Source: Fimbriimonadaceae bacterium
GTDB taxonomy: Bacteria > Armatimonadota > Fimbriimonadia > Fimbriimonadales > Fimbriimonadaceae
Assembly: GCA_019454145.1 (NCBI GenBank)
Contig: CP075366.1
Location: forward strand, 1,095,564 to 1,159,563
Direction: 5' to 3'
DNA length: 64,000 nt
The translations under genes were made by a program, and so were the position numbers. Below the pieces are notes generated by a model. That model was not told where the DNA came from. It was given only the letters and a program-made list of their open reading frames with translations, and made no database searches. Every line of letters starts with the position of its first letter. The stretch's first letter is position 1. Shown piece by piece: positions 1-64,000 of the stretch.

Positions 1-780
1 AACCCCTTCAAGTTCTGCCAATTCAGATTGCCAATCGCTCATGCTATCGGCACGTATCTTTGCTTCGTTTATTCTCTTTAGGTTTTTAGTTATCTCCCAT
101 TGAATATTGCGCACTTGCGAGTCATATTTCTCCTCACTTCTGCGAAGCGCATCAATTTCCACAGCAAGAGCAGGTTCAAGAAGAAATACCGTATTTAGAA
201 CTTGTTCAACAAGCTTATTACTGTAGAGCAGTAGTGTTCTTTTCTCATCAAATGTGCATACGAAGTGTTGGAAGCAAGCAAACTGACTAAACGATGAAAA
301 CCCAGAATCCTGACATATTAACTGCTCAAATGAAAGTTGCTTATCGCGCCTCGTGATTGCAGGATTGTCTTGAGTAGCGTTAAGAGCCTCAAGAGATTCT
401 GCCGTGACAAATTCTTCTAATTCTCCTGCATCAAAGAGCTTTCGAGTAATGCGATAAAATTTGGAAGCACATTCAAAAGTAAGAGTTATCGAAGCGGTGT
501 CTCTGTCCGATTCCACAATGCGCCCTGAAAAATATCGATTGGCGTAAGGAAGACACCTAGCGTAATACTCGTCAAAAGACTTGAAGGAGCGGCTTGGATC
601 AGGAACAATTCCCGTTAGCGCATATGAAATTGCATTTAGCAGGGTAGATTTGCCAACACCATTTGCGCCGACAAGACATGTCACACCCTCGGAACAAATG
701 AAGCCTGCATTGGGTTCTCCCTGGTAGAGAGAGAAAGCCTGAAGCTGAACTGAGATGAGCTTGGGAAGTTTGAGCTTCAT
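1..780 (-). CDS. AAA-family (RecF/SMC-like) ATPase, N-terminal part only
   Basis: The reading frame is open from the ATG at 780 to the window edge, giving 260 residues without the C-terminus. A Walker A motif GANGVGKST lies at about residues 38-46 after a short beta-rich start, as in RecF, SMC, Rad50 and the AAA_23-type ATPases of defence and repair systems. From about residue 200 the sequence becomes charged and helical, like the start of a coiled-coil arm. Such proteins bind ATP at paired heads and act on DNA, or serve as sensor ATPases in defence modules. Walker B and signature motifs would lie beyond the window, so the subfamily is undecided. It sits in the accessory island left of the tRNA-Glu, and its start overlaps a 26-codon ORF by ATGA. 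Confidence 0.8.
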   Translation of the reverse strand, partial: MKLKLPKLISVQLQAFSLYQGEPNAGFICSEGVTCLVGANGVGKSTLLNAISYALTGIVPDPSRSFKSFDEYYARCLPYANRYFSGRIVESDRDTASITLTFECASKFYRITRKLFDAGELEEFVTAESLEALNATQDNPAITRRDKQLSFEQLICQDSGFSSFSQFACFQHFVCTFDEKRTLLLYSNKLVEQVLNTVFLLEPALAVEIDALRRSEEKYDSQVRNIQWEITKNLKRINEAKIRADSMSDWQSELAELEGV

Positions 781-857
781 AACGAATCAGCCGAAGTATG
801 TCCTGAAGACGTTTCAGGATACCCATTTGATGTTCCAAAAGCCGCATTTGGGTTCAT
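777..857 (-). CDS. Possible 26-residue leader ORF coupled to the ATPase gene
   Basis: A 26-codon ORF starts at the ATG at 857, preceded by AAGGTGA, and its TGA overlaps the ATG of the ATPase gene (ATGA). The peptide is Ser/Thr/Gly rich and matches nothing I recognise. The overlap suggests translational coupling, or this may be the surviving tail of a gene lost when the island was rearranged. No codon-bias argument is possible at this length, so it is a weak call. Confidence 0.25.
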   Translation of the reverse strand: MNPNAAFGTSNGYPETSSGHTSADSL

Positions 858-940
858 TTTCACCTTGCAGATTCAATCGACTCAGGAATGCTTGTTGCTG
901 AATCGACCCGAATTCGTAGAACCCATCTACCTCACCGTGC

Positions 941-1173
941 TCAAGCCCTGACGGTGCGGCCCCTTGCCTCTTGACCTTCTTTGGTCAAGCGGAAAAGATA
1001 GCTCACCGGGTTCACCGATGCTTGAACTTCGACATGGTGGCATTCCAATCCGGTCGGAGTTGGGCGCATAGCAAGCAAGTCCATCTCGTGAACTCCAAGT
1101 CTTACTCCGCGAATGTGAAGAACCCGGCACGGTTCAACCACTCTGGAACAAGCTCTCCCGCAAGTAGGGCCAT
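941..1173 (-). pseudogene. Frameshifted remnant of an unidentified gene
   Basis: Two overlapping minus-strand frames join into one plausible protein. The frame from the ATG at 1173 runs GELVPEWLNRAGFFT and stops at a TAA near 1102. The next frame carries IRGVRLGVHEMDLLAMRPT and then ECHHVEVQASVNPVSY before stopping at 941. A one-base shift near 1110-1115 restores continuity. The charged pattern E-x-D-x-L-A followed by H-x-E-V-Q resembles restriction-endonuclease-fold proteins that carry E/D and E-x-Q residues, but the family is not certain. The protein also ends early after the E-V-Q strand, so it appears frameshifted and truncated. A sequencing error is the main alternative to true decay. 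Confidence 0.4.
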
Positions 1174-1211
1174 GAGTCTGAGGCTACCTGGCGAACGTGA
1201 CTGCCTCTCGG

Positions 1212-1227
1212 AACGATTAAAATCGTT
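1212..1227. repeat. Inverted repeat A, copy 1 (AACGATTAAAATCGTT)
   Basis: Seven-base arms AACGATT/AATCGTT surround an AA spacer. The identical 16 bases recur at 3743-3758, on the other side of the XRE-to-unknown-gene block. The stretch 1174-1299 contains no credible gene. Candidate regulator or recombinase binding site. Confidence 0.5.
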
Positions 1228-1288
1228 GCTGGGGCTCTTGTGTGACCATGGGCCGGGGAAACCACGCAGGACGCACCAAGAGCAGGTG

Positions 1289-1306
1289 TGTTCGAAAAAT
1301 CAAACG
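1289..1306 (+). repeat. Inverted repeat B, copy 1 (imperfect)
   Basis: This matches CGTTTGAAAAATCAAACG at 16 of 18 positions and straddles the stop codon of the XRE gene. Other copies are at 3615-3632 and, inverted, at 3923-3940. The right half GAAAAATCAAACG is identical in all three. Confidence 0.4.
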
Positions 1307-1578
1307 TCTTCTGAGCTGTAGACTTCAGGATGGAGCCGCTTCACTTCTTCAAGCAGTTCACCGGGATTGAATCCGATTGCAATAGAAAGGTTCAAAAACT
1401 CAAGAGCGTCCAAACGTCGGTCGCCCTTTTCGATGGTCCAAAGCGTGGCTTGAGGGAGTTTGACCCGACGGGCAACTTCCCGTTGCCCTAAGCCAGATTC
1501 CAAGCGTTTTTCAACGATCAAACGGATTAGGGTCTTGTATTCGTCACGATGAATCGTGATCGTTTCTTGCCGACCCAT
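1300..1578 (-). CDS. XRE-family helix-turn-helix regulator
   Basis: This 92-residue protein carries a Cro/CI-type helix-turn-helix at about residues 24-75. The pattern LGQREVARRVKLPQATLWTI, followed by EKGDRRLDALEFL, is typical of HTH_3. It would bind DNA as a small dimeric repressor, as in mobile elements and toxin-antitoxin modules. The start ATG at 1578 lies six bases after a TACCGT hexamer, fitting a leaderless transcript. It diverges from the lipoprotein gene at 1625 across 46 bp, so it may control that promoter as well as its own. No toxin partner is evident beside it. The two inverted-repeat families in the surrounding island are candidate operators. Confidence 0.85.
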   Translation of the reverse strand: MGRQETITIHRDEYKTLIRLIVEKRLESGLGQREVARRVKLPQATLWTIEKGDRRLDALEFLNLSIAIGFNPGELLEEVKRLHPEVYSSEDV

Positions 1579-1584
1579 TAGGAG

Positions 1585-1590
1585 ACGGTA
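1585..1590 (-). promoter_or_regulatory. Candidate -10 (TACCGT) of leaderless XRE gene
   Basis: TACCGT is followed by exactly six bases and the ATG at 1578. The same geometry precedes nine other genes in this window. Confidence 0.4.
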
Positions 1591-1612
1591 GCGAAAATGT
1601 GTGACTAGATGA

Positions 1613-1618
1613 TAAAGT
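1613..1618 (+). promoter_or_regulatory. Candidate -10 (TAAAGT) of leaderless lipoprotein gene
   Basis: TAAAGT lies six bases before the ATG at 1625, and no Shine-Dalgarno sequence is visible. Confidence 0.4.
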
Positions 1619-1624
1619 CAGTGA

Positions 1625-2047
1625 ATGCCATGCACTTGCCTCGCTAGACTCAAACATGCTGGAATCTGGCTGGCGTCCTTGGCTTTGCTTCTTACTGTGG
1701 CAGGTTGTAGTTCCCGCGATCCCATTCAAGCTACGTGGATTGAGCAAGAGTCAGGTTCGGTGCTGGAGTTTCATCCAGATCGAGCAATTGAAATTGACCA
1801 ACTGGGGCAAGGTGGAGCCGCTGGACGCCAAAGTTCCGGGAGTTGGAGCAAATCCGGCGAAGGACTATATGCGATCACAGCAGGCATTGCTCCTGCTTTC
1901 ACGCTCAGCCTGACATCCGAGGACCAGGGAAACCGTGCAAAGGTTAGTTCACCGGACGGCAACATCACCCGCACCTGGGTTCAGACAACTCTGTCGGGGC
2001 AGGAGCTAGACCGTCTTCAAGAGTCATTGGCGGTTCGGGACAGATAG
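1625..2047 (+). CDS. Hypothetical lipoprotein
   Basis: A 140-residue protein with a short basic start, a hydrophobic stretch at about residues 13-26 and a lipobox VAGC with the lipidated cysteine at residue 28. This predicts export and signal-peptidase-II processing. The mature part has no domain I recognise; it is Ser/Gly/Gln rich with a mixed strand pattern. Its TAG is followed at once by the ATG of the membrane protein at 2048, so the two are probably co-transcribed. The gene diverges from the XRE regulator. Lipoproteins of this kind in mobile islands are often of unknown function, and none is proposed here. Confidence 0.7.
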   Translation: MPCTCLARLKHAGIWLASLALLLTVAGCSSRDPIQATWIEQESGSVLEFHPDRAIEIDQLGQGGAAGRQSSGSWSKSGEGLYAITAGIAPAFTLSLTSEDQGNRAKVSSPDGNITRTWVQTTLSGQELDRLQESLAVRDR

Positions 2048-2842
2048 ATGCAAGGATGCCTTGCGTTCATCATAGCCGTCCTCATCCTGGTTGCTCTCAA
2101 AGCACTTTGGGACTGGCTTGTTGGCGGCGGTACGGCTGGAATCGGAGTAGTTCTGCTTTGGGGTGTGGGCATCGTGGTTGCCTTTGGTCTCTTCGGTATG
2201 ACGATGGCGTTTCTCATAGAGAAGGCACGCGAATTTAGAGGCCGTCGCTTGCAGGCGGATACAAGCGAACTTGGCAAGATCAGATATAAGCAGTTCCTTC
2301 AAGAAGAGGAGAAGAGACTTGAGAGGATCGCCATTCAGGAGCAATTGCAGACGGTTGATAAAAGGAAGAAAGACGAGGATCGGGAACGAATCTCGCAATG
2401 GCGGGCCAATCCTGAAACATTCTTGCTTGGCAAACTCAGGGACATGAACCGGCCCTGCAAGGTGCTGACCGTGCTTCCTGGGCGGCAAGCCTTTATAGCG
2501 GTCAGCTCAGATCAGACTCAACTCATTCTAGGGAGAGTTTCCCGAACTGGGGAGATCATGGGCACTGAAACCTACAGGGGCTCCAAGATTGTTGCTATCG
2601 AATCTGGGGACAACATTGAAGTCACAGCGCGGACACGCGGCTCAGGCGGGCTTGTAACGTTCGGCGGTTTGGGGATTGGCTCAATGGGATCAACGACCAC
2701 TGTTGAGACGGAAGTTCGTTCAAGTTATATTCTTCTGACGGTTGACGACATGCACGACCCTGTTAAGCAAATCGTTCTCGCAAATTCTCGGGAACGTGCT
2801 GAGTGGGTAGGTCGAATCCGGCTTCTGAGTGATCGTGGTTAG
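2048..2842 (+). CDS. Hypothetical membrane protein with cytosolic coiled-coil segment
   Basis: A 264-residue protein with two N-terminal membrane helices (about residues 5-24 and 31-57). A strongly charged, probably helical stretch (about 60-125) follows, then a C-terminal domain rich in beta strand and glycine that ends in an amphipathic helix. The C-terminal half has a regular strand pattern reminiscent of PH-like folds; that is an impression only. The gene begins directly after the stop of the lipoprotein gene, indicating one transcription unit. Function unknown. Confidence 0.7.
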   Translation: MQGCLAFIIAVLILVALKALWDWLVGGGTAGIGVVLLWGVGIVVAFGLFGMTMAFLIEKAREFRGRRLQADTSELGKIRYKQFLQEEEKRLERIAIQEQLQTVDKRKKDEDRERISQWRANPETFLLGKLRDMNRPCKVLTVLPGRQAFIAVSSDQTQLILGRVSRTGEIMGTETYRGSKIVAIESGDNIEVTARTRGSGGLVTFGGLGIGSMGSTTTVETEVRSSYILLTVDDMHDPVKQIVLANSRERAEWVGRIRLLSDRG

Positions 2843-2972
2843 CGTATTTGGGATAATGACGATGCTTCATGCTACCAGTATTCCTTAACGTGCAATAGAA
2901 TGTAGTTGATTTGTTGCTTCACACGCATGAGAGTTCTTAACTTCCTTATATGGAAACGCAACAAGTCGTAAT

Positions 2973-3674
2973 TTGAACCTAAAATCTGACGTATCTGGAA
3001 TTTCTCAACTCTTAATGAATACTGAGGGTATGGACGCTAGAAATCCAAGCCGAGAGCCACGACAATACCGTATCCCCCTCAGAACACGGCAACAGCAAGC
3101 AAAGGTGCTAAGGGCATGCAATGACCTCAAAACCCAAATTACAATTGACTTCTCTTTCAAGGGGTCGCCTCGGGACAGCAAAGCCTTGAACAAGGCCATC
3201 AAGTCTGTGTCTGACGAATTACTTGAGTTCAAAGTCAAAGGGCCTGGCTTCATTGAGTTCAATAACCCTAAGTTGTTTCACGGTCGAAATGCACCGCACA
3301 TACATCTTTGCACGCCAACAGAGTTTAGCTACAACGAGGGCAAAGTTTGCGCCTGTGACGATAATTACAAGAACTTGATATACGCCTTAAACGAGGCTCT
3401 GCCGTGGTTTGCATCGGCATACTTGCGAAACCGTAAGATTCTCGATATTAGAGCTATCACTGACTTACATCGGCTAGCCGGATACTTGACAGGCCTGGAC
3501 TTTGAGTCTGATGGGGAGCGTCGCTATTCAAAGAAGAAGAAAGATCAGAAGATCATTCCAAAGAAGTATTTCCCGCTGAAGAGAACAATGCGGTTTTTCG
3601 GAGGCTACAAGAACCCTTTGAAAAATCAAACGTACAAGAAATCTCTTATTCTAAGAGAGAAGATAGACAATTAG
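2973..3674 (+). CDS. Hypothetical protein, basic C-terminus
   Basis: A 233-residue frame begins at a TTG (2973); an ATG at 3015 is an equally possible start that removes 14 residues. The sequence is soluble and rich in Lys and Arg, with a lysine cluster (SKKKKDQK) near residues 190-197 and a basic tail that suggests nucleic-acid contact. I recognise no conserved domain. A His-rich segment PHIHLC lies mid-protein. Base composition is more AT-rich than the core genes to the right of the tRNA, consistent with acquired DNA. Inverted repeat B copy 2 lies inside its 3' end. Confidence 0.6.
   Translation: MNLKSDVSGISQLLMNTEGMDARNPSREPRQYRIPLRTRQQQAKVLRACNDLKTQITIDFSFKGSPRDSKALNKAIKSVSDELLEFKVKGPGFIEFNNPKLFHGRNAPHIHLCTPTEFSYNEGKVCACDDNYKNLIYALNEALPWFASAYLRNRKILDIRAITDLHRLAGYLTGLDFESDGERRYSKKKKDQKIIPKKYFPLKRTMRFFGGYKNPLKNQTYKKSLILREKIDN
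3615..3632 (+). repeat. Inverted repeat B, copy 2
   Basis: This matches CGTTTGAAAAATCAAACG at 17 of 18 positions. It lies within the 3' coding end of the unknown gene ending at 3674. Confidence 0.4.
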
Positions 3675-3742
3675 GTTAATCAGTATACAGGACCGTTCTT
3701 CTTTTCGGTTTCTGCGGGTTACGGCTTAGGTTACAGACCTGC

Positions 3743-3758
3743 AACGATTAAAATCGTT
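3743..3758. repeat. Inverted repeat A, copy 2 (AACGATTAAAATCGTT)
   Basis: Identical over all 16 bases to the copy at 1212-1227. The flanks are only loosely similar. Confidence 0.5.
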
Positions 3759-3922
3759 CTCTCGGGCCTTTTGCTTGGCTGTAGCGTGTTTCCCTATTTA
3801 GGGCGAGGAAGAGGGTTTGAGCTGCATTTGTGGCGCGGTCTAAAGACCTCCAGATCAACCCCCATAGGAGTTTTCGCACCCGCCGCCGCAGTTCATTCTC
3901 ATTAGCGTGAGCGCGGGGGGAT

Positions 3923-3940
3923 CGTTTGATTTTTCAAACG
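3923..3940 (-). repeat. Inverted repeat B, copy 3 (perfect palindrome arms)
   Basis: Seven-base arms CGTTTGA/TCAAACG surround TTTT. On the minus strand it reads CGTTTGAAAAATCAAACG, the reference form of repeat B. It is bracketed by GC-rich complementary arms, so a larger cruciform or RNA hairpin is possible. Confidence 0.45.
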
Positions 3941-4031
3941 GTGCTTGACCCACCCCCGCCTCCATCCTGGACAATCCCATCAGTTCAAACATTCGAGATC
4001 GGTTAGCCGTTCTCGCGGAGAACTCCATACG

Positions 4032-4063
4032 GGCTCGCTCCATTCAGCGAGCCTGTTTCATTT
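4032..4063 (+). terminator. Hairpin with short T-rich tail
   Basis: Eight-base arms GGCTCGCT/AGCGAGCC (4032-4039 and 4046-4053) with a six-base loop, followed by TGTTTCATTT. A modest intrinsic terminator on the plus strand, or part of a structured leader upstream of the recombinase operon. Confidence 0.4.
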
Positions 4064-4176
4064 GACCAGGTTCCAGCGCGCATTTAGAGCCTTGTCGAAG
4101 CGTGCACGCATCTCTCGCCATTACTTGCGTTTCGGCTCAGGCCCAAGACGCGCTGACTGAAATGAGATGAAAGCAA

Positions 4177-4407
4177 TTGACACAGAACAAAACGCATCAA
4201 GCTCTTGCCCTCAAGGGCAATTTTGACACCTTGCAAAGCCACGGCAATGCAAGTAAAACTATCGACAACACGCAGACCGACGAGCAGGTTTGGAGCCGAC
4301 TCTTGAACAGAGAGGTTGAAGCTACCGAAGCGGCTCTTTTCGCGGAAGCACTGACCGGATTCTTCAAGGCCCTGATCCAAGCCAAAGGGAACATTCAACA
4401 TGGCTAG
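4177..4407 (+). CDS. Small protein upstream of the serine recombinase
   Basis: A 76-residue ORF from a TTG start overlaps the recombinase start by eight bases. The C-terminal half is helical and acidic (EVEATEAALFAEALTGFFKA). Small ORFs directly upstream of large serine recombinases are common in integrative elements, where they may act as directionality factors or simply set up translational coupling. I see no domain that decides this. The start codon is uncertain because no strong Shine-Dalgarno is present. Confidence 0.45.
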   Translation: MTQNKTHQALALKGNFDTLQSHGNASKTIDNTQTDEQVWSRLLNREVEATEAALFAEALTGFFKALIQAKGNIQHG

Positions 4408-5980
4408 ACCACGCAAACAGAAGCTGAATCACAATCTGGGATTTGAGGGAACCTCGGCGGTCATCTACGCCCGCGTCTCAACCGAAGAGCAGGCACACGG
4501 CTATTCCATTGACGCTCAAGTGAAGATGATGGAAGAGTACGCGAGTCGGAAGGGTCTCAAGATCGTTCGGCGGTTCGTCGAAGCGGACAAGGCTTCAAGC
4601 TCAAGCCACGAACGGGCGAAAATCCGGGAGCTTTCCGAATTCGTCAAGCAGAATCCCGGTTGTGTCGTCTTGGTTGAAAAGACGGATCGGTTCGCCCGCA
4701 ACTACAGGGATATTCTGCTGGTTGAGGAATTGATTCAAGACTTCTCAACCCGGTTCGTCTTGGTTCGCGACAATCAAGAGCTAGACCACGAGAGCACTGC
4801 TAACGCATGGCTCCAGTTCGATATGACAGCCTTGATTGCGCGGAACTTTATCCGCAACCTCCAAGCTGAAATCAAGAAGGGCATGAACGAAAAGGCGCGT
4901 CAAGGCATTCTGCCGACCGTCGCGCCACTCGGTTACCTGAACGTCAAGGTAGGGAATGAAAAAGTAATCGTTCCCGATCCTGAGCGAGCACCGCTGGTTC
5001 GCCGTCTATTCGATGCTTATGCTTCCGGTCGCTACAGCATTGCGACCTGCCGTGAACTCGCTATAGAGATTGGGCTTCGGACCAAAAAAGGCAAAATTCC
5101 GGCAAGTGCGAGCCTTCATAGGTTGCTCCAGAACAAGACCTACAACGGCTGGGTTGAGTGGAACGACATTTGTGTTCGCGGAAAGCACCAAGCCATCGTC
5201 TCGGATGACGTGTTCAACCGGGTTCAGGACATTCTTCACGGTCGAAACACTTCGGTTGGGTTCGGCAAGATCGAATTCCCGTACAAGGGTTTGCTTCACT
5301 GCGCTCGTTGTGGATGCGCTTTGACTGGGGAAATTAAGAAGGGCCGCTACCGCTACATGCGTTGCACGGGCAAACGCGGGCCATGTTCCGGGGTGAAGGT
5401 CATTCGGGAAGCGGACCTGACAGACCAGATTGCAAATGCCCTCAAGAGCATCAGCATTCCCCAGGAGCTTCTTCCCAGGCTTCAAGCCTCATTGAAGAAT
5501 GTTCTGGACAAGGAAACCGAGTTTCAGACAGACAATGTTGATCGGCTCCAGAAACAAGAGCGAAGCCTTAAAGCCAAGCTCCAAAACCTGTACCGTGACC
5601 GGATCGAAGGGATTGTGGCCCCGGCAATCTATGACGGGCTTCGCAACGAGTTCCAAAGCGAGCTTGAGAGCGTGCAGGGCTTCCTTGCCGGAATGGACAA
5701 GGCAGAGCGGAATCTGTTCGCGGACGGGGTGACCATGTTGGAACTGGCTTCCGACGCTTGGCGCATCTTCCTTGAAGCTGAACCGATGGATCGGAGGAAC
5801 ATCCTGCACGAGCTAGGTTGGAACTCCCCGGTATTTGATGGAATTGTGCAGGTTTCGATGCGGGAACCGTTTCAAAGCCTATACGAATTGGCCCAAAAAT
5901 GCGGTAAAAACGGCCTAGAATCGGCTTCTGATGAAGAATGGTACTCCGGACGGGATTCGAACCCGCGACCTCCGCCGTGA
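4400..5980 (+). CDS. Large serine recombinase (integrase) of a tRNA-Glu-integrated element
   Basis: A 526-residue protein with the full large-serine-recombinase layout. The N-terminal resolvase domain has catalytic Ser27 in YARVST and the DRFAR arginine motif near residue 95. A Recombinase (PF07508-type) domain follows at about 170-290. A zinc-ribbon with CARCGCALTG and a later C-x5-C pair spans about residues 300-335, and a coiled-coil spans about 370-430. It catalyses strand exchange between attP and attB through a Ser-DNA intermediate. The last codons (GRDSNPRPPP) are a reading of tRNA-Glu sequence on the opposite strand, so the gene end overlaps the attachment site. The true stop may differ in the excised element. 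Confidence 0.93.
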   Translation: MARPRKQKLNHNLGFEGTSAVIYARVSTEEQAHGYSIDAQVKMMEEYASRKGLKIVRRFVEADKASSSSHERAKIRELSEFVKQNPGCVVLVEKTDRFARNYRDILLVEELIQDFSTRFVLVRDNQELDHESTANAWLQFDMTALIARNFIRNLQAEIKKGMNEKARQGILPTVAPLGYLNVKVGNEKVIVPDPERAPLVRRLFDAYASGRYSIATCRELAIEIGLRTKKGKIPASASLHRLLQNKTYNGWVEWNDICVRGKHQAIVSDDVFNRVQDILHGRNTSVGFGKIEFPYKGLLHCARCGCALTGEIKKGRYRYMRCTGKRGPCSGVKVIREADLTDQIANALKSISIPQELLPRLQASLKNVLDKETEFQTDNVDRLQKQERSLKAKLQNLYRDRIEGIVAPAIYDGLRNEFQSELESVQGFLAGMDKAERNLFADGVTMLELASDAWRIFLEAEPMDRRNILHELGWNSPVFDGIVQVSMREPFQSLYELAQKCGKNGLESASDEEWYSGRDSNPRPPP

Positions 5981-6014
5981 AAGGGCGGCATCCTAACCGC
6001 TAGACGACCGGAGC
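5939..6014 (-). tRNA. tRNA-Glu (anticodon TTC), CCA encoded
   Basis: The minus strand gives an acceptor stem GCTCCGG/CCGGAGT with a G-U first pair, a D-arm containing CTAGCGGTTAGGA, the anticodon loop of CGCCCTTTCACGGCGG with anticodon TTC, the T-arm GGTTCGAATCC, and an encoded CCA at 5939-5941. The serine recombinase gene ends inside it (to 5980), marking the gene as the likely integration target and right-hand junction of the island. Confidence 0.95.
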
Positions 6015-6082
6015 ACGTTAAGAGACCTCATTCTGACCTAAAGGCCGTCGCACTCGCAACCGCCTTAGGTCAATTGCCAAAC

Positions 6083-7498
6083 CTAATCCCCGAGTTCGGG
6101 GCCTTGGTACGAAGCTGGGTCTGGTTCAGCGATAGCTTTCTGACCGAGTTCGGCCTTAGCATCATCCAAAAGCGCTTTGTTGAACTTAGCCACTCGGCGA
6201 GCACCCGCGTAACGTTTGTTGTAGTAATCCTTACTCAAAGAATCAATCCGCACGCTTCCTCCGCCGCTACTGGCATGGATGAACTTGTTATCGCCGATGT
6301 AGATGCCAACGTGGCTCACGCGGCTTCCGCGGGTGATAAAGAACACCAAATCGCCAGCAATGAGCTTGCTACGTGATGGCACCTTTTCACCGTACTGCGA
6401 CATAGCAAGTGAAGTGCGCGGGAGTTTGACCCCGTGCTTTGCGAAGACGAACGTGACAAAACCAGAGCAATCGAAACCTGAACGGCTTGTTCCGCCCCAT
6501 GAATAACGAATCCCCATCTGATCCTTAGCGGTAGAGATCAGGCTATCTACACCTTTGCTTGCGGCTTTTGGTTCTGCCTTAGCAACTACTGGATCTTTAG
6601 CATCTGGAGAAGTTCGAGCGGCAAAGTCTCCGTGAACCCAGCCAATGGTTCCACCAGCAAACTTAACTTTGTACCAGCCATCTTTTTGGGCCAGTACGTC
6701 GGCTACCCGGCCTTTGGTGACTTGGACGATCCGCGCTGAACTCGTTTTGGGTTCCTTGCGGATGTTGACGTCGTTGCCGGTGATTTCAATCTTGAGTGGC
6801 ATTGCTGAACCAGTATTTTGAGGCTCCGCTGGAGCTTCTTCCTTGGGTTCTTCAATGTTGGTAATGGTGATAGTGTTAGAACCAGCCGCCGGGGTTTCTG
6901 GAAGCTCAGCGACCTTAGTTTCCGGCTTAGATTCTGGTTTGACTTCTGGCTTTTTAGCCGCCACCGGCATAGTCTTTACCGTTTTGGTACTGATCGAAAC
7001 CATGTCGTTTCGAACCCAGCCGATGGTTCCACCGGAAAACTGAATCTTGACCCAGCCGTTTTTAGCTTCAAGAACTTCGGCAGTTCGTCCCTTTGCAACC
7101 TGAACAACTTGGTCAAAGTTGGTGCCTGGGCCACTCCGCACGTTCACATCTGTTTTGGTAATCGTTGCGATCTTAGTGGTTTTAGTGTTGGTATGAGCGG
7201 CCGGCTTCGCTGCTGGCTTACTTGCTTCTTTCTTGGCTGGCACCTTAACTTTTGCGCCAACTTTCAGTTTGTTCCAATCGAGACTTGGATTTAAATCGTG
7301 CAGTTCTTTAACTGTAATCCCGTATTTTCGGGCGATACTCCAATCGTTATCTCCAGCCACGACGGTGTGGGTGGTGGTCTTCGCTTGAGCCGAGACGACG
7401 ATGTTAGTGAGTGTAACAATAGTAGTATTTGCTTGTGCGGCGCCGCTGCCTAAAGTGACAGCAAGAGCCAGGGCGAGAATGTGTTGAATCTTCCGCAA
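6083..7498 (-). CDS. Secreted NlpC/P60 peptidoglycan endopeptidase with LysM and two SH3 domains
   Basis: From the TTG at 7498 this gives 471 residues. That start is chosen because AAGGAGG lies just upstream and the N-terminus becomes a clean signal peptide (about residues 1-23). A longer frame begins at 7531 but lacks this. Domains in order: LysM (about 43-87), SH3b (112-168), a Pro/Glu-rich linker, SH3b (239-293) and NlpC/P60 (about 316-430). Catalytic Cys344 is in DCSGF, His396 in SHVGIYIG and the third polar residue is His408 in FIHAS. It should cleave the gamma-D-Glu-diamino-acid bond of stem peptides. It diverges from a glycosyltransferase cluster. The 5' leader contains CTAGCAA/TTGCTAG arms and may be a structured regulatory RNA. 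Confidence 0.92.
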   Translation of the reverse strand: MRKIQHILALALAVTLGSGAAQANTTIVTLTNIVVSAQAKTTTHTVVAGDNDWSIARKYGITVKELHDLNPSLDWNKLKVGAKVKVPAKKEASKPAAKPAAHTNTKTTKIATITKTDVNVRSGPGTNFDQVVQVAKGRTAEVLEAKNGWVKIQFSGGTIGWVRNDMVSISTKTVKTMPVAAKKPEVKPESKPETKVAELPETPAAGSNTITITNIEEPKEEAPAEPQNTGSAMPLKIEITGNDVNIRKEPKTSSARIVQVTKGRVADVLAQKDGWYKVKFAGGTIGWVHGDFAARTSPDAKDPVVAKAEPKAASKGVDSLISTAKDQMGIRYSWGGTSRSGFDCSGFVTFVFAKHGVKLPRTSLAMSQYGEKVPSRSKLIAGDLVFFITRGSRVSHVGIYIGDNKFIHASSGGGSVRIDSLSKDYYNKRYAGARRVAKFNKALLDDAKAELGQKAIAEPDPASYQGPELGD

Positions 7499-7524
7499 AT
7501 GTTCCTCCTTTGTTTGTTCGCTAC

Positions 7525-7544
7525 CTAGCAAAAACGCTTGCTAG
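7525..7544 (-). promoter_or_regulatory. Leader hairpin upstream of the NlpC/P60 gene
   Basis: Seven-base arms CTAGCAA/TTGCTAG with a six-base loop lie about 25 bases before the TTG start. The 194 bp between the divergent starts is otherwise gene-free. LysM/SH3/NlpC genes are classic c-di-AMP riboswitch clients in other phyla, but I could not convincingly fit the ydaO core here. Confidence 0.3.
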
Positions 7545-7692
7545 AGCAGGTCAGCAACCTTTCCGTTATACCGCCTTAACCCCAAAACCTACAGAAATCC
7601 CAGGGAACCGTAGGCCAATCGAAGCAGTCTAACTACCCGTCCAGACGGAGCCAACCACCAGAAGTTCGCTAAAAGGTACGATTTTTTTCCGC

Positions 7693-8568
7693 ATGGTTAG
7701 CATAGTCATTGTGAACTGGAATACGAAGGAAAAGCTACGTGCGTGCCTCAGTTCCTTAAACCTGCAGACCGTTCCTCACCAAGTCATAGTTGTTGATAAC
7801 GATTCCAGTGATGGAATCGCAGAAATGGTGAAAAACGATTTCCCCAATGTAGAACTTTGCGCCGAAAACCGCAACCATGGCTATGCTCACGGCAACAATA
7901 TCGGGTTCTCCCGTACTACTTCCGAATTTATTCTTACACTCAACCCCGATACAGAACTTCCGCCCGATAACCTACACAAAGCGGTTCAAATTCTGAGCCA
8001 GCATCCTGATTGCGGAGCCCTCAGCGTCAAATTTATCGGCCCAGAAGGCGAAACCCAATCTTCCGTTCGCGGATTTCCGAGCATCGCCGGAATATTCGGT
8101 CAGCTTACGGGGCTAGACAAGATTTGGCCAAATTCGGAATATGGAAGTTACTCTCAGCGCAATTTCGATTACGAAAAATCTCAGATCGCCGATCAACCAA
8201 TGGGAACCTACATTTTGTTTCGGAGATCGGCATTGGCAAAATTCTGTGACCCTACTTCCGCGTTTGACGAACAGTTTCCGATCTACTTTAACGAAGTTGA
8301 CCTGCTTTATAGGATGAAGCAGGCAGGATTCAAATGCTGGTACGAATCGTCCCTGCAAATTTTTCATCACCACGGTTCCAGCACCAAACTGGTGAGAAAA
8401 AGTATGATTTGGGAATCACATCTCAGCTTGGTGCGTTATTTGAGGAAGCATCTTGTTGGCCCAGAGCGGTTGGCACTCCCCGCCATTTATTTGGCAAGTG
8501 TCGCAGCCGCATTCATTCGGGCAAAAGGCTATCATGGCGGATTTCAACCTGAGCATCACAATCTGTAG
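7693..8568 (+). CDS. Glycosyltransferase family 2
   Basis: A 291-residue GT-A fold protein. The N-terminus has IVIVNWNTKEKLRACL, the nucleotide-binding strand ends in VVDNDSSDG, and the metal-binding region is LNPDTELP. The C-terminal half matches the rhamnosyltransferase-like GT2 group (WbbL type), with QPMGTYILFRRSAL and FNEVDLLYRMK. It would transfer a sugar from an NDP-sugar to a glycan or lipid-linked acceptor at the inner membrane face. The downstream GT2 gene overlaps it by 35 bases, and an O-antigen-ligase-like gene follows, so these three form a surface polysaccharide operon. Confidence 0.9.
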   Translation: MVSIVIVNWNTKEKLRACLSSLNLQTVPHQVIVVDNDSSDGIAEMVKNDFPNVELCAENRNHGYAHGNNIGFSRTTSEFILTLNPDTELPPDNLHKAVQILSQHPDCGALSVKFIGPEGETQSSVRGFPSIAGIFGQLTGLDKIWPNSEYGSYSQRNFDYEKSQIADQPMGTYILFRRSALAKFCDPTSAFDEQFPIYFNEVDLLYRMKQAGFKCWYESSLQIFHHHGSSTKLVRKSMIWESHLSLVRYLRKHLVGPERLALPAIYLASVAAAFIRAKGYHGGFQPEHHNL

Positions 8569-9433
8569 TTGGAACACTATAGATGACACTCGGGCTTGCT
8601 TGCAGAGCTTGAGAGAAGCCAAAGATGAAGCCAATTTTGAGGTGATCGTCGTCGATAACAATTCGGAGGACGGATCGCCGGAAATGATCGCGACCGAGTT
8701 TCCCGAATTCACCTTACTCGCCCAGTCAAAGAACCTCGGATTCACTGGTGGGCATAACCTCGCTCTTCAACACGCCAAAGGAACCCTCAAAGCACTGCTT
8801 AACAGTGATACGGTAGTTCATCCCGGCGCAATCAAAGCCATCGTTGAATTCATGGAATCGAATCCAGATGCTGGAATCGTCGGGCCAAAACTGCTCAATC
8901 CAGACGGATCGCTTCAATACTCATGCCGCAAGTTTCCGAATCCGGTTGCGGCCGCATTTCGGAACACAATCCTCGGGCGACTCTTCCCTAACAATAAGTT
9001 CACGCGCGATTACCTCATGCAAGATTGGACTCACGACGGCCCCCGCGAAGTGGACTGGGTCAGCGGCGCAGCGCTATTCATCCGAGGTGACTGCCTTGAA
9101 AAAATTGGTCTATTAGACGACACGCTTTTTATGTTCTGCGAAGACGTTGATTGGTGCAAGCGAGCCTGGCAAGCGGGATACAAGGTCAAATACTTCCCTC
9201 AAGCTGTGATCACCCACGCGATAGGAAGAAGTACCGATAAGGCTCCTAACCGCATGATCGCGCGGTTTCACCGATCAATGTTTCGGTATTACAAAAAGCA
9301 CAATGCTAAAGAATCCCCGGTGATTGCTCGACCGTTTTTGCTCGCTTTTGCCGCAACTGCTCTTAGCTTGCGGGCCGGTGCTTTTCTGGCAAAGAACCAA
9401 GTAGATAAAATCAAGCGACGATTTTCCAAATGA
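8534..9433 (+). CDS. Glycosyltransferase family 2 (second copy)
   Basis: The start at 8534 is chosen because AAAAGG lies seven bases upstream and the conserved ITICSWNT strand begins right after it; an in-frame extension to 8453 only reads the upstream gene in another frame. The 299-residue protein carries VVDNNSEDGS, LLNSDTVV and the C-terminal FCEDVDWCKRAWQAGY motif of WbbL-type GT2 enzymes. It is a paralogue of the preceding gene, and the two probably add successive sugars to the same glycan. The stop overlaps the next gene by ATGA. Confidence 0.9.
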   Translation: MADFNLSITICSWNTIDDTRACLQSLREAKDEANFEVIVVDNNSEDGSPEMIATEFPEFTLLAQSKNLGFTGGHNLALQHAKGTLKALLNSDTVVHPGAIKAIVEFMESNPDAGIVGPKLLNPDGSLQYSCRKFPNPVAAAFRNTILGRLFPNNKFTRDYLMQDWTHDGPREVDWVSGAALFIRGDCLEKIGLLDDTLFMFCEDVDWCKRAWQAGYKVKYFPQAVITHAIGRSTDKAPNRMIARFHRSMFRYYKKHNAKESPVIARPFLLAFAATALSLRAGAFLAKNQVDKIKRRFSK

Positions 9434-11556
9434 ATCAAGAATCCAACCGATTTTCGCTCGCTCCCGAGTTCATATTGTTGCTAGTTGCATCATTCCTCGC
9501 GCCAATCATTGGCGGTCACGTGAGTATTGATCCGCGACCAATTGATTTAGGAATTTTTGGCGAAGTGTTTGGCGGCGGTGCCCTTCCCTATCTCAGCCGT
9601 TTAATCATTGCCTTATTCGTGCTTGGCGGTTTAGCAATGCTGGCTGTCCGCAACCGCGTGATACAACTCCCGAACGTACGGATTTTGATTCTATTAACCC
9701 TATTTGTTTTATTGCTCGGGCTTTCTATCGCTGGAACCGATTTCAAATACGCGGCCATGCGTGAATGGGTGACTTGGTTTATTTATGGAGGCGCACTATT
9801 CCTCACCATCGGCTCAATTGGTCGTGGAAACCGCCCGCTTATCTTGGCGGCGACTCTTGGATTTGGCATCACGATTGTTGGTCTGCGCGGAATTGAAGAA
9901 TACGTCGCGATTATGGCTAAGGAGCCGACATTCCGAATCTTCGCTGGTTGGACGAACCCAAATGCGGTCGCCAGTGTGTTTGTGGTCGGATATTTACTCC
10001 TTACCGGACTGATGCTCCGAGTGAAATCTTATCAAGCGGTTCTCGCCGGAATTGGTTCTACTATCTGCTTACTCGCCCTTGCATTAACCCAATCAAAAGG
10101 CGGCTATCTCGCAGCGATTGTCGGATTGGTTGTCTTCATTGCTATCCTTCTCTTCAACAAAGTTGGATTCAAAAAAATCGGATTCGCGTTTGTCCCGCTC
10201 GTTGCCGGATTCTTGCTTGCGTTCAGCCTCGGGCAAGCCGCTTCATCCGCTAACAAATTAGCGACTGCATTTGCTCGCGTCACCGAATCTGGAGTTACTG
10301 CTGAACAAAGTGTTGGCTTCCGGCAAAACCTTTGGAAGTCGGCGATTGAACTGGCTAAAACTCACCCGACGGGCACTGGAGTTGGCACTTACCGCCACTA
10401 TTCAACTCAACCGGGATTAACTGAATCAACTGTTTTCGCCCACCAATCTTACTTACAACTTGCCGCCGAAGGCGGATTTCTTACCTTGATCGCATTCTTG
10501 GGCTTAGCCGTTTTTTGGATGAAGTACGCCCTTCGGGGAACGAAGATTCAATCCGCCGAGCATGTTGCCTTTAGAACTGGGGTGTTCGCGGCTGCTATCG
10601 GATTAGCCGCCCACGGAATGACCGAATCCAACCTATCCTTCATCGGTTCCGGGCTGTTGCTATTCATTCTTGTCGGATTGAGCCTGCAACTCAGCACGGA
10701 TGGCACCTCACCTGAGGCAGTGCCGAAGAATCTACGATTTGCTACCATGCTCATTTCATGCGTTGCACCATTGATTGCAATCGCGATTTTTGCCGCTTCG
10801 GAAGCACAAAAAGCAAACCTGATGACCGCCGTCGCGCGGCGCGATCAAGCTGATGTTGCGAGTGCGATTGAATCTCTTAAAGCCGGAAGTTACGGCGACC
10901 CAGACGCCGCATACATGGTGGCAATGTATGGAGCGACTTCGATGGAAAGTCGGGCCGCCGAACTCGAAAAAGTTGCCGCAGAAGTTCCAAGCCCACGCGT
11001 TTTAAGAGCCACGGCAAGGGCATTCGCCGAGATTGATCAAGTCTCCAAAGCGATTTTGATCAACGACCGTGTATTCAACATTGACCCAAACAACCTAAAG
11101 GCATACGCCCTCAAGATGGATTTGGCGATTCAATCCGGCGATACCGAGACTGCTAAAGCGGCGGCAAATAAGTTAATCGAAATCGAATCCTCTCCTTCTT
11201 ATCAAGTTCGGGCAATTCCCGAAGCAATTCCAACGGAAACATTTAAAGCCCGCAGTTTCTTAGCAGGATTAGAAACTGACCCGGCAAAGAAGGCAGAGAT
11301 ACTCTTCCCCGCTATCGAAGGCCTTGCAAAGTACATGGAAATCACCGCGCCGATGGTGAAGCGCATGACAGAAGCCGGAGCCCCGGATTATGCGGGAGAA
11401 ACAGTGAATGATGTACAAGAAAACCTGGCTCTTGGGCGAAGATTAACTAAGGAATTTCTGGAACTCTACGGCCCTTCTAGCCCGCTAGCAGGATCAGAAC
11501 CCGAATCCCTGGTCAAAGTCAAATCTATATCCAAGGCCTTTGAATCGGATTTCTGA
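9430..11556 (+). CDS. O-antigen ligase/Wzy-like membrane protein with TPR-like tail
   Basis: A 708-residue protein with about twelve hydrophobic segments over residues 10-460, including the Wzy_C/WaaL-type loop (TGVGTYRHYST and FAHQSYLQLAAEGG) where catalytic Arg and His normally sit. Residues about 460-700 form a soluble helical region resembling TPR repeats (VFNIDPNNLKAYALKMDLAI). Family members ligate or polymerise lipid-linked glycans at the outer face of the inner membrane. The gene follows two glycosyltransferases with a 4-nt overlap. Its 3' end overlaps the convergent PBP2 gene by 91 bp. Confidence 0.85.
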   Translation: MNQESNRFSLAPEFILLLVASFLAPIIGGHVSIDPRPIDLGIFGEVFGGGALPYLSRLIIALFVLGGLAMLAVRNRVIQLPNVRILILLTLFVLLLGLSIAGTDFKYAAMREWVTWFIYGGALFLTIGSIGRGNRPLILAATLGFGITIVGLRGIEEYVAIMAKEPTFRIFAGWTNPNAVASVFVVGYLLLTGLMLRVKSYQAVLAGIGSTICLLALALTQSKGGYLAAIVGLVVFIAILLFNKVGFKKIGFAFVPLVAGFLLAFSLGQAASSANKLATAFARVTESGVTAEQSVGFRQNLWKSAIELAKTHPTGTGVGTYRHYSTQPGLTESTVFAHQSYLQLAAEGGFLTLIAFLGLAVFWMKYALRGTKIQSAEHVAFRTGVFAAAIGLAAHGMTESNLSFIGSGLLLFILVGLSLQLSTDGTSPEAVPKNLRFATMLISCVAPLIAIAIFAASEAQKANLMTAVARRDQADVASAIESLKAGSYGDPDAAYMVAMYGATSMESRAAELEKVAAEVPSPRVLRATARAFAEIDQVSKAILINDRVFNIDPNNLKAYALKMDLAIQSGDTETAKAAANKLIEIESSPSYQVRAIPEAIPTETFKARSFLAGLETDPAKKAEILFPAIEGLAKYMEITAPMVKRMTEAGAPDYAGETVNDVQENLALGRRLTKEFLELYGPSSPLAGSEPESLVKVKSISKAFESDF

Positions 11557-13325
11557 GTTGGCTTGACCAAATAAGCTTCGATCACCTTCTTAGCAATGGG
11601 CGCCGCAACCGAGCCGCCGTGCCCAGCGTTTTCGACAAGCACAGCAAAAGCAATCTTAGGATTTGTTGCAGGTGCGTAACCAACAAACCAGGCGTGGGTT
11701 TTGCGCCCGCTTGAATTTTCCGCACTTCCCGTTTTTCCGCAGACTGGCACTTCAGGAATCTGTACGGCCCGCGCAGTACCGGAGGTGACAACGTTTCTCA
11801 TCGCGCCTTTCAGAGAAAGCCAAAACGATTGATCTGCATCAAACCGGTGAAGTTCTTTCCGTTCAACTTTCTGAAGCACCGCCCCTTCGCCCGGAGGCAT
11901 GATGCCACGCACTAAATGCGGCTGATAGTTGACACCTTCGTTTGCGACCAGGCAAGCGAGGAGCGCCATCTGTAGTGGAGTAACCAGCAAGTCACCTTGA
12001 CCAATACCAATATTATTCGTATCACCCAGCGACCAAGGGCGTTTGTGAGTTTCTTTAACATACTCGTCGCTCGGAACAAGCCCTTTGAGTTCACCGGGTA
12101 CGTCTATGCCACTTTGCACACCAAAACCAATACTCGAAGCAGTCGCCCGCAACTGGTCTTCGCCAACCCGTTGAGCCAGTTTTCCAAAGTAGCTGTTACA
12201 GCTTTTGGTAAAAGCCATCGTAAAGCCGTAAGTCGCCGCAGGGTGGTTTTCGCACCGCACACGTCGGTTACCAACCGTGAGATAGCCTGGACAACTCACA
12301 GCATCATGTGTGCTGAACTTGCCTGCCTGATATGCCGCCATCGCGGTGACAATTTTCCATGTGGAACCAGGTGGATAGCGACCGGCGATTGGCCGCTTGA
12401 GAAGCGGAATATTTTTGTTTTGGTAGATGGAATCGGCTTCCGATTCTGTCAGGCCACCATTGAATATGTCCAAGCTATAACCTGGAGTTGAGGCCATACA
12501 AAGCACTTCGCCTGTATTCGGGTCAAGAGCAACAACGGCTCCTTTCTGCCCCGCCAAAGCCTCCATTGCTACTGCTTGCACTTTGGAATCCAATCCCAAA
12601 ATAAGAGTGTCTCCCGGTCGTGGAGACTCGGACATCATTGCCCGGAGTGGGCGCTTGCGTGTATCAACTGTGTAGGTGGTTGTGCCCGGAACCCCGCGCA
12701 ATTTGTCGTCATACATTCGCTCAAGTCCATCACGCCCCACATACGGTGGAATGTACTCCTCGCCTTTATCCTTGAGTTCTTTTTCAATAGATTCATTAGG
12801 AACCCAAACCCAACCTAATGCCTGCGGAGCCAAAGTTGGCTGTGGATAAGACCGCATCGGCAAAGTTTGAACCCCTATCCCCGGAAACTCATCCGATGCC
12901 TCGGCAATCTTGGTTCCTTGCTGAATCGTTGCACCAACAAAAATAGGAACTGGCAGACTCTGCTTACTCCATTGCTGACGCATGAGCCATTCCAGCTTTG
13001 CTCGAGTCGTGCCTAAGATTTTGGCAAGTCGGTCAAGCTCTTCCGGATGCTTTGAGGCAATTCCTGGCTTTGCTGTAATAACGACTTGAGGTTTTACATC
13101 CGCTAGCAATACGTTGTTTCGGTCGTAAATTTTTCCACGCGGGGCAAGCGAATGATCAAGGATCAGTCCGGTCATCTTGGCTCGCTCTTTGAGTGCATCC
13201 GCCTGCACGATTTGCAGAAGCCAAAGTTGAGTAACTGAAATTCCAAAGAATATTAATAAGATGATCGGCACAACCAAATGCCGTATGGTTACAGGATTTT
13301 CTTCGGGGGAATGGATTGCCGACAT
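11466..13325 (-). CDS. mrdA: Penicillin-binding protein 2 (class B transpeptidase)
   Basis: A 619-residue protein with one N-terminal membrane helix (about 15-40), a PBP dimerisation/pedestal domain (about 50-230) and a transpeptidase domain. The catalytic motifs are STWK (Ser321 to Lys324), SCN (375-377) and KTG (531-533). It cross-links peptidoglycan for elongation together with RodA. Length and motif order fit the elongasome PBP2 rather than FtsI, because the pedestal region and the SCNSYF context match MrdA; this is a family-level judgement. It lies at the end of a minus-strand series that starts with an ECF sigma factor. The last 30 codons overlap the opposite-strand ligase-like gene. 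Confidence 0.88.
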   Translation of the reverse strand: MSAIHSPEENPVTIRHLVVPIILLIFFGISVTQLWLLQIVQADALKERAKMTGLILDHSLAPRGKIYDRNNVLLADVKPQVVITAKPGIASKHPEELDRLAKILGTTRAKLEWLMRQQWSKQSLPVPIFVGATIQQGTKIAEASDEFPGIGVQTLPMRSYPQPTLAPQALGWVWVPNESIEKELKDKGEEYIPPYVGRDGLERMYDDKLRGVPGTTTYTVDTRKRPLRAMMSESPRPGDTLILGLDSKVQAVAMEALAGQKGAVVALDPNTGEVLCMASTPGYSLDIFNGGLTESEADSIYQNKNIPLLKRPIAGRYPPGSTWKIVTAMAAYQAGKFSTHDAVSCPGYLTVGNRRVRCENHPAATYGFTMAFTKSCNSYFGKLAQRVGEDQLRATASSIGFGVQSGIDVPGELKGLVPSDEYVKETHKRPWSLGDTNNIGIGQGDLLVTPLQMALLACLVANEGVNYQPHLVRGIMPPGEGAVLQKVERKELHRFDADQSFWLSLKGAMRNVVTSGTARAVQIPEVPVCGKTGSAENSSGRKTHAWFVGYAPATNPKIAFAVLVENAGHGGSVAAPIAKKVIEAYLVKPTQKSDSKALDIDLTLTRDSGSDPASGLEGP

Positions 13326-13343
13326 TAGCTCAACACTTCTTCC

Positions 13344-13625
13344 TTACTGAGACCAACCTTCAAATCGGTCTTCACGGCTATGGAATTCCCGCGAAATCTT
13401 TCGTTTGACTCGTTTGCCGAATTTCTTCAACTCTGCAAAAACCTGCATTCCAGTCTTCGATCCAATTTGGCGCGATGGATGGCTTACGATCCGCTCAGGC
13501 GGATTAACGATTTGCATCAAAAAGAGTTGCGCTATACAAAAAGAAAAGAAGAGAGCGAGAAAGATTGGCAAGATGAGAGGCCGCTTTGAAATCCGTTCTT
13601 TGGTTCCAACTTCCTGCTCTTGCAT
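13344..13625 (-). CDS. Small bitopic membrane protein between PBP1A and PBP2
   Basis: A 93-residue protein: charged N-terminus (1-16), one membrane helix (about 17-39, LILPIFLALFFSFCIAQLFL) and a basic tail with KRVKRKISREF. The ATG at 13625 is preceded by GGAGGAACGAT, one of the better Shine-Dalgarno matches in the window. It lies inside the 3' end of the PBP1A gene in another frame (122 bp overlap). The helix resembles the membrane anchor of the neighbouring PBP2. Topology and position suggest a cell-wall synthesis accessory protein like the small bitopic FtsL- or MreD-neighbour types, but no homology is established. Confidence 0.65.
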   Translation of the reverse strand: MQEQEVGTKERISKRPLILPIFLALFFSFCIAQLFLMQIVNPPERIVSHPSRQIGSKTGMQVFAELKKFGKRVKRKISREFHSREDRFEGWSQ

Positions 13626-15885
13626 ATCGTTCCTCCGTAGCTCCAGTATGGCTTGTCAGCACTTCAGTAAATGTAGGCCCGTGGAGTGGACAAACACCTT
13701 TCGGTTCACTTCCCTTAAAGAAGGGGCGCCGCACAGTTTCAGGGCAGTAAGCATTAGCTCGTTGACCAGAATCAGCACATACACTCACGTAAACAACATC
13801 TTGGTTTTGTCCAGTTCCACCTGTGGTTTTTGGCGGAGAAACTGGAGGCTTGGTTTCATTCGGATCCTTCACCAAGTTCGGATCAACTGGCGGTTCATCG
13901 GGGATTTCGGGATCAACCACTGGCGGCTCGTCCACTGGTTCTTCGGGAATATCATCCGGTTCTTCCTTAACCGTTACGCTCCGAACACCATTAAATGACC
14001 GAGATTTTTCGCCCACCTTTTTCTGAATGTCCCGTAAAATATCGTTCCAGACCCTAGCTGGGCCTTCACCACCGAATAACCCGCGCATTGGTGTAGCTAC
14101 TGGTCGCCCATCAACAATCTGTTCGTTTGCGACCCACGCGATTCCGATTAGTTGATCCGTGTATCCACAGAACCAAGCATCTTTGTGATCGTTAGTCGTT
14201 CCTGTTTTTCCACGAGCATTGATCACGCTTCGGACATGAGTACCTGTTCCCGACAGAACATTCTGTCGCAGGCAAAGATCAATGTATTCTGCTCCTGCCG
14301 CGTTCATCACCGCCCGTGCTTTTTTAGGCACCAAGGATTCCTCTGAGCCATCAGGGTGAATAACACGCTCAACCGCGTAGACCGGATACCGGTCTCCGTG
14401 GCTTTGAAATACCGAATAGGCTTCTGCCATTTCCGGCATATAAACTTCGCCAGATCCAAGCGCAAGGCTCATCACCGCTGGTAGGTTGCTCTTCTTAAAC
14501 CCGAGGCTTCGCTTACAGAAAGCAACCGTGTTGCTCTCGCCAACTTCATCTATGGCGTGAACCGCCGCCGTGTTGTTGGAAGTCGTTAACGCGGTGGAAA
14601 TAGAGATTCGCCCCCGATTTGCTCCACCCTGGAAATATTCGTTCGAAAACGGCTTCTTCATTGGTGTGGTCGAGATCGTGGTGCCTTCATCAAATACGCC
14701 GCGATCTAGACCAGCCGCATAAACAAACGGCTTAAAGCTAGAACCGGGCTGGCGCCCTGGCCCCATCCACATCATATTGAATTCGGATTTTTGATAATCT
14801 GGTCCACCGACCATAGAAACAATCCGGCCCGCGTTGTCAGTCACCAATATCGCCATCTGATTGACGCGATAGCCTTTCAGATTTTTCACCCATTTGACAA
14901 CTCCTTTTTCGGCAATCGTTTGATAGGTGCTATTTAAAGTGGTGACTACCCGGTATCCGCCCGCTGAAATATCGATTCCCTTCTTGGCGAGTTCGTTCAG
15001 AACATAGTCAACAAAGTATGGGTGAACTTTTTCTTTCGTAACGACTTGGGGGCGCTTGGCCCGAAGCTTCACTGGTTCTGCTTTCGCCTCTTCGTACTCT
15101 TGCTTATCTATATATCCTTCTTCGCGCATGATGGCGAGAACGACGTTGCGGTTCTTAGTTGCTTTGTCTAAGTTCGCCACCGGATTCTCATCACTTGGTC
15201 TACGAACACAGCGCGCCAGCATGGCGGCTTCCGCGACGGTCAGATCATCCAACGATTTACCGAAGTAAACATCAGCCGCCGCACTGATTCCGTAGGCTTG
15301 CTGACCGAAGAACACTTGATTCATGTAGAGTTCAAGAATCTGATCCTTCGTCATTTTGCGTTCGATAACAATGGCGAGGGCCATGTTGTCGAGCTTTCGT
15401 TCGATGGTGGGGGCATCACCCGTGAACACACGCTTGGCGATCTGCATTGTGAGTGTTGAGCCGCCGCCACTTTCGCGTGTGCTCCGCTCTTTGGTTGCGA
15501 CAAATAGAATCCGCATAAGCGACCAGAAATCAATACCAGGGTGATCCCAGAACCGTTTGTCTTCCGCAGCCACCATCGCATTTACTACGCGTTGGGGAAT
15601 ATCGGAACGCGGAACTGCCTTACGGTACTCAGATTGGATTTCGTACAGTACCTCGCCATCCGCTGATTCAATGCGTGATGGGCGACTATTTAAATCTTGG
15701 ATAACAGTATCAAGCTTGTTTACAATGAGCTCTGCCTTTTGGAGTCGCTGATAAGCGAAAACTGATCCGACAATAAAAATGAGCATCAAGAACATGAGGC
15801 TCAAAGTCAGGAAGACCTTTATTTTCTTACGGCGTCTGATTTTTTTACGGTCAGGAGCCGGCTTCGTTTGGGCCGATTTGGCCAT
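13504..15885 (-). CDS. Penicillin-binding protein 1A (bifunctional glycosyltransferase/transpeptidase)
   Basis: A 793-residue class A PBP. It has a basic cytosolic tail, a membrane helix (about 23-45), a GT51 domain with catalytic Glu108 in AAEDKRFWDHPG and the GGSTLTMQ motif, and a transpeptidase domain with SSFK (Ser382), SNN (436-438) and KTGTT (560-564). A Pro/Asp-rich linker (about 645-700) leads to a C-terminal Cys-containing segment seen in many class A PBPs. It polymerises and cross-links glycan strands. The final 40 residues are encoded over the start of the next gene in a different frame and look unlike a functional tail, so the native stop may have been lost. Confidence 0.92.
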   Translation of the reverse strand: MAKSAQTKPAPDRKKIRRRKKIKVFLTLSLMFLMLIFIVGSVFAYQRLQKAELIVNKLDTVIQDLNSRPSRIESADGEVLYEIQSEYRKAVPRSDIPQRVVNAMVAAEDKRFWDHPGIDFWSLMRILFVATKERSTRESGGGSTLTMQIAKRVFTGDAPTIERKLDNMALAIVIERKMTKDQILELYMNQVFFGQQAYGISAAADVYFGKSLDDLTVAEAAMLARCVRRPSDENPVANLDKATKNRNVVLAIMREEGYIDKQEYEEAKAEPVKLRAKRPQVVTKEKVHPYFVDYVLNELAKKGIDISAGGYRVVTTLNSTYQTIAEKGVVKWVKNLKGYRVNQMAILVTDNAGRIVSMVGGPDYQKSEFNMMWMGPGRQPGSSFKPFVYAAGLDRGVFDEGTTISTTPMKKPFSNEYFQGGANRGRISISTALTTSNNTAAVHAIDEVGESNTVAFCKRSLGFKKSNLPAVMSLALGSGEVYMPEMAEAYSVFQSHGDRYPVYAVERVIHPDGSEESLVPKKARAVMNAAGAEYIDLCLRQNVLSGTGTHVRSVINARGKTGTTNDHKDAWFCGYTDQLIGIAWVANEQIVDGRPVATPMRGLFGGEGPARVWNDILRDIQKKVGEKSRSFNGVRSVTVKEEPDDIPEEPVDEPPVVDPEIPDEPPVDPNLVKDPNETKPPVSPPKTTGGTGQNQDVVYVSVCADSGQRANAYCPETVRRPFFKGSEPKGVCPLHGPTFTEVLTSHTGATEERYARAGSWNQRTDFKAASHLANLSRSLLFFLYSATLFDANR

Positions 15886-15945
15886 AGTTCACGTGCCTAT
15901 TATGACGGTTGAAACAAGCGTCGGGTGTCAGCAGTTCCAGCCTGA

Positions 15946-16887
15946 CTAGGCCTTCACGCTTTTTGCGAGTCGCTCCAATTCATCCTGGCTAAGGTCGCCC
16001 ACAAGTACGAGCGTGTGACCATCATCTTCCCATCGGAAAATTTTCACCCGATCAGATTGTCGGAATCCGTCGGTTTTTTGGCTTCCTTTCATCACAAACA
16101 AGCTCACTCGCTTATCGTTTGACGTGTAAAACTGCCGCAGAATTTTAACCCCGTCGAACTCCATCTGCCCTGAGTTCATCAATGTGTAGCTATTGTTGGT
16201 GATCATAAACGGATCAACCCCCATTTGCTTCGCTAGACGCTTCAGATCATCCTCTACGGTGACCAGTTTTGCACCCTTTGGGAGCGAAAACTTTGAGTCG
16301 GAAATCTTTGCATTGAAGTTGATTTCAATGACCTCATAGCCGCCTTGAACATCTCCTTTCGCATCAAGGAAATTGCGCTTGAGAATTACAAATTGCTGGG
16401 TATCCACCCACATTCGGTGCATTCCCCGATCTCGACCAAATCGCGACTCCACCAGGTAAGTAGAGCGACCAGCGATTTTTTCACCGTATTTGATAATCGG
16501 GTCATCACCCTTGGGGTCAGTTAAAAGTCGCGTGATTTCATCCAGGGTTCGAGAAGGACTAATTCGAATCTCGTTTGTTGAAATCGTATAGGTGTACCGC
16601 TTGCCGTCTCTTTCAAAAATCTTTGTGTCTGCGTAAGGGGAATCTTTGAAGTAACTGATGTAAACCCGACCGCGGCTACGCATGACGCGCTCATCCACTT
16701 CTCTCTTGGTTCCATCCTGCGAAGGCAGAATCAACCTGCGCACAGCCGCATAGTTCGCTTTTGAAGAAGCAGCTGTAATCTTTGCCGCGATTTCGGTTGC
16801 TTTTGGCAAGCGACCTTGACTAAATGCGGGGCTACTGACTACCAAAATCAGAAGCCCGCATAAAAGTCGTCGAAACATAGGAATCAC
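15946..16887 (-). CDS. MucB/RseB-like periplasmic sigma-regulator protein
   Basis: A 313-residue exported protein (signal peptide about 1-23, ending SPAFSQ). The mature protein has an N-terminal LolA/RseB-like beta domain (about 30-220), including RMWVDTQQFVILKRNFLDAKG and the typical strand pattern, and a smaller C-terminal domain (about 225-313) with YTSNDKRVSLFV. Proteins of this family sense mislocalised lipid or envelope protein and shield the anti-sigma factor from proteolysis. Context agrees: it is encoded two bases after a membrane anti-sigma-like protein and downstream of an ECF sigma factor. Confidence 0.8.
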   Translation of the reverse strand: MIPMFRRLLCGLLILVVSSPAFSQGRLPKATEIAAKITAASSKANYAAVRRLILPSQDGTKREVDERVMRSRGRVYISYFKDSPYADTKIFERDGKRYTYTISTNEIRISPSRTLDEITRLLTDPKGDDPIIKYGEKIAGRSTYLVESRFGRDRGMHRMWVDTQQFVILKRNFLDAKGDVQGGYEVIEINFNAKISDSKFSLPKGAKLVTVEDDLKRLAKQMGVDPFMITNNSYTLMNSGQMEFDGVKILRQFYTSNDKRVSLFVMKGSQKTDGFRQSDRVKIFRWEDDGHTLVLVGDLSQDELERLAKSVKA

Positions 16888-16889
16888 TC

Positions 16890-17381
16890 TTACCAGTTGG
16901 AATAACCAGAAGTTAGGTTATGGCTACGGCGAGGGGCACGCCAGCCAAGTGACGCTTGAGTTTCATCTGCCTGATGAGCAGAAATCAACACTGTGCCAAG
17001 ATCTTTTGATTGTGGAGATGGAGCATTTTCGACAACCGCCGTTGTAGGCGTGTTGTTCGCCACTTGAACTGGATTCGCCGACTCTTGCTGAGAGTTCATG
17101 ACTACCGTGAGCAAAAATGCACAAGCGGCGGCAGAAGCGGTAATTGCTCCACCCCAAGCCCAGAACTTCCAACCATGTCTCACTGGCTGAGGAGCAATTT
17201 GCTTGAGTTGCTCGTTTAATTCGCTGCGCCATGCAAGGCTCGGTGCGGGATTTTCGACATGACTCAAATAATAAGCCGTCAGGCTCTCATCACCTGCTTC
17301 CAAGGCTTGTTCCAAGGCGATATGTTCTGCCGCATCTAGCGGTTCTTCATTCACCAATTTATTCCAAAGTTTCTTATCCAT
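16890..17381 (-). CDS. Anti-sigma factor-like single-pass membrane protein
   Basis: From the ATG at 17381, two bases after the stop of the ECF sigma gene and with AAAGG upstream, this is 163 residues. An in-frame extension to 17414 only reads sigma-factor codons. The cytosolic part (1-80) is helical and acidic, with an NEEPLDAAEHIALEQAL segment resembling RseA-type anti-sigma domains that lack zinc ligands. One membrane helix (about 86-107) and a short periplasmic tail rich in Thr, Pro and Gln follow. It should hold the ECF sigma factor inactive until cleaved. No zinc-binding HxxxCxxC is present. Confidence 0.75.
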   Translation of the reverse strand: MDKKLWNKLVNEEPLDAAEHIALEQALEAGDESLTAYYLSHVENPAPSLAWRSELNEQLKQIAPQPVRHGWKFWAWGGAITASAAACAFLLTVVMNSQQESANPVQVANNTPTTAVVENAPSPQSKDLGTVLISAHQADETQASLGWRAPRRSHNLTSGYSNW

Positions 17382-17383
17382 TC

Positions 17384-18091
17384 TCAGTTCACACCTTTGG
17401 GAGAACTTTCCCAATCGTTATGACTATCCACATAAGCTCGCACGTATCGTTGAACGTGCGCACGAGCCAAAAACAAACGGCTTTTAACTGTTCCCACAGG
17501 AACGTCAATCACCCGGGCAATTTCTTCGTACCCTAAATCTTCTTGGTCGTGCATTACCAAAACCGATCTTAGTTTGTCGCTCATCGAAGCGATCGCTTGC
17601 TCAAGAACTGTTTCCAATTCAATGTTCAAAACGTTTTGCGCAGGATCCCACCGCACATCTGCGAAATCGAAAGCATCCTCACCTTCTATTGTCGGTTCCA
17701 TACTCATCTGAGCTGGCATCCGATTTCGTTTTCTTGCTCGATCTATACAAAGATTGTGGGCAATTCTGAACAACCAGCTTCGCAAACTAGCTCGTCCATC
17801 GAACCCCGCCATAGCTTGAAATGCCTTGATGAACACTTCTTGGGTGACGTCTAGCGCTTCATCTTCGTTGTGAACAAATCGGCGGACATAGCCAAGAACT
17901 CTGGCTTGGTAGGCATCGACAACTTTTCCAAAAGCGTCGTAATCTTGTTTACGACACTTCGCAACTAACGCCTGCTCGGAAGCAAGATCAAAGTCGTTTT
18001 GCGTTGCCAATCTGGTTGCACCTAGCCAATGACCCATTGTTCTGCAATAGTCATTGACGTTTTCTACGAGAGCGAGTTCACTGCCATTCAA
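17384..18091 (-). CDS. ECF sigma factor (RpoE-like)
   Basis: A 235-residue sigma factor. Region 2 spans about 52-115 (DAFGKVVDAYQARVLGYVRR, then DVTQEVFIKAF and SWLFRIAHNLCIDRARKR) and region 4 about 165-225 (YEEIARVIDVPVGTVKSRLFLAR). Regions 1.1 and 3 are missing, as expected of ECF types. The first 30 residues are weakly conserved and a later start at residue 19 is possible. It heads a minus-strand series with an anti-sigma and an RseB-like protein and then PBP1A and PBP2, so it probably directs an envelope-stress or cell-wall regulon including its own operon. Confidence 0.9.
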   Translation of the reverse strand: MNGSELALVENVNDYCRTMGHWLGATRLATQNDFDLASEQALVAKCRKQDYDAFGKVVDAYQARVLGYVRRFVHNEDEALDVTQEVFIKAFQAMAGFDGRASLRSWLFRIAHNLCIDRARKRNRMPAQMSMEPTIEGEDAFDFADVRWDPAQNVLNIELETVLEQAIASMSDKLRSVLVMHDQEDLGYEEIARVIDVPVGTVKSRLFLARAHVQRYVRAYVDSHNDWESSPKGVN

Positions 18092-18122
18092 AAGGTCCCT
18101 GGGAAAACCTCGTAAATAAAAT

Positions 18123-18150
18123 GGCCCTAAGCCAAGTATGACTTAGGGCC
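18123..18150 (-). terminator. Intrinsic terminator after the barrel protein gene
   Basis: Nine-base arms GGCCCTAAG/CTTAGGGCC with a ten-base loop. On the minus strand it is followed by ATTTTATTT. It lies 17 bases after the outer-membrane protein gene and so isolates it from the ECF operon downstream. Confidence 0.8.
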
Positions 18151-18166
18151 AGTAATCGCAGTTAAC

Positions 18167-18679
18167 TTAGAACCGGATTCCGCCAACCAAGGAGAAGCCG
18201 TTGAGGGCATCTCGGTTGGAACCGAAGTATCGGAATTCAGCAAACAAAGCTCGTCCGCTGAAGTTGAAGTCTTTACCGATTGACAGTTGGTAGTTGAAAT
18301 CCATGCTGCTGTCAGTTCCGCCGATGGTTGCTCGCTTTCCGAATCCAACCCCAGCACCAACTGAGTAGTAGAAATCTGGGTGGCGACCAACGTAGTTGTA
18401 AAGAACAGGAACGTTAGCAAAGCTGCCTTTACCGTAGTAGTCAACCGAAAGGCTCCAGTGAGCAAGGTAATCAGGGTTGTTAGAAGGAATATCCTTCAGT
18501 TTGAGTTCTGCACCCATTGTAAACCAGTTTTGCCCTTCAACTTTTTTACCGTCGCCTTGAGCCAAGAACCAGCCAGCCCGAACGGAAATGTTCATCGGCT
18601 TTTCGTAGTCGGCCATAGCCGGGACGACAAGAACCGCGCTTAGTGCCGCGGCGATACCAATTTTCACCATACTCTTCAT
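18167..18679 (-). CDS. Small outer-membrane beta-barrel protein
   Basis: From the ATG at 18679 this gives 170 residues; the start is chosen because GAGAGG lies nine bases upstream and a clean signal peptide follows (ending VVPAMA, about residue 23). The mature part alternates polar and hydrophobic residues with aromatic girdles (SVRAGWFLAQG, LSVDYYGKGS, FYYSVGAGVGFG) and ends in the classical C-terminal aromatic residue (GGIRF), a BAM recognition signal. This implies an outer membrane. About eight strands are plausible. Ligand unknown. The gene is followed by an intrinsic terminator. Confidence 0.8.
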   Translation of the reverse strand: MKSMVKIGIAAALSAVLVVPAMADYEKPMNISVRAGWFLAQGDGKKVEGQNWFTMGAELKLKDIPSNNPDYLAHWSLSVDYYGKGSFANVPVLYNYVGRHPDFYYSVGAGVGFGKRATIGGTDSSMDFNYQLSIGKDFNFSGRALFAEFRYFGSNRDALNGFSLVGGIRF

Positions 18680-18823
18680 CCGTGATCCTCTCGTCATTCG
18701 AGTGACCTGATCGGCGATGCCAATCACTTCTCCCAACTATAGCACGTTGGAATCGCTCAGGTCCAGTGCTTGAGCACGAACTTAAATATTTTTTGTAAAA
18801 TCTTAGTGGTTAACCTTTCATAC

Positions 18824-18829
18824 TAGATT
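18824..18829 (+). promoter_or_regulatory. Candidate -10 (TAGATT) of leaderless esterase gene
   Basis: TAGATT lies exactly six bases before the ATG at 18836, with no Shine-Dalgarno. Confidence 0.4.
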
Positions 18830-18835
18830 CAAATC

Positions 18836-20041
18836 ATGCTTGTTTCCCTTGCGATTCTCCTCGGTGTACAGGTTCAGCCGATCAAAATTGAAACCCTCTT
18901 CCAGGACTACTTTTCTGGAGATTCAACAAGAGTTGCCAGGGCGCAATCGGCACTGAGCGACTACGATTGGAAGCCAGAATACAAATCACAGATTTGGAAG
19001 GCATACAGTCAAGCTCCTATTCATAAACAGCTCAAAGCAGACTTTGATGCCCGCATCGTAAAAACCGCCGACCGCACAGCGCCGTTTAAGTTTCGCATCG
19101 TAGGAACTCCCAACGGTAAATCAATGCCTCTCGTGTTCGCTCTGCACGGAGGAGGAAGCGGCCCGGCATCGCTCAACAACAGCCAGTGGGATGGGATGTT
19201 CAACGGCTACTACCGAGATAAGCCGGAAAGCGGGCCATATATTTACTGCGCTCTGCGTGCACCCAATGACGAATGGAACGGGTTTTACGACGACAGCATT
19301 TCGCCGCTCGTCGAGCGATTGATTCTCGCGTTCACATTGTTCGGCAATGCCGATCCTCAGCGAGTCAGCATCACTGGCGCATCACATGGTGGCTACGGCA
19401 CTTTTGTAATCGCCCCAAAAATTCCGTACCGATTCGCAAGCGCGAACGCATCCGCTTCCGCCCCCACTGATGGTGAAACCGAAGGTGTGAACCTTCGGAA
19501 CCTATACTTTACTTGGATGATAGGCGGTAAAGACAATGCTTACGGACGCCCTGAACGTTGCCAAAAATTTTCGGAAAATGTAAAAGAATGGCGTACCGAA
19601 TACGGTGGGTTTGAAGGTGGAATGACGTTTCTTAGTGAAACCGGACATTCTGTTCCCGATCGCGATATATTGAGAGAATTATTGAGTGTGCGTAGAAACC
19701 CAGCACCAGACAAGCTGATTTGGGTTCAAAGCGACAACACACTCAAAAACCACTACTGGCTCACTGATCCGAATCCAAAGTCAGGACGGCGAATTTATGC
19801 CGAAATGACAAGTAGCTCAATCACCGTGGTTAACAGTGATGCACCAGCACTAGAGTTCCGACTCAATTTGGCTTCGACCACAAAATCATTTGTCATTGTT
19901 TGGGGCAAGACTTCTACGAAAATCCAACTACAGCCGTACCCCGCCAATTACTGTGAATCACTCATGGCACTAGGCGACCCAGATTACGCCTCACCATTTA
20001 AGATTGTCATCGAGAATCCTAACCTGAGTCAGCTAAACTAA
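18836..20041 (+). CDS. Secreted alpha/beta-hydrolase (esterase/peptidase-like)
   Basis: A 401-residue protein with a short hydrophobic N-terminus. The core has an oxyanion segment FALHGGGSG near residue 100, the nucleophile elbow GASHGG (Ser near 182) and a late histidine in SETGHSVP. This order fits the esterase_PHB/dienelactone-like polymeric-ester hydrolases. The C-terminal 100 residues form an extra beta-rich domain. The substrate is not evident; candidates are an ester-linked polymer or peptide. It is followed nine bases later by an M20 peptidase gene, probably co-transcribed. Confidence 0.75.
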   Translation: MLVSLAILLGVQVQPIKIETLFQDYFSGDSTRVARAQSALSDYDWKPEYKSQIWKAYSQAPIHKQLKADFDARIVKTADRTAPFKFRIVGTPNGKSMPLVFALHGGGSGPASLNNSQWDGMFNGYYRDKPESGPYIYCALRAPNDEWNGFYDDSISPLVERLILAFTLFGNADPQRVSITGASHGGYGTFVIAPKIPYRFASANASASAPTDGETEGVNLRNLYFTWMIGGKDNAYGRPERCQKFSENVKEWRTEYGGFEGGMTFLSETGHSVPDRDILRELLSVRRNPAPDKLIWVQSDNTLKNHYWLTDPNPKSGRRIYAEMTSSSITVVNSDAPALEFRLNLASTTKSFVIVWGKTSTKIQLQPYPANYCESLMALGDPDYASPFKIVIENPNLSQLN

Positions 20042-20049
20042 CTGAACTC

Positions 20050-21168
20050 ATGGTCAACGAATCTCGGCTCATCAACCTGTTCAAAGCGTTAATCACTATT
20101 AACGCGCCCGCCAAAGAAGAGCGTGAATGCGTTGACTATGTCAAGAATCTCCTCACCGAACTTGGCCTTGAAGTTACTGAAGACGATGCGGGCCAGGCGA
20201 TTGGCGGAAACGCAGGCAACGTGATCGCCAAACTCCCAGGCAACAAACCTGGAGCACCGAGGATTTTCCTCTCTGCGCACTTTGATACAGTGGAGCCGAC
20301 CGCCGGAATTAAGATAATTGAGGACGGTGACATTATCAAAACCGACGGAACAACAATTCTCGGAGCGGATGACAAAGCCGGAATGGCAACCGCTATAGAG
20401 TGCATCCAAATGCTGCAAGAAACTAACGCCGTTCATGGTGATGTGTATCTGCTATTTGATGTCGCTGAAGAAATCGGTTTGCTCGGTGCCGGGCACTTGA
20501 AAATTCAAGATTTGAACCTCGATTACGGCTACGTTTTAGATACCGGCCCACCAGTAGGCACCTTTGTTAACCGCACGGCAACTCACGATAAATTAGAAGT
20601 CACCGTTATCGGCAAACCTGCGCACAGTGGAAAAGACCCAGAAAATGGAATCAACGCAATTGTTGTTGCATCTCACGCGATTAGCAAAATGAAACTCGGA
20701 CGGATTTCACCAGAAACCACCGCCAACTTTGGGTTGATCTCCGGCGGGACTGCGGTCAACGTCGTTTGCCCGTTCGTGAAGCTTCGCGGTGAAGCCAGGA
20801 GCACCAGCGAAGCGGAACTTGATGCTCAAATCGCTCACATGAAAGAGTGTTTTGAAACTGCGGCGGCAGAGTTCAATACAACTGTTGAGATTGTTCACGC
20901 GCGCCACTACAGCGCATACACGATTGACGAAAATCACCCTTGCGTGGTGAACGCAGTTCAGGCGAGCAAGAATTTAGGCTTCGAGCCGACTTTACGCACC
21001 ACTCTCGGCGGAAGCGATGCAAATAAGTTTAATGCTCACGGCACAACCTGCATTGTTGTCGCCACCGGGATGGATAAGATTCACACGCATGAAGAGCAGG
21101 TGTCTCGGCGGTCGCTCATTGATAACGCTCGGTTGAATTACGAGTTGATTGTGAATGCGGCAAGGTGA
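20050..21168 (+). CDS. M20 family metallopeptidase, peptidase-T-like
   Basis: A 372-residue dinuclear zinc peptidase. Metal ligands are visible as LSAHFDTVEP (His), GADDKAGMA (Asp) and DVAEEIGLLG (catalytic Glu plus ligand). A dimerisation domain with the invariant GKPAHSGKDPENGINA follows, and the last zinc histidine is in DKIHTHEEQV. Length and motifs match the PepT-like/M20 tripeptidase group (PepT2) of cytosolic aminopeptidases. It ends nine bases before the convergent Clp-N gene. Confidence 0.88.
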   Translation: MVNESRLINLFKALITINAPAKEERECVDYVKNLLTELGLEVTEDDAGQAIGGNAGNVIAKLPGNKPGAPRIFLSAHFDTVEPTAGIKIIEDGDIIKTDGTTILGADDKAGMATAIECIQMLQETNAVHGDVYLLFDVAEEIGLLGAGHLKIQDLNLDYGYVLDTGPPVGTFVNRTATHDKLEVTVIGKPAHSGKDPENGINAIVVASHAISKMKLGRISPETTANFGLISGGTAVNVVCPFVKLRGEARSTSEAELDAQIAHMKECFETAAAEFNTTVEIVHARHYSAYTIDENHPCVVNAVQASKNLGFEPTLRTTLGGSDANKFNAHGTTCIVVATGMDKIHTHEEQVSRRSLIDNARLNYELIVNAAR

Positions 21169-21179
21169 AAATCTTCAAC

Positions 21180-21611
21180 TTAATGTTCCTCGCCATTGAA
21201 CTCTTTCACTTCAGCTAAAATTGTTTCAAACTCCATGTTCGCATCCGAGAATATCTTTGCCGTCAGACCATTGTTTAGTTGAAACAGGCCGAGGAGCAGC
21301 GATCCTGTAGTAATGTATTTTTCCCCTAATAGCACCTTGCATGCGTCGGCTAATTCAATACTTCGCTTGGACTCGGCGCTCAAGCTAATATCTAAGTACT
21401 TACTGTCCTGATCAGATGAAATGACTTGATCCCTTACCGATTGGTATGTCACGCCATATTTTTCCAAAATTGTCAACGCAATACATGACTCAGCACGAAA
21501 TATCCCTAAGAGAAGTAGCTCAGGCTCTATAATGTGTGTTTTGAAAAATTCCGATTCATCCTGAGAATAAAACACAACTTTCCGAGAAGCTGCTGAAAAC
21601 TTTTGCCACAC
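21180..21611 (-). CDS. Stand-alone Clp N-terminal repeat protein
   Basis: A 143-residue protein made only of the two Clp-N repeats. The first starts FSAASRKVVFYSQDE and continues IIEPELLLLGIFR; the second is SAESKRSIELADACKVLLGEKYITTGSLLLGLF. In ClpC/ClpB this module binds adaptors and substrates; stand-alone versions (ClpC-like N-terminal proteins) can act as adaptors or anti-adaptors. No ATPase domain follows. The start is a GTG. The gene is on its own between convergent pepT-like and upstream metF genes. Confidence 0.8.
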   Translation of the reverse strand: MWQKFSAASRKVVFYSQDESEFFKTHIIEPELLLLGIFRAESCIALTILEKYGVTYQSVRDQVISSDQDSKYLDISLSAESKRSIELADACKVLLGEKYITTGSLLLGLFQLNNGLTAKIFSDANMEFETILAEVKEFNGEEH

Positions 21612-21631
21612 GCAGGAATTTTACTCTGCTA

Positions 21632-22489
21632 TTAACATTTCAAAGCCTCGACAACGACCCGCGTGGCTGGGCTCTTATTCAGAGTATAAAAATGAATCCC
21701 TGGCACGCCGGCTTCCAAAAGCTCATGAGTTTGGGCGATGGCGTGAGCGATGCCGATATGATAAACCGCCGCCGGAGCCGCATCGTATTGGCTCAGCAAC
21801 TTAGATAGATGGGCAGGAATCGTCGCCCCGCACATACTGGTGAACCGCCGAACCTGTTCGACATTTTGAATCGGCATGATTCCCGGAATGATAGGCTGAG
21901 TGATGCCGATGCTCCGTGCGCGCCCAACAAACTCGAAGTACTTAGCGTTATCAAAAAAGAGTTGAGTGATGAAGAAGTCCACGCCAGCATCTGCTTTCCG
22001 CTTCATCGCATCTAAATCACTGCGGAACGATTCCGCTTCTGTATGTTTTTCCGGATAGCAAGCAGCGGCAATGCATGCATCAGGAAAGTCCCCACGAATA
22101 ACAGAAATCAATTCATTGGCAAAGTTGCAGAACCCCGGTTGCCAATTCCCCTCTAAAGGCGGATCGCCGCGTAAAGCAAGGATATTGGAAAGCCCGGCTT
22201 GCTTGGATTCAGTAAGCGTTTGCCGGATTTCCGATTCGGGCACACCCAAGCAAGTCATGTGAACCATTGGCTCGATGCCGGATTCCTTTCGGATTTGCGA
22301 AGCCCATTCGGCAGTTTTAAGGCGCGTCGAGCCGCCCGCCCCGCAAGTCACACTTACAAAAGTAGGATTCAGCGCGGAAAGTTGTGTAATGGTTTTGAAC
22401 AGCCGTTCTTCCCCCTTCGGTGTTTTGGGAGGGAAAAATTCAAACGAAAAACTTGGGCCGTCAACCCCGAGCCGATCAATAATGCGCAT
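21632..22489 (-). CDS. metF: 5,10-methylenetetrahydrofolate reductase
   Basis: From the ATG at 22489 this gives 285 residues, the usual MetF length; longer in-frame extensions read through a terminator and are rejected. Recognisable blocks are FSFEFFPPKT, TCGAGGSTR, HMTCLG, NILALRGDPP, FFITQLFFD and PGIMPI, which form the FAD-binding TIM barrel. It reduces methylene-THF to methyl-THF for methionine synthesis. No other methionine gene is adjacent. A TATACT box lies 12 bases upstream of the ATG. Confidence 0.95.
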   Translation of the reverse strand: MRIIDRLGVDGPSFSFEFFPPKTPKGEERLFKTITQLSALNPTFVSVTCGAGGSTRLKTAEWASQIRKESGIEPMVHMTCLGVPESEIRQTLTESKQAGLSNILALRGDPPLEGNWQPGFCNFANELISVIRGDFPDACIAAACYPEKHTEAESFRSDLDAMKRKADAGVDFFITQLFFDNAKYFEFVGRARSIGITQPIIPGIMPIQNVEQVRRFTSMCGATIPAHLSKLLSQYDAAPAAVYHIGIAHAIAQTHELLEAGVPGIHFYTLNKSPATRVVVEALKC

Positions 22490-22521
22490 TACGTCGCTGA
22501 AAGTATATACACAAACAAAAA

Positions 22522-22553
22522 ATACCCCTGAGCCGTAAAGCACAGGGGTATTA
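22522..22553 (-). terminator. Strong intrinsic terminator
   Basis: Ten-base perfect arms AATACCCCTG/CAGGGGTATT with a 12-base loop, followed on the minus strand by TTTTTTG. It ends the PEP-CTERM nuclease gene ten bases upstream and separates it from metF. Confidence 0.9.
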
Positions 22554-22562
22554 CTAATAATA

Positions 22563-23663
22563 TTAGTTTTTCTTGCGCCGGCGAGCGGCAACCAAAGCGA
22601 GACTACCAAGAACCAACATCGTGCCTGGTTCGGGCACGGCTTCAAAACTAATATCTGCAAAAACTGGCAGGTGCCCACCGCCGACCGCAACATCTTTGAG
22701 CGATTGAGCAATGGAACTGCCAACCATCGTATTACCGTTCACGGTGAGCGAGTTGTTAAAACTTGTGCCGTCGTTGCCCCATGCGCGATAGCTGTGGTCT
22801 GCATCATCCCAAGTGCTGGTGCTGTAAGTCGTACCGAACGCACCAACGTATTCAGTGCCAATCCCATCGCCAAGTTTGCCTCCCATCAAGATTTGATCGT
22901 GGCGATCATCCATACCACCAGAACCTGTCGGATCTTGCGTATGAACAAATCGGTATGCGCTATTGCCGTTCCAACTTCCCGGAGTGCCGATTGGGTCAAA
23001 AAACCGACCATCGTTGTTTGAACTTGACCCTACCAACGTTTGATAGGCTTGTTGGCTTGAAGACTGAACATTGAAATCGCCAAGCGACATGATTTGATAA
23101 TTAGAACTCAAAGCATTTGAGTTATTACGGATTGCGAGTGCTTCGACTTGTCGTCTTGCTTGCTCATCTGTACCAGAGCCACTTTTCATGTGGCTGTTGT
23201 AGACACCAAATCTTTCGCTAGTGGCTGCATTTCCAGTGATCGAAAAATCGAATCGCCATACGTCTCGAGGGTTGCCGGCCGTTCCAGCCGAAGCAGCCAC
23301 AAGGTTTGCACTGACTGTATTGACTTTGCTTGACCGATAGAACATCGCGGTATCGCTTGTTGAACCAGTTCCGGTCAGACTGCCAAAAGAAACTTGCCAA
23401 TCGCCAGGGCTTCCTGCCGCATTGTTGAGAATTGTTCGGAGCGCGCTGGCCGCACTTGCACTTTGAACTTCTTGTGCAAAAAGAACATCAGGTCGAAAAC
23501 TTCGGCCCTGGAACGTTCCGTAAACCGCGTTGGCGATGGCGGCATCTCGCCCACCTGTGTAGTTACTGATGTTCCAGGTTGCCACTCGCAAATTGTCGCC
23601 AAAGCTCAAACTGGCTAACAGGGCAAAACCAAGGACACTCACTCTCCGAGCAATCAAAAGCAT
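22563..23663 (-). CDS. Secreted endonuclease/exonuclease/phosphatase-fold protein with PEP-CTERM anchor
   Basis: A 366-residue protein with a signal peptide (about 1-22). The EEP fold (DNase I-like) shows ATWNISN, FAQEV, FGVYNSHMKSG, MSLGDFNVQ, DDRHDQILMGG and a final GGHLPVFADI, which includes the catalytic Glu, Asp-Asn and Asp-His residues. The last 25 residues are a PEP-CTERM sorting signal: VPEPGT, a hydrophobic helix and RRRKK. Such signals are processed by exosortase in diderms with exopolysaccharide. Its substrate may be extracellular DNA or a phosphoester. It ends at a strong terminator and has a leaderless-type promoter. Confidence 0.9.
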   Translation of the reverse strand: MLLIARRVSVLGFALLASLSFGDNLRVATWNISNYTGGRDAAIANAVYGTFQGRSFRPDVLFAQEVQSASAASALRTILNNAAGSPGDWQVSFGSLTGTGSTSDTAMFYRSSKVNTVSANLVAASAGTAGNPRDVWRFDFSITGNAATSERFGVYNSHMKSGSGTDEQARRQVEALAIRNNSNALSSNYQIMSLGDFNVQSSSQQAYQTLVGSSSNNDGRFFDPIGTPGSWNGNSAYRFVHTQDPTGSGGMDDRHDQILMGGKLGDGIGTEYVGAFGTTYSTSTWDDADHSYRAWGNDGTSFNNSLTVNGNTMVGSSIAQSLKDVAVGGGHLPVFADISFEAVPEPGTMLVLGSLALVAARRRKKN

Positions 23664-23669
23664 TACCCC

Positions 23670-23675
23670 AATATA
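23670..23675 (-). promoter_or_regulatory. Candidate -10 (TATATT) of leaderless PEP-CTERM nuclease gene
   Basis: TATATT is followed by GGGGTA and the ATG at 23663. GGGG could also be read as a weak ribosome-binding site, but its spacing is too short. Confidence 0.4.
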
Positions 23676-23989
23676 TCGTCTCTTGCGCGTGAGTCATCGG
23701 GCACTTTTACGGGGGAAAGAGCCAATTCCAGTTAAGAATTCTTTAAGCAGAGCCAACCTTAATAGACGAGTTAGATATCTCAACTCCAAAAGCAGTTCAA
23801 AGAAATTCAGATGAAATCCTATCTCCAATCTGATTTTTCAATGACTAATTCCCTATGTTCAGATAACGATAACGAGAAAGAATTAGGAAAGAGGACTTAA
23901 TCTTGCTGTTATTTCGGTAATTTTGACATCACCTTGTTCTACCAATAAGCCGACTATATATTTGGACGACCGTTGATTGGACAACTATT
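23676..23989. other. Intergenic spacer between divergent genes
   Basis: About 315 bp, AT-rich towards the right. A TTGACA lies near 23928 and TATATA near 23955, but their spacing is not canonical. No gene or strong hairpin seen. Confidence 0.4.
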
Positions 23990-24880
23990 ATGAGTGATTC
24001 AGGACAATTAAGGCTGAGATTTAGAAGAGCAAATACGATGCCGTTCCTACCAGACACGGCATCGGAATTAATTGACCTCATTGATGATGGACAAGCATCG
24101 AGTGAGAAACTCGCCCAGATTATTAAACGTGACCCGGCCTTTGTAGCAGAGTTTTGCCGCTACGCAAAAATCAGCTTAGGCGCGGACGCTGGCGACCTTG
24201 ACCTGAAGGCAATTGTTATGCGGCTTGGCCTTCGGGCGGTAAGAGCACTTGCGACTGGGATCGCCGCCAAAAATGTGATTCCTGATTCGCCAGCGTTCAA
24301 TAACGCCGCCCGAATGCGACTTGCCCGCTCTGCGATTGCTACGGGATACTTCGCCAAGTATTTGTACGCTCGGTGGCAAAAGCTGCATCCTAATTCGTCT
24401 GATGGACTGGCACCAGAGGAAGTATTTACCGTCGGTCTTGTTTCTAAGGTTGGAACGGGAATGCTGGCAATGGTCGCTCCTGATTGTTTTGCAAGATCGA
24501 GTGCGTACGCGCAAAAAGCAGGGCTGACGATCAGCAGCGCGGTTGCTCACCTCTATAAAGAAGACATTGACGAACTCACCTGCGAAGTGTTTGAAGCATG
24601 GGAACTCTCCGATTTCACTCTACAAGTTCTACGGAACATCAAAAACCCTTGGGAAGATGAGACGGTTTATATTCCATCCGCCTGCATTCTCTATGCACAA
24701 GAACTCACCGCACGAGCGGGATTGGCCTTTGAAGAGTGGGGAGCCCACTTGGAAACGCCACCCGATGTTCTCCTTGACATTGGAATGGTTGATGCCGAAT
24801 TCATGATCGTGAAAAAGTACATCAAATCTATCAGCGAGGCAACTATCGGGGCTGACACTTCTACAAAGCAAGTGGCATAA
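23990..24880 (+). CDS. HDOD-domain protein
   Basis: A 296-residue protein of the HDOD family, an HD-related helical output domain lacking catalytic residues. Typical features are LPDTASELIDLIDD, IIKRDPAFVAEFCRYA, LKAIVMRLGLRAVRALA and the mid-domain FTVGLVSKVGTGMLA, where enzymatic HD proteins would carry HD. HDOD proteins act in signalling, motility, natural transformation and c-di-GMP networks. No receiver or other sensor domain is fused. It stands alone, followed by tRNA-Leu on the opposite strand. Confidence 0.88.
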   Translation: MSDSGQLRLRFRRANTMPFLPDTASELIDLIDDGQASSEKLAQIIKRDPAFVAEFCRYAKISLGADAGDLDLKAIVMRLGLRAVRALATGIAAKNVIPDSPAFNNAARMRLARSAIATGYFAKYLYARWQKLHPNSSDGLAPEEVFTVGLVSKVGTGMLAMVAPDCFARSSAYAQKAGLTISSAVAHLYKEDIDELTCEVFEAWELSDFTLQVLRNIKNPWEDETVYIPSACILYAQELTARAGLAFEEWGAHLETPPDVLLDIGMVDAEFMIVKKYIKSISEATIGADTSTKQVA

Positions 24881-24889
24881 AGAGTAATT

Positions 24890-24975
24890 TGGTGCGCCGG
24901 AAAGGACTCGAACCTTCACGCTTTGTGGGCACTACCACCTCAAGGTAGCGTGTCTACCAATTCCACCACCGGCGC
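24890..24975 (-). tRNA. tRNA-Leu (anticodon GAG), CCA encoded
   Basis: Acceptor stem GCGCCGG/CCGGCGC, a D-arm with TGGAATTGGTAGACAC, anticodon loop CTTGAGG with anticodon GAG, a long variable arm as in class II tRNAs, T-arm GGTTCGAGTCC, and an encoded CCA at 24890-24892. Confidence 0.95.
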
Positions 24976-25013
24976 GAACCAGAACCGAAATAATACCTTC
25001 CTGCTTCGCGGTC

Positions 25014-25466
25014 CTACCGTGCATCTATAATCATGGTCACCGGGCCATCGTTGACTAGCTCGACATCCATCATTGCTCCGAACTCACCTGTTTCAACCCC
25101 ACGCACTAGATTAGACAAAGAAGCGACAAACAACTCATACAGTTCTTTGCCGCGGTCATATCCCGCAGAACTAACAAAACTCGGTCTTCGACTGCTCCAA
25201 ACGTCGCCATAAAGCGTGAACTGGCTGACAACTAAAACCTCTGGATTATCAGTTGGTTCTAAGTCTCTGAGTGCCAGGTTCATCTTCCCCGCTTCGTCGG
25301 CGAAAATCCTTAGCCCCGCGACTCGGTCGGCTAAATCCCTCGCTTGAGCTTCGGTCGAATCAACTCCAGTCGCCACAAGAACCATCATTCCTCGGCCGCA
25401 CCGACCAACCACTTCCCCGTCAACTCGGACTTCAGCGCGCGAAACCCGCTGAACCACTGCCCTCAC
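25014..25466 (-). CDS. dtd: D-aminoacyl-tRNA deacylase
   Basis: A 150-residue DTD protein. The hallmark motifs SQFTLYGD and NDGPVTMIID (the GP cis-proline screwdriver) are intact, and the N-terminal MRAVVQRVSRAEV block is typical. It removes D-amino acids, and glycine mischarged on tRNA-Ala, from tRNAs as homodimer proofreading. It overlaps the rel gene by four bases; the rel-dtd pairing is widespread in bacteria and supports both calls. Confidence 0.96.
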   Translation of the reverse strand: MRAVVQRVSRAEVRVDGEVVGRCGRGMMVLVATGVDSTEAQARDLADRVAGLRIFADEAGKMNLALRDLEPTDNPEVLVVSQFTLYGDVWSSRRPSFVSSAGYDRGKELYELFVASLSNLVRGVETGEFGAMMDVELVNDGPVTMIIDAR

Positions 25467-27676
25467 CTTCGACCACCGGAAGAATGAACCCTCAATAAAG
25501 AAAGTACGTCCCCAAAATTGCTGATCTTGGTCATCAAAGCACGAAGTGCTTGAATGTCAGCGACATCAATCGTGATCAAAATCTCGGCGGTATTGTTTGG
25601 CAGAGTCTTGATTCTTGCCGAATTCACGTTTGTTTTGCTTTCGCCAAAAATCGTCGTGATATCCATGAGCAACCCTTGCCGGTTTACACAAGTAATGGAA
25701 AGATCAACAGGATAAGTTTTGCCGTCTGATTGCCATTTGACCGGAGTAACCCTTCCCGCATCTTCTTCGGCCAGACTCATCATGTTGGGGCACAACCGGC
25801 GATGAATCATGATTCCCCGACCTCTTGTAACAAATCCAACGACCTCTTCACCTGGCACTGGCTGGCAACACCTTGCCCGCTTGGTCATTACTTGGTCAAT
25901 GCTTGTGACAAGGGTTGGCTCGGCGGGGCCAGCAGTTTTGGTGGTCGCTTCCTCAACGGGAGCATCCTTTGCAACTAGCAAGCGAATCTTGTCAACTACT
26001 GATTGAACGCTCGTCAAACCTTCGCCAAGCCTGGCGAACACGTCATCAACCGAATCGCTATCTTTGACTTTTTTGGAAATCTTTTTAATGATCTCATCGC
26101 GCATATAGATGCGAGGGTCAAATCCTGCGGAACGAAGTTCTCGGTCAAGCGCATCCCGGCCTCGCTGAACGATCTGGTTACGGTCACGCTTTCTAAAATA
26201 GGCTCGGATTTTTGCCCGCGTATGAGGGCTTTTTGCGTGTTCCAGCCAGTCGAGGCTTGGCTGAGCGTTACCCCGGCTGATGATCTCCACTACGTCTCCG
26301 TTCTTGATCGGCGCGCCTAAGGGAACAACGTCGCCATTGATTTTCGCCATCACCAAGTTCTCCCCTAGCTTGGTGTGAACCCGGAAAGCAAAGTCGATTG
26401 GTGTGGAGCCAGCGGGAAGGTCAACAACGTCGCCGCCCGGAGTAAACGCAAACACTTGTTCCGCAAACAGGTCAGTCGAAACGCTTCGAAGAAAATCACT
26501 GGAAGAACTATTGTCATTGCTCCAGTCGAACAGCTGCTTTCTCAGTTGGCTGAAGCTAGTCACTGCATTCGGTTTGCCTGACCCTTCTTTGTAAGTCCAG
26601 TGGGCAGCAATCCCAAACTCAGCGATTTCGTGCATTTCCCGCGTACGAACTTGAACTTCGAGTGGTTCTCCACTTGGGCCAATCACTTTGGTATGAAGGC
26701 TCTGGTAGCCGTTTGATTTCGGATTTTGGATGTAATCGGTAAACAGCCCTGGAATCGGCTTCCATATCTCCGTAACGATGCCAAGCGCGAGATAACATTC
26801 GTGTTGCCGTTCGCAAATGACCCGGATTGCGATGAGATCCAGAATATCTTCCCAAGCAACGCCTTGCTTGACATGTTTATTAAAAATCGAATACAAGTGT
26901 TTAGGTCGCCCGACCACTTTGACATCTTTTAGACCAACTTCTTCAAGTCGGATTTTGAGTTCTTCAATCGCCTCATCAAGCTCTTTTTCACGATCTTTTC
27001 GAGATTTGGCGACGGTATCGCGAATGCGCTGGTACTCGTCTGGGTGCAGGGTTTTGAAGGCAAGGTCTTCCAACTGCCATTTGAGCTGCCATATCCCCAA
27101 TCGAGCGGCGATGGGCGCGTAAACCTCTAAAGTTTCGTTGGCAATTCGCGTTTGCTTTTCTATCGCCATCGCGCCGAGTGTTTGCATATTGTGCAAGCGG
27201 TCGGCGAGTTTAATGACCATGACTCGGAAATCATCTGCCATGGCAAGAAGTAGCTTGCGAAGGCTTTCTGCCGCTCTAACTGATTCAGCAGCAGCTCGTT
27301 CCCGAACACTGCCTTCCAGCATTTTTTGATGAACGAGTTTGGTTACTCCTTCGACCATTGCCCGTATATCTGCGCCGAAAAGCTCCTCAATTCGTTCTGC
27401 CGTGAGTTCAGTATCTTCTAGAACGTCGTGCATAAGCGCGGCGCAAATGGAATCCTCATCCATGCCGATTTCAGCGACGATGATCGCCACGGCAACTGGG
27501 TGGATGATGTAAGGCTCGCCAGTTTTTCTAAACTGCCCCTCGTGAGCAAGCCGCGCTGTTTCAAAGGCTAGAGTGATTTTTTCGGCACTCTCATCCGGCC
27601 AGTGCTCGGCAAAAGTAGCGAGCAACTGTTCCCACCCAGGAACGGTGGAATCGGAAGGGTTAACTGGTGATGCCAT
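25463..27676 (-). CDS. rel: Bifunctional (p)ppGpp synthetase/hydrolase (RelA/SpoT family)
   Basis: A 737-residue Rsh enzyme. Domains in order: HD hydrolase (about 40-190, with AALMHDVLEDTE and VIKLADRLHNM), synthetase (about 240-350, with GRPKHLYSIFNKH and SNGYQSLHT), TGS (about 400-460, FAFTPGGDVVDLP), a helical/zinc-finger region (RARCCQPVPGE) and C-terminal ACT (about 660-735). With the HD motif intact it should both make and degrade (p)ppGpp, as sole Rsh proteins do. It is co-encoded with dtd. Confidence 0.96.
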   Translation of the reverse strand: MASPVNPSDSTVPGWEQLLATFAEHWPDESAEKITLAFETARLAHEGQFRKTGEPYIIHPVAVAIIVAEIGMDEDSICAALMHDVLEDTELTAERIEELFGADIRAMVEGVTKLVHQKMLEGSVRERAAAESVRAAESLRKLLLAMADDFRVMVIKLADRLHNMQTLGAMAIEKQTRIANETLEVYAPIAARLGIWQLKWQLEDLAFKTLHPDEYQRIRDTVAKSRKDREKELDEAIEELKIRLEEVGLKDVKVVGRPKHLYSIFNKHVKQGVAWEDILDLIAIRVICERQHECYLALGIVTEIWKPIPGLFTDYIQNPKSNGYQSLHTKVIGPSGEPLEVQVRTREMHEIAEFGIAAHWTYKEGSGKPNAVTSFSQLRKQLFDWSNDNSSSSDFLRSVSTDLFAEQVFAFTPGGDVVDLPAGSTPIDFAFRVHTKLGENLVMAKINGDVVPLGAPIKNGDVVEIISRGNAQPSLDWLEHAKSPHTRAKIRAYFRKRDRNQIVQRGRDALDRELRSAGFDPRIYMRDEIIKKISKKVKDSDSVDDVFARLGEGLTSVQSVVDKIRLLVAKDAPVEEATTKTAGPAEPTLVTSIDQVMTKRARCCQPVPGEEVVGFVTRGRGIMIHRRLCPNMMSLAEEDAGRVTPVKWQSDGKTYPVDLSITCVNRQGLLMDITTIFGESKTNVNSARIKTLPNNTAEILITIDVADIQALRALMTKISNFGDVLSLLRVHSSGGRR

Positions 27677-27763
27677 ACAGCGGAATCTTGGGGTTAACCG
27701 ACGCCGTTGGGGTCAACCAATCACTGTTAATATAGGAGTATAGCCGACGCACAATTAGCGCAC

Positions 27764-28798
27764 CTAACGAACATTTGCGACAAAATCACTGAATTCAGTT
27801 GGGATGAAAAGGTCTTGGTACGTTTTGATTGCAAAACGGTCGGTCATTCCGGCAACGTAATCAACTGCACCCTGAATCCCAACAAAACCTTCTGGAAGGT
27901 TCCCAGGAACAGCGTAGTGAATTAGCAATTCACGAATAATCCGCTTTGCTTTGCGAACCTGATCCATCGGGTGAGGTTCGACCAGATAAACGTTCTCAAA
28001 GAGCCACTCTTTCAGGTCGTTCATGATGCTCAACATTTGCGGAGAAAGTGTAATTGCATCCTGATCTCGACTGCAATTAATTGCATCCTGAACCATGGCA
28101 CTGATTCGCTTGCCGTGGGTTTTTCCGATTCCCAAAAATCGCGACGGAATTTCCGTAATCACACCGCTTCTCAGGGCATCGTCGAGATCGTGATTCAAAT
28201 AAGCGATCCGGTCGCTGATCCGAACAACTGCGGCCTCAAGTGTGCTCGTCACCAAACCGTCTGCCGCACTTAAATCTTTACGACCCTTGCTGTGTCCGCC
28301 AATCCCAGCCCTCACTTCATGCGTCAGGTTCATATCTGCGAGAACATCAACGATCCGCATTGAGTGGTCGTAATGCCGAAACTCAGTAGGTGCGCCTTCA
28401 GTGCCAGAAAAGCATTCTTTCAGTGTTTCATCTATGGCTTGTTCACCGGCATGACCAAATGGAGGATGTCCAACGTCGTGGCCCAATGCAATAGCTTCGA
28501 TTAAGTCTTCGTTCAGCCGTAGAGCTCGGCCAATCGTGCGCGCTACTTGAGCAACTTCAAGGGAATGCGTTAGGCGAGTTCGGTAGTGATCGCCTACTGG
28601 CTCGATGAACACTTGAGTTTTGTGTTTCAGTCGGCGAAATGGTTTGGAGTGGAGAATCCTGTCTCGGTCGCGTTGGAAGCAGGTGCGAACAGGGTCAAGC
28701 TCTTCGCTACGCAATCGCCCTGCGCTGTTTTTTGCGAGCATGGCTCGTGGCGAAAGAGTTTTCTCCTCCCATGCTTCCGTTTCTTCGCGAATAGTCAA
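27764..28798 (-). CDS. dGTPase-like HD-domain phosphohydrolase
   Basis: A 344-residue protein of the deoxyguanosinetriphosphate triphosphohydrolase-like family. The HD metal site is visible: RTRLTHSLEVAQVAR (His), ALGHDVGHPPFGHAGE (His-Asp and His) and later RISDRIAYLNHDLDDA (Asp). It hydrolyses dNTPs to deoxynucleoside and triphosphate. The N-terminal SEELDPVRTCFQRDRDRI block is standard for the short bacterial class. The start is TTG; an internal ATG (residue 20) is too far into the conserved block. It is upstream of, but not clearly coupled to, the small membrane gene at 28857. Confidence 0.92.
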   Translation of the reverse strand: MTIREETEAWEEKTLSPRAMLAKNSAGRLRSEELDPVRTCFQRDRDRILHSKPFRRLKHKTQVFIEPVGDHYRTRLTHSLEVAQVARTIGRALRLNEDLIEAIALGHDVGHPPFGHAGEQAIDETLKECFSGTEGAPTEFRHYDHSMRIVDVLADMNLTHEVRAGIGGHSKGRKDLSAADGLVTSTLEAAVVRISDRIAYLNHDLDDALRSGVITEIPSRFLGIGKTHGKRISAMVQDAINCSRDQDAITLSPQMLSIMNDLKEWLFENVYLVEPHPMDQVRKAKRIIRELLIHYAVPGNLPEGFVGIQGAVDYVAGMTDRFAIKTYQDLFIPTEFSDFVANVR

Positions 28799-28856
28799 AC
28801 CACTAATTACGACGAAGCACTAAGCCAGCTCGCACCGGGGCCTGGGTGAACTGAGC

Positions 28857-29270
28857 CTAGAAAATCGGCGCCATGATGAGGCAGAGAGCTAAACCAGCAA
28901 TGCCGGAATCTACATTGCCCTTTACTCGGCAGTTAGCCAGAAGCCAAACGTAGATTCCAAAGGCTGCAACCAGTAGAACGCTTCCACCGATTCCCTTCAA
29001 TAACTCGGAAGCAATAGTTAGCGCAACGCAAGCGACACCCATGAGAGCAAATCTACGAGAAACTCCAATCTTTCTTCTCAACTGGGAAAAAGCTAATAGT
29101 GAAATTGGCACCATAAGACGAACTGGGTCAAGAATCAATTCAAAAATGGAAGGAGCACGATCAAGTTTCACGGCTAGTCCAACGCATAAAACTAATGCCA
29201 TCAGCACAATGGCCCCAATTTGATGCCCGTTCACCCTATTGCCAACTGAGATTTGCCCGACTTTGCTCAT
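28857..29270 (-). CDS. Small polytopic membrane protein
   Basis: A 137-residue protein with four hydrophobic segments (about 17-36, 45-62, 72-95 and 96-135). I recognise no family. It follows a candidate leaderless -10 box and starts 24 bases downstream of the anchored 412-residue protein, so the two plus the ATPase gene upstream may share a locus. Function unknown. Confidence 0.6.
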   Translation of the reverse strand: MSKVGQISVGNRVNGHQIGAIVLMALVLCVGLAVKLDRAPSIFELILDPVRLMVPISLLAFSQLRRKIGVSRRFALMGVACVALTIASELLKGIGGSVLLVAAFGIYVWLLANCRVKGNVDSGIAGLALCLIMAPIF

Positions 29271-29276
29271 TCTTGT

Positions 29277-29282
29277 AACTTA
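29277..29282 (-). promoter_or_regulatory. Candidate -10 (TAAGTT) of leaderless membrane-protein gene
   Basis: TAAGTT is followed by exactly six bases and the ATG at 29270. Confidence 0.35.
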
Positions 29283-29294
29283 CCCGATCAATAC

Positions 29295-30533
29295 CTATTT
29301 CGCCACCAGCAACTGAACACCTTCTGCTTGATTGACCTCTAAGCCTCTTAGATTCCTAAAATTTCCTTTTGAAACAACTGCTTTTGTCGAGATATACCAA
29401 TTGCTTTCATCCGAAGAAACACTCAGATTGATTGCCCCTTTTCCAGCTGGAACTTTGTGCGTTCCCTCTTGCACGTTCCCGTTCAGCCAATAAGAAACTG
29501 CTGCTTTCGCTTGCGCTACTCTATGAATAAGCCTTCCGAACTGCTCAAAACTATCGGGTAGCGCCTGCACCATAAAATCAGTTGGATCATGGGATGTCTG
29601 CTGGGCAAACACGGCTCGATCAATTTCTATTCCTATTTCCTCGGGATCTTTATCCATATCCAAAACGGGCAAAACCTTATCCCACACTGCAAGCATTTTT
29701 GATTCAATGGCCAGAAGCATTTTTGGTTCAAACTTTGGAATCACCTGATCTTTGTCATCTAACACCAGTGTTCCAACTTGGTCTTGCGAAAGCTCAGGTA
29801 AAAACCGAGTGGTCGCAACTGATTCCCGAACCTTTTGATAAACGACATTTTTAAAACTCATTTGTGTCCGCGGAATATCAAGCATTTGCTTGACTTTCTC
29901 GTACCTCTCAGGTGTTAAAGCCCCTTCCGTTTTTATGCGAGTAATAACTCGCAGAATGTCCAAATTAATACCGAACCACAAGACAACCGCATTTTCATCT
30001 GGGCTACGGGCCAGTATCTGGACAAATAAATCCATCCACTCAAGGCCATTTAAGGCCGCTTCATAATCTTTTTCATCCAGCTTTTTTTCAACCCATAACT
30101 GAATGGAACCAGCCGCAAGTTGAGAATTCCTTTCCGCATTTCGGACGTTGAAATCCAATTTGCCTGGCCATCCATATTGAAGTGAATCATTTGCTTGAGC
30201 TTCTGCGACGAGTTGATCTTTTAGTGCCGGACTACTGATCAATTCATCCGCAGATTCTGCAGAAGCACTGATTCCGTAATATTTTTTAGCCCAGTCAGAA
30301 TTGCTGATCGATGCAATCAGGATCTTCGGGTTTGCACCTTCACTGGATTCATCAAGCGATATGCCGTAATCCTGAATTTTTGCACGTCGTGAATCTAATT
30401 CTCTTACTGGCCCTTCTATCGCTGAATTAGCACTGAGGAACCCGGTAATACCTTTCAACGAAAAAACTACGGCGAAAGCGCCTACGACTGCAACTAATCC
30501 CAGAATCGCGTATCGCCCTAGTTTTCCCTTCAT
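29295..30533 (-). CDS. Hypothetical membrane-anchored extracytoplasmic protein
   Basis: A 412-residue protein with a basic start and one membrane helix (about 9-32), then a large soluble domain that is mostly helical with alternating acidic and basic residues, ending in a short beta-rich part. No domain recognised. The ATG at 30533 has AGGAT upstream. It lies 12 bases downstream of the PilB/GspE-type ATPase gene, which suggests it might work with a type II/IV-pilus-like machine; that link is context only. Confidence 0.6.
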   Translation of the reverse strand: MKGKLGRYAILGLVAVVGAFAVVFSLKGITGFLSANSAIEGPVRELDSRRAKIQDYGISLDESSEGANPKILIASISNSDWAKKYYGISASAESADELISSPALKDQLVAEAQANDSLQYGWPGKLDFNVRNAERNSQLAAGSIQLWVEKKLDEKDYEAALNGLEWMDLFVQILARSPDENAVVLWFGINLDILRVITRIKTEGALTPERYEKVKQMLDIPRTQMSFKNVVYQKVRESVATTRFLPELSQDQVGTLVLDDKDQVIPKFEPKMLLAIESKMLAVWDKVLPVLDMDKDPEEIGIEIDRAVFAQQTSHDPTDFMVQALPDSFEQFGRLIHRVAQAKAAVSYWLNGNVQEGTHKVPAGKGAINLSVSSDESNWYISTKAVVSKGNFRNLRGLEVNQAEGVQLLVAK

Positions 30534-30545
30534 TCTTTTATCCTA

Positions 30546-31814
30546 TCATTCAACGGCTTGCGTGAGAACTGCTTTCGCAACTTCATCGGGAGTAGTTATC
30601 CCCGCCAGAACCTTTTTTCGTCCGTCTTCAATCATCGTGAAGAATCCTTGCTGCCGAGCGATAGCTAGAAGCTCCGGATAGTCAGCCTGATTTGAAATCG
30701 CCTGTTTAATATCCCGCGTTCCCACAACAAGCTCAAAGATTCCTTGTCGACCTTTGAATCCCGACCCTCGGCATTCTGGGCAACCTTTACCCTTGAGCAA
30801 GGTCGCGCCCGCCATGTGCTCGGCAGTAATGCCGATCATTTCGAGTTCTTCACGTGGATATGGGAACGGCTCGCTGCATTTAGGGCAGTTCCGTCGAACA
30901 AGTCGTTGCGCCATGATCGCAACCGTTACACCGGAGATCAAATACCACTCCGCACCCATATCCACCATACGGCCGATTGCTTCGAGAGCGTTATTGGTGT
31001 GCAAGGTACTCATAACAAGGTGACCAGTAAGACCAGCTTGAATCGCAATTTTGAGCGATTCAGGGTCGCGAATTTCACCAACCATCATTACGTCAGGGTC
31101 TTGACGGAGAAATGCCTTCATAACCCGCGGAAACGGCGTTTTTTCCGTCACCTGCACCTGAGCGATGTTGGTATCGAACTCGTATTCGATTGGGTCTTCA
31201 ACCGTGACAATGTTTCGGGTACGGGAATCTAGCTTGTTGAGCGAAGCGTACAGCGTAGATGTCTTACCACTACCAGTTGGACCAGTAACCAAAATCAATC
31301 CGTAAGGAACCTGGATTGATTGCACCCATTTTGATTGAGTTTCTGGTTGCATCCCAAGCGATTCCAGATCAACCTTCATTGCCTGCGGGTCAAGAAGCCG
31401 CATAACAAACTTTTCGCCGTTCAAACATGGCACACAGCTGGCACGAGCACTGAGCCGACGCCCGTTGTATTCCATGTCAATCCGACCATCTTGCGGTTCG
31501 CGTTGTTCGTCAATCCGCATCCCAGCGGAGAGCTTGAGACGTGCTAAAACGTTGGTTGCCTGCTCTGGCGGAAGTTGCCCGTTCTCGTGAAGAACCCCGT
31601 CTTGACGGAATCGAATCCGCAACTGGTCACGTTCGGGCTGAAGGTGGATGTCGCTCGTTCGTGTATCGAGCGCATTCATCATGATGTTGTCAACAATTCC
31701 AACCGCGAGAGACATTTCGTTGCCCCCCATTTCTCGCGCTTGACCTTGCTCGCGAATAATAAGGCGAAACTTCTTCGCCGCTCCCCAGTTTCCAGATTCT
31801 GCGGTTAAGTCCAT
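30546..31814 (-). CDS. GspE/PilB/PulE-type secretion or pilus assembly ATPase
   Basis: A 422-residue ATPase. The N2 domain has DIHLQPERDQLRIRFRQDG; the C-terminal domain has Walker A GPTGSGKT (178-185), Asp-box TVEDPIEYE, Walker B-like DVMMVGEIRDPESLKIA and the His-box TGHLVMSTLHTN. A zinc-binding CPKC...CPEC loop follows near residues 317-352, as in PilB/GspE rather than PilT. The usual N-terminal MshEN/N1 domain (about 150 residues) is missing. It powers assembly of a pilin-like filament. No pilin, inner-membrane or secretin gene is adjacent. Confidence 0.9.
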   Translation of the reverse strand: MDLTAESGNWGAAKKFRLIIREQGQAREMGGNEMSLAVGIVDNIMMNALDTRTSDIHLQPERDQLRIRFRQDGVLHENGQLPPEQATNVLARLKLSAGMRIDEQREPQDGRIDMEYNGRRLSARASCVPCLNGEKFVMRLLDPQAMKVDLESLGMQPETQSKWVQSIQVPYGLILVTGPTGSGKTSTLYASLNKLDSRTRNIVTVEDPIEYEFDTNIAQVQVTEKTPFPRVMKAFLRQDPDVMMVGEIRDPESLKIAIQAGLTGHLVMSTLHTNNALEAIGRMVDMGAEWYLISGVTVAIMAQRLVRRNCPKCSEPFPYPREELEMIGITAEHMAGATLLKGKGCPECRGSGFKGRQGIFELVVGTRDIKQAISNQADYPELLAIARQQGFFTMIEDGRKKVLAGITTPDEVAKAVLTQAVE

Positions 31815-31820
31815 AGAGTG

Positions 31821-31826
31821 AAACTA
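31821..31826 (-). promoter_or_regulatory. Candidate promoter (TTGCCG-16-TAGTTT) of leaderless ATPase gene
   Basis: TAGTTT is followed by CACTCT and the ATG at 31814. A -35-like TTGCCG lies 16 bases upstream of the hexamer, making this the best-formed of the leaderless set. Confidence 0.45.
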
Positions 31827-31902
31827 TGTTACACGTTCACTCCGGCAAATCACTCAGAAATTATTCGCTAAATTGAATTGCCGCGAATCTCAAATAATTT
31901 CC

Positions 31903-32604
31903 TCACAGAATTCCATCGGGAGGTGTAAGAGTGATTTCGTCCACGACTCTATCTGCGGGCAAAGCGATCACATCCGCTATCGTTTGCGCGACGGAAACAG
32001 CGGAAAGCATTTTTTCGGTGGGTGGGCTAAACCCTTGGCTATCCCAAAGAGGTGTGTTCACCGCTCCAGGGAGGATATTAGTAAGCCGAATCCCGGAACG
32101 GCGATATTCTTCACGCAAAGAGTTTCCGAACTGGAGAATCCCTGCCTTTGTCGCGGAATACACTGCGGCTCCACCAAAAACGTGCTTTGCCGCAATGCTG
32201 AGCACGTTGATGATCAACCCCGATTTGTGATCCAACATTGCTGGCAGAACCGCATGCGTGAGCTTCATGGTGCCGACCAAATTGGTTTCAATCTGTGCCG
32301 CATGGTCATCCCATCGGGTTTCGGCATAATCGCCAAACTGCGCCATGCCTGCGTTATTAATCAAGACTGGTTCGCCGCCCGTTCGTATGAATTCTTTAAC
32401 TTTGGGGTTCGCCGCAACATCGCATACGTCGCCAACGATAAACCGCACAGACGCCGCACCGTTCGATTCGCACTGAACCGCAAGTTCGCGGAGGAGGTGG
32501 TCACGTCGAGCTGTGAGAATTAAGTGATGGCCCTGCTTGGCAAGGATCAATGCAAGTTCAGCCCCGATTCCACTACTGGCACCGGAGATCAGAACTGTTT
32601 TCAA
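31903..32604 (-). CDS. Short-chain dehydrogenase/reductase, possible sepiapterin reductase
   Basis: A 233-residue classical SDR. It has the NAD(P) motif SGASSGIG (residues 7-14), an arginine pair TARRD favouring NADPH, INNAGMA, and the catalytic Ser-Tyr-Lys in VLSIAAKHVFGGAAVYSATK. It overlaps the tandem PTPS-like gene by four bases. Sepiapterin reductases are SDRs, so coupling with a PTPS suggests the last step of tetrahydrobiopterin synthesis; the sequence alone would only say SDR. Signature residues of sepiapterin reductase cannot be judged by eye. Confidence 0.8.
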   Translation of the reverse strand: MKTVLISGASSGIGAELALILAKQGHHLILTARRDHLLRELAVQCESNGAASVRFIVGDVCDVAANPKVKEFIRTGGEPVLINNAGMAQFGDYAETRWDDHAAQIETNLVGTMKLTHAVLPAMLDHKSGLIINVLSIAAKHVFGGAAVYSATKAGILQFGNSLREEYRRSGIRLTNILPGAVNTPLWDSQGFSPPTEKMLSAVSVAQTIADVIALPADRVVDEITLTPPDGIL

Positions 32605-33419
32605 CGAGAAACCTCAAACATATTCCGAGCCGTTTCATAAAGCCGAATTCGTTCTAACTGCCCCGGTACAGCTTCTTTTAGCCGATCAAAAATTGTTAAC
32701 CCCACCACTTCGCTTGTTGTGTTTTTCCCGCTAAAATCGGGAATATCCATATCCAAATTCTTATGATCGTATCGATCAACGACTTCACGATTCACAACCT
32801 CATCCAGCTTACCGAGGTCTACCATCATTCCCGATGGCTCGGCGATTTCCCCACTCACCGTGACTTCCAAAACATAGTTGTGACCATGCCCGTTAGGGTT
32901 GTTGCATTTGCCAAACAGCCGCACATTTTCTTCGTGCCCCAGTTCAGGAACATCTAACCGGTGCGAGGCGGCAAATTCATAACTGCGAGTGATGGTGATC
33001 ATGTCGTTTTCTAATTTCCACTCACCGTATAGGAGTGGTGTTTCTTCTAGTTTCAGGGCTGTGAGTTCGACTTCGCCCGGCAGGTCGCGGAGCGTATCCC
33101 GGAAATGTCGAAGCAGATTCTCAAGCGATGGAGATTGGTGGGCAAATTCAGGAATCTCATCGTTGATACTTTTTTGGTCAAACCGGGCGACAACTCTCTC
33201 CTTTAAGATGTCATCAATCCACTTAATGTTAACAACCATTCCGTCAGATTCATTGACCTGTCCCTTCGCCGAAACCCAAAGCACATAGTTATGACCGTGG
33301 TTGTATTTGGAAGCCCATTCCCCGAATACTTCCCGATTTGCGGCTTCGTTAAGCAAGGGTAGCCAATAACGGTGCCCGCTACTGAAACTGACTTTTCGGG
33401 AGAGGGTGACTTGCGGCAT
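32601..33419 (-). CDS. Tandem-domain 6-pyruvoyl-tetrahydropterin synthase-like protein
   Basis: A 272-residue fusion of two PTPS/QueD folds (about 1-135 and 140-272), twice the usual length. Domain 2 has the full PTPS set: zinc His153, His178 and His180 in GKCNNPNGHGHNY with catalytic Cys172, Asp218-His219 in YDHKNLD, and Glu262 in LYET. Domain 1 keeps the zinc histidines (SSGH, HGHNY) and LEET but has Trp35 at the Cys position and Asp81-Gln82 for Asp-His, so it looks catalytically dead. The FGKCNNPNGHGHNY and DHKNLD wording is closer to animal-type PTPS than to typical QueD. It is coupled to an SDR. Confidence 0.88.
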   Translation of the reverse strand: MPQVTLSRKVSFSSGHRYWLPLLNEAANREVFGEWASKYNHGHNYVLWVSAKGQVNESDGMVVNIKWIDDILKERVVARFDQKSINDEIPEFAHQSPSLENLLRHFRDTLRDLPGEVELTALKLEETPLLYGEWKLENDMITITRSYEFAASHRLDVPELGHEENVRLFGKCNNPNGHGHNYVLEVTVSGEIAEPSGMMVDLGKLDEVVNREVVDRYDHKNLDMDIPDFSGKNTTSEVVGLTIFDRLKEAVPGQLERIRLYETARNMFEVSR

Positions 33420-33423
33420 CGAA

Positions 33424-34296
33424 CTACTTCTCTCTACGATACGCTAATCCCAAACTCTGAGGGGTCTGTGTCCCTTTGCCTACCGCAACCAAAACAATTA
33501 GTGCGACTACATAGGGCAATGCCATGAAGAACTGAATTGGGATTGCCGACCGCCCTTGAAGTGCCACTTGGAGCCAATCTAGGATTCCGATAAGGAAACT
33601 CGCCGCCAGCACCCACATGGGCTTCCAGCGCCCAAATGTGACGAGCGCAATAGCAATAAATCCTCGCCCAGCGGTCATATTGGGAGCAAAACTGCTGGCG
33701 GTCCCAAGCGTGAGATAAGCCCCGGCTAGTCCGGCGAAAACTCCTCCAATGAGCAATGCAATCATTCTTAACCGAATCACAGAGAACCCAGCTGATTCGA
33801 CGGCAGGTGGATATTCTCCGGCTCCACGGAGTGCAAGACCAAACTGAGTTCGGAACAATAACCAATGTACGCCCCAAGCGAGAATCGGCAAGGAGAGTAA
33901 GAGGACATCGATGCCAAGCGGGAGTTTAGGAATCCCGGCGACGCCGCTGAATTTTTGCCCACTGGCAACGCCCGCATCAAAAAGCGTACTCGTCAATCCA
34001 AGCCCGATCAGGTTCACTGCCGTACCTGCGACCACTTGATCGCTCGCCAGCACAACCGTAAAGAACCCTTGGATTAAGTTCAGAATTGCACCGATCAGGA
34101 CAGCCGCAAGCAAACCAATCATCCACGATCCAGTTACCGCGCTTGCTACCACCGCCGCATAACAAGCGACAAGAATGGTTCCTTCTAGGCCGATATTGAG
34201 CACACCGGCTTTTTGCCCGATTGTTTCACCTAGAGCGGCAAACGCAACTGGCGCCGTGAACTGAGCGATCAGGAAAAACCAAACAACTGCTTCCAT
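33424..34296 (-). CDS. BMP-type nucleoside ABC transporter permease
   Basis: A 290-residue permease with about eight membrane helices and the RbsC/BPD_transp_2 pattern (LGETIGQKAGVLNIGLEGTI at the start, EYPPAVESAGFSVIRLRMIA loop near 165). It matches the YufQ/NupQ class of the nucleoside uptake systems that use BmpA binding proteins. It overlaps the other permease by one base in an operon of binding protein, ATPase and two permeases. Confidence 0.92.
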   Translation of the reverse strand: MEAVVWFFLIAQFTAPVAFAALGETIGQKAGVLNIGLEGTILVACYAAVVASAVTGSWMIGLLAAVLIGAILNLIQGFFTVVLASDQVVAGTAVNLIGLGLTSTLFDAGVASGQKFSGVAGIPKLPLGIDVLLLSLPILAWGVHWLLFRTQFGLALRGAGEYPPAVESAGFSVIRLRMIALLIGGVFAGLAGAYLTLGTASSFAPNMTAGRGFIAIALVTFGRWKPMWVLAASFLIGILDWLQVALQGRSAIPIQFFMALPYVVALIVLVAVGKGTQTPQSLGLAYRREK

Positions 34297-35315
34297 TAGT
34301 CGAACCTCCGCTGAGTTTTTCTATTGAGTGCCCACAGAATGGCAATATAGGCTAAAACCGCGAACCCCTGCACCGCCGGAACAACGCTATTGCCAATCGG
34401 AGTTGAACGTTTGAGAACCTCCGATCCAGCAAACAAAGCACCAAAGTAAGTGGCACTTCCCAGTGTTCCAATTGGGGTCAGGCCGCCCAACAACGCCACG
34501 GGAATCGCGATGAATCCCCAGTTTTGCGAATATCCATCCGCCAGCCTTCCTGTAAGGCCAACATAGTCCACCGAACCGGCCAATCCACACAATCCGCCGC
34601 TGATTGCCATAGCCCGGATTTGGATAGCTCCAACTGGAAGTTTGTTAGCCCTAGCCGCATCAGGAGAATCGCCCACAACCCTCAAATGAAACCCAGGAAT
34701 TGTATAGCGCAGAAAAACCCAAATGAGAACGGTTGCGATCAATGCGATAAAGACTCCGCTGTGCAAGTCAGTGCCGGAATCAAACCGCATGAGCATCACT
34801 TCATTCGGCAAAGTATCCGTCACGAAGGTTTGTTTTTTTGATTCCTGAAGTGGGCCACGGAGTGTCCACTCGAGAGTTAGCAAAGCAAGGAAGTTCAATA
34901 AGATTGTGGAGATCACCACTTGAACTCCACGCTTCACATAGAGCCATCCCGCCAGTGCCCCGAACAGCGCACCGCAAATAATTCCGCTGATCAAGATAAA
35001 TATTGAAAGCACGCTCGGCATGAACGAGGACAGGAATTTCGCGCAAAATGCTCCGCCAATTCCGCCTAAAACGTACTGGCCCTCGCCTCCGATGTTGTAC
35101 ATTCCCGCCCGCCATGCGACAACGATTCCAAGACCAGCGAGGCAAAGCGGGGTGGCGCGCACCAGAGTTCGGGCAATCGCGACTTTATCGCTAAACGCTC
35201 CCTTCCACATGATGGCAAGGCTTGCGGGAACATCTAATCCAAAGGCGGCAAAAGTCAGCGCGAGCACTAACACCATTCCCAGCGCGAGCAGAACAAAACG
35301 ACCAACGGCTTTCAA
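34296..35315 (-). CDS. BMP-type nucleoside ABC transporter permease
   Basis: A 339-residue permease with eight to ten membrane helices and the YufP/NupP hallmark ARTLVRATPLCLAGLGIVVAWRAGMYNIGGEGQ, continued by LPVGAIQIRAMAISGGLCGLAG. It pairs with the permease downstream to form the channel. It overlaps the ATPase gene by four bases. Confidence 0.92.
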   Translation of the reverse strand: MKAVGRFVLLALGMVLVLALTFAAFGLDVPASLAIMWKGAFSDKVAIARTLVRATPLCLAGLGIVVAWRAGMYNIGGEGQYVLGGIGGAFCAKFLSSFMPSVLSIFILISGIICGALFGALAGWLYVKRGVQVVISTILLNFLALLTLEWTLRGPLQESKKQTFVTDTLPNEVMLMRFDSGTDLHSGVFIALIATVLIWVFLRYTIPGFHLRVVGDSPDAARANKLPVGAIQIRAMAISGGLCGLAGSVDYVGLTGRLADGYSQNWGFIAIPVALLGGLTPIGTLGSATYFGALFAGSEVLKRSTPIGNSVVPAVQGFAVLAYIAILWALNRKTQRRFD

Positions 35316-36745
35316 GCGTTTGCCACCAAGAACTGGTCGTTGATACCGCCCGATTGGAGATATTTAGTTTCATCCGCTAACGCTGAAAGTTCGTCGAGGT
35401 CAGTCGAAATCAGGAGCACAGCGGCCCCTCGCTCAGCCGCTTCCCGCAATCGGCGGTGAACATAGTCTGTTGCCCGGATATCCAGCCCGCGAGTCGGATT
35501 CACAGCAATGATGAGATCCGGGTTCTGAGCCAAGTTGCGAGCCACGACGATTTTTTGTTGATTTCCTCCGCTCAAGCTTTTTGCCGTATCAGTTTCTTTG
35601 CCGACTTTGATTTCGTATTCGGCGATCATACGCTGAGCGTAATCCCTAACTAAAGCCGGACGAATGAATAGCCCCCACTTACATTCACTCGGAACCCCGC
35701 TCAACATCAGATTTTCTGCTACCGATAAGCCGAGCGCAAGTCCATCGGTTTGGCGGTCTTGCGGAATATACGCAACGTTGTCAGGCAATGTGAGCACGCC
35801 GTCATAATCTCTCACTCCGGCTAATGCCTCGGCTAACTCAATTTGCCCATTGCCATCAACCCCGCCTAACCCGAAAATCTGTCCAGCCAAGATTTCAAAG
35901 TCGACCGAATCAATAACTTTAACTCCGCGATCATCGTTAACAGACAACTTTTCCGCTTTCACCAAAACTTCGCCAAAGCTACGTTCACCATCTTTAGCGA
36001 ATTCGGGGACATCTCCCACCATCCATTCAGCAAGTTGGACTTCGTTCGTGTCGCCAATCAAGGAAGTCGCGATGAGTTCGCCTTTTCGCAAAACCGTCAC
36101 ACGGTCGGCGACCGCCATGATTTCGCTCAGCTTATGGGCGATTAAGATCACTGCAATCCCTTGGTGGCGAAGTTTTCTGAGCACTCCAAATAAATCTCTG
36201 ATTTCGTCTGGGCTGAGCACCGCCGTCGGTTCGTCCAAAATCAACACCCGAGAATCACCCGCCAAAGCCTTGAGGATTTCAATTCGTTGCTGTGCACCCA
36301 CCGGGAGCTCCAAAACTATCTTTTGAAGATCAACATTCCAGCCAAGTTCGGTCCCTTTCCCCGTCGCCAATTTCGAGAGCTCCGCGAGCGAAAGAGGTGT
36401 CAAGTTGCCCGTTATTTCGCCCAACGCTAGGTTTTCCGAAACCAAAAACTGAGGCACCAGCATGAAATGCTGGTGAACCATCTTCACGCCAAGCTGACGG
36501 ATTTCAATCGGGCGACCAGTTGGAAGTGGAGAGCCGTCGAACAAAATATCCCCCTGATCTGGCGAAACAAATCCAGAAAGTATCCCCATCAAGGTTGATT
36601 TCCCAGCCCCATTCTCACCTAATACGGCATGGATTTCACCCGATAAGAAATCAACTGAAACATTATCTAGTGCGCGAACGGCCCCGTAAGATTTTGAAAC
36701 CGCCCGAACCTGAATGAGGGCTTCAGTTCGTGGTTCGGGCGGCAT
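35312..36745 (-). CDS. Nucleoside ABC transporter, double ATP-binding protein
   Basis: A 477-residue protein with two nucleotide-binding domains. The first carries GENGAGKSTLMGIL (about 39-52) and LDEPTAVLSP; the second has a reduced Walker A (GGVDGNGQ) and the signature LSGGNQQK. This is the usual RbsA/YufO/MglA architecture, in which the second site is degenerate. It drives nucleoside uptake. Genes upstream and downstream encode the binding protein and two permeases. Confidence 0.93.
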   Translation of the reverse strand: MPPEPRTEALIQVRAVSKSYGAVRALDNVSVDFLSGEIHAVLGENGAGKSTLMGILSGFVSPDQGDILFDGSPLPTGRPIEIRQLGVKMVHQHFMLVPQFLVSENLALGEITGNLTPLSLAELSKLATGKGTELGWNVDLQKIVLELPVGAQQRIEILKALAGDSRVLILDEPTAVLSPDEIRDLFGVLRKLRHQGIAVILIAHKLSEIMAVADRVTVLRKGELIATSLIGDTNEVQLAEWMVGDVPEFAKDGERSFGEVLVKAEKLSVNDDRGVKVIDSVDFEILAGQIFGLGGVDGNGQIELAEALAGVRDYDGVLTLPDNVAYIPQDRQTDGLALGLSVAENLMLSGVPSECKWGLFIRPALVRDYAQRMIAEYEIKVGKETDTAKSLSGGNQQKIVVARNLAQNPDLIIAVNPTRGLDIRATDYVHRRLREAAERGAAVLLISTDLDELSALADETKYLQSGGINDQFLVANA

Positions 36746-36754
36746 AAATGATTC

Positions 36755-37765
36755 TCAGAATTCGTCTTTTGGAATTGTCAGCTCACCTGCGATGATTGCC
36801 GCTTGGAGCTTGGTGATTTCTTCACGTACTTCGGATTGAATCTCCGAAGCAAGTAAAGGATTCAGCACGAAATCCACGGCGCCTTCTTGCATTCCTACGA
36901 GCTGAATTTCTCCATGGTACTTTCCTTCTTTCACTAATGTGGCAAGGGCGACAAACGGCTTTTCGGCAAGGATCACTGCGCTAGCTATACATTGCGGGCT
37001 GAGTTTGTTTTGGTCTTCATTTGCGCCAAACGCCCAAACATTTTTTTCTTCGCAGGCACTGAAGAACCCGGTAACCGCCGCATTGGTTTGATGGATCAAG
37101 TAGTCAGCTCCTTCTGCGATCGCTTGTAGAGTTGCCTGCTTTGCCTTGGCAACGTCGTCATTACTGCCGGTGAATTTTTCTATCACTTCAATTGATGGAT
37201 TCGCTGCTTTTGCTCCCGCCGCAAATGCTTTGAATGTTGAACGGATTGATGGAACATCTGGCCCGCCGATCATGCCGACTTTTCCAGTTTTGCTTTGCTT
37301 TCCAGCAATGAACCCAGCTAAGTAAAAGCCTTGCTCAAGGTAGAAGCGGAATGCACCTGAGTTTGCGGTTGTTTCTCCCCCACTACTACTTACAAAAACC
37401 GTGTTTGGGAACTCTTTAGCAATCTCCGCTGCTGGCCCGTTGTATTCAAAGCCATGACCGATCACGAGTTGGTAGCCATCTTGGGCAAAGCTGCGCATCG
37501 CATCTTTGATTGCGGCATCTTTGGTGGTTTGCTGACTGACTTCTGCACCCAGGTCTTTTTCGATTGCGAGCAATCCTCTATTTGCGAGTGCACTCCAGCC
37601 ACTATCGTTTACGTTTCCAGGAGTGAGCAGGGCAACCTTTAGTTTGCCTTCTACGGGTTTGCCAACGGGAAGATCTTTTACCGAAACGGCTGTACCTTTA
37701 TCTCCGCCCGAACAACCAACAATTACAAGCAGAATCGCGAACAGTGCAATGATCCAACGAGACAT
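36755..37765 (-). CDS. BMP-family substrate-binding lipoprotein of the nucleoside ABC transporter
   Basis: A 336-residue lipoprotein with lipobox IVGC (Cys18) and the BMP/PnrA family blocks VALLTPGNVNDSGWSALANRGL, VFVSSSGGE, AGFIAGKQSKTGKVGMIGG and IHQTNAAVTGFF. It captures purine or other nucleosides outside the inner membrane. The first gene of the four-gene operon. Its ATG directly follows a GTGCGTA/TACGCAC inverted repeat that overlaps a -10-like TAAAAT, so repression by a dimeric regulator at a leaderless promoter is plausible. Confidence 0.92.
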   Translation of the reverse strand: MSRWIIALFAILLVIVGCSGGDKGTAVSVKDLPVGKPVEGKLKVALLTPGNVNDSGWSALANRGLLAIEKDLGAEVSQQTTKDAAIKDAMRSFAQDGYQLVIGHGFEYNGPAAEIAKEFPNTVFVSSSGGETTANSGAFRFYLEQGFYLAGFIAGKQSKTGKVGMIGGPDVPSIRSTFKAFAAGAKAANPSIEVIEKFTGSNDDVAKAKQATLQAIAEGADYLIHQTNAAVTGFFSACEEKNVWAFGANEDQNKLSPQCIASAVILAEKPFVALATLVKEGKYHGEIQLVGMQEGAVDFVLNPLLASEIQSEVREEITKLQAAIIAGELTIPKDEF

Positions 37766-37782
37766 GTGCGTATTTTACGCAC
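37766..37782 (-). promoter_or_regulatory. Inverted repeat overlapping a TAAAAT -10 box at the BMP operon start
   Basis: Arms GTGCGTA/TACGCAC with a TTT spacer end at the base before the ATG. TAAAAT (37772-37777) lies six bases before the ATG. A bound regulator would block a leaderless promoter. Confidence 0.45.
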
Positions 37783-37804
37783 GTTTGAACAATCAATAGC
37801 AAAA

Positions 37805-38683
37805 TTAGGCATCAACCGATACTAAGTCGATGAACGTCACTTCCGGTCGGGCGCAAAATCGGGCATGAACACCCCATCTCGCTAGTCCTCTCGTTACATA
37901 AACCAAGTTTTTGCGACCCTGAACCAGTCCGTGCTTGAATGTTTGTCCGTACTTGCTCGGAACTACTGGAGCCCAACCGGGCAGAGCGATCTGTCCGCCA
38001 TGCGTGTGCCCCGAAAGCTGAAGATCAACCCTGTATCCATCGGGCATATCATGTGCGACATCGGGATTATGGGATAGCAGAATGCGAGGCATCTTGGGGT
38101 CAAGTCCGCCTAGAGCCGCTTCTGCATCAATTTTGTCCTCCCACAAATCTCCAACTCCCGCCAGCGCAATTGCTTCGCCACCCCGCTCAAGTAAGACCCG
38201 CGAATTATCGATGAGTTGAAAGTGCGTGTTGTTCAGAACTTCCTTTCTGACGCCCGGGCCATCAAGCCACCAGTCGTGGTTTCCTAAAGTGGCGAAGGTT
38301 CCATCTGGGGCCGTCCAATTCTTGAAAACATCAGTTAAGTCGGGAATATAGCCAAGCGATTCGTCACATATATCTCCTGGCACGCAGAGAATGTCCGGCT
38401 TCCCTTTTTGAATTTCTGCTCCTACCCGTTGGATAAATTCTGGCTCCACCATTTCTGGCCAATGGATATCCGATGCCAAACCCATGCGATAACCATCAAA
38501 AGCTTTTGGTAGGTTCTTTATTGGAACTTTGAGATAGTTGATTTCCAGCCAGTTAGGTTCGATTAAAAAAGCATCTATGCTGACTGCGCCAAGCAGAACC
38601 CCGGCCCCCTTAAAAAAATTACGACGGGTGATTGCCCGTTTGGTCAGCGGTCGCTTGTTGCGCGGCTTCGCTGGTTCTTGCAT
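37805..38683 (-). CDS. Membrane-anchored/Tat-exported metallophosphoesterase (YkuE/YaeI-like)
   Basis: A 292-residue protein with a twin-arginine-like start TRRNFFKGAGVLLGAVSI (Arg20-Arg21). The calcineurin-type site is complete: SDIHW, PGDICDE, LGNHDWW, LSHNPD and SGHTHGGQ. Relatives include YkuE and the UDP-2,3-diacylglucosamine hydrolase-like YaeI, which act on phosphate esters of lipids at the membrane. Substrate unknown. It stands between the BMP operon and a small cysteine protein. Confidence 0.88.
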   Translation of the reverse strand: MQEPAKPRNKRPLTKRAITRRNFFKGAGVLLGAVSIDAFLIEPNWLEINYLKVPIKNLPKAFDGYRMGLASDIHWPEMVEPEFIQRVGAEIQKGKPDILCVPGDICDESLGYIPDLTDVFKNWTAPDGTFATLGNHDWWLDGPGVRKEVLNNTHFQLIDNSRVLLERGGEAIALAGVGDLWEDKIDAEAALGGLDPKMPRILLSHNPDVAHDMPDGYRVDLQLSGHTHGGQIALPGWAPVVPSKYGQTFKHGLVQGRKNLVYVTRGLARWGVHARFCARPEVTFIDLVSVDA

Positions 38684-38734
38684 ACTGCAATTAACGGCAT
38701 CATTTCAGATTTCCGTTCCTTGCTCCACCAACAG

Positions 38735-38941
38735 CTAGGCCGCTTGGTCTTCTTCATTGACGATTGATTTTGCCGCTTCTGCAGAACTGTAATCCCAGTT
38801 GTCGCAATCTAACCGGCGACAATGGATCATCCGCTGAAAAGTGCCGTTTTCCAATTCCACTTCCGCGGTGTTGGCAAATCTGCACTCCAAGCAGAGTTCC
38901 GGTTCGATCAGTCGAACCACCTTTAAGTTACGTTTGGCCAT
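38735..38941 (-). CDS. Small cysteine-rich protein
   Basis: A 68-residue protein with CLEC near residue 17 and C-x5-C near residue 41, a possible four-cysteine zinc site. GGAGG lies upstream of the ATG at 38941. No family recognised. Small zinc-ribbon-like proteins of this kind are often missed; the strong ribosome-binding site supports it. Confidence 0.6.
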   Translation of the reverse strand: MAKRNLKVVRLIEPELCLECRFANTAEVELENGTFQRMIHCRRLDCDNWDYSSAEAAKSIVNEEDQAA

Positions 38942-39027
38942 CCTATGCCTCCAGTCCCAACCTTGGGTATGAATAAATCGTCGGTACCAGTAATCTCGCT
39001 GGTCCCCGCTGAATTACCAGGTTTAAG

Positions 39028-39687
39028 ATGAAAATTGTGCCTTATCCAGAGCGGCAGAAGCGTATTCGTGAAGAACTCCGCGCGGCATGGGAAGAAGCAC
39101 GAAAAACCCCGGAAGATCCTGGACTGCGGGAAACATACACATCACTCCCCCGCGCTCCAATTCAACTCGTGGGATTACAGATGGAAAAAGTCGCTAATCA
39201 CGGTGGAATTTTGAGAATCGCCGAAGCTTATCGGTTGGAGCACGTATTGCTAGAACGTGAAGCCGACGACGTCTACGATCTTTCCGGTGAGCGAGGTTCT
39301 ACCGCGTGGCAGTCCTTCGAGTTTGGTGAGCCAGCTGACCACCTGCGCAATCTTCGAAACAAGGGCTATCAAGTCGTTGCGTTGCACCTTAGTCGAGAAT
39401 CGCAAAACATCGCTACCTTTAATTGGCAGACTCCCACCGCAATTGTTTTTGGAGAAGAAAAGTACGGCGTTCGCCCAGAAATCTTGGAGCTTTGCCACCA
39501 CACAGTAGCGATTCCGCTGTACGGAATGACGACATCCCTGAACGTTGGTCAGGCAGTAGCGATCGCCACGCAATACGCGATGCAAGCACACTTTGAAGCT
39601 CATCCGGATTTCCACCCGGCGAGGAACAATAGCAAACGAATCCTCGGAATTCCCGCAGACAATCCCGAGGAAAATTCGGCAGATTAA
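39028..39687 (+). CDS. SpoU/TrmH-family RNA 2'-O-methyltransferase
   Basis: A 219-residue SPOUT methylase with the three TrmH motifs: EKVANHGGILRIAEAYRL, FGEEKYGV and the knot IPLYGMTTSLNVGQAVAIA. It transfers a methyl group from SAM to a ribose 2'-OH, probably of tRNA (TrmH-like). The N-terminal 45 residues are basic and may bind RNA. Its end overlaps the convergent SARP-like gene by four bases. A second, distinct SpoU gene lies at 53087. Confidence 0.88.
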   Translation: MKIVPYPERQKRIREELRAAWEEARKTPEDPGLRETYTSLPRAPIQLVGLQMEKVANHGGILRIAEAYRLEHVLLEREADDVYDLSGERGSTAWQSFEFGEPADHLRNLRNKGYQVVALHLSRESQNIATFNWQTPTAIVFGEEKYGVRPEILELCHHTVAIPLYGMTTSLNVGQAVAIATQYAMQAHFEAHPDFHPARNNSKRILGIPADNPEENSAD

Positions 39688-40790
39688 ATCAGGCGATATT
39701 CAGATCGCCCCACCTTGCGCTCTAAGATCACGTTGACCTCATGCTGTTCAATTAGGCTTGCCGCACTTGGGTTCATCAAGATTTCTCCCGCTTGAATCTG
39801 GCTGTACCTTTCCGTGATCTGACCAGGAAGCTGGTCATTTGGATTGTGAACACGAGTTGAGATATAGATGCTTGAGTAAGGATCGTGAGTTCTGATCTCA
39901 GCCGCCGCGATCCTTGCCGCAATCGGATTTCGGGCCGTTATAGCAAATCCGCCATCGTGAAGCTCTAGTAATCCCGAACCACACTTTGCCGCAAGGTCTT
40001 GAATGACCGAAAAGTTGCGACTTCTCACAAGCATATAAGTAACGGTAGGTAGTTCAAAGGCTAGTGGGCGAGCCACAATATCGGCAGCGTGAATGCCTGT
40101 CATTCTCCCACTTTCCGGCTGAGGGTAATGGTTGGTGCTGTTCGCTTTTCTCCACGATTCAGACAAATCTTCTCGCTGAATCTTCTCCAAAAAGCTGATG
40201 GCTCGGTTTTTTGTCACAGGCAGAATTGGCTGAATCCGGGCAAGCTCAGCAAGGACGCGATCTACTTCCCCAGTATCTTGCTCGGCAATCCAAAGCAAAC
40301 TCTCCGTCCAGCGACTTGCCCAAAGCGACCGCATAGGCTCAAACCAAGTGTTTTGCAAGTCTCCGCATAGGTGCCCTTGGTAAAGGTTTGTTAGGTGCTC
40401 AGCTGATTCTTTCTTCTTGGAAAAGTCTGACTCACCATTAAACCGATTCCACCAGTGCTCTGCTGATCGCACATCGGTTTGAACGTCTTTATTAAGCCAC
40501 AAAGAACCATCCCCAGTTCCAAACAGCTCAGAAGCTTCATCGCCGAACTCTTTTTCCAGCACCTGCCTGAGTAAGTAAAGAGTTGCTGATAAACGATTGC
40601 CTGCTCGCGGCCCTTGAGAGCCGTACCACATCAGGCTAATCGCATCTTTCCGATTAACAGCTTGTCCCACGTTCAGAGCTAGCAGAGCCAGTAGCTCAGC
40701 AACCTTTTTTGTGGGGAATCCCGCGAAAACCTTTGAGTCGCGACGAATCGCGACTCGGCCAAATAGGCCGATTTCCATTTTACTATTCAA
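39684..40790 (-). CDS. SARP/AfsR-like transcriptional regulator with cyclase-like C-terminus
   Basis: A 368-residue protein from TTG (40790; ATG at residue 5 is an alternative). Residues about 1-95 are a winged-helix of the OmpR/SARP type (FPTKKVAELLALLALNVGQAV, then RLSATLYLLRQVL). About 100-200 resemble the BTAD helical domain (LYQGHLCGDLQNTWFE, WIAEQDTG). The last 150 residues show the outline of a class III adenylate cyclase fold (HDGGFAITA, AARIAAAEI, and an AGEILMNPSAASLI ending), but catalytic Asp residues are missing, so it is probably a degenerate sensory domain. Confidence 0.7.
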   Translation of the reverse strand: MNSKMEIGLFGRVAIRRDSKVFAGFPTKKVAELLALLALNVGQAVNRKDAISLMWYGSQGPRAGNRLSATLYLLRQVLEKEFGDEASELFGTGDGSLWLNKDVQTDVRSAEHWWNRFNGESDFSKKKESAEHLTNLYQGHLCGDLQNTWFEPMRSLWASRWTESLLWIAEQDTGEVDRVLAELARIQPILPVTKNRAISFLEKIQREDLSESWRKANSTNHYPQPESGRMTGIHAADIVARPLAFELPTVTYMLVRSRNFSVIQDLAAKCGSGLLELHDGGFAITARNPIAARIAAAEIRTHDPYSSIYISTRVHNPNDQLPGQITERYSQIQAGEILMNPSAASLIEQHEVNVILERKVGRSEYRLI

Positions 40791-40881
40791 TTGTCTCTCC
40801 CTTTATAGATGAAACCGTAGAATCATCTCACTAAAATATAACATAAACAGCAGACACAATTAATGTTTTTGCAATCAAATC

Positions 40882-41712
40882 GTGAAATTTGTCTACTTTC
40901 ACCCAAATTTCATCGCCCAGACACCCATTTTTAGCTATGTCAAACTGCGCATTGTGAAAGTTATCCGTGACGTTTCCTACGATACAGCTGTTCGAGGTCG
41001 CCAACTTGATATCTTTCTGCCTGAAACAAAAACTGCGGCTCCTTTAGTTGTACTCATTCATGGTGGCGGCTGGATAAGTGGCGACCGCACCACATTTCAC
41101 GATAGCGCGGAATGGTTTGCCAAGCAAGGCATCGCGGCGGCTTGTGTGGGTTATCGCCTCGCTCCTCTGAATCCATATCCTGCCGCAATCGACGACGTTT
41201 TGCAAAGTATTGGTTTTTTGCGAGCACACGCAAGCGAATACAATTTCGACCCGCACCAGATTGTTTCAATGGGAAATAGCGCCGGCGGTCACCTTGCTTG
41301 CATGGCTGGGCTTAAACAAACATTTTCAAATGGCGAACCTGCACAAAACGTGAACGGTGTTGTGAGCATATGTTCAATTACGGACATTAGAAACCCTCAC
41401 GAATCGCAGTACCCCGTAGCATTTTCATTCCTTGATCAGTTCATGGTAAAAACTGTGCACGAAGCTCCAGAAATGTACTCGGAAGCTTCACCAATTACCC
41501 ATATTTCTGAAAACGCTCCGCCATTCCTCATCTTTCACGGATCGCACGACGACATCGTTCCGCCAGAACAAAGTAAGCAACTTTACGATGCTCTTTGCCA
41601 AGCGGGCGTGTCGGCTGACCTCCAAATTCTTGACCGCGAAGGACATGCGTTTCTTTTTTCAAGTTGGAGCAAGATTATTGAACAAGCGGTTGAATTCGTC
41701 CAGACTCTTTAA
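40882..41712 (+). CDS. Alpha/beta-hydrolase (BD-FAE/lipase-like esterase)
   Basis: A 276-residue hydrolase with oxyanion motif IHGGGW (HGGGW), nucleophile elbow GNSAGGH and late Asp/His in HDDIVPP and EGHAF, the hormone-sensitive-lipase-like bacterial esterase plan. The frame begins at GTG 40882; a GTG at 40954 would start just before the conserved region and may be the true start. It is followed four bases later by threonine aldolase, so they probably form an operon. Confidence 0.85.
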   Translation: MKFVYFHPNFIAQTPIFSYVKLRIVKVIRDVSYDTAVRGRQLDIFLPETKTAAPLVVLIHGGGWISGDRTTFHDSAEWFAKQGIAAACVGYRLAPLNPYPAAIDDVLQSIGFLRAHASEYNFDPHQIVSMGNSAGGHLACMAGLKQTFSNGEPAQNVNGVVSICSITDIRNPHESQYPVAFSFLDQFMVKTVHEAPEMYSEASPITHISENAPPFLIFHGSHDDIVPPEQSKQLYDALCQAGVSADLQILDREGHAFLFSSWSKIIEQAVEFVQTL

Positions 41713-41715
41713 GCC

Positions 41716-42747
41716 ATGCAAGTTGACCTTAGAAGCGATACCGTAACTCAGCCGACTCCCGAAATGAAAGCGGCGATGATTGAAGCCCCACTGGGGGACG
41801 ATGTGCTCGGCGATGAACCTACCGTTCAAGCCTTAGAAGCAAAAATAATTGAACTCACTGGCATGGAAGCGGCAGTGTTTGTTCCAAGCGGAACGATGGG
41901 TAATCAAATCGGAATTGCCGCGCTAACCTCCCCGGGCGACAGTATATTAGTCGAAGAAGAAGCCCATATCTTGCACTATGAAGTTGGCGCACTAGCAGTT
42001 TTGAATGGACTGACGGTAAGAAGTTATTCTAGTGACCACGGCAAAGTTGACTCCGATGAGTTGCGGGCGAAATGCCTTACTGCTTCACTCCACACACCGG
42101 GCACAACTTTGCTTTGCCTTGAAAACACTCACAACCGTCACGGCGGATCAATATTGACCCCGGAGGATCACGCCGAACTCCGAAAAACCGCGAACGACTT
42201 GGGAGTTAAAGTGCATTTAGATGGGGCAAGATTGTTCAACGCATCCGCCGCGCTTGGTAAGCCGATCAAAGACTTCACCCGACATGTTGATAGCGTAAGC
42301 CTTTGCTTGAGTAAAGGATTAGGTGCTCCAGTGGGGAGTGTTCTTGCCGGATCAGCTGATCATATTGAGCGAGCTAGGATTTGGCGGAAACGACTTGGCG
42401 GAGGGATGCGACAATCTGGAATGCTTGCCGCGGCAGGAATTTATGGCCTTGACCACATTTTTCCGTTACTGGCTGAAGATCATGCGAAAGCGAAGAGGTT
42501 CAGTCAAGCTCTAAATCAAGTGAAAGGCTGGAACTCACCAGAGCCGGAAACTAATATAGTGATGCTCGATTTACCGATTGATCCCGCAAGGGCTTCCGAG
42601 AAATTCGCCTCGCTCGGAATACACGCTTTTCCGTTCGGCCCCAAGAGAATGAGATTTGTATTCCATCATCAAATCAGTGATGGCCAATTAGTTTATGCTT
42701 GCGAAGTTATACGGAAGATCGCGCTCGGTGAGACCAGCTTCAGTTAA
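41716..42747 (+). CDS. ltaE: Low-specificity threonine aldolase
   Basis: A 343-residue fold-type-I PLP enzyme. Family blocks are DLRSDTVTQPTPEM, GDDVLGDEPTVQALE, VPSGTMGNQ, HLDGARLFNA and the PLP-lysine in CLSKGLGAPVGS (Lys200). It splits threonine or allo-threonine to glycine and acetaldehyde. Its end overlaps the convergent exonuclease-like gene by 60 bp. Confidence 0.93.
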   Translation: MQVDLRSDTVTQPTPEMKAAMIEAPLGDDVLGDEPTVQALEAKIIELTGMEAAVFVPSGTMGNQIGIAALTSPGDSILVEEEAHILHYEVGALAVLNGLTVRSYSSDHGKVDSDELRAKCLTASLHTPGTTLLCLENTHNRHGGSILTPEDHAELRKTANDLGVKVHLDGARLFNASAALGKPIKDFTRHVDSVSLCLSKGLGAPVGSVLAGSADHIERARIWRKRLGGGMRQSGMLAAAGIYGLDHIFPLLAEDHAKAKRFSQALNQVKGWNSPEPETNIVMLDLPIDPARASEKFASLGIHAFPFGPKRMRFVFHHQISDGQLVYACEVIRKIALGETSFS

Positions 42748-43482
42748 AGTTAAAGCGCGGAGTTTCTTGTAAGTGATCTCCGCAAGAACTTCCATGTTCA
42801 CAACATCTTCTTTGTTGTACTGAATTAGGGTTTCGAGGGCACTTTCGCTACCTCTGAGATGTGCATTCCAAAGTCGGATCGCATCCAAACCGTTTAATCC
42901 ATCGGTATCTTCGCTTCGAGCAATACCGAGTTGGCGTTCTATTTTTTTGAGACCGCCTTTGATGCCCACGCGCTTGAGTGCGAAGCACAGATCAAGGTGA
43001 ATCTGATCAAAAGGAACCTGCGGAAACGCTTTTTTGAGCATGGGAATATCAAATCCTGAGCCAAAGAAAGTAACGATCATGCTGGCATTGCTGATGATGT
43101 CGGGAAATTCATGCAAATCCTGACCCTTGATAAGTGCGGTGAATCGGTTGCCATCGTATAGACCGATTGTTGTAATGGAATCGCCCCACTGTCCACCATC
43201 GGTTTCGATATCAAGATACATCACCCGTTTTCGGAATTCAGGAAATGCTCGCCACGCTTCTTTAGCGCCCAGATCGCGGGCAAAAAACTGATGAACGCCG
43301 CTTTCTAGTGCGTTCTTAGAGCGTTCCAGGTGTTCTCGAACTTCAACTTGCCCTGCCGAACCTACAGAAAACCACTCTGAGTTTTCTAAGAAATGATCCC
43401 AGCCTGTGCATCCAGCTTTCCATAACGCACGTTCTGTGTGGCCTCCAAGGCCGGGAACATGGCAAAAGCTTTGGGTTAACAC
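42688..43482 (-). CDS. RNase-H-fold (DnaQ-like) predicted exonuclease
   Basis: A 264-residue protein. The DEDD-type exonuclease motifs are visible: YLDIETDGG (Exo I), TFFGSGFDIPML (Exo II) and YNKEDVVNM (Exo III). It resembles the YprB/RNase_H_2 group, which lacks fusion partners. The N-terminal 80 residues include a helix-hairpin-helix-like segment FCHVPGLGGHTERALW. The last 20 codons overlap ltaE on the other strand. Nucleic-acid substrate unknown. Confidence 0.8.
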   Translation of the reverse strand: MLTQSFCHVPGLGGHTERALWKAGCTGWDHFLENSEWFSVGSAGQVEVREHLERSKNALESGVHQFFARDLGAKEAWRAFPEFRKRVMYLDIETDGGQWGDSITTIGLYDGNRFTALIKGQDLHEFPDIISNASMIVTFFGSGFDIPMLKKAFPQVPFDQIHLDLCFALKRVGIKGGLKKIERQLGIARSEDTDGLNGLDAIRLWNAHLRGSESALETLIQYNKEDVVNMEVLAEITYKKLRALTLTEAGLTERDLPYNFASIN

Positions 43483-43494
43483 AACGACCTAATT

Positions 43495-44070
43495 CTAGCC
43501 GCCGCCTGCGGTTCCACCCTTGCGGCCTTGTGGAACAATATTGGGATCGGCACCATAGTTGGGTTGCGGAAGGAACAGAGACATAAGGGTTGAAGCTGGG
43601 AACGGCATCGCTTCTTCCTTTTTGTCGTACCAGTAGTCACCAGTTTTAAGATTTCGGTCGAATTCTCCTGTGATCCGCATGGCTCCTTTACCCCACCAGG
43701 TAGCGGTCATATCCTTTCCAAACCATTGAACACCACGCCATTTACCTGTGATAACGACAGATGCTGAACCCGTATAAATAACTCGGTCGTGCTTATCGTA
43801 TTCTTTGCGAAGTGATCCGCTGAGAACCTCTAATTTCCCATCCGTGTGCTTGGTAATAAGCAATGTTCCGGAAAACTTGACTTCCAAGCGACCTTCACCG
43901 TCAATTGACTTAAAACTACCAAGGTTTGTTTGCAAATGCATCGTTCCAAAATCGGAACGATTTGCGTAGCTTCCTCGCTGAGCGGGGGTGGCAGTTTGCG
44001 CGAAATTAGCTAGTGACACCAAGGTCAACGCGCCCACCATTCCAAACTTCAAAATCGGTTTCATAATCAA
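43495..44070 (-). CDS. Hypothetical secreted protein
   Basis: A 191-residue exported protein with a signal peptide (about 3-25, ending NFAQ). The frame starts at TTG 44070 with AGGA upstream; an ATG at 44064 is the alternative. The mature part is beta-rich with a repeated Trp/Gly pattern (GKWRGVQWFGKDMTATWWGKG), ending in a Gly-rich tail. No family recognised. Its gene is divergent from ccmE. Confidence 0.6.
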   Translation of the reverse strand: MIMKPILKFGMVGALTLVSLANFAQTATPAQRGSYANRSDFGTMHLQTNLGSFKSIDGEGRLEVKFSGTLLITKHTDGKLEVLSGSLRKEYDKHDRVIYTGSASVVITGKWRGVQWFGKDMTATWWGKGAMRITGEFDRNLKTGDYWYDKKEEAMPFPASTLMSLFLPQPNYGADPNIVPQGRKGGTAGGG

Positions 44071-44241
44071 TTCGGTTCCTGCAGAGGTTCCAGTCAGTTA
44101 TTTTATCCCAAGAACCGCGCCAACCCTTGGCCCTGGGCAAAACCTCGCAACGAATACAACGTCATTCACTTATGCCGTGTTCCCTACTTTGCGAATTTCC
44201 GCCTATTACCTTCCTCGTTTGTTGCGTAGAATGATTGCAAC

Positions 44242-44637
44242 ATGATGAAGTCGGGCTCACCCCTTGGCATCGTGGCCGGAATTGCGGCGATTTCTGGAAT
44301 CGCATTCTTAATGCTGAGCAACGCAAGCCCATACGTTTCGGTTAAAGAAGCCCTCAACCATAAAGGAAACAATCTTCATCTCCAGGGCGATTTGGTCAAA
44401 GAATCTATTCAGGTGAATGTCAACCGCCAGGAAACCCGGTTCACCATTGTTGACGATGCCGGCGACAAAATGAACGTTATTCACGCTGGATTGCCGCCTT
44501 CCAACATGGGCGACGCAACTAGAGTAGTCGTGGTTGGTGGAATGTCGAACGGCGAGTTCAGTAGCCATAAACTCATCACCAAGTGCCCGAGCAAGTACGA
44601 ATCCGAAGCAAAGCCTTCACCGAAAGCATCCTCTTGA
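44242..44637 (+). CDS. ccmE: Cytochrome c maturation protein CcmE, cysteine type
   Basis: A 131-residue heme chaperone with an N-terminal membrane helix (about 8-27) and the OB-fold core. In most CcmE proteins heme is held by a His in HxxxY; here the equivalent is Cys115 in CPSKY (CxxxY), a variant known from archaea and some sulfate reducers. CcmF follows directly, so the system-I branch is supported although other ccm genes are elsewhere. An overlapping ATGATG allows 44245 as start. Confidence 0.88.
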   Translation: MMKSGSPLGIVAGIAAISGIAFLMLSNASPYVSVKEALNHKGNNLHLQGDLVKESIQVNVNRQETRFTIVDDAGDKMNVIHAGLPPSNMGDATRVVVVGGMSNGEFSSHKLITKCPSKYESEAKPSPKASS

Positions 44638-44645
44638 ACTAAAGA

Positions 44646-47072
44646 ATGAACCCAAACACCCTACCAGTCAATTCTCTCAACTGGCTCGGAACCGCAGGGT
44701 CAATATTTGTTCTTCTCGCGACTATTTTTGCTTTAGTTTCTTTTGTTACAGCGATTGTCAACCGCCCCAAGTTGCCACAAATTTTTGTTCAACTTTCTTC
44801 ACTCAATTTTGTTGCGGCGTTTCTGAGTTTGATCGTCCTATTTATCAACTCGCAATTCCAGATTAAGTATGTTTACAAGCATTCAGCATTAGATCACGAG
44901 CTTCAGTATAAGATTGCAGGTGCTTGGTCGGGGCAAGAGGGTTCCTTCCTCCTTTGGGCCGTAACAAGCGGAATATTCCTTAGCGTATGTATTCGTGCGG
45001 CTAAAGGTTATCAGAGGCAGTTCGCCGCAGTTGGTTCGGTATTTCTGACCGCTCTTGGTGGCATTTTAATGTTTGAATCGCCGTTCTTTTTCAACCCAAA
45101 CGGCGTTGATATGAGCAACGGTTTGGGGATGCCTCCATCGCTCCTCAATTATTGGGTCGTTATCCATCCGCCAACGATCTTCCTTGGTTTTGGATTGCTC
45201 ACTTCCCTATTTGCATGGGCGTTTGCTGCCCTGCTCAGCCGGGACTTAGAAACATGGATTGACCAAGTACGGCCTTGGTCGCTAGTTGGCATCAGCCTGC
45301 TCGGAGTTGGCCTTTGTATGGGTGGGTTCTGGGCTTACGAAACCCTAGGATGGGGTGGTTTCTGGATGTGGGATCCAGTCGAAAATACTTCTTTTGTGCC
45401 ATGGGTTGCATTGGTTGCATTCGTGCACGGAATCTTTGTCCAAAAAGCAAAAAAGAAATGGCAACTCACTAACGCGATCCTTGCCGCAGTTCCGTTTCTT
45501 GCTTTTGGCTATGGCACGTTTTTGACTCGTAGCGGATTCCTCGGAGATACAAGTGTCCATAGCTTTGCGCAGATGAACCGCAGCGCGCTTTACATTCTCA
45601 TCGGGCTTGTGAGTGCGACGTTAATCGGATTTATCGTTGTTTATCGCAAAACCGCAAAATGGTATCGCAGTGAAAATCCAGAACAAACAACGGAAAAAGC
45701 TGGCTGGAATAAAGAAACTTTCTACTCCTACGGAAACTGGCTATTGCTATCGTTAGGCGTGATCACTGGCTTTGGCATGAGTGTTCCACTCGTGCAATCG
45801 CTGATGCAGCAGAAGCCCAAAGTTGTTGAAGAACACCTCTACAACACGATTGTTTCCTTCCCGTTTCTGCCACTGATTTTCTTAATAGCGATTGCCCCGT
45901 TTCTAACTTGGCGAAACAAGCCGGCGGTAGAAGTTCTGAAGGGATTTACCAATGTGTTAGCTGCCAGCATCGCCACGGTTGGATTCATCCTGTTATGGCT
46001 CAAGTGGGGTGGTCAATCTGTGCAATTTGGCCCGGCTGTTCTTACATTTGCTGGCCAAGCGGGTGACCAGACCAAACAGACCTCGATGCTATTCGGCGCC
46101 TTCCCGGTGTCTACGATTCCTTGGGTGCTCTTCCTCACTTGGCTTTGCTCATTTACTGTGTTTGCCAACCTTTGGAAAGGGGCGCAGCTATTCAAATCGA
46201 ACAAAGCATCGGCGGGTGGGATGCTGACTCATATCGGTACGGTTCTCGCCGTTACCGGCCTGATTTTTTCGCGTGGACTTGAGCAAAAAGTCGAAGGCAT
46301 TGTTCACGAATCTAAATCGTTGGAAGCATTTGGCTACCAAGTTGATCTCCTTGGACATACAACCGACTTTGTTGATCGACATAACAAAATCAAGCTTAAG
46401 TACTCCAAAGACGGTCGTAGTTTTGAAGCAACCCCCGGGCTCTACTTCATCGCCGGAGCAGACGGTGAGCCGCAAGGGTTTATTTGGCCAGATATTCATT
46501 CATGGCCCCTGTACGATGTTTATACAGTTGTCCAGCCATTCGTTATCGACACAAGCAATGACACCGTTGAGTTTGGTGGAAGCGAACCCGTTCAAGTTCT
46601 GCCGGGCCAATCCGCCCAGTTCTACGATGTCCTTCTTGATTACCACGGCTACGAAGTCGAAGGCACTGTCGGCACGTTTGGAGCGAAATTTATCACGACA
46701 GTTGAGGTGAATAACAAGGGAGTCAAAAGCACAGTTCACCCCTACATCAAACTACTTGGCCCTGGCGAAATGGAGCGACCAGTTGTTGATCTTGGTAGGG
46801 GCCTCGGGCTATACGTTGATAAGATTGATGCCGCGACAAAAGCTGTCTCGTTGGTCATCAAATACACCACTCCGGCCTACCCGGTTCAAATCTTCTATAA
46901 GCCCCTGACTATATTGGTTTGGTGGGGGGTCGGTATCATGACGCTTGGGGGATTTATTTCCGCGTTTTACCGCCGAAACCGCAAGACCCCGTTAGCACCA
47001 GTTGGCGAACCAGAGGTTCCCGCAACTGATCAAACAGAAAGCAATGCAACTTCGGACACTTTTGAAGTCTAA
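44646..47072 (+). CDS. ccmF: Cytochrome c heme lyase CcmF
   Basis: An 808-residue membrane protein with about 13-15 helices and the WWD heme-handling motif (ETLGWGGFWMWDPVENTSF, near residue 240). A periplasmic soluble loop occupies about residues 560-770. It attaches heme to apocytochrome c CXXCH motifs in the system I pathway. It lies nine bases after ccmE. The long 3' part overlaps the panD start by 29 bases. Confidence 0.92.
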   Translation: MNPNTLPVNSLNWLGTAGSIFVLLATIFALVSFVTAIVNRPKLPQIFVQLSSLNFVAAFLSLIVLFINSQFQIKYVYKHSALDHELQYKIAGAWSGQEGSFLLWAVTSGIFLSVCIRAAKGYQRQFAAVGSVFLTALGGILMFESPFFFNPNGVDMSNGLGMPPSLLNYWVVIHPPTIFLGFGLLTSLFAWAFAALLSRDLETWIDQVRPWSLVGISLLGVGLCMGGFWAYETLGWGGFWMWDPVENTSFVPWVALVAFVHGIFVQKAKKKWQLTNAILAAVPFLAFGYGTFLTRSGFLGDTSVHSFAQMNRSALYILIGLVSATLIGFIVVYRKTAKWYRSENPEQTTEKAGWNKETFYSYGNWLLLSLGVITGFGMSVPLVQSLMQQKPKVVEEHLYNTIVSFPFLPLIFLIAIAPFLTWRNKPAVEVLKGFTNVLAASIATVGFILLWLKWGGQSVQFGPAVLTFAGQAGDQTKQTSMLFGAFPVSTIPWVLFLTWLCSFTVFANLWKGAQLFKSNKASAGGMLTHIGTVLAVTGLIFSRGLEQKVEGIVHESKSLEAFGYQVDLLGHTTDFVDRHNKIKLKYSKDGRSFEATPGLYFIAGADGEPQGFIWPDIHSWPLYDVYTVVQPFVIDTSNDTVEFGGSEPVQVLPGQSAQFYDVLLDYHGYEVEGTVGTFGAKFITTVEVNNKGVKSTVHPYIKLLGPGEMERPVVDLGRGLGLYVDKIDAATKAVSLVIKYTTPAYPVQIFYKPLTILVWWGVGIMTLGGFISAFYRRNRKTPLAPVGEPEVPATDQTESNATSDTFEV

Positions 47073-47406
47073 ACTCCACCACGGACGCATCACTTACTCA
47101 AACCCCGATTACGTTGGGAGTATTGAAATTGATGGCGACCTCATGCGCGAAGTCGGCATTATAGATGGCGAACTGGTTCACATTTGGGCGGTTGATCACA
47201 AATCACGAATTCAAACCTACGCATTTGCTGGCCCCAAGGGTGTGATCGGCTTAAACGGTGGCGCGGCCTACCACTTTGAAATGGGAGACCGAGTGATCAT
47301 TGCGGCATTCACGCTCAGCGATGAACCCATCACCCCGCGAATTGTGCTGCTCGGCGACGAAAACGAAATCGTCCGCGACCTCACCCCATTCAACGTCCTT
47401 GGCTAA
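47044..47406 (+). CDS. panD: Aspartate 1-decarboxylase
   Basis: A 120-residue proenzyme from the ATG at 47044. The N-terminal MQLRTLLKSKLHH with conserved Lys9 and the self-cleavage site Gly25-Ser26 in DYVGSIEID are in place; cleavage makes the pyruvoyl group. It makes beta-alanine for pantothenate and coenzyme A. Longer in-frame starts read ccmF codons and are rejected. It overlaps ccmF by 29 bases and nearly abuts pyrE, with which it forms a tight operon. Confidence 0.94.
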   Translation: MQLRTLLKSKLHHGRITYSNPDYVGSIEIDGDLMREVGIIDGELVHIWAVDHKSRIQTYAFAGPKGVIGLNGGAAYHFEMGDRVIIAAFTLSDEPITPRIVLLGDENEIVRDLTPFNVLG

Positions 47407-47419
47407 CTCCAACCGCGAA

Positions 47420-47974
47420 ATGCTCGAACAGTTGCTCCAAGAATCAGGAGCAATACTCAACGGGCATTTCAAGCTCACCTCGGGGCGGCATTCGGATATC
47501 TATTTTGAGAAGTTTCGCGTACTGGAATCACCTCCTGCGCTTTCAGCACTCTGCACTGAAATTGCCGATCAGTTTCGGGGCCAGGTTGATCTTGTTGCCG
47601 GGCCAACGACGGGCGGGATCATTATCGCTTTCGAAGTCGCGCGGCAACTGGGGGTACCGGCTCGATATGTCGAAACGGTGGACGGTACAAAGACTCTGCG
47701 CCGCAATGCTTCCATTCCTTCAGGAGCGCGGTTATTGGTCGTTGACGACGTTCTCACCACTGGCCTTTCCGTTATCGAAACGGTGGATGCGATTCGGGCT
47801 TTTGGAGGCACAGTTGCCGGGGTCGGTGTGCTTATTGACCGTGCGCCAAACCCAATCGATTTTGGAGCACCGTACTTCGCTAGCTACAAAGTTGAGGCAG
47901 AAAGCTGGGCTGAAGACGAGGTTCCTGATTGGCTGGCTGGGATTCCAATTACGAAGCCAGGAACGCGAGCTTAA
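47420..47974 (+). CDS. pyrE: Orotate phosphoribosyltransferase
   Basis: From the ATG at 47420 this is 184 residues, normal for PyrE. The PRPP-binding motif is LLVVDDVLTTGLSVIE; the N-terminal FKLTSGRHSDIYFEK is typical OPRT. It makes OMP in pyrimidine synthesis. A TTG at 47399, overlapping the panD stop, would add seven residues and is possible. The end overlaps trpS on the opposite strand by four bases. Confidence 0.93.
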   Translation: MLEQLLQESGAILNGHFKLTSGRHSDIYFEKFRVLESPPALSALCTEIADQFRGQVDLVAGPTTGGIIIAFEVARQLGVPARYVETVDGTKTLRRNASIPSGARLLVVDDVLTTGLSVIETVDAIRAFGGTVAGVGVLIDRAPNPIDFGAPYFASYKVEAESWAEDEVPDWLAGIPITKPGTRA

Positions 47975-48966
47975 TATAATCCCATCGCTTTGCGAACCAT
48001 GGACATGGTTTCGCTGGCAACCGCTCGCGCTTTGTCAGCACCGGAGATCAAGATATCCTCAATATCACCATCCGATAATGCCGCTCGACGTTCGCGCATC
48101 GGGCGGAAGTATTCGTTGATAATCTCCGTGAGTTCCTTTTTATTTTGCATACATCCGCGCTCACCAGCGATATCTTCAGACCATTGAGTTTCCCAAAACG
48201 GAGAATAGATTTTTAGATACTGACAGACGGCACAACCTTCTGGAATGCCCGGATCGGTTTTACGGAGTTTGGACGGAGTTGTAAATGCGCTCTTAATCTT
48301 TTCCGCTGTTTCATCCGGTGTATCGGTGAGGTAGATGCAGTTGTCGTAACTCTTGCTCATCTTCCTCATATCCAGCCCAGGAACCTTGGCTCGATTTTCG
48401 TCGGCGGGGATCAAATACTTGTACGGCCCAAAAATTTCGACTTCAAATAAGCGATTAAACCGTTGTCCGATATCGTTACCAATTTCCAGATGAGGTGCTT
48501 GGTCGCGACCAACCGGAACACCGAGCGGGCGATAAAGCAATATGTCTGCGGTCTGTAAAACCGGATAACCGAGTAATCCGTACGGCTCGCGTTCGACTCC
48601 TCCGACTTCGCCTTGTTTTTCCTTGTACGTTGGATTCCGTTCCAACCAACCTAGCGGAGTGATCATGCTGAGCAAAAGGTGTAGCTCCGCATGCTCTTTT
48701 ACATGGCTTTGAATAAACACAGCCGATCGAGCTGGGTCAATTCCCGCCGCGACGAAATCTTTGGCAACCTCTCGAGCGTTGTATCCTGCTTCACCCGAGT
48801 TCCCTTGCATGGTGGTTAAAGCGTGCCAATCCGCAACCATGCAGAACATTTCATGCCCCGATTCTTGGAGTTCGACCCAGTTTCTGAGCGCGCCTTCGTA
48901 GTTACCTATGTGCAACTTAGGGTTTGTGCTGCGCATCCCGCTTAAGATTCGGCGATTTTCACTCAT
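47971..48966 (-). CDS. trpS: Tryptophanyl-tRNA synthetase
   Basis: A 331-residue class I synthetase with HIGN (19-22), the tryptophan site region, and KMSKS in DMRKMSKSYDN. GGAAGGGAAG lies upstream of the ATG at 48966. It charges tRNA-Trp. The C-terminal helical domain is complete. Standard length and motif content. Confidence 0.96.
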   Translation of the reverse strand: MSENRRILSGMRSTNPKLHIGNYEGALRNWVELQESGHEMFCMVADWHALTTMQGNSGEAGYNAREVAKDFVAAGIDPARSAVFIQSHVKEHAELHLLLSMITPLGWLERNPTYKEKQGEVGGVEREPYGLLGYPVLQTADILLYRPLGVPVGRDQAPHLEIGNDIGQRFNRLFEVEIFGPYKYLIPADENRAKVPGLDMRKMSKSYDNCIYLTDTPDETAEKIKSAFTTPSKLRKTDPGIPEGCAVCQYLKIYSPFWETQWSEDIAGERGCMQNKKELTEIINEYFRPMRERRAALSDGDIEDILISGADKARAVASETMSMVRKAMGLY

Positions 48967-49011
48967 GATTGGTCTTCCCTTCCAACTGGCAATTGGCGTG
49001 CCAGAAGGTTA

Positions 49012-49665
49012 TCAGAACGGACTACCCGTAAGATATTTAAATAGGGCTTCAGCCGGAACCCCGATCAAGTATTCAATCGGCCCAGGGTTACCAGCCCGAG
49101 ACATCATTTGCCCGCCAACGATGAGTACCAGCAAAAGAATAGTGCCTTGCGAGCGATTAAACTCAAACCATCTTTGGCGATTTTGGGCGGGCAACAACAA
49201 TCCAAGTAGCCAGTGACCATCGAGCGGCCCAAGCGGAATGAGGTTAAACAACGCCAATACAATGTTGATGAACACTCCGTACACAAATAATGCATAAATA
49301 AAATGGATATTAAATGCGTAGGGAGAGGCGATGGCAATAATTCGGTACGCGATAGCGAACAACAAAGCAAGTGTTACGTTCGTCATCGGGCCAGCGATAA
49401 CGCTCGCAAAATGATCCCAGCGAGGGTTTTTCATGCGCCCGGGATTAACCATGACTGGCTTGCCCCATCCGATTCCAAATCCGCTGAGCGTGCTAACCAC
49501 GATCATGATCACACCTGTGATTTCAAAGTGCTTAGTCAGATTTAGCGTCACCCGCCCTTGGCTGCGAGGAGTCATATCACCCGCCATATCCGCGACTTTA
49601 GCGTGAGCAAATTCGTGGAGTCCAATGGAAATAAATAGGATGATGGCGAGTGCTGCGTATTCCAT
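49012..49665 (-). CDS. M50-family site-2-protease-like membrane metalloprotease
   Basis: A 217-residue polytopic protein with the zinc motif HEFAH (17-21) in the first helix and the third-ligand block FNLIPLGPLDGHWLL (Asp) in a later helix, typical of S2P/YwhC proteases. No PDZ domain. It would cleave membrane-embedded substrates. It starts nine bases after lysA and is probably co-transcribed. Confidence 0.88.
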   Translation of the reverse strand: MEYAALAIILFISIGLHEFAHAKVADMAGDMTPRSQGRVTLNLTKHFEITGVIMIVVSTLSGFGIGWGKPVMVNPGRMKNPRWDHFASVIAGPMTNVTLALLFAIAYRIIAIASPYAFNIHFIYALFVYGVFINIVLALFNLIPLGPLDGHWLLGLLLPAQNRQRWFEFNRSQGTILLLVLIVGGQMMSRAGNPGPIEYLIGVPAEALFKYLTGSPF

Positions 49666-49674
49666 TGACCGTTT

Positions 49675-50967
49675 CTAAATTCCCTCTGGCAAAACTTCCC
49701 GAGCGAGCATTTCATCGTACGATTCCGCCCGCTGAACAATGACTGGCCCCGAATCTCGCACAAGCACGGTGGCTGGTCGAGGATATCGGTTGTAATTGCT
49801 CGCCATACTACTTGAATACGCGCCCGTTGTTAAAACGATGAGCAGATCGCCCGGTTGCAGGTCGTTCGGCAACATGACTTGATCAAACAGAAGATCACTT
49901 TCGCAATGACGACCACTTACCGTTGCGGATGAGGATTCACCCAATTCGCGTGCATCGCCTGCAACCGTCTCCACTGCGTATTTGGCATCGTACATCGCGG
50001 GGCGAGGATTATCAGCAAGCCCGCCATTGACGATCACATGGCGCTTTGTTCCGCCGCTCGGGGATTCTACAAACTTGATTGAGCCGATGGTGTAAATCGT
50101 GACGCCGCTTTCAGCGATTAAGCTACGCCCTGGTTCTTGAACTAACTTTGGGTTTAGACCTGTTCCTTCTAATGCCCGACGTACGCCTTGCGCGAGTTGC
50201 TGACAGTAATTAGAAAGAGCGATTGGAGATTCGTTCGTGTACCGCACGGCTCGACCCCCGCCCGCATTGATAACCTTGGTGATAAACCCATGCGTGCTCT
50301 TCATTTCAGCGGCAAACTGGGCTAGCCGTTGACCAGCCGAGATTTGTGCTTCTGGATCAAGCAGTTGCGATCCCACATGGCAATGAAAGCCTTCGACTTG
50401 CAGACCAGAATTCAAAGATTGCAGCAACGCTTTTTCTGCAGAACCATCGTGGATGCTAAAGCCAAATTTCGTATCTTGTTGCCCGGTGCTGATCTTTTCG
50501 TTGGTGATCGGCAGCACTCCTGGCGCAAGTCTGAGAACCAAAGGAGTGGTGGCTTTTAGTTCGGCAAGTGTCTTGATTTCCTCAAAATTATCAACAACTA
50601 TCTGGTTAATTCCTACTGATAAAGCGAATTCGATTTCCTCTCGGCTTTTATTGTTCCCGTGCATGTGGCAGGCACTTGCGGGAACACCGACCGCAAGAGC
50701 CGCACGTAGTTCCCCTTCGCTGGCAACATCAATTAAGCATCCTTCCGAATGGGCAATTTTTAGAACCGCGAGAACACTGTTTGCCTTGCTGGCAAAAGTG
50801 ATTTCGCTATTGGGGTCAGCTTGCCGCGCCGCAGAAATGTAATCGCGAATTCGATTGCGAAAATGGTTCTCATCAATAACGTAAAGTGGAGTTCCAAATT
50901 GACCTGCAAGCTCATGGGCTAAATCGGCAGTTGGTCGCCAGCGTGGGTCGAATTCTGGCTCTGCCAT
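49675..50967 (-). CDS. lysA: Diaminopimelate decarboxylase
   Basis: A 430-residue fold-type-III PLP enzyme. The PLP lysine is Lys61 in FASKAN, with HVGSQ, the GGGRAV glycine loop, and the catalytic Cys in SGRHCESDLL from the other subunit. It makes lysine from meso-diaminopimelate. It starts after a TAATTT-N6-ATG promoter and precedes an M50 protease gene. Confidence 0.93.
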   Translation of the reverse strand: MAEPEFDPRWRPTADLAHELAGQFGTPLYVIDENHFRNRIRDYISAARQADPNSEITFASKANSVLAVLKIAHSEGCLIDVASEGELRAALAVGVPASACHMHGNNKSREEIEFALSVGINQIVVDNFEEIKTLAELKATTPLVLRLAPGVLPITNEKISTGQQDTKFGFSIHDGSAEKALLQSLNSGLQVEGFHCHVGSQLLDPEAQISAGQRLAQFAAEMKSTHGFITKVINAGGGRAVRYTNESPIALSNYCQQLAQGVRRALEGTGLNPKLVQEPGRSLIAESGVTIYTIGSIKFVESPSGGTKRHVIVNGGLADNPRPAMYDAKYAVETVAGDARELGESSSATVSGRHCESDLLFDQVMLPNDLQPGDLLIVLTTGAYSSSMASNYNRYPRPATVLVRDSGPVIVQRAESYDEMLAREVLPEGI

Positions 50968-50973
50968 AGGCTG

Positions 50974-50979
50974 AAATTA
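50974..50979 (-). promoter_or_regulatory. Candidate -10 (TAATTT) of leaderless lysA
   Basis: TAATTT is followed by CAGCCT and the ATG at 50967. No Shine-Dalgarno. Confidence 0.4.
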
Positions 50980-51063
50980 TGACATGGGGGCATTTCCGGC
51001 CTATGCTGCGACGCTTCTAGGAAACTCACTCGTCAAAATGACAGGTACGGAACTTTACGGATC

Positions 51064-52017
51064 ATGAAATCGCGCGCATTACCAACTCTGCTTGCCTTAG
51101 CTACTGCACTTTCGGCAGTAGGTGCTCAAGCTCAAGACACTATCGTTACAGTTAACGGTCAACCTATCGCCCGGTCACAGTATGTTAAGAGAATGGAAGT
51201 TCTTCCCGGCGTAGGAAAGAGCATCGGCGGAAAATTCTTCGAAGCAAGCCCGGGATTCTTAACTCTGCAGCAAATGATCAATGAAACTCTCATGCTGCAA
51301 CTGGCTAAAGACAAAGGAGTTGAGCCGAGCGAAACCCAAATCACCGATGAAATCAAGTTCAGAACCGATGATAATCCTGATTTTGTGAAAGCTTTTACAA
51401 TGCTCGGATTCACACAAGCTGACCTGCGATACGATATTAAAGTACAGCTTTCCGAATTTAACCTGACTACTATGGGCATCAACATCGCTGACGCACAAAT
51501 CACCCAGTTCTATGAAACCGAAAAGAAAGCCCAGTTCACGTTACCAAAGCGCCACAAGATCCGAGTCATTACGATTGATAGCCCAGCTTTGAAAAAGAAG
51601 GTGGACGACCAACTTGCTGCAGGGAAATCATTTGCTGACGTAGCCAGCGAACTCAGCGTAGACATTTCTACAAAATATGATGGCGGACTGATGGGAGTTA
51701 TTCCTGAGGATAATCTCAGCGGAACAATCAAGGCTATCGTCAATGGCATGAAGGAAGGTCAGTCCTCAATCTGGGTTCCTGGTCAAACTCAAGGCGTAGA
51801 AATTAAATTCTTCCTCGAAAAAACCTGGCAATCGGAAGTGATGCCACTTGACGCAAAACTAAAACAACGCATCCGCCGAAAGATGATGGTTGATCGCGGA
51901 AACGTGAAGAATGATATCGAAAAAATGATGACGAATCAGCGTGCAAACGCAAAAGTTGAATACACGGGAACTCCTTTCGACAATCAGTTAAAGCAACTCT
52001 TTGGCCCGGACAAATAA
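51064..52017 (+). CDS. Periplasmic peptidyl-prolyl isomerase/chaperone (PpiC/SurA-like)
   Basis: A 317-residue protein with a signal peptide (ending AQAQ, residue 24). An N-terminal SurA_N-like helical part (about 25-150) is followed by a parvulin-like region (about 160-250) with KRHKIRVI, LAAGKSFADVASELS and GGLMGVIPE. The C-terminal helix cluster completes a SurA/PrsA-type chaperone that would assist outer-membrane or secreted proteins. It ends at a strong terminator. Confidence 0.85.
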   Translation: MKSRALPTLLALATALSAVGAQAQDTIVTVNGQPIARSQYVKRMEVLPGVGKSIGGKFFEASPGFLTLQQMINETLMLQLAKDKGVEPSETQITDEIKFRTDDNPDFVKAFTMLGFTQADLRYDIKVQLSEFNLTTMGINIADAQITQFYETEKKAQFTLPKRHKIRVITIDSPALKKKVDDQLAAGKSFADVASELSVDISTKYDGGLMGVIPEDNLSGTIKAIVNGMKEGQSSIWVPGQTQGVEIKFFLEKTWQSEVMPLDAKLKQRIRRKMMVDRGNVKNDIEKMMTNQRANAKVEYTGTPFDNQLKQLFGPDK

Positions 52018-52037
52018 GGCGAACATAGATCCGTATT

Positions 52038-52070
52038 AACTGGCTCTGTATCTTACAGAGCCAGTTTTTG
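52038..52070 (+). terminator. Strong intrinsic terminator after the PpiC gene
   Basis: Perfect 13-base arms (52038-52050 and 52054-52066) around TCT, followed by TTTGTTT. Confidence 0.92.
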
Positions 52071-52084
52071 TTTGACCGTGGCGG

Positions 52085-52090
52085 TAATCT
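52085..52090 (+). promoter_or_regulatory. Candidate -10 (TAATCT) of leaderless mazG
   Basis: TAATCT is followed by CACATA and the ATG at 52097. Confidence 0.4.
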
Positions 52091-52096
52091 CACATA

Positions 52097-53101
52097 ATGA
52101 ATTCTTCGCCATCCGATCTTCTCAAAGAAAATGGGTTGGTTGGAAGCTATCAGGTTCATATCGCACCCCAAATTCTCGTAATCGACCAGAGGGCGCATCA
52201 GATTTTTTTAGAATTTGCGGACACATTTTCTGATCTATTGAACCAGTTGGAACGAGTTTACGGGCGATCTTTTGACGCTTCTCCCACAAATGAATTTGTG
52301 ATCGCGGCTAGCGAAACAGAGCACGCAGGTGGAGTGGCTGGATTAGCCCAAATTGTTGACCGCCTTCTCGGGCCAGGTGGTTGCCCTTGGGATCAGGCCC
52401 AAACTCACGAATCGCTAAAAAAATATTTGCTAGAAGAATCTTACGAACTGATCCAAGCGATAGACGATGGCGACGAATCAGCAATGAAAGAGGAACTAGG
52501 TGACGTACTCCTCCAGCCGCTAATGCACACTCAGATTAAACGCTTAGAGGGCAAATGGGGCATAGAAGAAGTCGCAAATCAGATCAACACCAAACTGATT
52601 CGCCGCCATCCCCACGTTTTTGGCGATGTTCAGGCCGATACTCCCGAAGAAGTTCTCAAAAATTGGGACGCGATCAAACGGCAAGAAAAAGGCGAAAAAC
52701 TGGAATCAACTTCTACTTTGAGTGGGGTTCCAGTGTCAATGCCTGCGCTCATGCTGGCGATGGAAATCAGTAAACGCGCGGCCCGGTCAGGATTTGAGTG
52801 GCCCGATATGGAAGGAGTCTGGGCGAAATTCCGTGAAGAGGAAAATGAGTTTCGCGAAGCCCTTGCCGAGGGTAATCGTCAGCGAATTTCTGAAGAGTTA
52901 GGTGATCTGCTGTTCACAGTTGTTAATCTTGCGCGGTGGTCAAAAGTTGATCCGGAAGATGCTTTGAGGACTATGGTCGAGCGGTTCCGGCGGCGCTTTA
53001 TGGCAATGGAGGAGATGTCTCCTAAATCGCTGACTGATCTCAGTGCCGAGGAATGGGATGAATTGTGGAATCAGGCCAAAGCAAACTCAACGGTTATCTA
53101 A
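52097..53101 (+). CDS. mazG: MazG nucleoside triphosphate pyrophosphohydrolase with N-terminal extension
   Basis: A 334-residue protein. The two MazG lobes occupy about residues 80-334; the N-lobe has LLEESYELIQAID and EELGDVLLQ (E-x2-E, E-x2-D metal site), and the C-lobe has FREEENEFREALAEG and SEELGDLLFT. It hydrolyses non-canonical or excess NTPs to NMP and pyrophosphate. Ordinary MazG starts near residue 80; the first 75-odd residues are an unusual, unassigned extension. It ends with a 15-bp convergent overlap. Confidence 0.92.
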   Translation: MNSSPSDLLKENGLVGSYQVHIAPQILVIDQRAHQIFLEFADTFSDLLNQLERVYGRSFDASPTNEFVIAASETEHAGGVAGLAQIVDRLLGPGGCPWDQAQTHESLKKYLLEESYELIQAIDDGDESAMKEELGDVLLQPLMHTQIKRLEGKWGIEEVANQINTKLIRRHPHVFGDVQADTPEEVLKNWDAIKRQEKGEKLESTSTLSGVPVSMPALMLAMEISKRAARSGFEWPDMEGVWAKFREEENEFREALAEGNRQRISEELGDLLFTVVNLARWSKVDPEDALRTMVERFRRRFMAMEEMSPKSLTDLSAEEWDELWNQAKANSTVI

Positions 53102-53677
53102 AACAACCGCATACCCAACAACGCTTGCGGAACTCACCACATTCAAACTTCGACCTTTGCCAAACATTGGAATATAAATCGCAGCAGCGCAGAACTTCAT
53201 TACTCCGCCATAAATCCCGCCACCCTCATTGCCAATAACGATACAGGTGCGCAGCGGGAAATCAAACTCTGTGAATTCAACTGCGCCTTCCGCGATTTCA
53301 AGAGCGATTAATGTCCAGCCTTCATCAATCAGTTTTTGACAGGCTTCGTCGTGGCGGGCAAAATGACGCCACTTGATACGTCGGTGTTGGCCCATGCTGG
53401 TCACACCGATCAGGGGACTTGCTTCTGGTTGCGGAGTTTTGCCAGTAAGAATCAGTTCGCTGGCACTGCATCCGTCAGCAAGACGGAACATTCCCCCAAC
53501 GTTGTAACCATCGTCCCAGTCTTGTAAAAGGAAGCAAAGTTCTCGGCGACCCTCGTACTTTTTCCGGATTTCGCGCTGGATATCCCGAACCCCGGTTTTG
53601 CTTAAAATTGTCTTGGGTGACTTCCCCGATTCTTTGTCTGCCACGATTTCTAGCCTACCAGCCCAAGAAAATTTCAT
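53087..53677 (-). CDS. SpoU/TrmH-family RNA 2'-O-methyltransferase (second)
   Basis: A 196-residue SPOUT protein with motifs NVGGMFRLADGC, VIGNEGGGI and the knot IPMFGKGRSLNVVSSASVVGY. Short class, resembling TrmL/TrmH-like enzymes. Substrate not identifiable by eye. It differs from the methylase at 39028, so the window encodes two members. Confidence 0.85.
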   Translation of the reverse strand: MKFSWAGRLEIVADKESGKSPKTILSKTGVRDIQREIRKKYEGRRELCFLLQDWDDGYNVGGMFRLADGCSASELILTGKTPQPEASPLIGVTSMGQHRRIKWRHFARHDEACQKLIDEGWTLIALEIAEGAVEFTEFDFPLRTCIVIGNEGGGIYGGVMKFCAAAIYIPMFGKGRSLNVVSSASVVGYAVVLDNR

Positions 53678-53709
53678 AATTAGGGAATCAGAAACAACAT
53701 TTTTTCGTT

Positions 53710-54585
53710 GTGCAATTCAAGAACATGAGCAATAACCCAGTAATCCCGCCGGTAAATAGCGAAAATTTATTAAAAATGCGGGCGAAACCGCACCCTAGTT
53801 TTAGCGTATCTTGTGGTGTGAAACGCGTTGGGATGCTGTTTTTAGCGATTTATTCGCTCGCACTTGTTGGATGTAGCGCAGTTGATAGCGTCAAGGAACA
53901 AGTCGGTCGCGATACCTTTAGGCCAACCGAGCCGACAACGGAAGGCGTTGTCGCTCACGTTTATTTAGATCGTTCTGGATCAGCAAAACACTTGCGTGCC
54001 GATATAGGTCAGCAGTTGGTGAACCTCATGGACTTCTACCCGGATGCAATCACGACCACGGTTCACTGGTACGCCCAAGACGTTTCAAAAATGAAAACCA
54101 CAATTGCCAGCCGTGCAATTATGCAAGAAATCGTTGACCAGTATGAAAACGATCCGCATGGCGATAGCAAAAAGTCTAAAGGCACAAACTTAGCTTTAGC
54201 ATTCAGAGATTTGGAAGCCCAATGTGCCCGCCAGCCAGATAAGCAAGTCATCGGAATCTTCGTAACCGATGGCGGGTTTGAAGACGATCCAAGCACTCTT
54301 TCCAAAGAAGCCGAAGTGCTTCGAGATATTCCGAACGCGCCCATGATTATTTTCCTTGGCTTAAACGCCGACGGTACAAAGAAGATCACGAATCTTGATT
54401 CTGTAGTGCGCGACCGATTTATCCTCGGTGCTATGGGTGATATGCCCAAACAATATTTCGACATAACGCTGACAGGTGGCGAGCCGATGCTTGCCCAGTC
54501 ACAAAAAGCAATCCAGGCTTTGATCACCCAAGCAAAAAACAATTCCAGTAGTACCGCCGCTGCTACCTCCGAGACGAGCGAATGA
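53710..54585 (+). CDS. VWA-like lipoprotein (first gene of VWA/membrane operon)
   Basis: A 291-residue frame from GTG 53710. A lipobox LVGC has its cysteine at residue 55, so the true start may be GTG 53818 (basic KRVG, then helix). The mature domain has a MIDAS-like DRSGS (Asp87, Ser89, Ser91), a threonine in KGTNLALAF and the FVTDGGFED strand, matching a von Willebrand A fold. It should bind a metal-dependent partner outside the membrane. Stop and next start overlap (ATGA). It is the first of four genes. Confidence 0.72.
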   Translation: MQFKNMSNNPVIPPVNSENLLKMRAKPHPSFSVSCGVKRVGMLFLAIYSLALVGCSAVDSVKEQVGRDTFRPTEPTTEGVVAHVYLDRSGSAKHLRADIGQQLVNLMDFYPDAITTTVHWYAQDVSKMKTTIASRAIMQEIVDQYENDPHGDSKKSKGTNLALAFRDLEAQCARQPDKQVIGIFVTDGGFEDDPSTLSKEAEVLRDIPNAPMIIFLGLNADGTKKITNLDSVVRDRFILGAMGDMPKQYFDITLTGGEPMLAQSQKAIQALITQAKNNSSSTAAATSETSE

Positions 54586-55760
54586 GCACAACTTTTCCTA
54601 CAAATACACCGCCTGCGATTCCGGCACCACCAATTCGGGAACGGATCGTCTCGCGTCCGAATCCTGAGCAACAGCTTGCTCAAGAACAACCTCGGATGGT
54701 TACCGATTTTGAGCGGGATGAACTCGCTCGAACGGTAGAAGGCGACATGCTTTCGCTCGGCTTCATGAGCCGCCATGTTTGGGAAGCCAAGCAGTTCTTG
54801 CAAGCCTACGTTAGACAAACTCAACAATGGCACGCAAGCTACGAAGCCCTCCAACGTGACGAAGAACTAAACGGCGGATTTAGTGCCCGCGCAAACGAGT
54901 TTATTGAAGATTGCCGCGCGATCGGTGGGCGAGTAAAAGCACCAAAGTACATGGATGCTCAAAGCCTGGAAAAGGTTTATCTCACCGCGCTGAGCCACAG
55001 TCATGCAACCACTAAAAAGCTAACAGGTGGCGTATTCGCGTTACTTGTTGCGGTTGTCCTCAAGGCATACCTTCTCTTGCCGTTAGCAGCGGTTTTGATG
55101 GAGCCAGTTTTAGGTCGCGGTGAATCGGCAACCAAGTTCTTCCTTGCGACAATTCTAGCCGTAGCACTCAGCTACGGGATCACTTTCATGGTGCGGTTCA
55201 TCATGATGATGATTGCCGCTATTTCTCCGGGTGAAGGATTTAAGGAGATCAGAACCGCCGGGCAGATGCTAGGTCGCAAGATGGCTATCGGATTGCTCAT
55301 TGGAATGACAGTCGCACTTGTCGGAACCCTGCTCGCCTTCATGCAAGTGGATATGCAAAGGCTCTCAAATACTCGCGGTCTTGAAAGTCCAGTCGTAGCC
55401 GCAGGCGGCCTTGCGTTGCTTTTTGTGGGCACGGTCATCGCTTACGAATTCTTTGTTACTTACAAGATTCTGCGCTACCAACAAGAACCACAAGCGATTG
55501 ATAAAGCTCGACTTCGCAACAGTTACCTCAACGCTCTCAAGCGATACAACGACGAAGTTGCTCTCGCTCAGGGACGAACTCTTGCGATCTACAACCAAGA
55601 TGCGTGGCAAACCTTTATGGCTCAAATGGACGCAGTTGATCCTCAGCATGCGAAAGCATCGGTCGCTCGGGCTTCAGCTCTGCGAACCTTGCGCGGAGTA
55701 GCCACCGATTTCAAGAACATGGGCAACCGCCCAAAGAGTAACCGGGCTTACATTAAGTAG
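54582..55760 (+). CDS. Unknown polytopic membrane protein (VWA operon)
   Basis: A 392-residue protein with a Pro/Glu-rich cytosolic-looking N-terminal region (1-140), four hydrophobic segments (about 150-170, 188-212, 226-252 and 265-290) and a soluble helical C-terminus. No family recognised. Overlaps both neighbours or nearly so (12 bases to the next gene), so it belongs to the VWA operon. Confidence 0.6.
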   Translation: MSTTFPTNTPPAIPAPPIRERIVSRPNPEQQLAQEQPRMVTDFERDELARTVEGDMLSLGFMSRHVWEAKQFLQAYVRQTQQWHASYEALQRDEELNGGFSARANEFIEDCRAIGGRVKAPKYMDAQSLEKVYLTALSHSHATTKKLTGGVFALLVAVVLKAYLLLPLAAVLMEPVLGRGESATKFFLATILAVALSYGITFMVRFIMMMIAAISPGEGFKEIRTAGQMLGRKMAIGLLIGMTVALVGTLLAFMQVDMQRLSNTRGLESPVVAAGGLALLFVGTVIAYEFFVTYKILRYQQEPQAIDKARLRNSYLNALKRYNDEVALAQGRTLAIYNQDAWQTFMAQMDAVDPQHAKASVARASALRTLRGVATDFKNMGNRPKSNRAYIK

Positions 55761-55771
55761 GTGGATTAGAA

Positions 55772-56974
55772 ATGGTTCCGAACCCTTGGGCAGTAAGAGT
55801 TGGTTCTCTCGCAGTATTTGCGGGCGTAATCATCCTTGCATCTAGCTTGATAAACGCTTCTGCTAGCACCAACATTTACGCTACGCCCAGCGAAGTAGGG
55901 GTTCTCATGCCCCCAGTTGCGGAACGCCCTGTGATCAAAACCAAAAAGGTCACTCCAGTTAAGCAACCGCCGCCAGACATCTATAAACGCAGAGTCAATT
56001 TCCGCATTCCCAACGCAGAAATTGATCCGATGAGCTTTATTTCGCTTGAAAGTGGAGTTACCGTAAGAATAGTCTCAGTAAAACCTGTCAAAGAAACCAA
56101 GCACGAAACAAAAGATAAGTCTCTGTTGCTCCTGCTGGATAACAGTTACAGTATGGTTCAGCCATCGCCACCTAGCCGATGGAACCGTGACTGGTTGCCC
56201 CGGGCTGACGCTGAATACAAGCGGATTGACGCGGTCAACGCACTTGTTGAAGTTCTTGGTGCGCAAGATCGAGTTGGGCTTGCAACTTTCCCTCGCCTAA
56301 ACCCAGAACCAGGATTTAGAATTCCTCGTGCCGAGCCTCCGGCGATGTTGAAGGGCTTTGGGCCGCCATCTTCCATACCCGCCGTATTGCCAAAACTCAA
56401 AGGGAACGAAAACTCTGGCACACCCCTTTATCGAGCTCTGGAACTTGGCCTTGGCTGGATTTCAAATGAAGGTGACCGACCGAAATTCATGGTGATGCTT
56501 ACCGATGGTCGCGACACCACTAGCACCAGCGGCGACCCAACTACAATTCGCCAAGAATTACAAAAGCGCGGCATAAAGCTCATCATCGTTGCACTTGGCC
56601 CTGCCCCAGACCTTGGAGCATTGAGACAGCTTGCGGACGAAGTGATCCCGGTTGCCGAGAGTAATCAGCTCGCGCCAACCTTCCGCCGATTGGCTGAAAA
56701 ACTCGAAACCCTCACCATAGGCCACGATGTCGAACTTGAGCTTGTTCGCAAAAATAAGACATTTGAAGATTCTGAAGAAGTGAAAATTGGGTTCCGATCT
56801 AAAGGCAATCCTGAACGCATGACCGTTCATATTGGGCAAACCAACGGTTACCAAAAGAACGACAATCCGAACTTGGCTGACCCAGAGTTTCCGGCTGGTT
56901 CAACAGAAAAGCCACCTACTCAGGGCGAAAATACCGCCAGTGGAGCTGTGAATCCAAAAATGGGGCCTGAATGA
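55772..56974 (+). CDS. VWA-domain protein with N-terminal membrane anchor
   Basis: A 400-residue protein: membrane helix (about 8-30), a Pro/Lys linker and a VWA domain (about 115-320) with a complete MIDAS DNSYS (Asp123, Ser125, Ser127), ENSGTPLYRALELGL threonine and VMLTDGRDTTS. The C-terminus is disordered and acidic. The domain faces the periplasm. VWA proteins mediate metal-dependent protein binding in envelope complexes and AAA-linked systems. No MoxR ATPase is present beside it. It overlaps the next gene by ATGA. Confidence 0.8.
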   Translation: MVPNPWAVRVGSLAVFAGVIILASSLINASASTNIYATPSEVGVLMPPVAERPVIKTKKVTPVKQPPPDIYKRRVNFRIPNAEIDPMSFISLESGVTVRIVSVKPVKETKHETKDKSLLLLLDNSYSMVQPSPPSRWNRDWLPRADAEYKRIDAVNALVEVLGAQDRVGLATFPRLNPEPGFRIPRAEPPAMLKGFGPPSSIPAVLPKLKGNENSGTPLYRALELGLGWISNEGDRPKFMVMLTDGRDTTSTSGDPTTIRQELQKRGIKLIIVALGPAPDLGALRQLADEVIPVAESNQLAPTFRRLAEKLETLTIGHDVELELVRKNKTFEDSEEVKIGFRSKGNPERMTVHIGQTNGYQKNDNPNLADPEFPAGSTEKPPTQGENTASGAVNPKMGPE

Positions 56975-57480
56975 TTAGCATTTTCAGCAAACACTTGGTG
57001 TACTTGAGTCTGATCTTCATGGTCGTGCCTTTGGCGGCGAGAATGCTGATCAACCGTATCAATCGGCGAGCAGGGATTGCGGCGGTTCCAATTGATGTAC
57101 CGTTTCTACTCCAAACAATATGCCTTGGATTCCTATTCGCACTTGGTGCCGAGGGTGGTTTTGAGTTCATGCGCAGTTGGGGGATGTTAGAGAATATCGC
57201 CAGGCTGATCAGCCTTGGACTGGTGGGCGGTTTGTACGGTTGGTTTTTTGGACTACAAGATTACGTGCATCAACTTGCAGCGATCTTCCTTGGAATTGCA
57301 GGTGGGCTTTGCACCGCCGCACTTTATATCGTGCTTCCGTTTGATCCCATCACCCAAGCAGTTTTTGTTGCCGCGTTAACAGTTCTGCCCCTTTTGAGTA
57401 TAGACTTCCCTGAAGGGCCGATCGGAAGAACCCTCCGAGCCGGAATGGGAATCTTGCCGATCAAAGGGTATTTGCGTTGA
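56971..57480 (+). CDS. Unknown small polytopic membrane protein (VWA operon)
   Basis: A 169-residue protein with four or five hydrophobic segments (about 5-25, 45-65, 80-98, 105-127 and 128-147). No family recognised. Its ATG overlaps the stop of the VWA gene by four bases. Last gene of the operon; a hairpin lies downstream. Confidence 0.6.
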   Translation: MISIFSKHLVYLSLIFMVVPLAARMLINRINRRAGIAAVPIDVPFLLQTICLGFLFALGAEGGFEFMRSWGMLENIARLISLGLVGGLYGWFFGLQDYVHQLAAIFLGIAGGLCTAALYIVLPFDPITQAVFVAALTVLPLLSIDFPEGPIGRTLRAGMGILPIKGYLR

Positions 57481-57570
57481 CCTAATTTGGGATCGCTCTA
57501 TATTCTCGAAACTGAATCACTGACCAAAATACCGCTCTCGCTCTTAAGTGGACACAGGAGCACTCCTAGC

Positions 57571-57602
57571 AGATCCCCTAGCCTATTTTGAATAGGGGAT
57601 CT
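57571..57602. terminator. Hairpin between convergent genes
   Basis: Ten-base arms AGATCCCCTA/TAGGGGATCT with a 12-base loop. It lacks a long T-run on either strand. Likely terminates the VWA operon and/or the EF-G paralogue gene ten bases to its right. Confidence 0.5.
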
Positions 57603-57611
57603 GTACTGGAT

Positions 57612-59681
57612 TTAATGCAACTCAGCGTGATTGTGCGAATCTTGGAACGCCTTAATCAGCCCTTGCGCTTCATGAGTAGGAACCTCTGAATAATGCGCAA
57701 ACTCTGAGCTGAACATTCCCCGACCTTTCGTCAACGAACGCAAATCAAGCGCGTAGCGCATCATTGTTGCCATCGGAACTTCCGCCATGATTCGGGTTTT
57801 GCCCGGAGCGACTGGCTCCATTCCTTGCATGTGCCCTCGGCGAGTGTTGAGGTCACCCACAACATCACCAACCGATTCATCTGGCACATCTACGTTGATG
57901 CGCATGATGGGCTCCAGCAGTTGAGGATTAGCCTTTTCAGCCGCGGCTTTGAATGCTAGTTGACCCGCCATTTTGAACGCGGCTTCGCTGGAGTCCACAT
58001 CGTGGTAGCTACCATCATAAACGGTCGCTTTCACGTCCACAACGGGATAACCCGCGAGGAAGCCCTTGGTCATTGTTTCCGCGACCCCTTTTTCAACTGC
58101 GGGAATATAGTTCTTAGGAATTGATCCGCCAACGACCTTGTTGTGGAATTCAAACCCAGTCCCTTGAGCCAGTGGTTCGAGTTCCAGCCAGCAGTCGCCA
58201 TATTGACCTTTGCCTCCCGTTTGCCGCTTGAACTTCCCTTGAGCCTTAGCACTACCACGGATAGTTTCTCGATAAGGAACCTTCGCATCCGAAGTCTCTA
58301 CCGAAACTCCGAAGCGCACCTTGAGTTTTTCAATGGCAGTATCAATGTGGATATCGCCCAAACCTTCGATCAGTTCTTGGTGAAGCTCGGCATCTCTGGT
58401 GTATCGCAGAGTCGGGTCTTCTTCAAGCAACCGTTCCATTGCCGAGCCAAGCTTGTCTTCGTCGGCTTTTGTTTTCGGATGAATCGCCACTCGGTACACC
58501 GGGTTGGGGAACGAAGGAGCTGCCATCTTGACCTTCACTTTTGGCCCGCAAAGAGTGTCGCCCGTGCTCGTATCGTTGAGCTTAGCTATCATACAGATGT
58601 CGCCTGCAACTACCGATGAAGTCGCCTCTGGATTCTTGCCATGCGGGAAGAACAGATTGTGAACTCGCTCTTCTTTTTCACTGGTCGAGTTCATCACGTG
58701 GTCATCGGCTTTGAGAGTGCCGCTGAAAATCCGCACATAGTTGATTTTTCCAACATACGGGTCGGCTGTGGTTTTGAAAACATAGCCAATGAGTGGCCCG
58801 TTTGGATCTTCTTCAAAATGCTGACCATCAATGTCCAGCGGTTTGTAAACCGGAGATGGAAGTTCGCCGATGATGCGATCCATCAAGGTAGCAACCCCGA
58901 TTCCGCTAGCCGCAGAACCGAGCAAAACGGGAACAACTGACCCCTTTCTCGTTCCTTCCAGCAAGCCGTGCTCTACTTCGGCTTCGGTTAACTGCTGGCC
59001 GTCTAAATACTTCATTGCGAGTTCATCGTCGCCCTCCGCGGCGGCATCCATCATTTTTTCGTGCCGCTCTTCGGCTTCAGCTTTATAGCCAGCCGGAATA
59101 TCTTCGATAATCTCACCTCGGTCTTGCCCTTTATAGACCTTCATTTGAACAAGGTCGAGAACTCCGCTAAATGCCGCTTGGTGCCCGATGGGAATTTGCA
59201 CGTTGACAATGCGGCGTCCATACCGTTGGTGGAGAGTTTCGATCAGCCCTTCGTAATCAGCGTTATCGCGTTCGAGCTTATTGATAAAAATGAACTTTGC
59301 AAGATTGTGTTTTTCTGCGACTTCCCATGCGAGGTCGAATCCTACGTCGAGGTCTCGTTTTGCTTCGCACACCAGAATCATGGAGCCAACAACTTCGGCG
59401 ACGGCATGGAGTTCTCCGGCAAAGTCTGGGAATCCAGGGACATCTATCAAGTTCAGTTTGTGTCCGTGATATTCCAGTGGTGTCACGCTGGCGCTAACGC
59501 TAATTTTTCGGCGGACTTCCAGTGGATCAAAGTCACTTTGGGTGCTTCCCGCTTCTACGGTTCCTACCCGGTCGGTTGCTCCGGCGGTGTAGAGCATATG
59601 TTCTACGAGCATTGTTTTGCCCGCTCCGCCATGGCCCACAATGGCCACATTACGAATCAAGTCAGGTGTGTATTGTTTCAC
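57612..59681 (-). CDS. EF-G-like GTPase paralogue (EF-G2 type)
   Basis: A 689-residue protein with EF-G domains G, II, III, IV and V. The P-loop is GHGGAGKT (16-23), unlike the AHIDAGKT of housekeeping EF-G. G3 is DVPGFPDF (80-87), so the catalytic His after PG is replaced by Phe84. G4 is NKLERDN rather than NKMDR. Domain IV/V blocks such as DVKATVYDGSYHDVDSSE and TRRGHMQGM are retained. This matches the EF-G2/FusA2-type paralogue group of unclear role. Start is GTG with GAGGAAGG upstream. No tufA or ribosomal genes are adjacent. Confidence 0.9.
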   Translation of the reverse strand: MKQYTPDLIRNVAIVGHGGAGKTMLVEHMLYTAGATDRVGTVEAGSTQSDFDPLEVRRKISVSASVTPLEYHGHKLNLIDVPGFPDFAGELHAVAEVVGSMILVCEAKRDLDVGFDLAWEVAEKHNLAKFIFINKLERDNADYEGLIETLHQRYGRRIVNVQIPIGHQAAFSGVLDLVQMKVYKGQDRGEIIEDIPAGYKAEAEERHEKMMDAAAEGDDELAMKYLDGQQLTEAEVEHGLLEGTRKGSVVPVLLGSAASGIGVATLMDRIIGELPSPVYKPLDIDGQHFEEDPNGPLIGYVFKTTADPYVGKINYVRIFSGTLKADDHVMNSTSEKEERVHNLFFPHGKNPEATSSVVAGDICMIAKLNDTSTGDTLCGPKVKVKMAAPSFPNPVYRVAIHPKTKADEDKLGSAMERLLEEDPTLRYTRDAELHQELIEGLGDIHIDTAIEKLKVRFGVSVETSDAKVPYRETIRGSAKAQGKFKRQTGGKGQYGDCWLELEPLAQGTGFEFHNKVVGGSIPKNYIPAVEKGVAETMTKGFLAGYPVVDVKATVYDGSYHDVDSSEAAFKMAGQLAFKAAAEKANPQLLEPIMRINVDVPDESVGDVVGDLNTRRGHMQGMEPVAPGKTRIMAEVPMATMMRYALDLRSLTKGRGMFSSEFAHYSEVPTHEAQGLIKAFQDSHNHAELH

Positions 59682-59809
59682 CGTTTTTCCTTCCTCGGAA
59701 AACCGGCGCTCTCAAGGATTTTCTTGGGGGCGTCGTTCCCTTAACTTAAAGGTAACAAAACTGCGGCCCGAAGCCAAGCTAAATAGAATTTTTTGTAAAT
59801 TATTTTATT

Positions 59810-59844
59810 TTGATTGCACTAATCAAATATTTAGTTTATACTAA
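59810..59844. promoter_or_regulatory. Candidate promoter and MarR operator pair
   Basis: Two inverted repeats: TTGATT/AATCAA (59810-59826, 5-base spacer) and TTAGT/ACTAA (59831-59844, 4-base spacer). They overlap a -35-like TTGCAC (59814-59819) and -10-like TATACT (59837-59842) at 17-base spacing. Autoregulation by the MarR protein encoded ten bases downstream is likely. The predicted leader is only 3-5 bases. Confidence 0.5.
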
Positions 59845-59852
59845 TTAAATCA

Positions 59853-60332
59853 ATGAGCAAAGCAGCGGCTGAACTCCTAGAGCACTATCCAAAAATCTAT
59901 TTCGCATGCCATGCACAACATGTGCATGACGAAGAAAACGGCAATCTACTGACTTCAAAGCAAGCCAGTTTGCTGGATCACTTGGATATCGCCGAGCCGA
60001 TAAGTTTGAACGGATTGGCAAAGCACCTCGGAATCACAGCAGCGACCACTTGCGTTGCCGTAGACCGGCTCGAAAAGCTGGGCTACCTCAAACGCACAAG
60101 ATCTGAAACTGACCGCCGGACTGTACAACTCCTGCTGACGCAAGATGGGCTGCGGATTAGCCAAGCGACCTCGGTTCTGGATCCTAAGCGGGTTGCGGCG
60201 ATGCTTGAGCAATTGACAGATGAAGAGCGTGAAGCGGGGCTAAAAGGATTGGCAATCCTCGCAAAAGCTGCTTCGGAATTCATCCAGACACACGGCTCTG
60301 GCTGGAGCTATTCAGATGAAACAAATCAATAA
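59853..60332 (+). CDS. MarR-family transcriptional regulator
   Basis: A 159-residue winged-helix protein: dimerisation helices, HTH with LGITAATTCVAVDRLEKLGYL and the beta-wing KRTRSETDRRTVQLLLTQ. Ligand unknown. It heads an operon with an SRPBCC protein and a DUF3052-like protein (17-nt overlap, then 1-nt overlap) and has paired inverted repeats upstream, so it probably regulates itself and these two genes. Confidence 0.9.
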   Translation: MSKAAAELLEHYPKIYFACHAQHVHDEENGNLLTSKQASLLDHLDIAEPISLNGLAKHLGITAATTCVAVDRLEKLGYLKRTRSETDRRTVQLLLTQDGLRISQATSVLDPKRVAAMLEQLTDEEREAGLKGLAILAKAASEFIQTHGSGWSYSDETNQ

Positions 60333-60852
60333 GAGAAAAACTATAATGATTCTCCTTTCAATCGTTGGAATCGTACTTTTGCTGATCGGCGGCGCTTTTG
60401 CCATCGGAGCAACTCTCCCCGTTGGGCATACGGCATCGGTAAAAATTGTCGTTAATGCCCCGCCAGAGGCAGTGTGGAACGTCGTTACAGACTATAAAGA
60501 GTTTCCGAAATGGCGCACGGAACTTGCGGAAGTTCAGCCCGTTGAAGACCCGCAAGGCAGAGCCAGTTGGATCGAAGTATCTAAGTTTGGCGAAATGCCT
60601 CTGACCGTCGAAGAAAGCGATCCGCCTCGCCATTTGCTAACCAGAATTTCTGGCAAAGACTTACAGTTCGGTGGAACTTGGAGTTGGAGATTAGATCCCC
60701 AGGGGGACAAAACTGAAATCACAGTCACTGAAAACGGCGAGGTCTATTCCCCGCTCTTTCGGTTCATATCCAAATTTATTTTCGGTCACGATACACATTT
60801 AAAAAGCTACGCCAAACAGCTGGAAGCAAAGCTCCAAGCGGATGTGAACTAA
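60316..60852 (+). CDS. SRPBCC (polyketide-cyclase/START-like) membrane-anchored protein
   Basis: A 178-residue protein with an N-terminal membrane helix (about 10-32) and an SRPBCC ligand-binding domain (VNAPPEAVWNVVTDYKEFPKW, then GGTWSWRLDPQGDKTEITVTENGEV). It binds hydrophobic ligands in a cavity. The substrate is unknown. It overlaps marR by 17 bases and the next gene by one. Confidence 0.82.
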   Translation: MKQINKRKTIMILLSIVGIVLLLIGGAFAIGATLPVGHTASVKIVVNAPPEAVWNVVTDYKEFPKWRTELAEVQPVEDPQGRASWIEVSKFGEMPLTVEESDPPRHLLTRISGKDLQFGGTWSWRLDPQGDKTEITVTENGEVYSPLFRFISKFIFGHDTHLKSYAKQLEAKLQADVN

Positions 60853-61448
60853 TGGGAGCAGAAGCTACATGCCGAGTGAGATTGAACCAGCAAAAATCCA
60901 CAGGTAAAGCCCATTGCGGCGATGGCGAAATTGATTTTCGGGGCGAATTTAAGTTTCGTTGGAAGTGGACAGAACTTTCTTCGGTCGAATCATTCGATGG
61001 TCAGCTAGTTGTCCGGCGAAAAGATGATGAAGCGATCTTTTATCTGGGTGATGCGGCTGACAAATGGTGCCATTCCATCTTAAACCCTAAGAGTCGCTTA
61101 GATAAGTTGGGTTTAAAAAATGACCATGCCTATCAAGCGTGGGGCGAGTTTGATGAAGCTTTTCCAAGCGAATTAGAAGCCCGGGCAGGCAAACCACTTG
61201 ATGCCCCTCTTGACATTGTATTCGTGCGTGTTCATTCGGTGGAAGAATTGGCACGCTTGCTAGATGCCCGCGCCGCGATTAAACCCGCCGGAATGATCTG
61301 GGCCGTGTGGACGAAGGGACGTAAAGAGTTCATTGAAAACCACATCCGTGAATTTGCCATTCAGAACGGCTTAGTGGATGTAAAAGTCGCGAAGTTTTCG
61401 GAAGAACTCAGCGCCCTCAAGCTGGTAATTCCTGTAAAAGACCGATAA
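60852..61448 (+). CDS. DUF3052-like protein
   Basis: A 198-residue cytosolic protein. The C-terminal half (PLDIVFVRVHSVEELARLLDAR, GMIWAVWTKG, IREFAIQNGLVDVKV) resembles the DUF3052 family of unknown function. The N-terminal half has strand-rich segments with DGEIDFRGEFKF. It is last in the MarR operon and is followed by a terminator. Confidence 0.7.
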   Translation: MGAEATCRVRLNQQKSTGKAHCGDGEIDFRGEFKFRWKWTELSSVESFDGQLVVRRKDDEAIFYLGDAADKWCHSILNPKSRLDKLGLKNDHAYQAWGEFDEAFPSELEARAGKPLDAPLDIVFVRVHSVEELARLLDARAAIKPAGMIWAVWTKGRKEFIENHIREFAIQNGLVDVKVAKFSEELSALKLVIPVKDR

Positions 61449-61454
61449 AGTGAA

Positions 61455-61483
61455 AACCCCAGGCAAGTTGTTTGCCTGGGGTT
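61455..61483. terminator. Bidirectional intrinsic terminator
   Basis: Perfect 12-base arms (61455-61466 and 61472-61483) with a five-base loop between convergent genes. T-runs are short on both sides. Confidence 0.75.
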
Positions 61484-61492
61484 CAATAACAA

Positions 61493-62041
61493 TTAACCAC
61501 CTAATTTTTTGCCCGTTTCGGTTAGCCAAGCTTCTGCGGCTTTCCGATCTGCTTCAGCAAGCTTTGGTGCTCCCATTTTGAGCATTTTCATAAAGTGAGC
61601 GATTTCGTCTGCCGCCGCTGGGTAGCCAATATTGCCAGGCTTATCCTTATTTGGATTACTGGTGATAAGCGTTTTTTGCTTGGAATCCATGATGGCGTAA
61701 TAAGGAATTCCCGACTTATCGCCGCCCAGTTTGGTGAGCAGTTCCATTCCGCCCGCGTTCTCATCCGACTTGTGTTCGTCGTTTTCCATTACGGTGATGT
61801 GGACGGTCACAAATTGAGCGGCAACCTTTTTGCCTGGCTCCGATTTTTCCAAGAAATCATCCAATTTGTGGCACCAACCGCACCAGGATGCGTGGAACAT
61901 CACCAAGATGTTTTTATGCTCCTTTTCTGCCTTGATTGAGGCGTTCTTGAGGATTGTCTCGGTAGTTTCGGCCGCTCGCGGAGCCTCGGCCTGAGCGACG
62001 AACGCGCACATGAAAATTCCAGCAAGGATGAGGTTTTTCAT
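61493..62041 (-). CDS. Thioredoxin-like thiol-disulfide protein, exported
   Basis: A 182-residue protein with a signal peptide (about 1-20) and a thioredoxin fold. The active site is CGWC (Cys54, Cys57) in FHASWCGWCHKL, with cis-Pro in GIPYYAIMD. This resembles the thioredoxin_7/DUF255-like group of redox proteins. A TAAATT hexamer lies five bases before the ATG. Function in envelope redox is inferred. Confidence 0.85.
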   Translation of the reverse strand: MKNLILAGIFMCAFVAQAEAPRAAETTETILKNASIKAEKEHKNILVMFHASWCGWCHKLDDFLEKSEPGKKVAAQFVTVHITVMENDEHKSDENAGGMELLTKLGGDKSGIPYYAIMDSKQKTLITSNPNKDKPGNIGYPAAADEIAHFMKMLKMGAPKLAEADRKAAEAWLTETGKKLGG

Positions 62042-62145
62042 AACTCAATTTACGTTACCTGAGCGTAGAATGGTTCCAAATTGAAAAGTTGGTTCTCGGC
62101 CCAGCGACAACCCAGCGTGAACCGAGTATTATATGGGTCGCCTGT

Positions 62146-62232
62146 GCCCAGGTGGCGGAATTGGTAGACGCGCTAGTTTCAGGTACTAGTTTTCGCAAGG
62201 AAGTGAAGGTTCGAGTCCTTTCCTGGGCACCA
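62146..62232 (+). tRNA. tRNA-Leu (anticodon CAG), CCA encoded
   Basis: Acceptor stem GCCCAGG/CCTGGGC, D-arm with GGAATTGGTAGACGC, anticodon stem CTAGT/ACTAG with loop TTCAGGT (anticodon CAG), a long variable arm typical of class II tRNAs, T-arm GGTTCGAGTCC and an encoded CCA at 62230-62232. Confidence 0.95.
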
Positions 62233-62255
62233 AATAAACTGCAGTTCTAAAGACT

Positions 62256-63227
62256 TTAGTTTAATTGATGCCAAGCCTTCCCATTCCATTCCCAAGTGTC
62301 GTTAGCATCATCTGGCCAGGAGTACCTTCCTCCAAACATAACAGTTCGATCTCGAACCGGATCGTATGCCATGTATCCCATACCACGGGCTTTCGGTCCG
62401 CTTTGCGCAACGCGACGCCATGACTTGCCATTCCACTCCCAAGTGTCTCCGAGCACTCTATCAGAACCGAACCCACCGAAAAGAACAACGACTCCTCGTT
62501 TGGAATCGTAAGCCGAGCCGGCTGCAAACCTTTTTTCTGGCCCATTTGAGTCCACTTTTGACCAAGCTTTTCCATCATATATCCAAGTGGTCATCAGCAA
62601 ATCAGTATCGGTCGCCGCACCAACGAGAATGGTTTTCTGTGCCTTCTCGTCATAGATCATCACAAAATCGCCTCGTACGTCTGGGCTAGCAGAGCTTGAT
62701 TTTTGCCATTTTTCGCCTGCCCATTCCCAGGTTGTTGTATTCACTTTCTCTCTTGAAGCTGATCCGCCATAAACTACAAATCTTTTTCTTGCAATGTCAT
62801 ATACAAATCCTGGTTCTGCCGCAATCATCTCAGGTTCAGATGCAATCGTTCGCCATTTATCTCTTTCAAGAACTCGGAAATCCCCAATGACCTGCCCAGT
62901 GGACGTATAACCGCCGTACGAAAATACTTTTTTCTTGTGGCTATCGTAGGCAAGCCGAAAACTACTGATAGGATCGCCCACCTTTCCGACTAAATTCCAA
63001 GTATTTCCGTTGAAACGCCAAAGCTCATTAAAAAATTTAAATGACTTTCCACCGTCAACTGGCGTACTACCGCCAAAGAGGAGAATGCCCTTACTGGCAG
63101 GGTCATAAATTAAGGCGTGATGTGCCCTCGCGGTTGGAACATCGGCTTGATTTGAGAGCAGCGCGGCCGCTACGAGGCAATAAATCATAAACGCAAATAC
63201 TTTATAGCAGTGATAAATCGTTCCCAA
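62256..63227 (-). CDS. Secreted kelch-repeat beta-propeller protein
   Basis: A 323-residue frame. A TTG at 63227 opens it, but an ATG at residue 14 (63188) directly begins a cleaner signal peptide and may be the start. The body has repeated kelch motifs: HHALIYDPASKGILLFGG, KRGVVVLFGGFGS, WEWNGKSWRR and WEWNGKAWH, giving about six blades. Such propellers bind proteins or glycans outside the cell. No enzymatic domain is attached. Confidence 0.82.
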   Translation of the reverse strand: MGTIYHCYKVFAFMIYCLVAAALLSNQADVPTARAHHALIYDPASKGILLFGGSTPVDGGKSFKFFNELWRFNGNTWNLVGKVGDPISSFRLAYDSHKKKVFSYGGYTSTGQVIGDFRVLERDKWRTIASEPEMIAAEPGFVYDIARKRFVVYGGSASREKVNTTTWEWAGEKWQKSSSASPDVRGDFVMIYDEKAQKTILVGAATDTDLLMTTWIYDGKAWSKVDSNGPEKRFAAGSAYDSKRGVVVLFGGFGSDRVLGDTWEWNGKSWRRVAQSGPKARGMGYMAYDPVRDRTVMFGGRYSWPDDANDTWEWNGKAWHQLN

Positions 63228-63348
63228 GTTTGAAAAGGGATTCAGGAATTTACAAGTCGCTTACTTAGGCAGATTTATTCCGCCCTCATAGGCAACCTCA
63301 ACAAAAAAATGCCTAAAATAACCTGATTTAAACACTGGAAGGCAGTAG

Positions 63349-63379
63349 TTGGCTCATCCAAGATGCTCGCATGAGCCAA
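63349..63379. terminator. Hairpin downstream of the DUF2383-like gene
   Basis: Nine-base arms TTGGCTCAT/ATGAGCCAA with a 13-base loop that can itself pair (ATGC/GCAT). No T-run. It may still end transcription of the gene to its right. Confidence 0.4.
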
Positions 63380-63390
63380 CAATACAATCT

Positions 63391-63918
63391 CTATTTGCCG
63401 TGAACATCGACGTAATCTTCAGGTTTAAGCTTAGCCTTAATATCTTCCATCGTATTTCGAAGATTCGCAGAGAATGCCATTTCACTTTCCAATGCAGAGC
63501 GCATATGAAGTGGCACATCACCTGACTTCAAGGCATCTTCAAGAGCCATTCTCATACTTTCTTCTTCACGAATTACTTCAGAAACGATAACGAAATCTGA
63601 ATCTGGTTCAACCGCCAGCCGAGCTTTAAGCCAACCACTGTGAACCCATCCAGCAAAGTTTTGTTCAGTTGCGGGATCTGCGCCAAGAGAAACAACCTCT
63701 CGCTGCAATGCCAGAATAAAGTCATCTCGACGATGCTTTAGCTTCATGCAAAGATCAAACAGTGCCGTTGAATCCGCTTTACCGGAGAAGGTCAAGAATT
63801 CTTTGCTAGAGTTTATGGATTTAGCGATCACTCTATTCAATACTTTTGACGCGTGCTCGTTGGCCTCGCTATGATCTTCCAAAACCGCCTGCTCTTGAAT
63901 CATTAAATCTTTGTCCAT
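63391..63918 (-). CDS. DUF2383/PA2169-like four-helix protein
   Basis: A 175-residue all-helical protein. Its layout (LNRVIAKSINSSKEFLTFSGKA, FILALQREVVSLGADPAT, AGWVHSGWLKARLAV, REEESMRMALEDALKSGDVP) matches DUF2383, a ferritin-like four-helix bundle of unknown role, often stress-linked. The start ATG at 63918 follows TAGGAT-N6. It ends at a hairpin. Confidence 0.8.
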   Translation of the reverse strand: MDKDLMIQEQAVLEDHSEANEHASKVLNRVIAKSINSSKEFLTFSGKADSTALFDLCMKLKHRRDDFILALQREVVSLGADPATEQNFAGWVHSGWLKARLAVEPDSDFVIVSEVIREEESMRMALEDALKSGDVPLHMRSALESEMAFSANLRNTMEDIKAKLKPEDYVDVHGK

Positions 63919-63924
63919 AGGATT

Positions 63925-63930
63925 ATCCTA
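63925..63930 (-). promoter_or_regulatory. Candidate -10 (TAGGAT) of leaderless DUF2383-like gene
   Basis: TAGGAT is followed by AATCCT and the ATG at 63918. The two hexamers also form a short inverted repeat AGGAT/ATCCT around the spacer. Confidence 0.4.
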
Positions 63931-64000
63931 ACGCAATAAAACTGACCTAACTTCCATCTTTATAGATTCTTCACAAGGATATAAAAGCGTATATGGTTCC

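Follow-up and report, generated by a model that had tools for sequence, protein, structure and literature searches.

A probable 6-pyruvoyl-tetrahydropterin synthase built as a tandem with a conserved, degenerate first domain in Fimbriimonadaceae

Introduction

Why should a bacterium keep, within a single polypeptide, two domains of 6-pyruvoyl-tetrahydropterin synthase (PTPS), the first of which lacks catalytic residues? The question is raised by a gene in the window, the 64,000-nucleotide stretch of a Fimbriimonadaceae genome analyzed here. In rat PTPS, Cys42 is said to come from one subunit and Asp88 and His89 from another, near the trimer–trimer interface, an account associated with Nar in 1994 and Ploom in 1999. 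The tandem protein is unlike known PTPS in that it has two domains per chain, the first of them catalytically degenerate. The PTPS enzymes known so far have one domain per chain and form homohexamers (PMC7546909); an intersubunit catalytic triad is named in the title of Burgisser 1995, cited in the same paper. No paper on a tandem PTPS was found in the literature searched, and the protein apparently represents a known fold, and a likely ordinary reaction, in an undescribed architecture.

Results

The tandem gene and its two domains

An earlier note, made from the letters of the sequence, had placed a two-domain PTPS at positions 32601–33419. The plus-strand frame over these positions is full of stops, and the minus-strand open reading frame encodes a protein of 272 aa in which PF01242 matches twice (177 bits for the whole protein), which confirmed the two-domain PTPS and assigned it to the minus strand. 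When the halves were scored separately, each was recognized on its own at a cut-off of 22.4 bits, with 73 bits for domain 1 (D1; residues 1–138, positions 33006–33419, minus strand) and 108 bits for domain 2 (D2; residues 139–272, positions 32604–33005, minus strand). The two domains are 34% identical to each other. The source genome that carries the gene is complete (2.76 Mb), and a genus-mate genome encodes a tandem protein that is 97% identical.

Alignment revealed that D1 keeps the zinc histidines H16, H41 and H43 and the equivalents of the pterin glutamates, E100 and E126, and that the catalytic Cys is replaced by Trp35 (codon TGG, 33315–33317, minus strand) and the catalytic His by Gln82 (codon at 33174–33176, minus strand); every residue that the earlier note had assigned to D1 was correct. 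All site positions are intact in D2 (H153, H178, H180, C172, D218, H219, E237 and E262), and its motif FGKCNNPNGHGHNY is identical to that of human PTPS, bearing out the description of D2 as complete and of the animal type. D2 also shares with animal PTPS its fold (Z 18.9 to 1gtq and 3i2b), its zinc histidines, Cys/Asp/His and pathway context. The best PDB matches of the tandem are human and rat PTPS (3i2b, 1b66); the protein carries the PTPS-II motif and lies nearest to these two enzymes, and so does not group with QueD. With D1 degenerate and D2 complete, the chain would hold only one complete site for every two domains, half of what is usual, as had been expected.

Conservation of D1 in Fimbriimonadaceae

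The tandem protein was matched in 79 of 85 Fimbriimonadaceae genomes at an E value of 0.001; after one genome (G014) had been set aside as a weak QueD-like match, 78/85 had either the tandem or a clear portion of it. D1 lacked both Cys and His in 50/50 Fimbriimonadaceae tandems examined, and D2 had Cys, Asp and His in 50/50. Because the same pattern recurs in every one of these tandems, the losses from D1 are not a matter of chance. The Cys position of D1 was occupied by W in 46 tandems, by I in 2 and by F or Y in the remainder, so that 48/50 had a large aromatic residue there, and the His position was occupied by Q (38), G (9) or L (3). The three zinc histidines and E100 of D1 were present in all 50. 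Comparison of the source protein with its nearest relative gave a dN/dS of 0.034 for D1 and 0.038 for D2. The low value for D1, together with residues fixed across 50 genomes, rules out a pseudogene or decay; judged by these sequences, D1 is a conserved, selected, non-standard domain.

The invariance of the zinc histidines and E100 is more than a bare scaffold needs, and D1 may have a ligand-binding or regulatory role. One explanation, which we regard as rather unlikely, is that D1 is not inert and that a pterin (BH4, the product or the substrate) binds to its zinc site, pterin glutamates and Trp-lined pocket, by which D1 would regulate or feed D2. The fixed zinc histidines and E100, the aromatic residue at the Cys position and a dN/dS as low as that of D2 are all consistent with such a role. 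Outside Fimbriimonadaceae, however, many tandems lose the zinc ligands yet keep the fold, so that metal binding is no general need of the architecture.

Predicted structure and assembly

The AlphaFold single-chain model of the tandem had a mean pLDDT of 96.2 and a pTM of 0.91, and predicts that D1 and D2 lie next to each other within a single sheet. According to DSSP, strand 4 of D1 ends at residue 135 and strand 1 of D2 starts at residue 140, leaving a linker of four residues (136–139; 33003–33014, minus strand), and the inter-domain joint was short and of conserved length in all 41 tandems compared. Using VIA-align, residues 2–272 of the model superposed on urate oxidases with a Z of about 12 (12.5; 224 residues, 4.3 Å) and the model superposed on GTP cyclohydrolase IB with a Z of about 11 (204 residues); the model of an eroded planctomycete tandem superposed likewise. 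The model thus has the side-by-side arrangement of tandem T-folds found in uricase, a likeness of arrangement only and not of kinship. Identity to urate oxidase and GTP cyclohydrolase IB is ~5–11% over the residues aligned, and the chemistry of these enzymes is different.

The earlier note had reasoned that the fusion would make a pseudo-hexamer. The fusion itself stands, but a pseudo-hexamer of three tandems is doubtful given the predicted packing of D1 against D2 across a four-residue linker. Since side-by-side pairs cannot tile a ring of three T-folds, of the kind present in the PTPS dimer of trimers, an even-numbered ring is expected; on the basis of the model, a uricase-like ring built from two chains is more likely.

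Proposed mechanism

We consider it probable that the tandem is the PTPS-II of the tetrahydrobiopterin pathway, that catalysis takes place in D2 and that D1 is a pseudo-domain kept as half of the barrel. D2, with its zinc site, Cys172 as the catalytic residue and the Asp218–His219 pair, would convert 7,8-dihydroneopterin triphosphate to 6-pyruvoyl-tetrahydropterin. D1 would be unable to carry out standard PTPS chemistry and would be retained as half of the barrel, perhaps forming one wall of the D2 site. If the triad is shared between subunits, a D1 without Cys and His implies that only a D2–D2 contact builds a complete one. Complete triads would then arise only between the D2s of two chains, D1–D1 contacts would be dead, and each chain would have a single active site alongside a zinc site that is dead. 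That only D2–D2 contacts complete triads would also account for the loss of both Cys and His from one domain and of neither from the other. An alternating D1–D2 triad was considered for the source protein and discarded, because it yields no complete triad when D1 has neither Cys nor His.

Tandems in other phyla

A profile built from the 41 tandems matched tandem proteins in many Armatimonadota families, and the genome collection contained more in Bacillales, Latescibacterota, Eisenbacteria and planctomycetes, as well as in a gammaproteobacterial MAG lineage where the first half is nearly erased. In two members of this last lineage (L086 and L106), a PTPS-II domain follows ~120 residues that resemble a nearly erased PTPS domain. 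The cross-phylum set comprised 104 tandem sequences, 103 of them distinct (one contig appears twice, as L058 and L170). D1 had both Cys and His in none of the 104; six kept the Cys without the His and ten the His without the Cys. By contrast, the D2 Cys was present in all 104 tandems, and every chain had at least one His. Judged by sequence, degeneration of the first domain characterizes the tandem PTPS architecture as a whole and is not confined to one lineage.

In three of those ten tandems (L166, L167 and L175) the D2 His is lost and the D1 His is kept, with the D1 Cys lost. Loss of the D2 His occurred only where D1 keeps its His (Fisher p 0.0007, uncorrected for phylogeny and drawn from about two independent lineages). 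This pattern suggests a possible split triad, in which the D2 Cys would be paired with a His from D1; or the triad His could be dispensable in these proteins. Given these three sequences, the homotypic D2–D2 picture may not be universal.

Erosion goes furthest in planctomycetes, where all zinc ligands of D1 are gone. For one eroded planctomycete D1 the prediction still gave a T-fold with confidence, apart from the former catalytic loop, which is disordered (residues 14–33, pLDDT <50). Among 24 zinc-less D1s, conservation was highest at scaffold positions, with R8, G53 and G60 present in 24/24 and N64 and I65 in 23/24. E100 was kept in 17/24 and missing in 7/24; compared with the 24/24 of R8, G53 and G60, this frequency weakens E100 alone as the reason for the retention of D1.

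Another explanation is a split-site enzyme, in which D1 would donate residues in trans to the D2 site, so that neither domain works alone. A precedent exists in bimodular QueF, where the catalytic Cys lies in the C-terminal module and has been lost from the N-terminal one (PMC5372742). Like the tandem, QueF of E. coli and Vibrio cholerae has two weakly similar T-folds in one chain. It differs in being a nitrile reductase whose Cys/Glu and QueF motif are divided between the modules, whereas the tandem D1 keeps neither Cys nor His. The three tandems that lost the D2 His only where D1 retains one, and the E100 kept in 17 of the 24 zinc-less D1s, point in the direction of a split site; the D1 of the source protein, however, can supply neither Cys nor His, and E100 is missing in the other seven. 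On balance, we think it improbable that this explanation applies, and retain the reading of D2 as the catalytic domain with D1 as a structural partner.

Pathway assignment

PTPS families can be told apart by diagnostic motifs: PTPS-II, the biopterin enzyme, has CxxxxxHGH, QueD has CxxxHGH and PTPS-III has ExxHGH (PMC5041015). D2 carries the PTPS-II motif (C172-NNPNG-H178-G-H180), in which D1 has W for C, and the residues by which PTPS-II is recognized, that is, the three zinc histidines together with Cys, Asp and His, are all found in D2. The QueD motif is absent from both domains. So is the PTPS-III motif, the residues before HGH being KYN in D1 and PNG in D2.

The rest of the genome holds genes that fit a biopterin pathway. 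FolE and FolB (PF02152) were not found in the source genome, which is 99.6% complete; FolE2 is present, as it is in 76/85 Fimbriimonadaceae genomes, along with pterin-4a-carbinolamine dehydratase and a phenylalanine 4-monooxygenase gene scoring above the equivalog cut-off (NF008877). A biopterin-dependent hydroxylase was detected in 74/85 Fimbriimonadaceae genomes, and tandem PTPS and hydroxylase co-occurred (Fisher p 0.012 among genomes at least 90% complete, a value that partly reflects one reduced genus without both).

Directly downstream of the tandem lies a short-chain dehydrogenase/reductase (SDR) gene (31903–32604, minus strand; PF00106), whose TTG start overlaps the PTPS stop codon (TTGA). 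Its product is a candidate sepiapterin-reductase-like enzyme, and its second-best PDB match is the sepiapterin reductase 2bd0. An SDR on the same strand adjoins the tandem in 28/50 Fimbriimonadaceae loci. In other phyla PTPS-II has FolE, and in many cases an SDR, as neighbours; the order PTPS–FolE–SDR was observed in Ignavibacteria, Gemmatimonadetes and another Armatimonadota lineage. Because the PTPS-II motif occurs together with a separate QueD-type gene, FolE2, the hydroxylase, the dehydratase and the overlapping candidate SDR, the tandem is most likely, as far as gene content can tell, the biopterin-pathway PTPS of this bacterium.

The absence of PF02152 from the genome could also mean that the tandem stands in for FolB in folate synthesis, in the manner of PTPS-III. 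Considering that ExxHGH (PMC5041015) is found in neither domain, which led us to reject a PTPS-III or FolB replacement, and that a biopterin-using hydroxylase co-occurs with the tandem, this function is very improbable.

QueD (PTPS-I) belongs to the same superfamily as the tandem and has the same zinc histidines. The source genome has a second PTPS gene (L004:4069-4506), which is single-domain, shows the QueD pattern (CQNLHGH) and lies ~324 kb from the tandem. This gene sits among unrelated genes (the guaA, hpt, rho neighbourhood) and not with queC, which is present at 2.095 Mb and does not adjoin the tandem either. Against the NCBI QueD model TIGR03367 (cut-off 89.25), the whole tandem scored 107.5, its single domains 66.8 and 45.3, and the QueD-type gene 81.2; the tandem passes the cut-off because two domain scores add up. 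Automatic annotation would therefore tend to misname both genes. The view that the tandem is QueD (6-carboxytetrahydropterin synthase) acting in queuosine synthesis has the whole-protein score in its favor but is disfavoured by the per-domain scores, both below the cut-off, by the lack of CxxxHGH in D2 and of a queC neighbour, and by the other gene with CQNLHGH, and we give it next to no credence. The earlier note had thought that a separate QueD gene cluster nearby, together with grouping of the tandem within QueD, would count against its proposal: a separate QueD-type gene exists, and the grouping was not observed.

Upstream of the tandem, with a gap of 4 bases, is a BMP/PnrA-type nucleoside ABC transporter made up of two permeases, an ATPase and a substrate-binding protein (33424–37765, minus strand; PF02608, PF00005 and 2x PF02653). 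Transporter permeases lie upstream of the tandem in 45/50 Fimbriimonadaceae loci, which suggests that nucleoside uptake is linked to pterin synthesis.

Two other neighbourhoods were recorded in the wider collection. In a Latescibacterota MAG (L071), nucleoside transporter permeases adjoin a tandem PTPS and FolE. In Paenibacillus (L060:4848-7391), and upstream in Metabacillus (L059), the tandem PTPS is adjoined by an open reading frame of 847–850 aa that is membrane-sensor-like.

Origin of the fusion

Two separate PTPS-II genes stand next to each other, mostly followed by FolE, in Acidobacteria and Chitinophagaceae; these pairs resemble the tandem in having two PTPS-II paralogues side by side and differ from it in being unfused. 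In a tree of 76 domains, the D1s of the tandems and the first Acidobacteria gene formed a clade (support 99/97), and the D2s and the second Acidobacteria gene fell outside it in weakly supported groups; the tree is based on 147 columns and has long branches, and its reading is suggestive. Constraining the duplication to have occurred within Armatimonadota was disfavoured, not rejected (AU p 0.089). Duplication within the lineage was rejected for the Acidobacteria gene pair (AU p 0.034). The domain phylogeny suggests that the duplication is old and that fusion came later.

In five Acidobacteria loci (L062, L067, L080, L084 and L087), His89 of the second unfused PTPS-II gene is changed to L, V or I, and the first gene is complete. 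The second gene, the counterpart of D2, departs at Asp88/His89 in several of the Acidobacteria pairs, the reverse of what is seen in the tandems.

Discussion

A broader evolutionary scenario can be proposed, to which we give somewhat less than an even chance. Fusion of PTPS-II paralogues would have turned an enzyme with three-domain rings into one with a uricase-like even ring, and half of the catalytic positions would thereby have been freed to decay; which half was given up would differ between lineages. The losses to be explained in this way would be those of Cys and His from D1 in Fimbriimonadaceae, the split of Cys and His between domains in some relatives, the loss of the entire zinc site in planctomycetes, and that of Asp/His in the second of the unfused genes of some Acidobacteria.

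If this is true, the genomes would preserve a natural series of stages, with two active paralogues at the start, paired genes and fusions in between and a completely eroded partner domain at the end, and would document a route from a homo-oligomeric enzyme to a pseudo-heteromer. As subunits share the active site in PTPS, the pattern of loss would in that case report which subunits touch. For the family itself, the biopterin reading, if right, suggests that most Fimbriimonadaceae make tetrahydrobiopterin.
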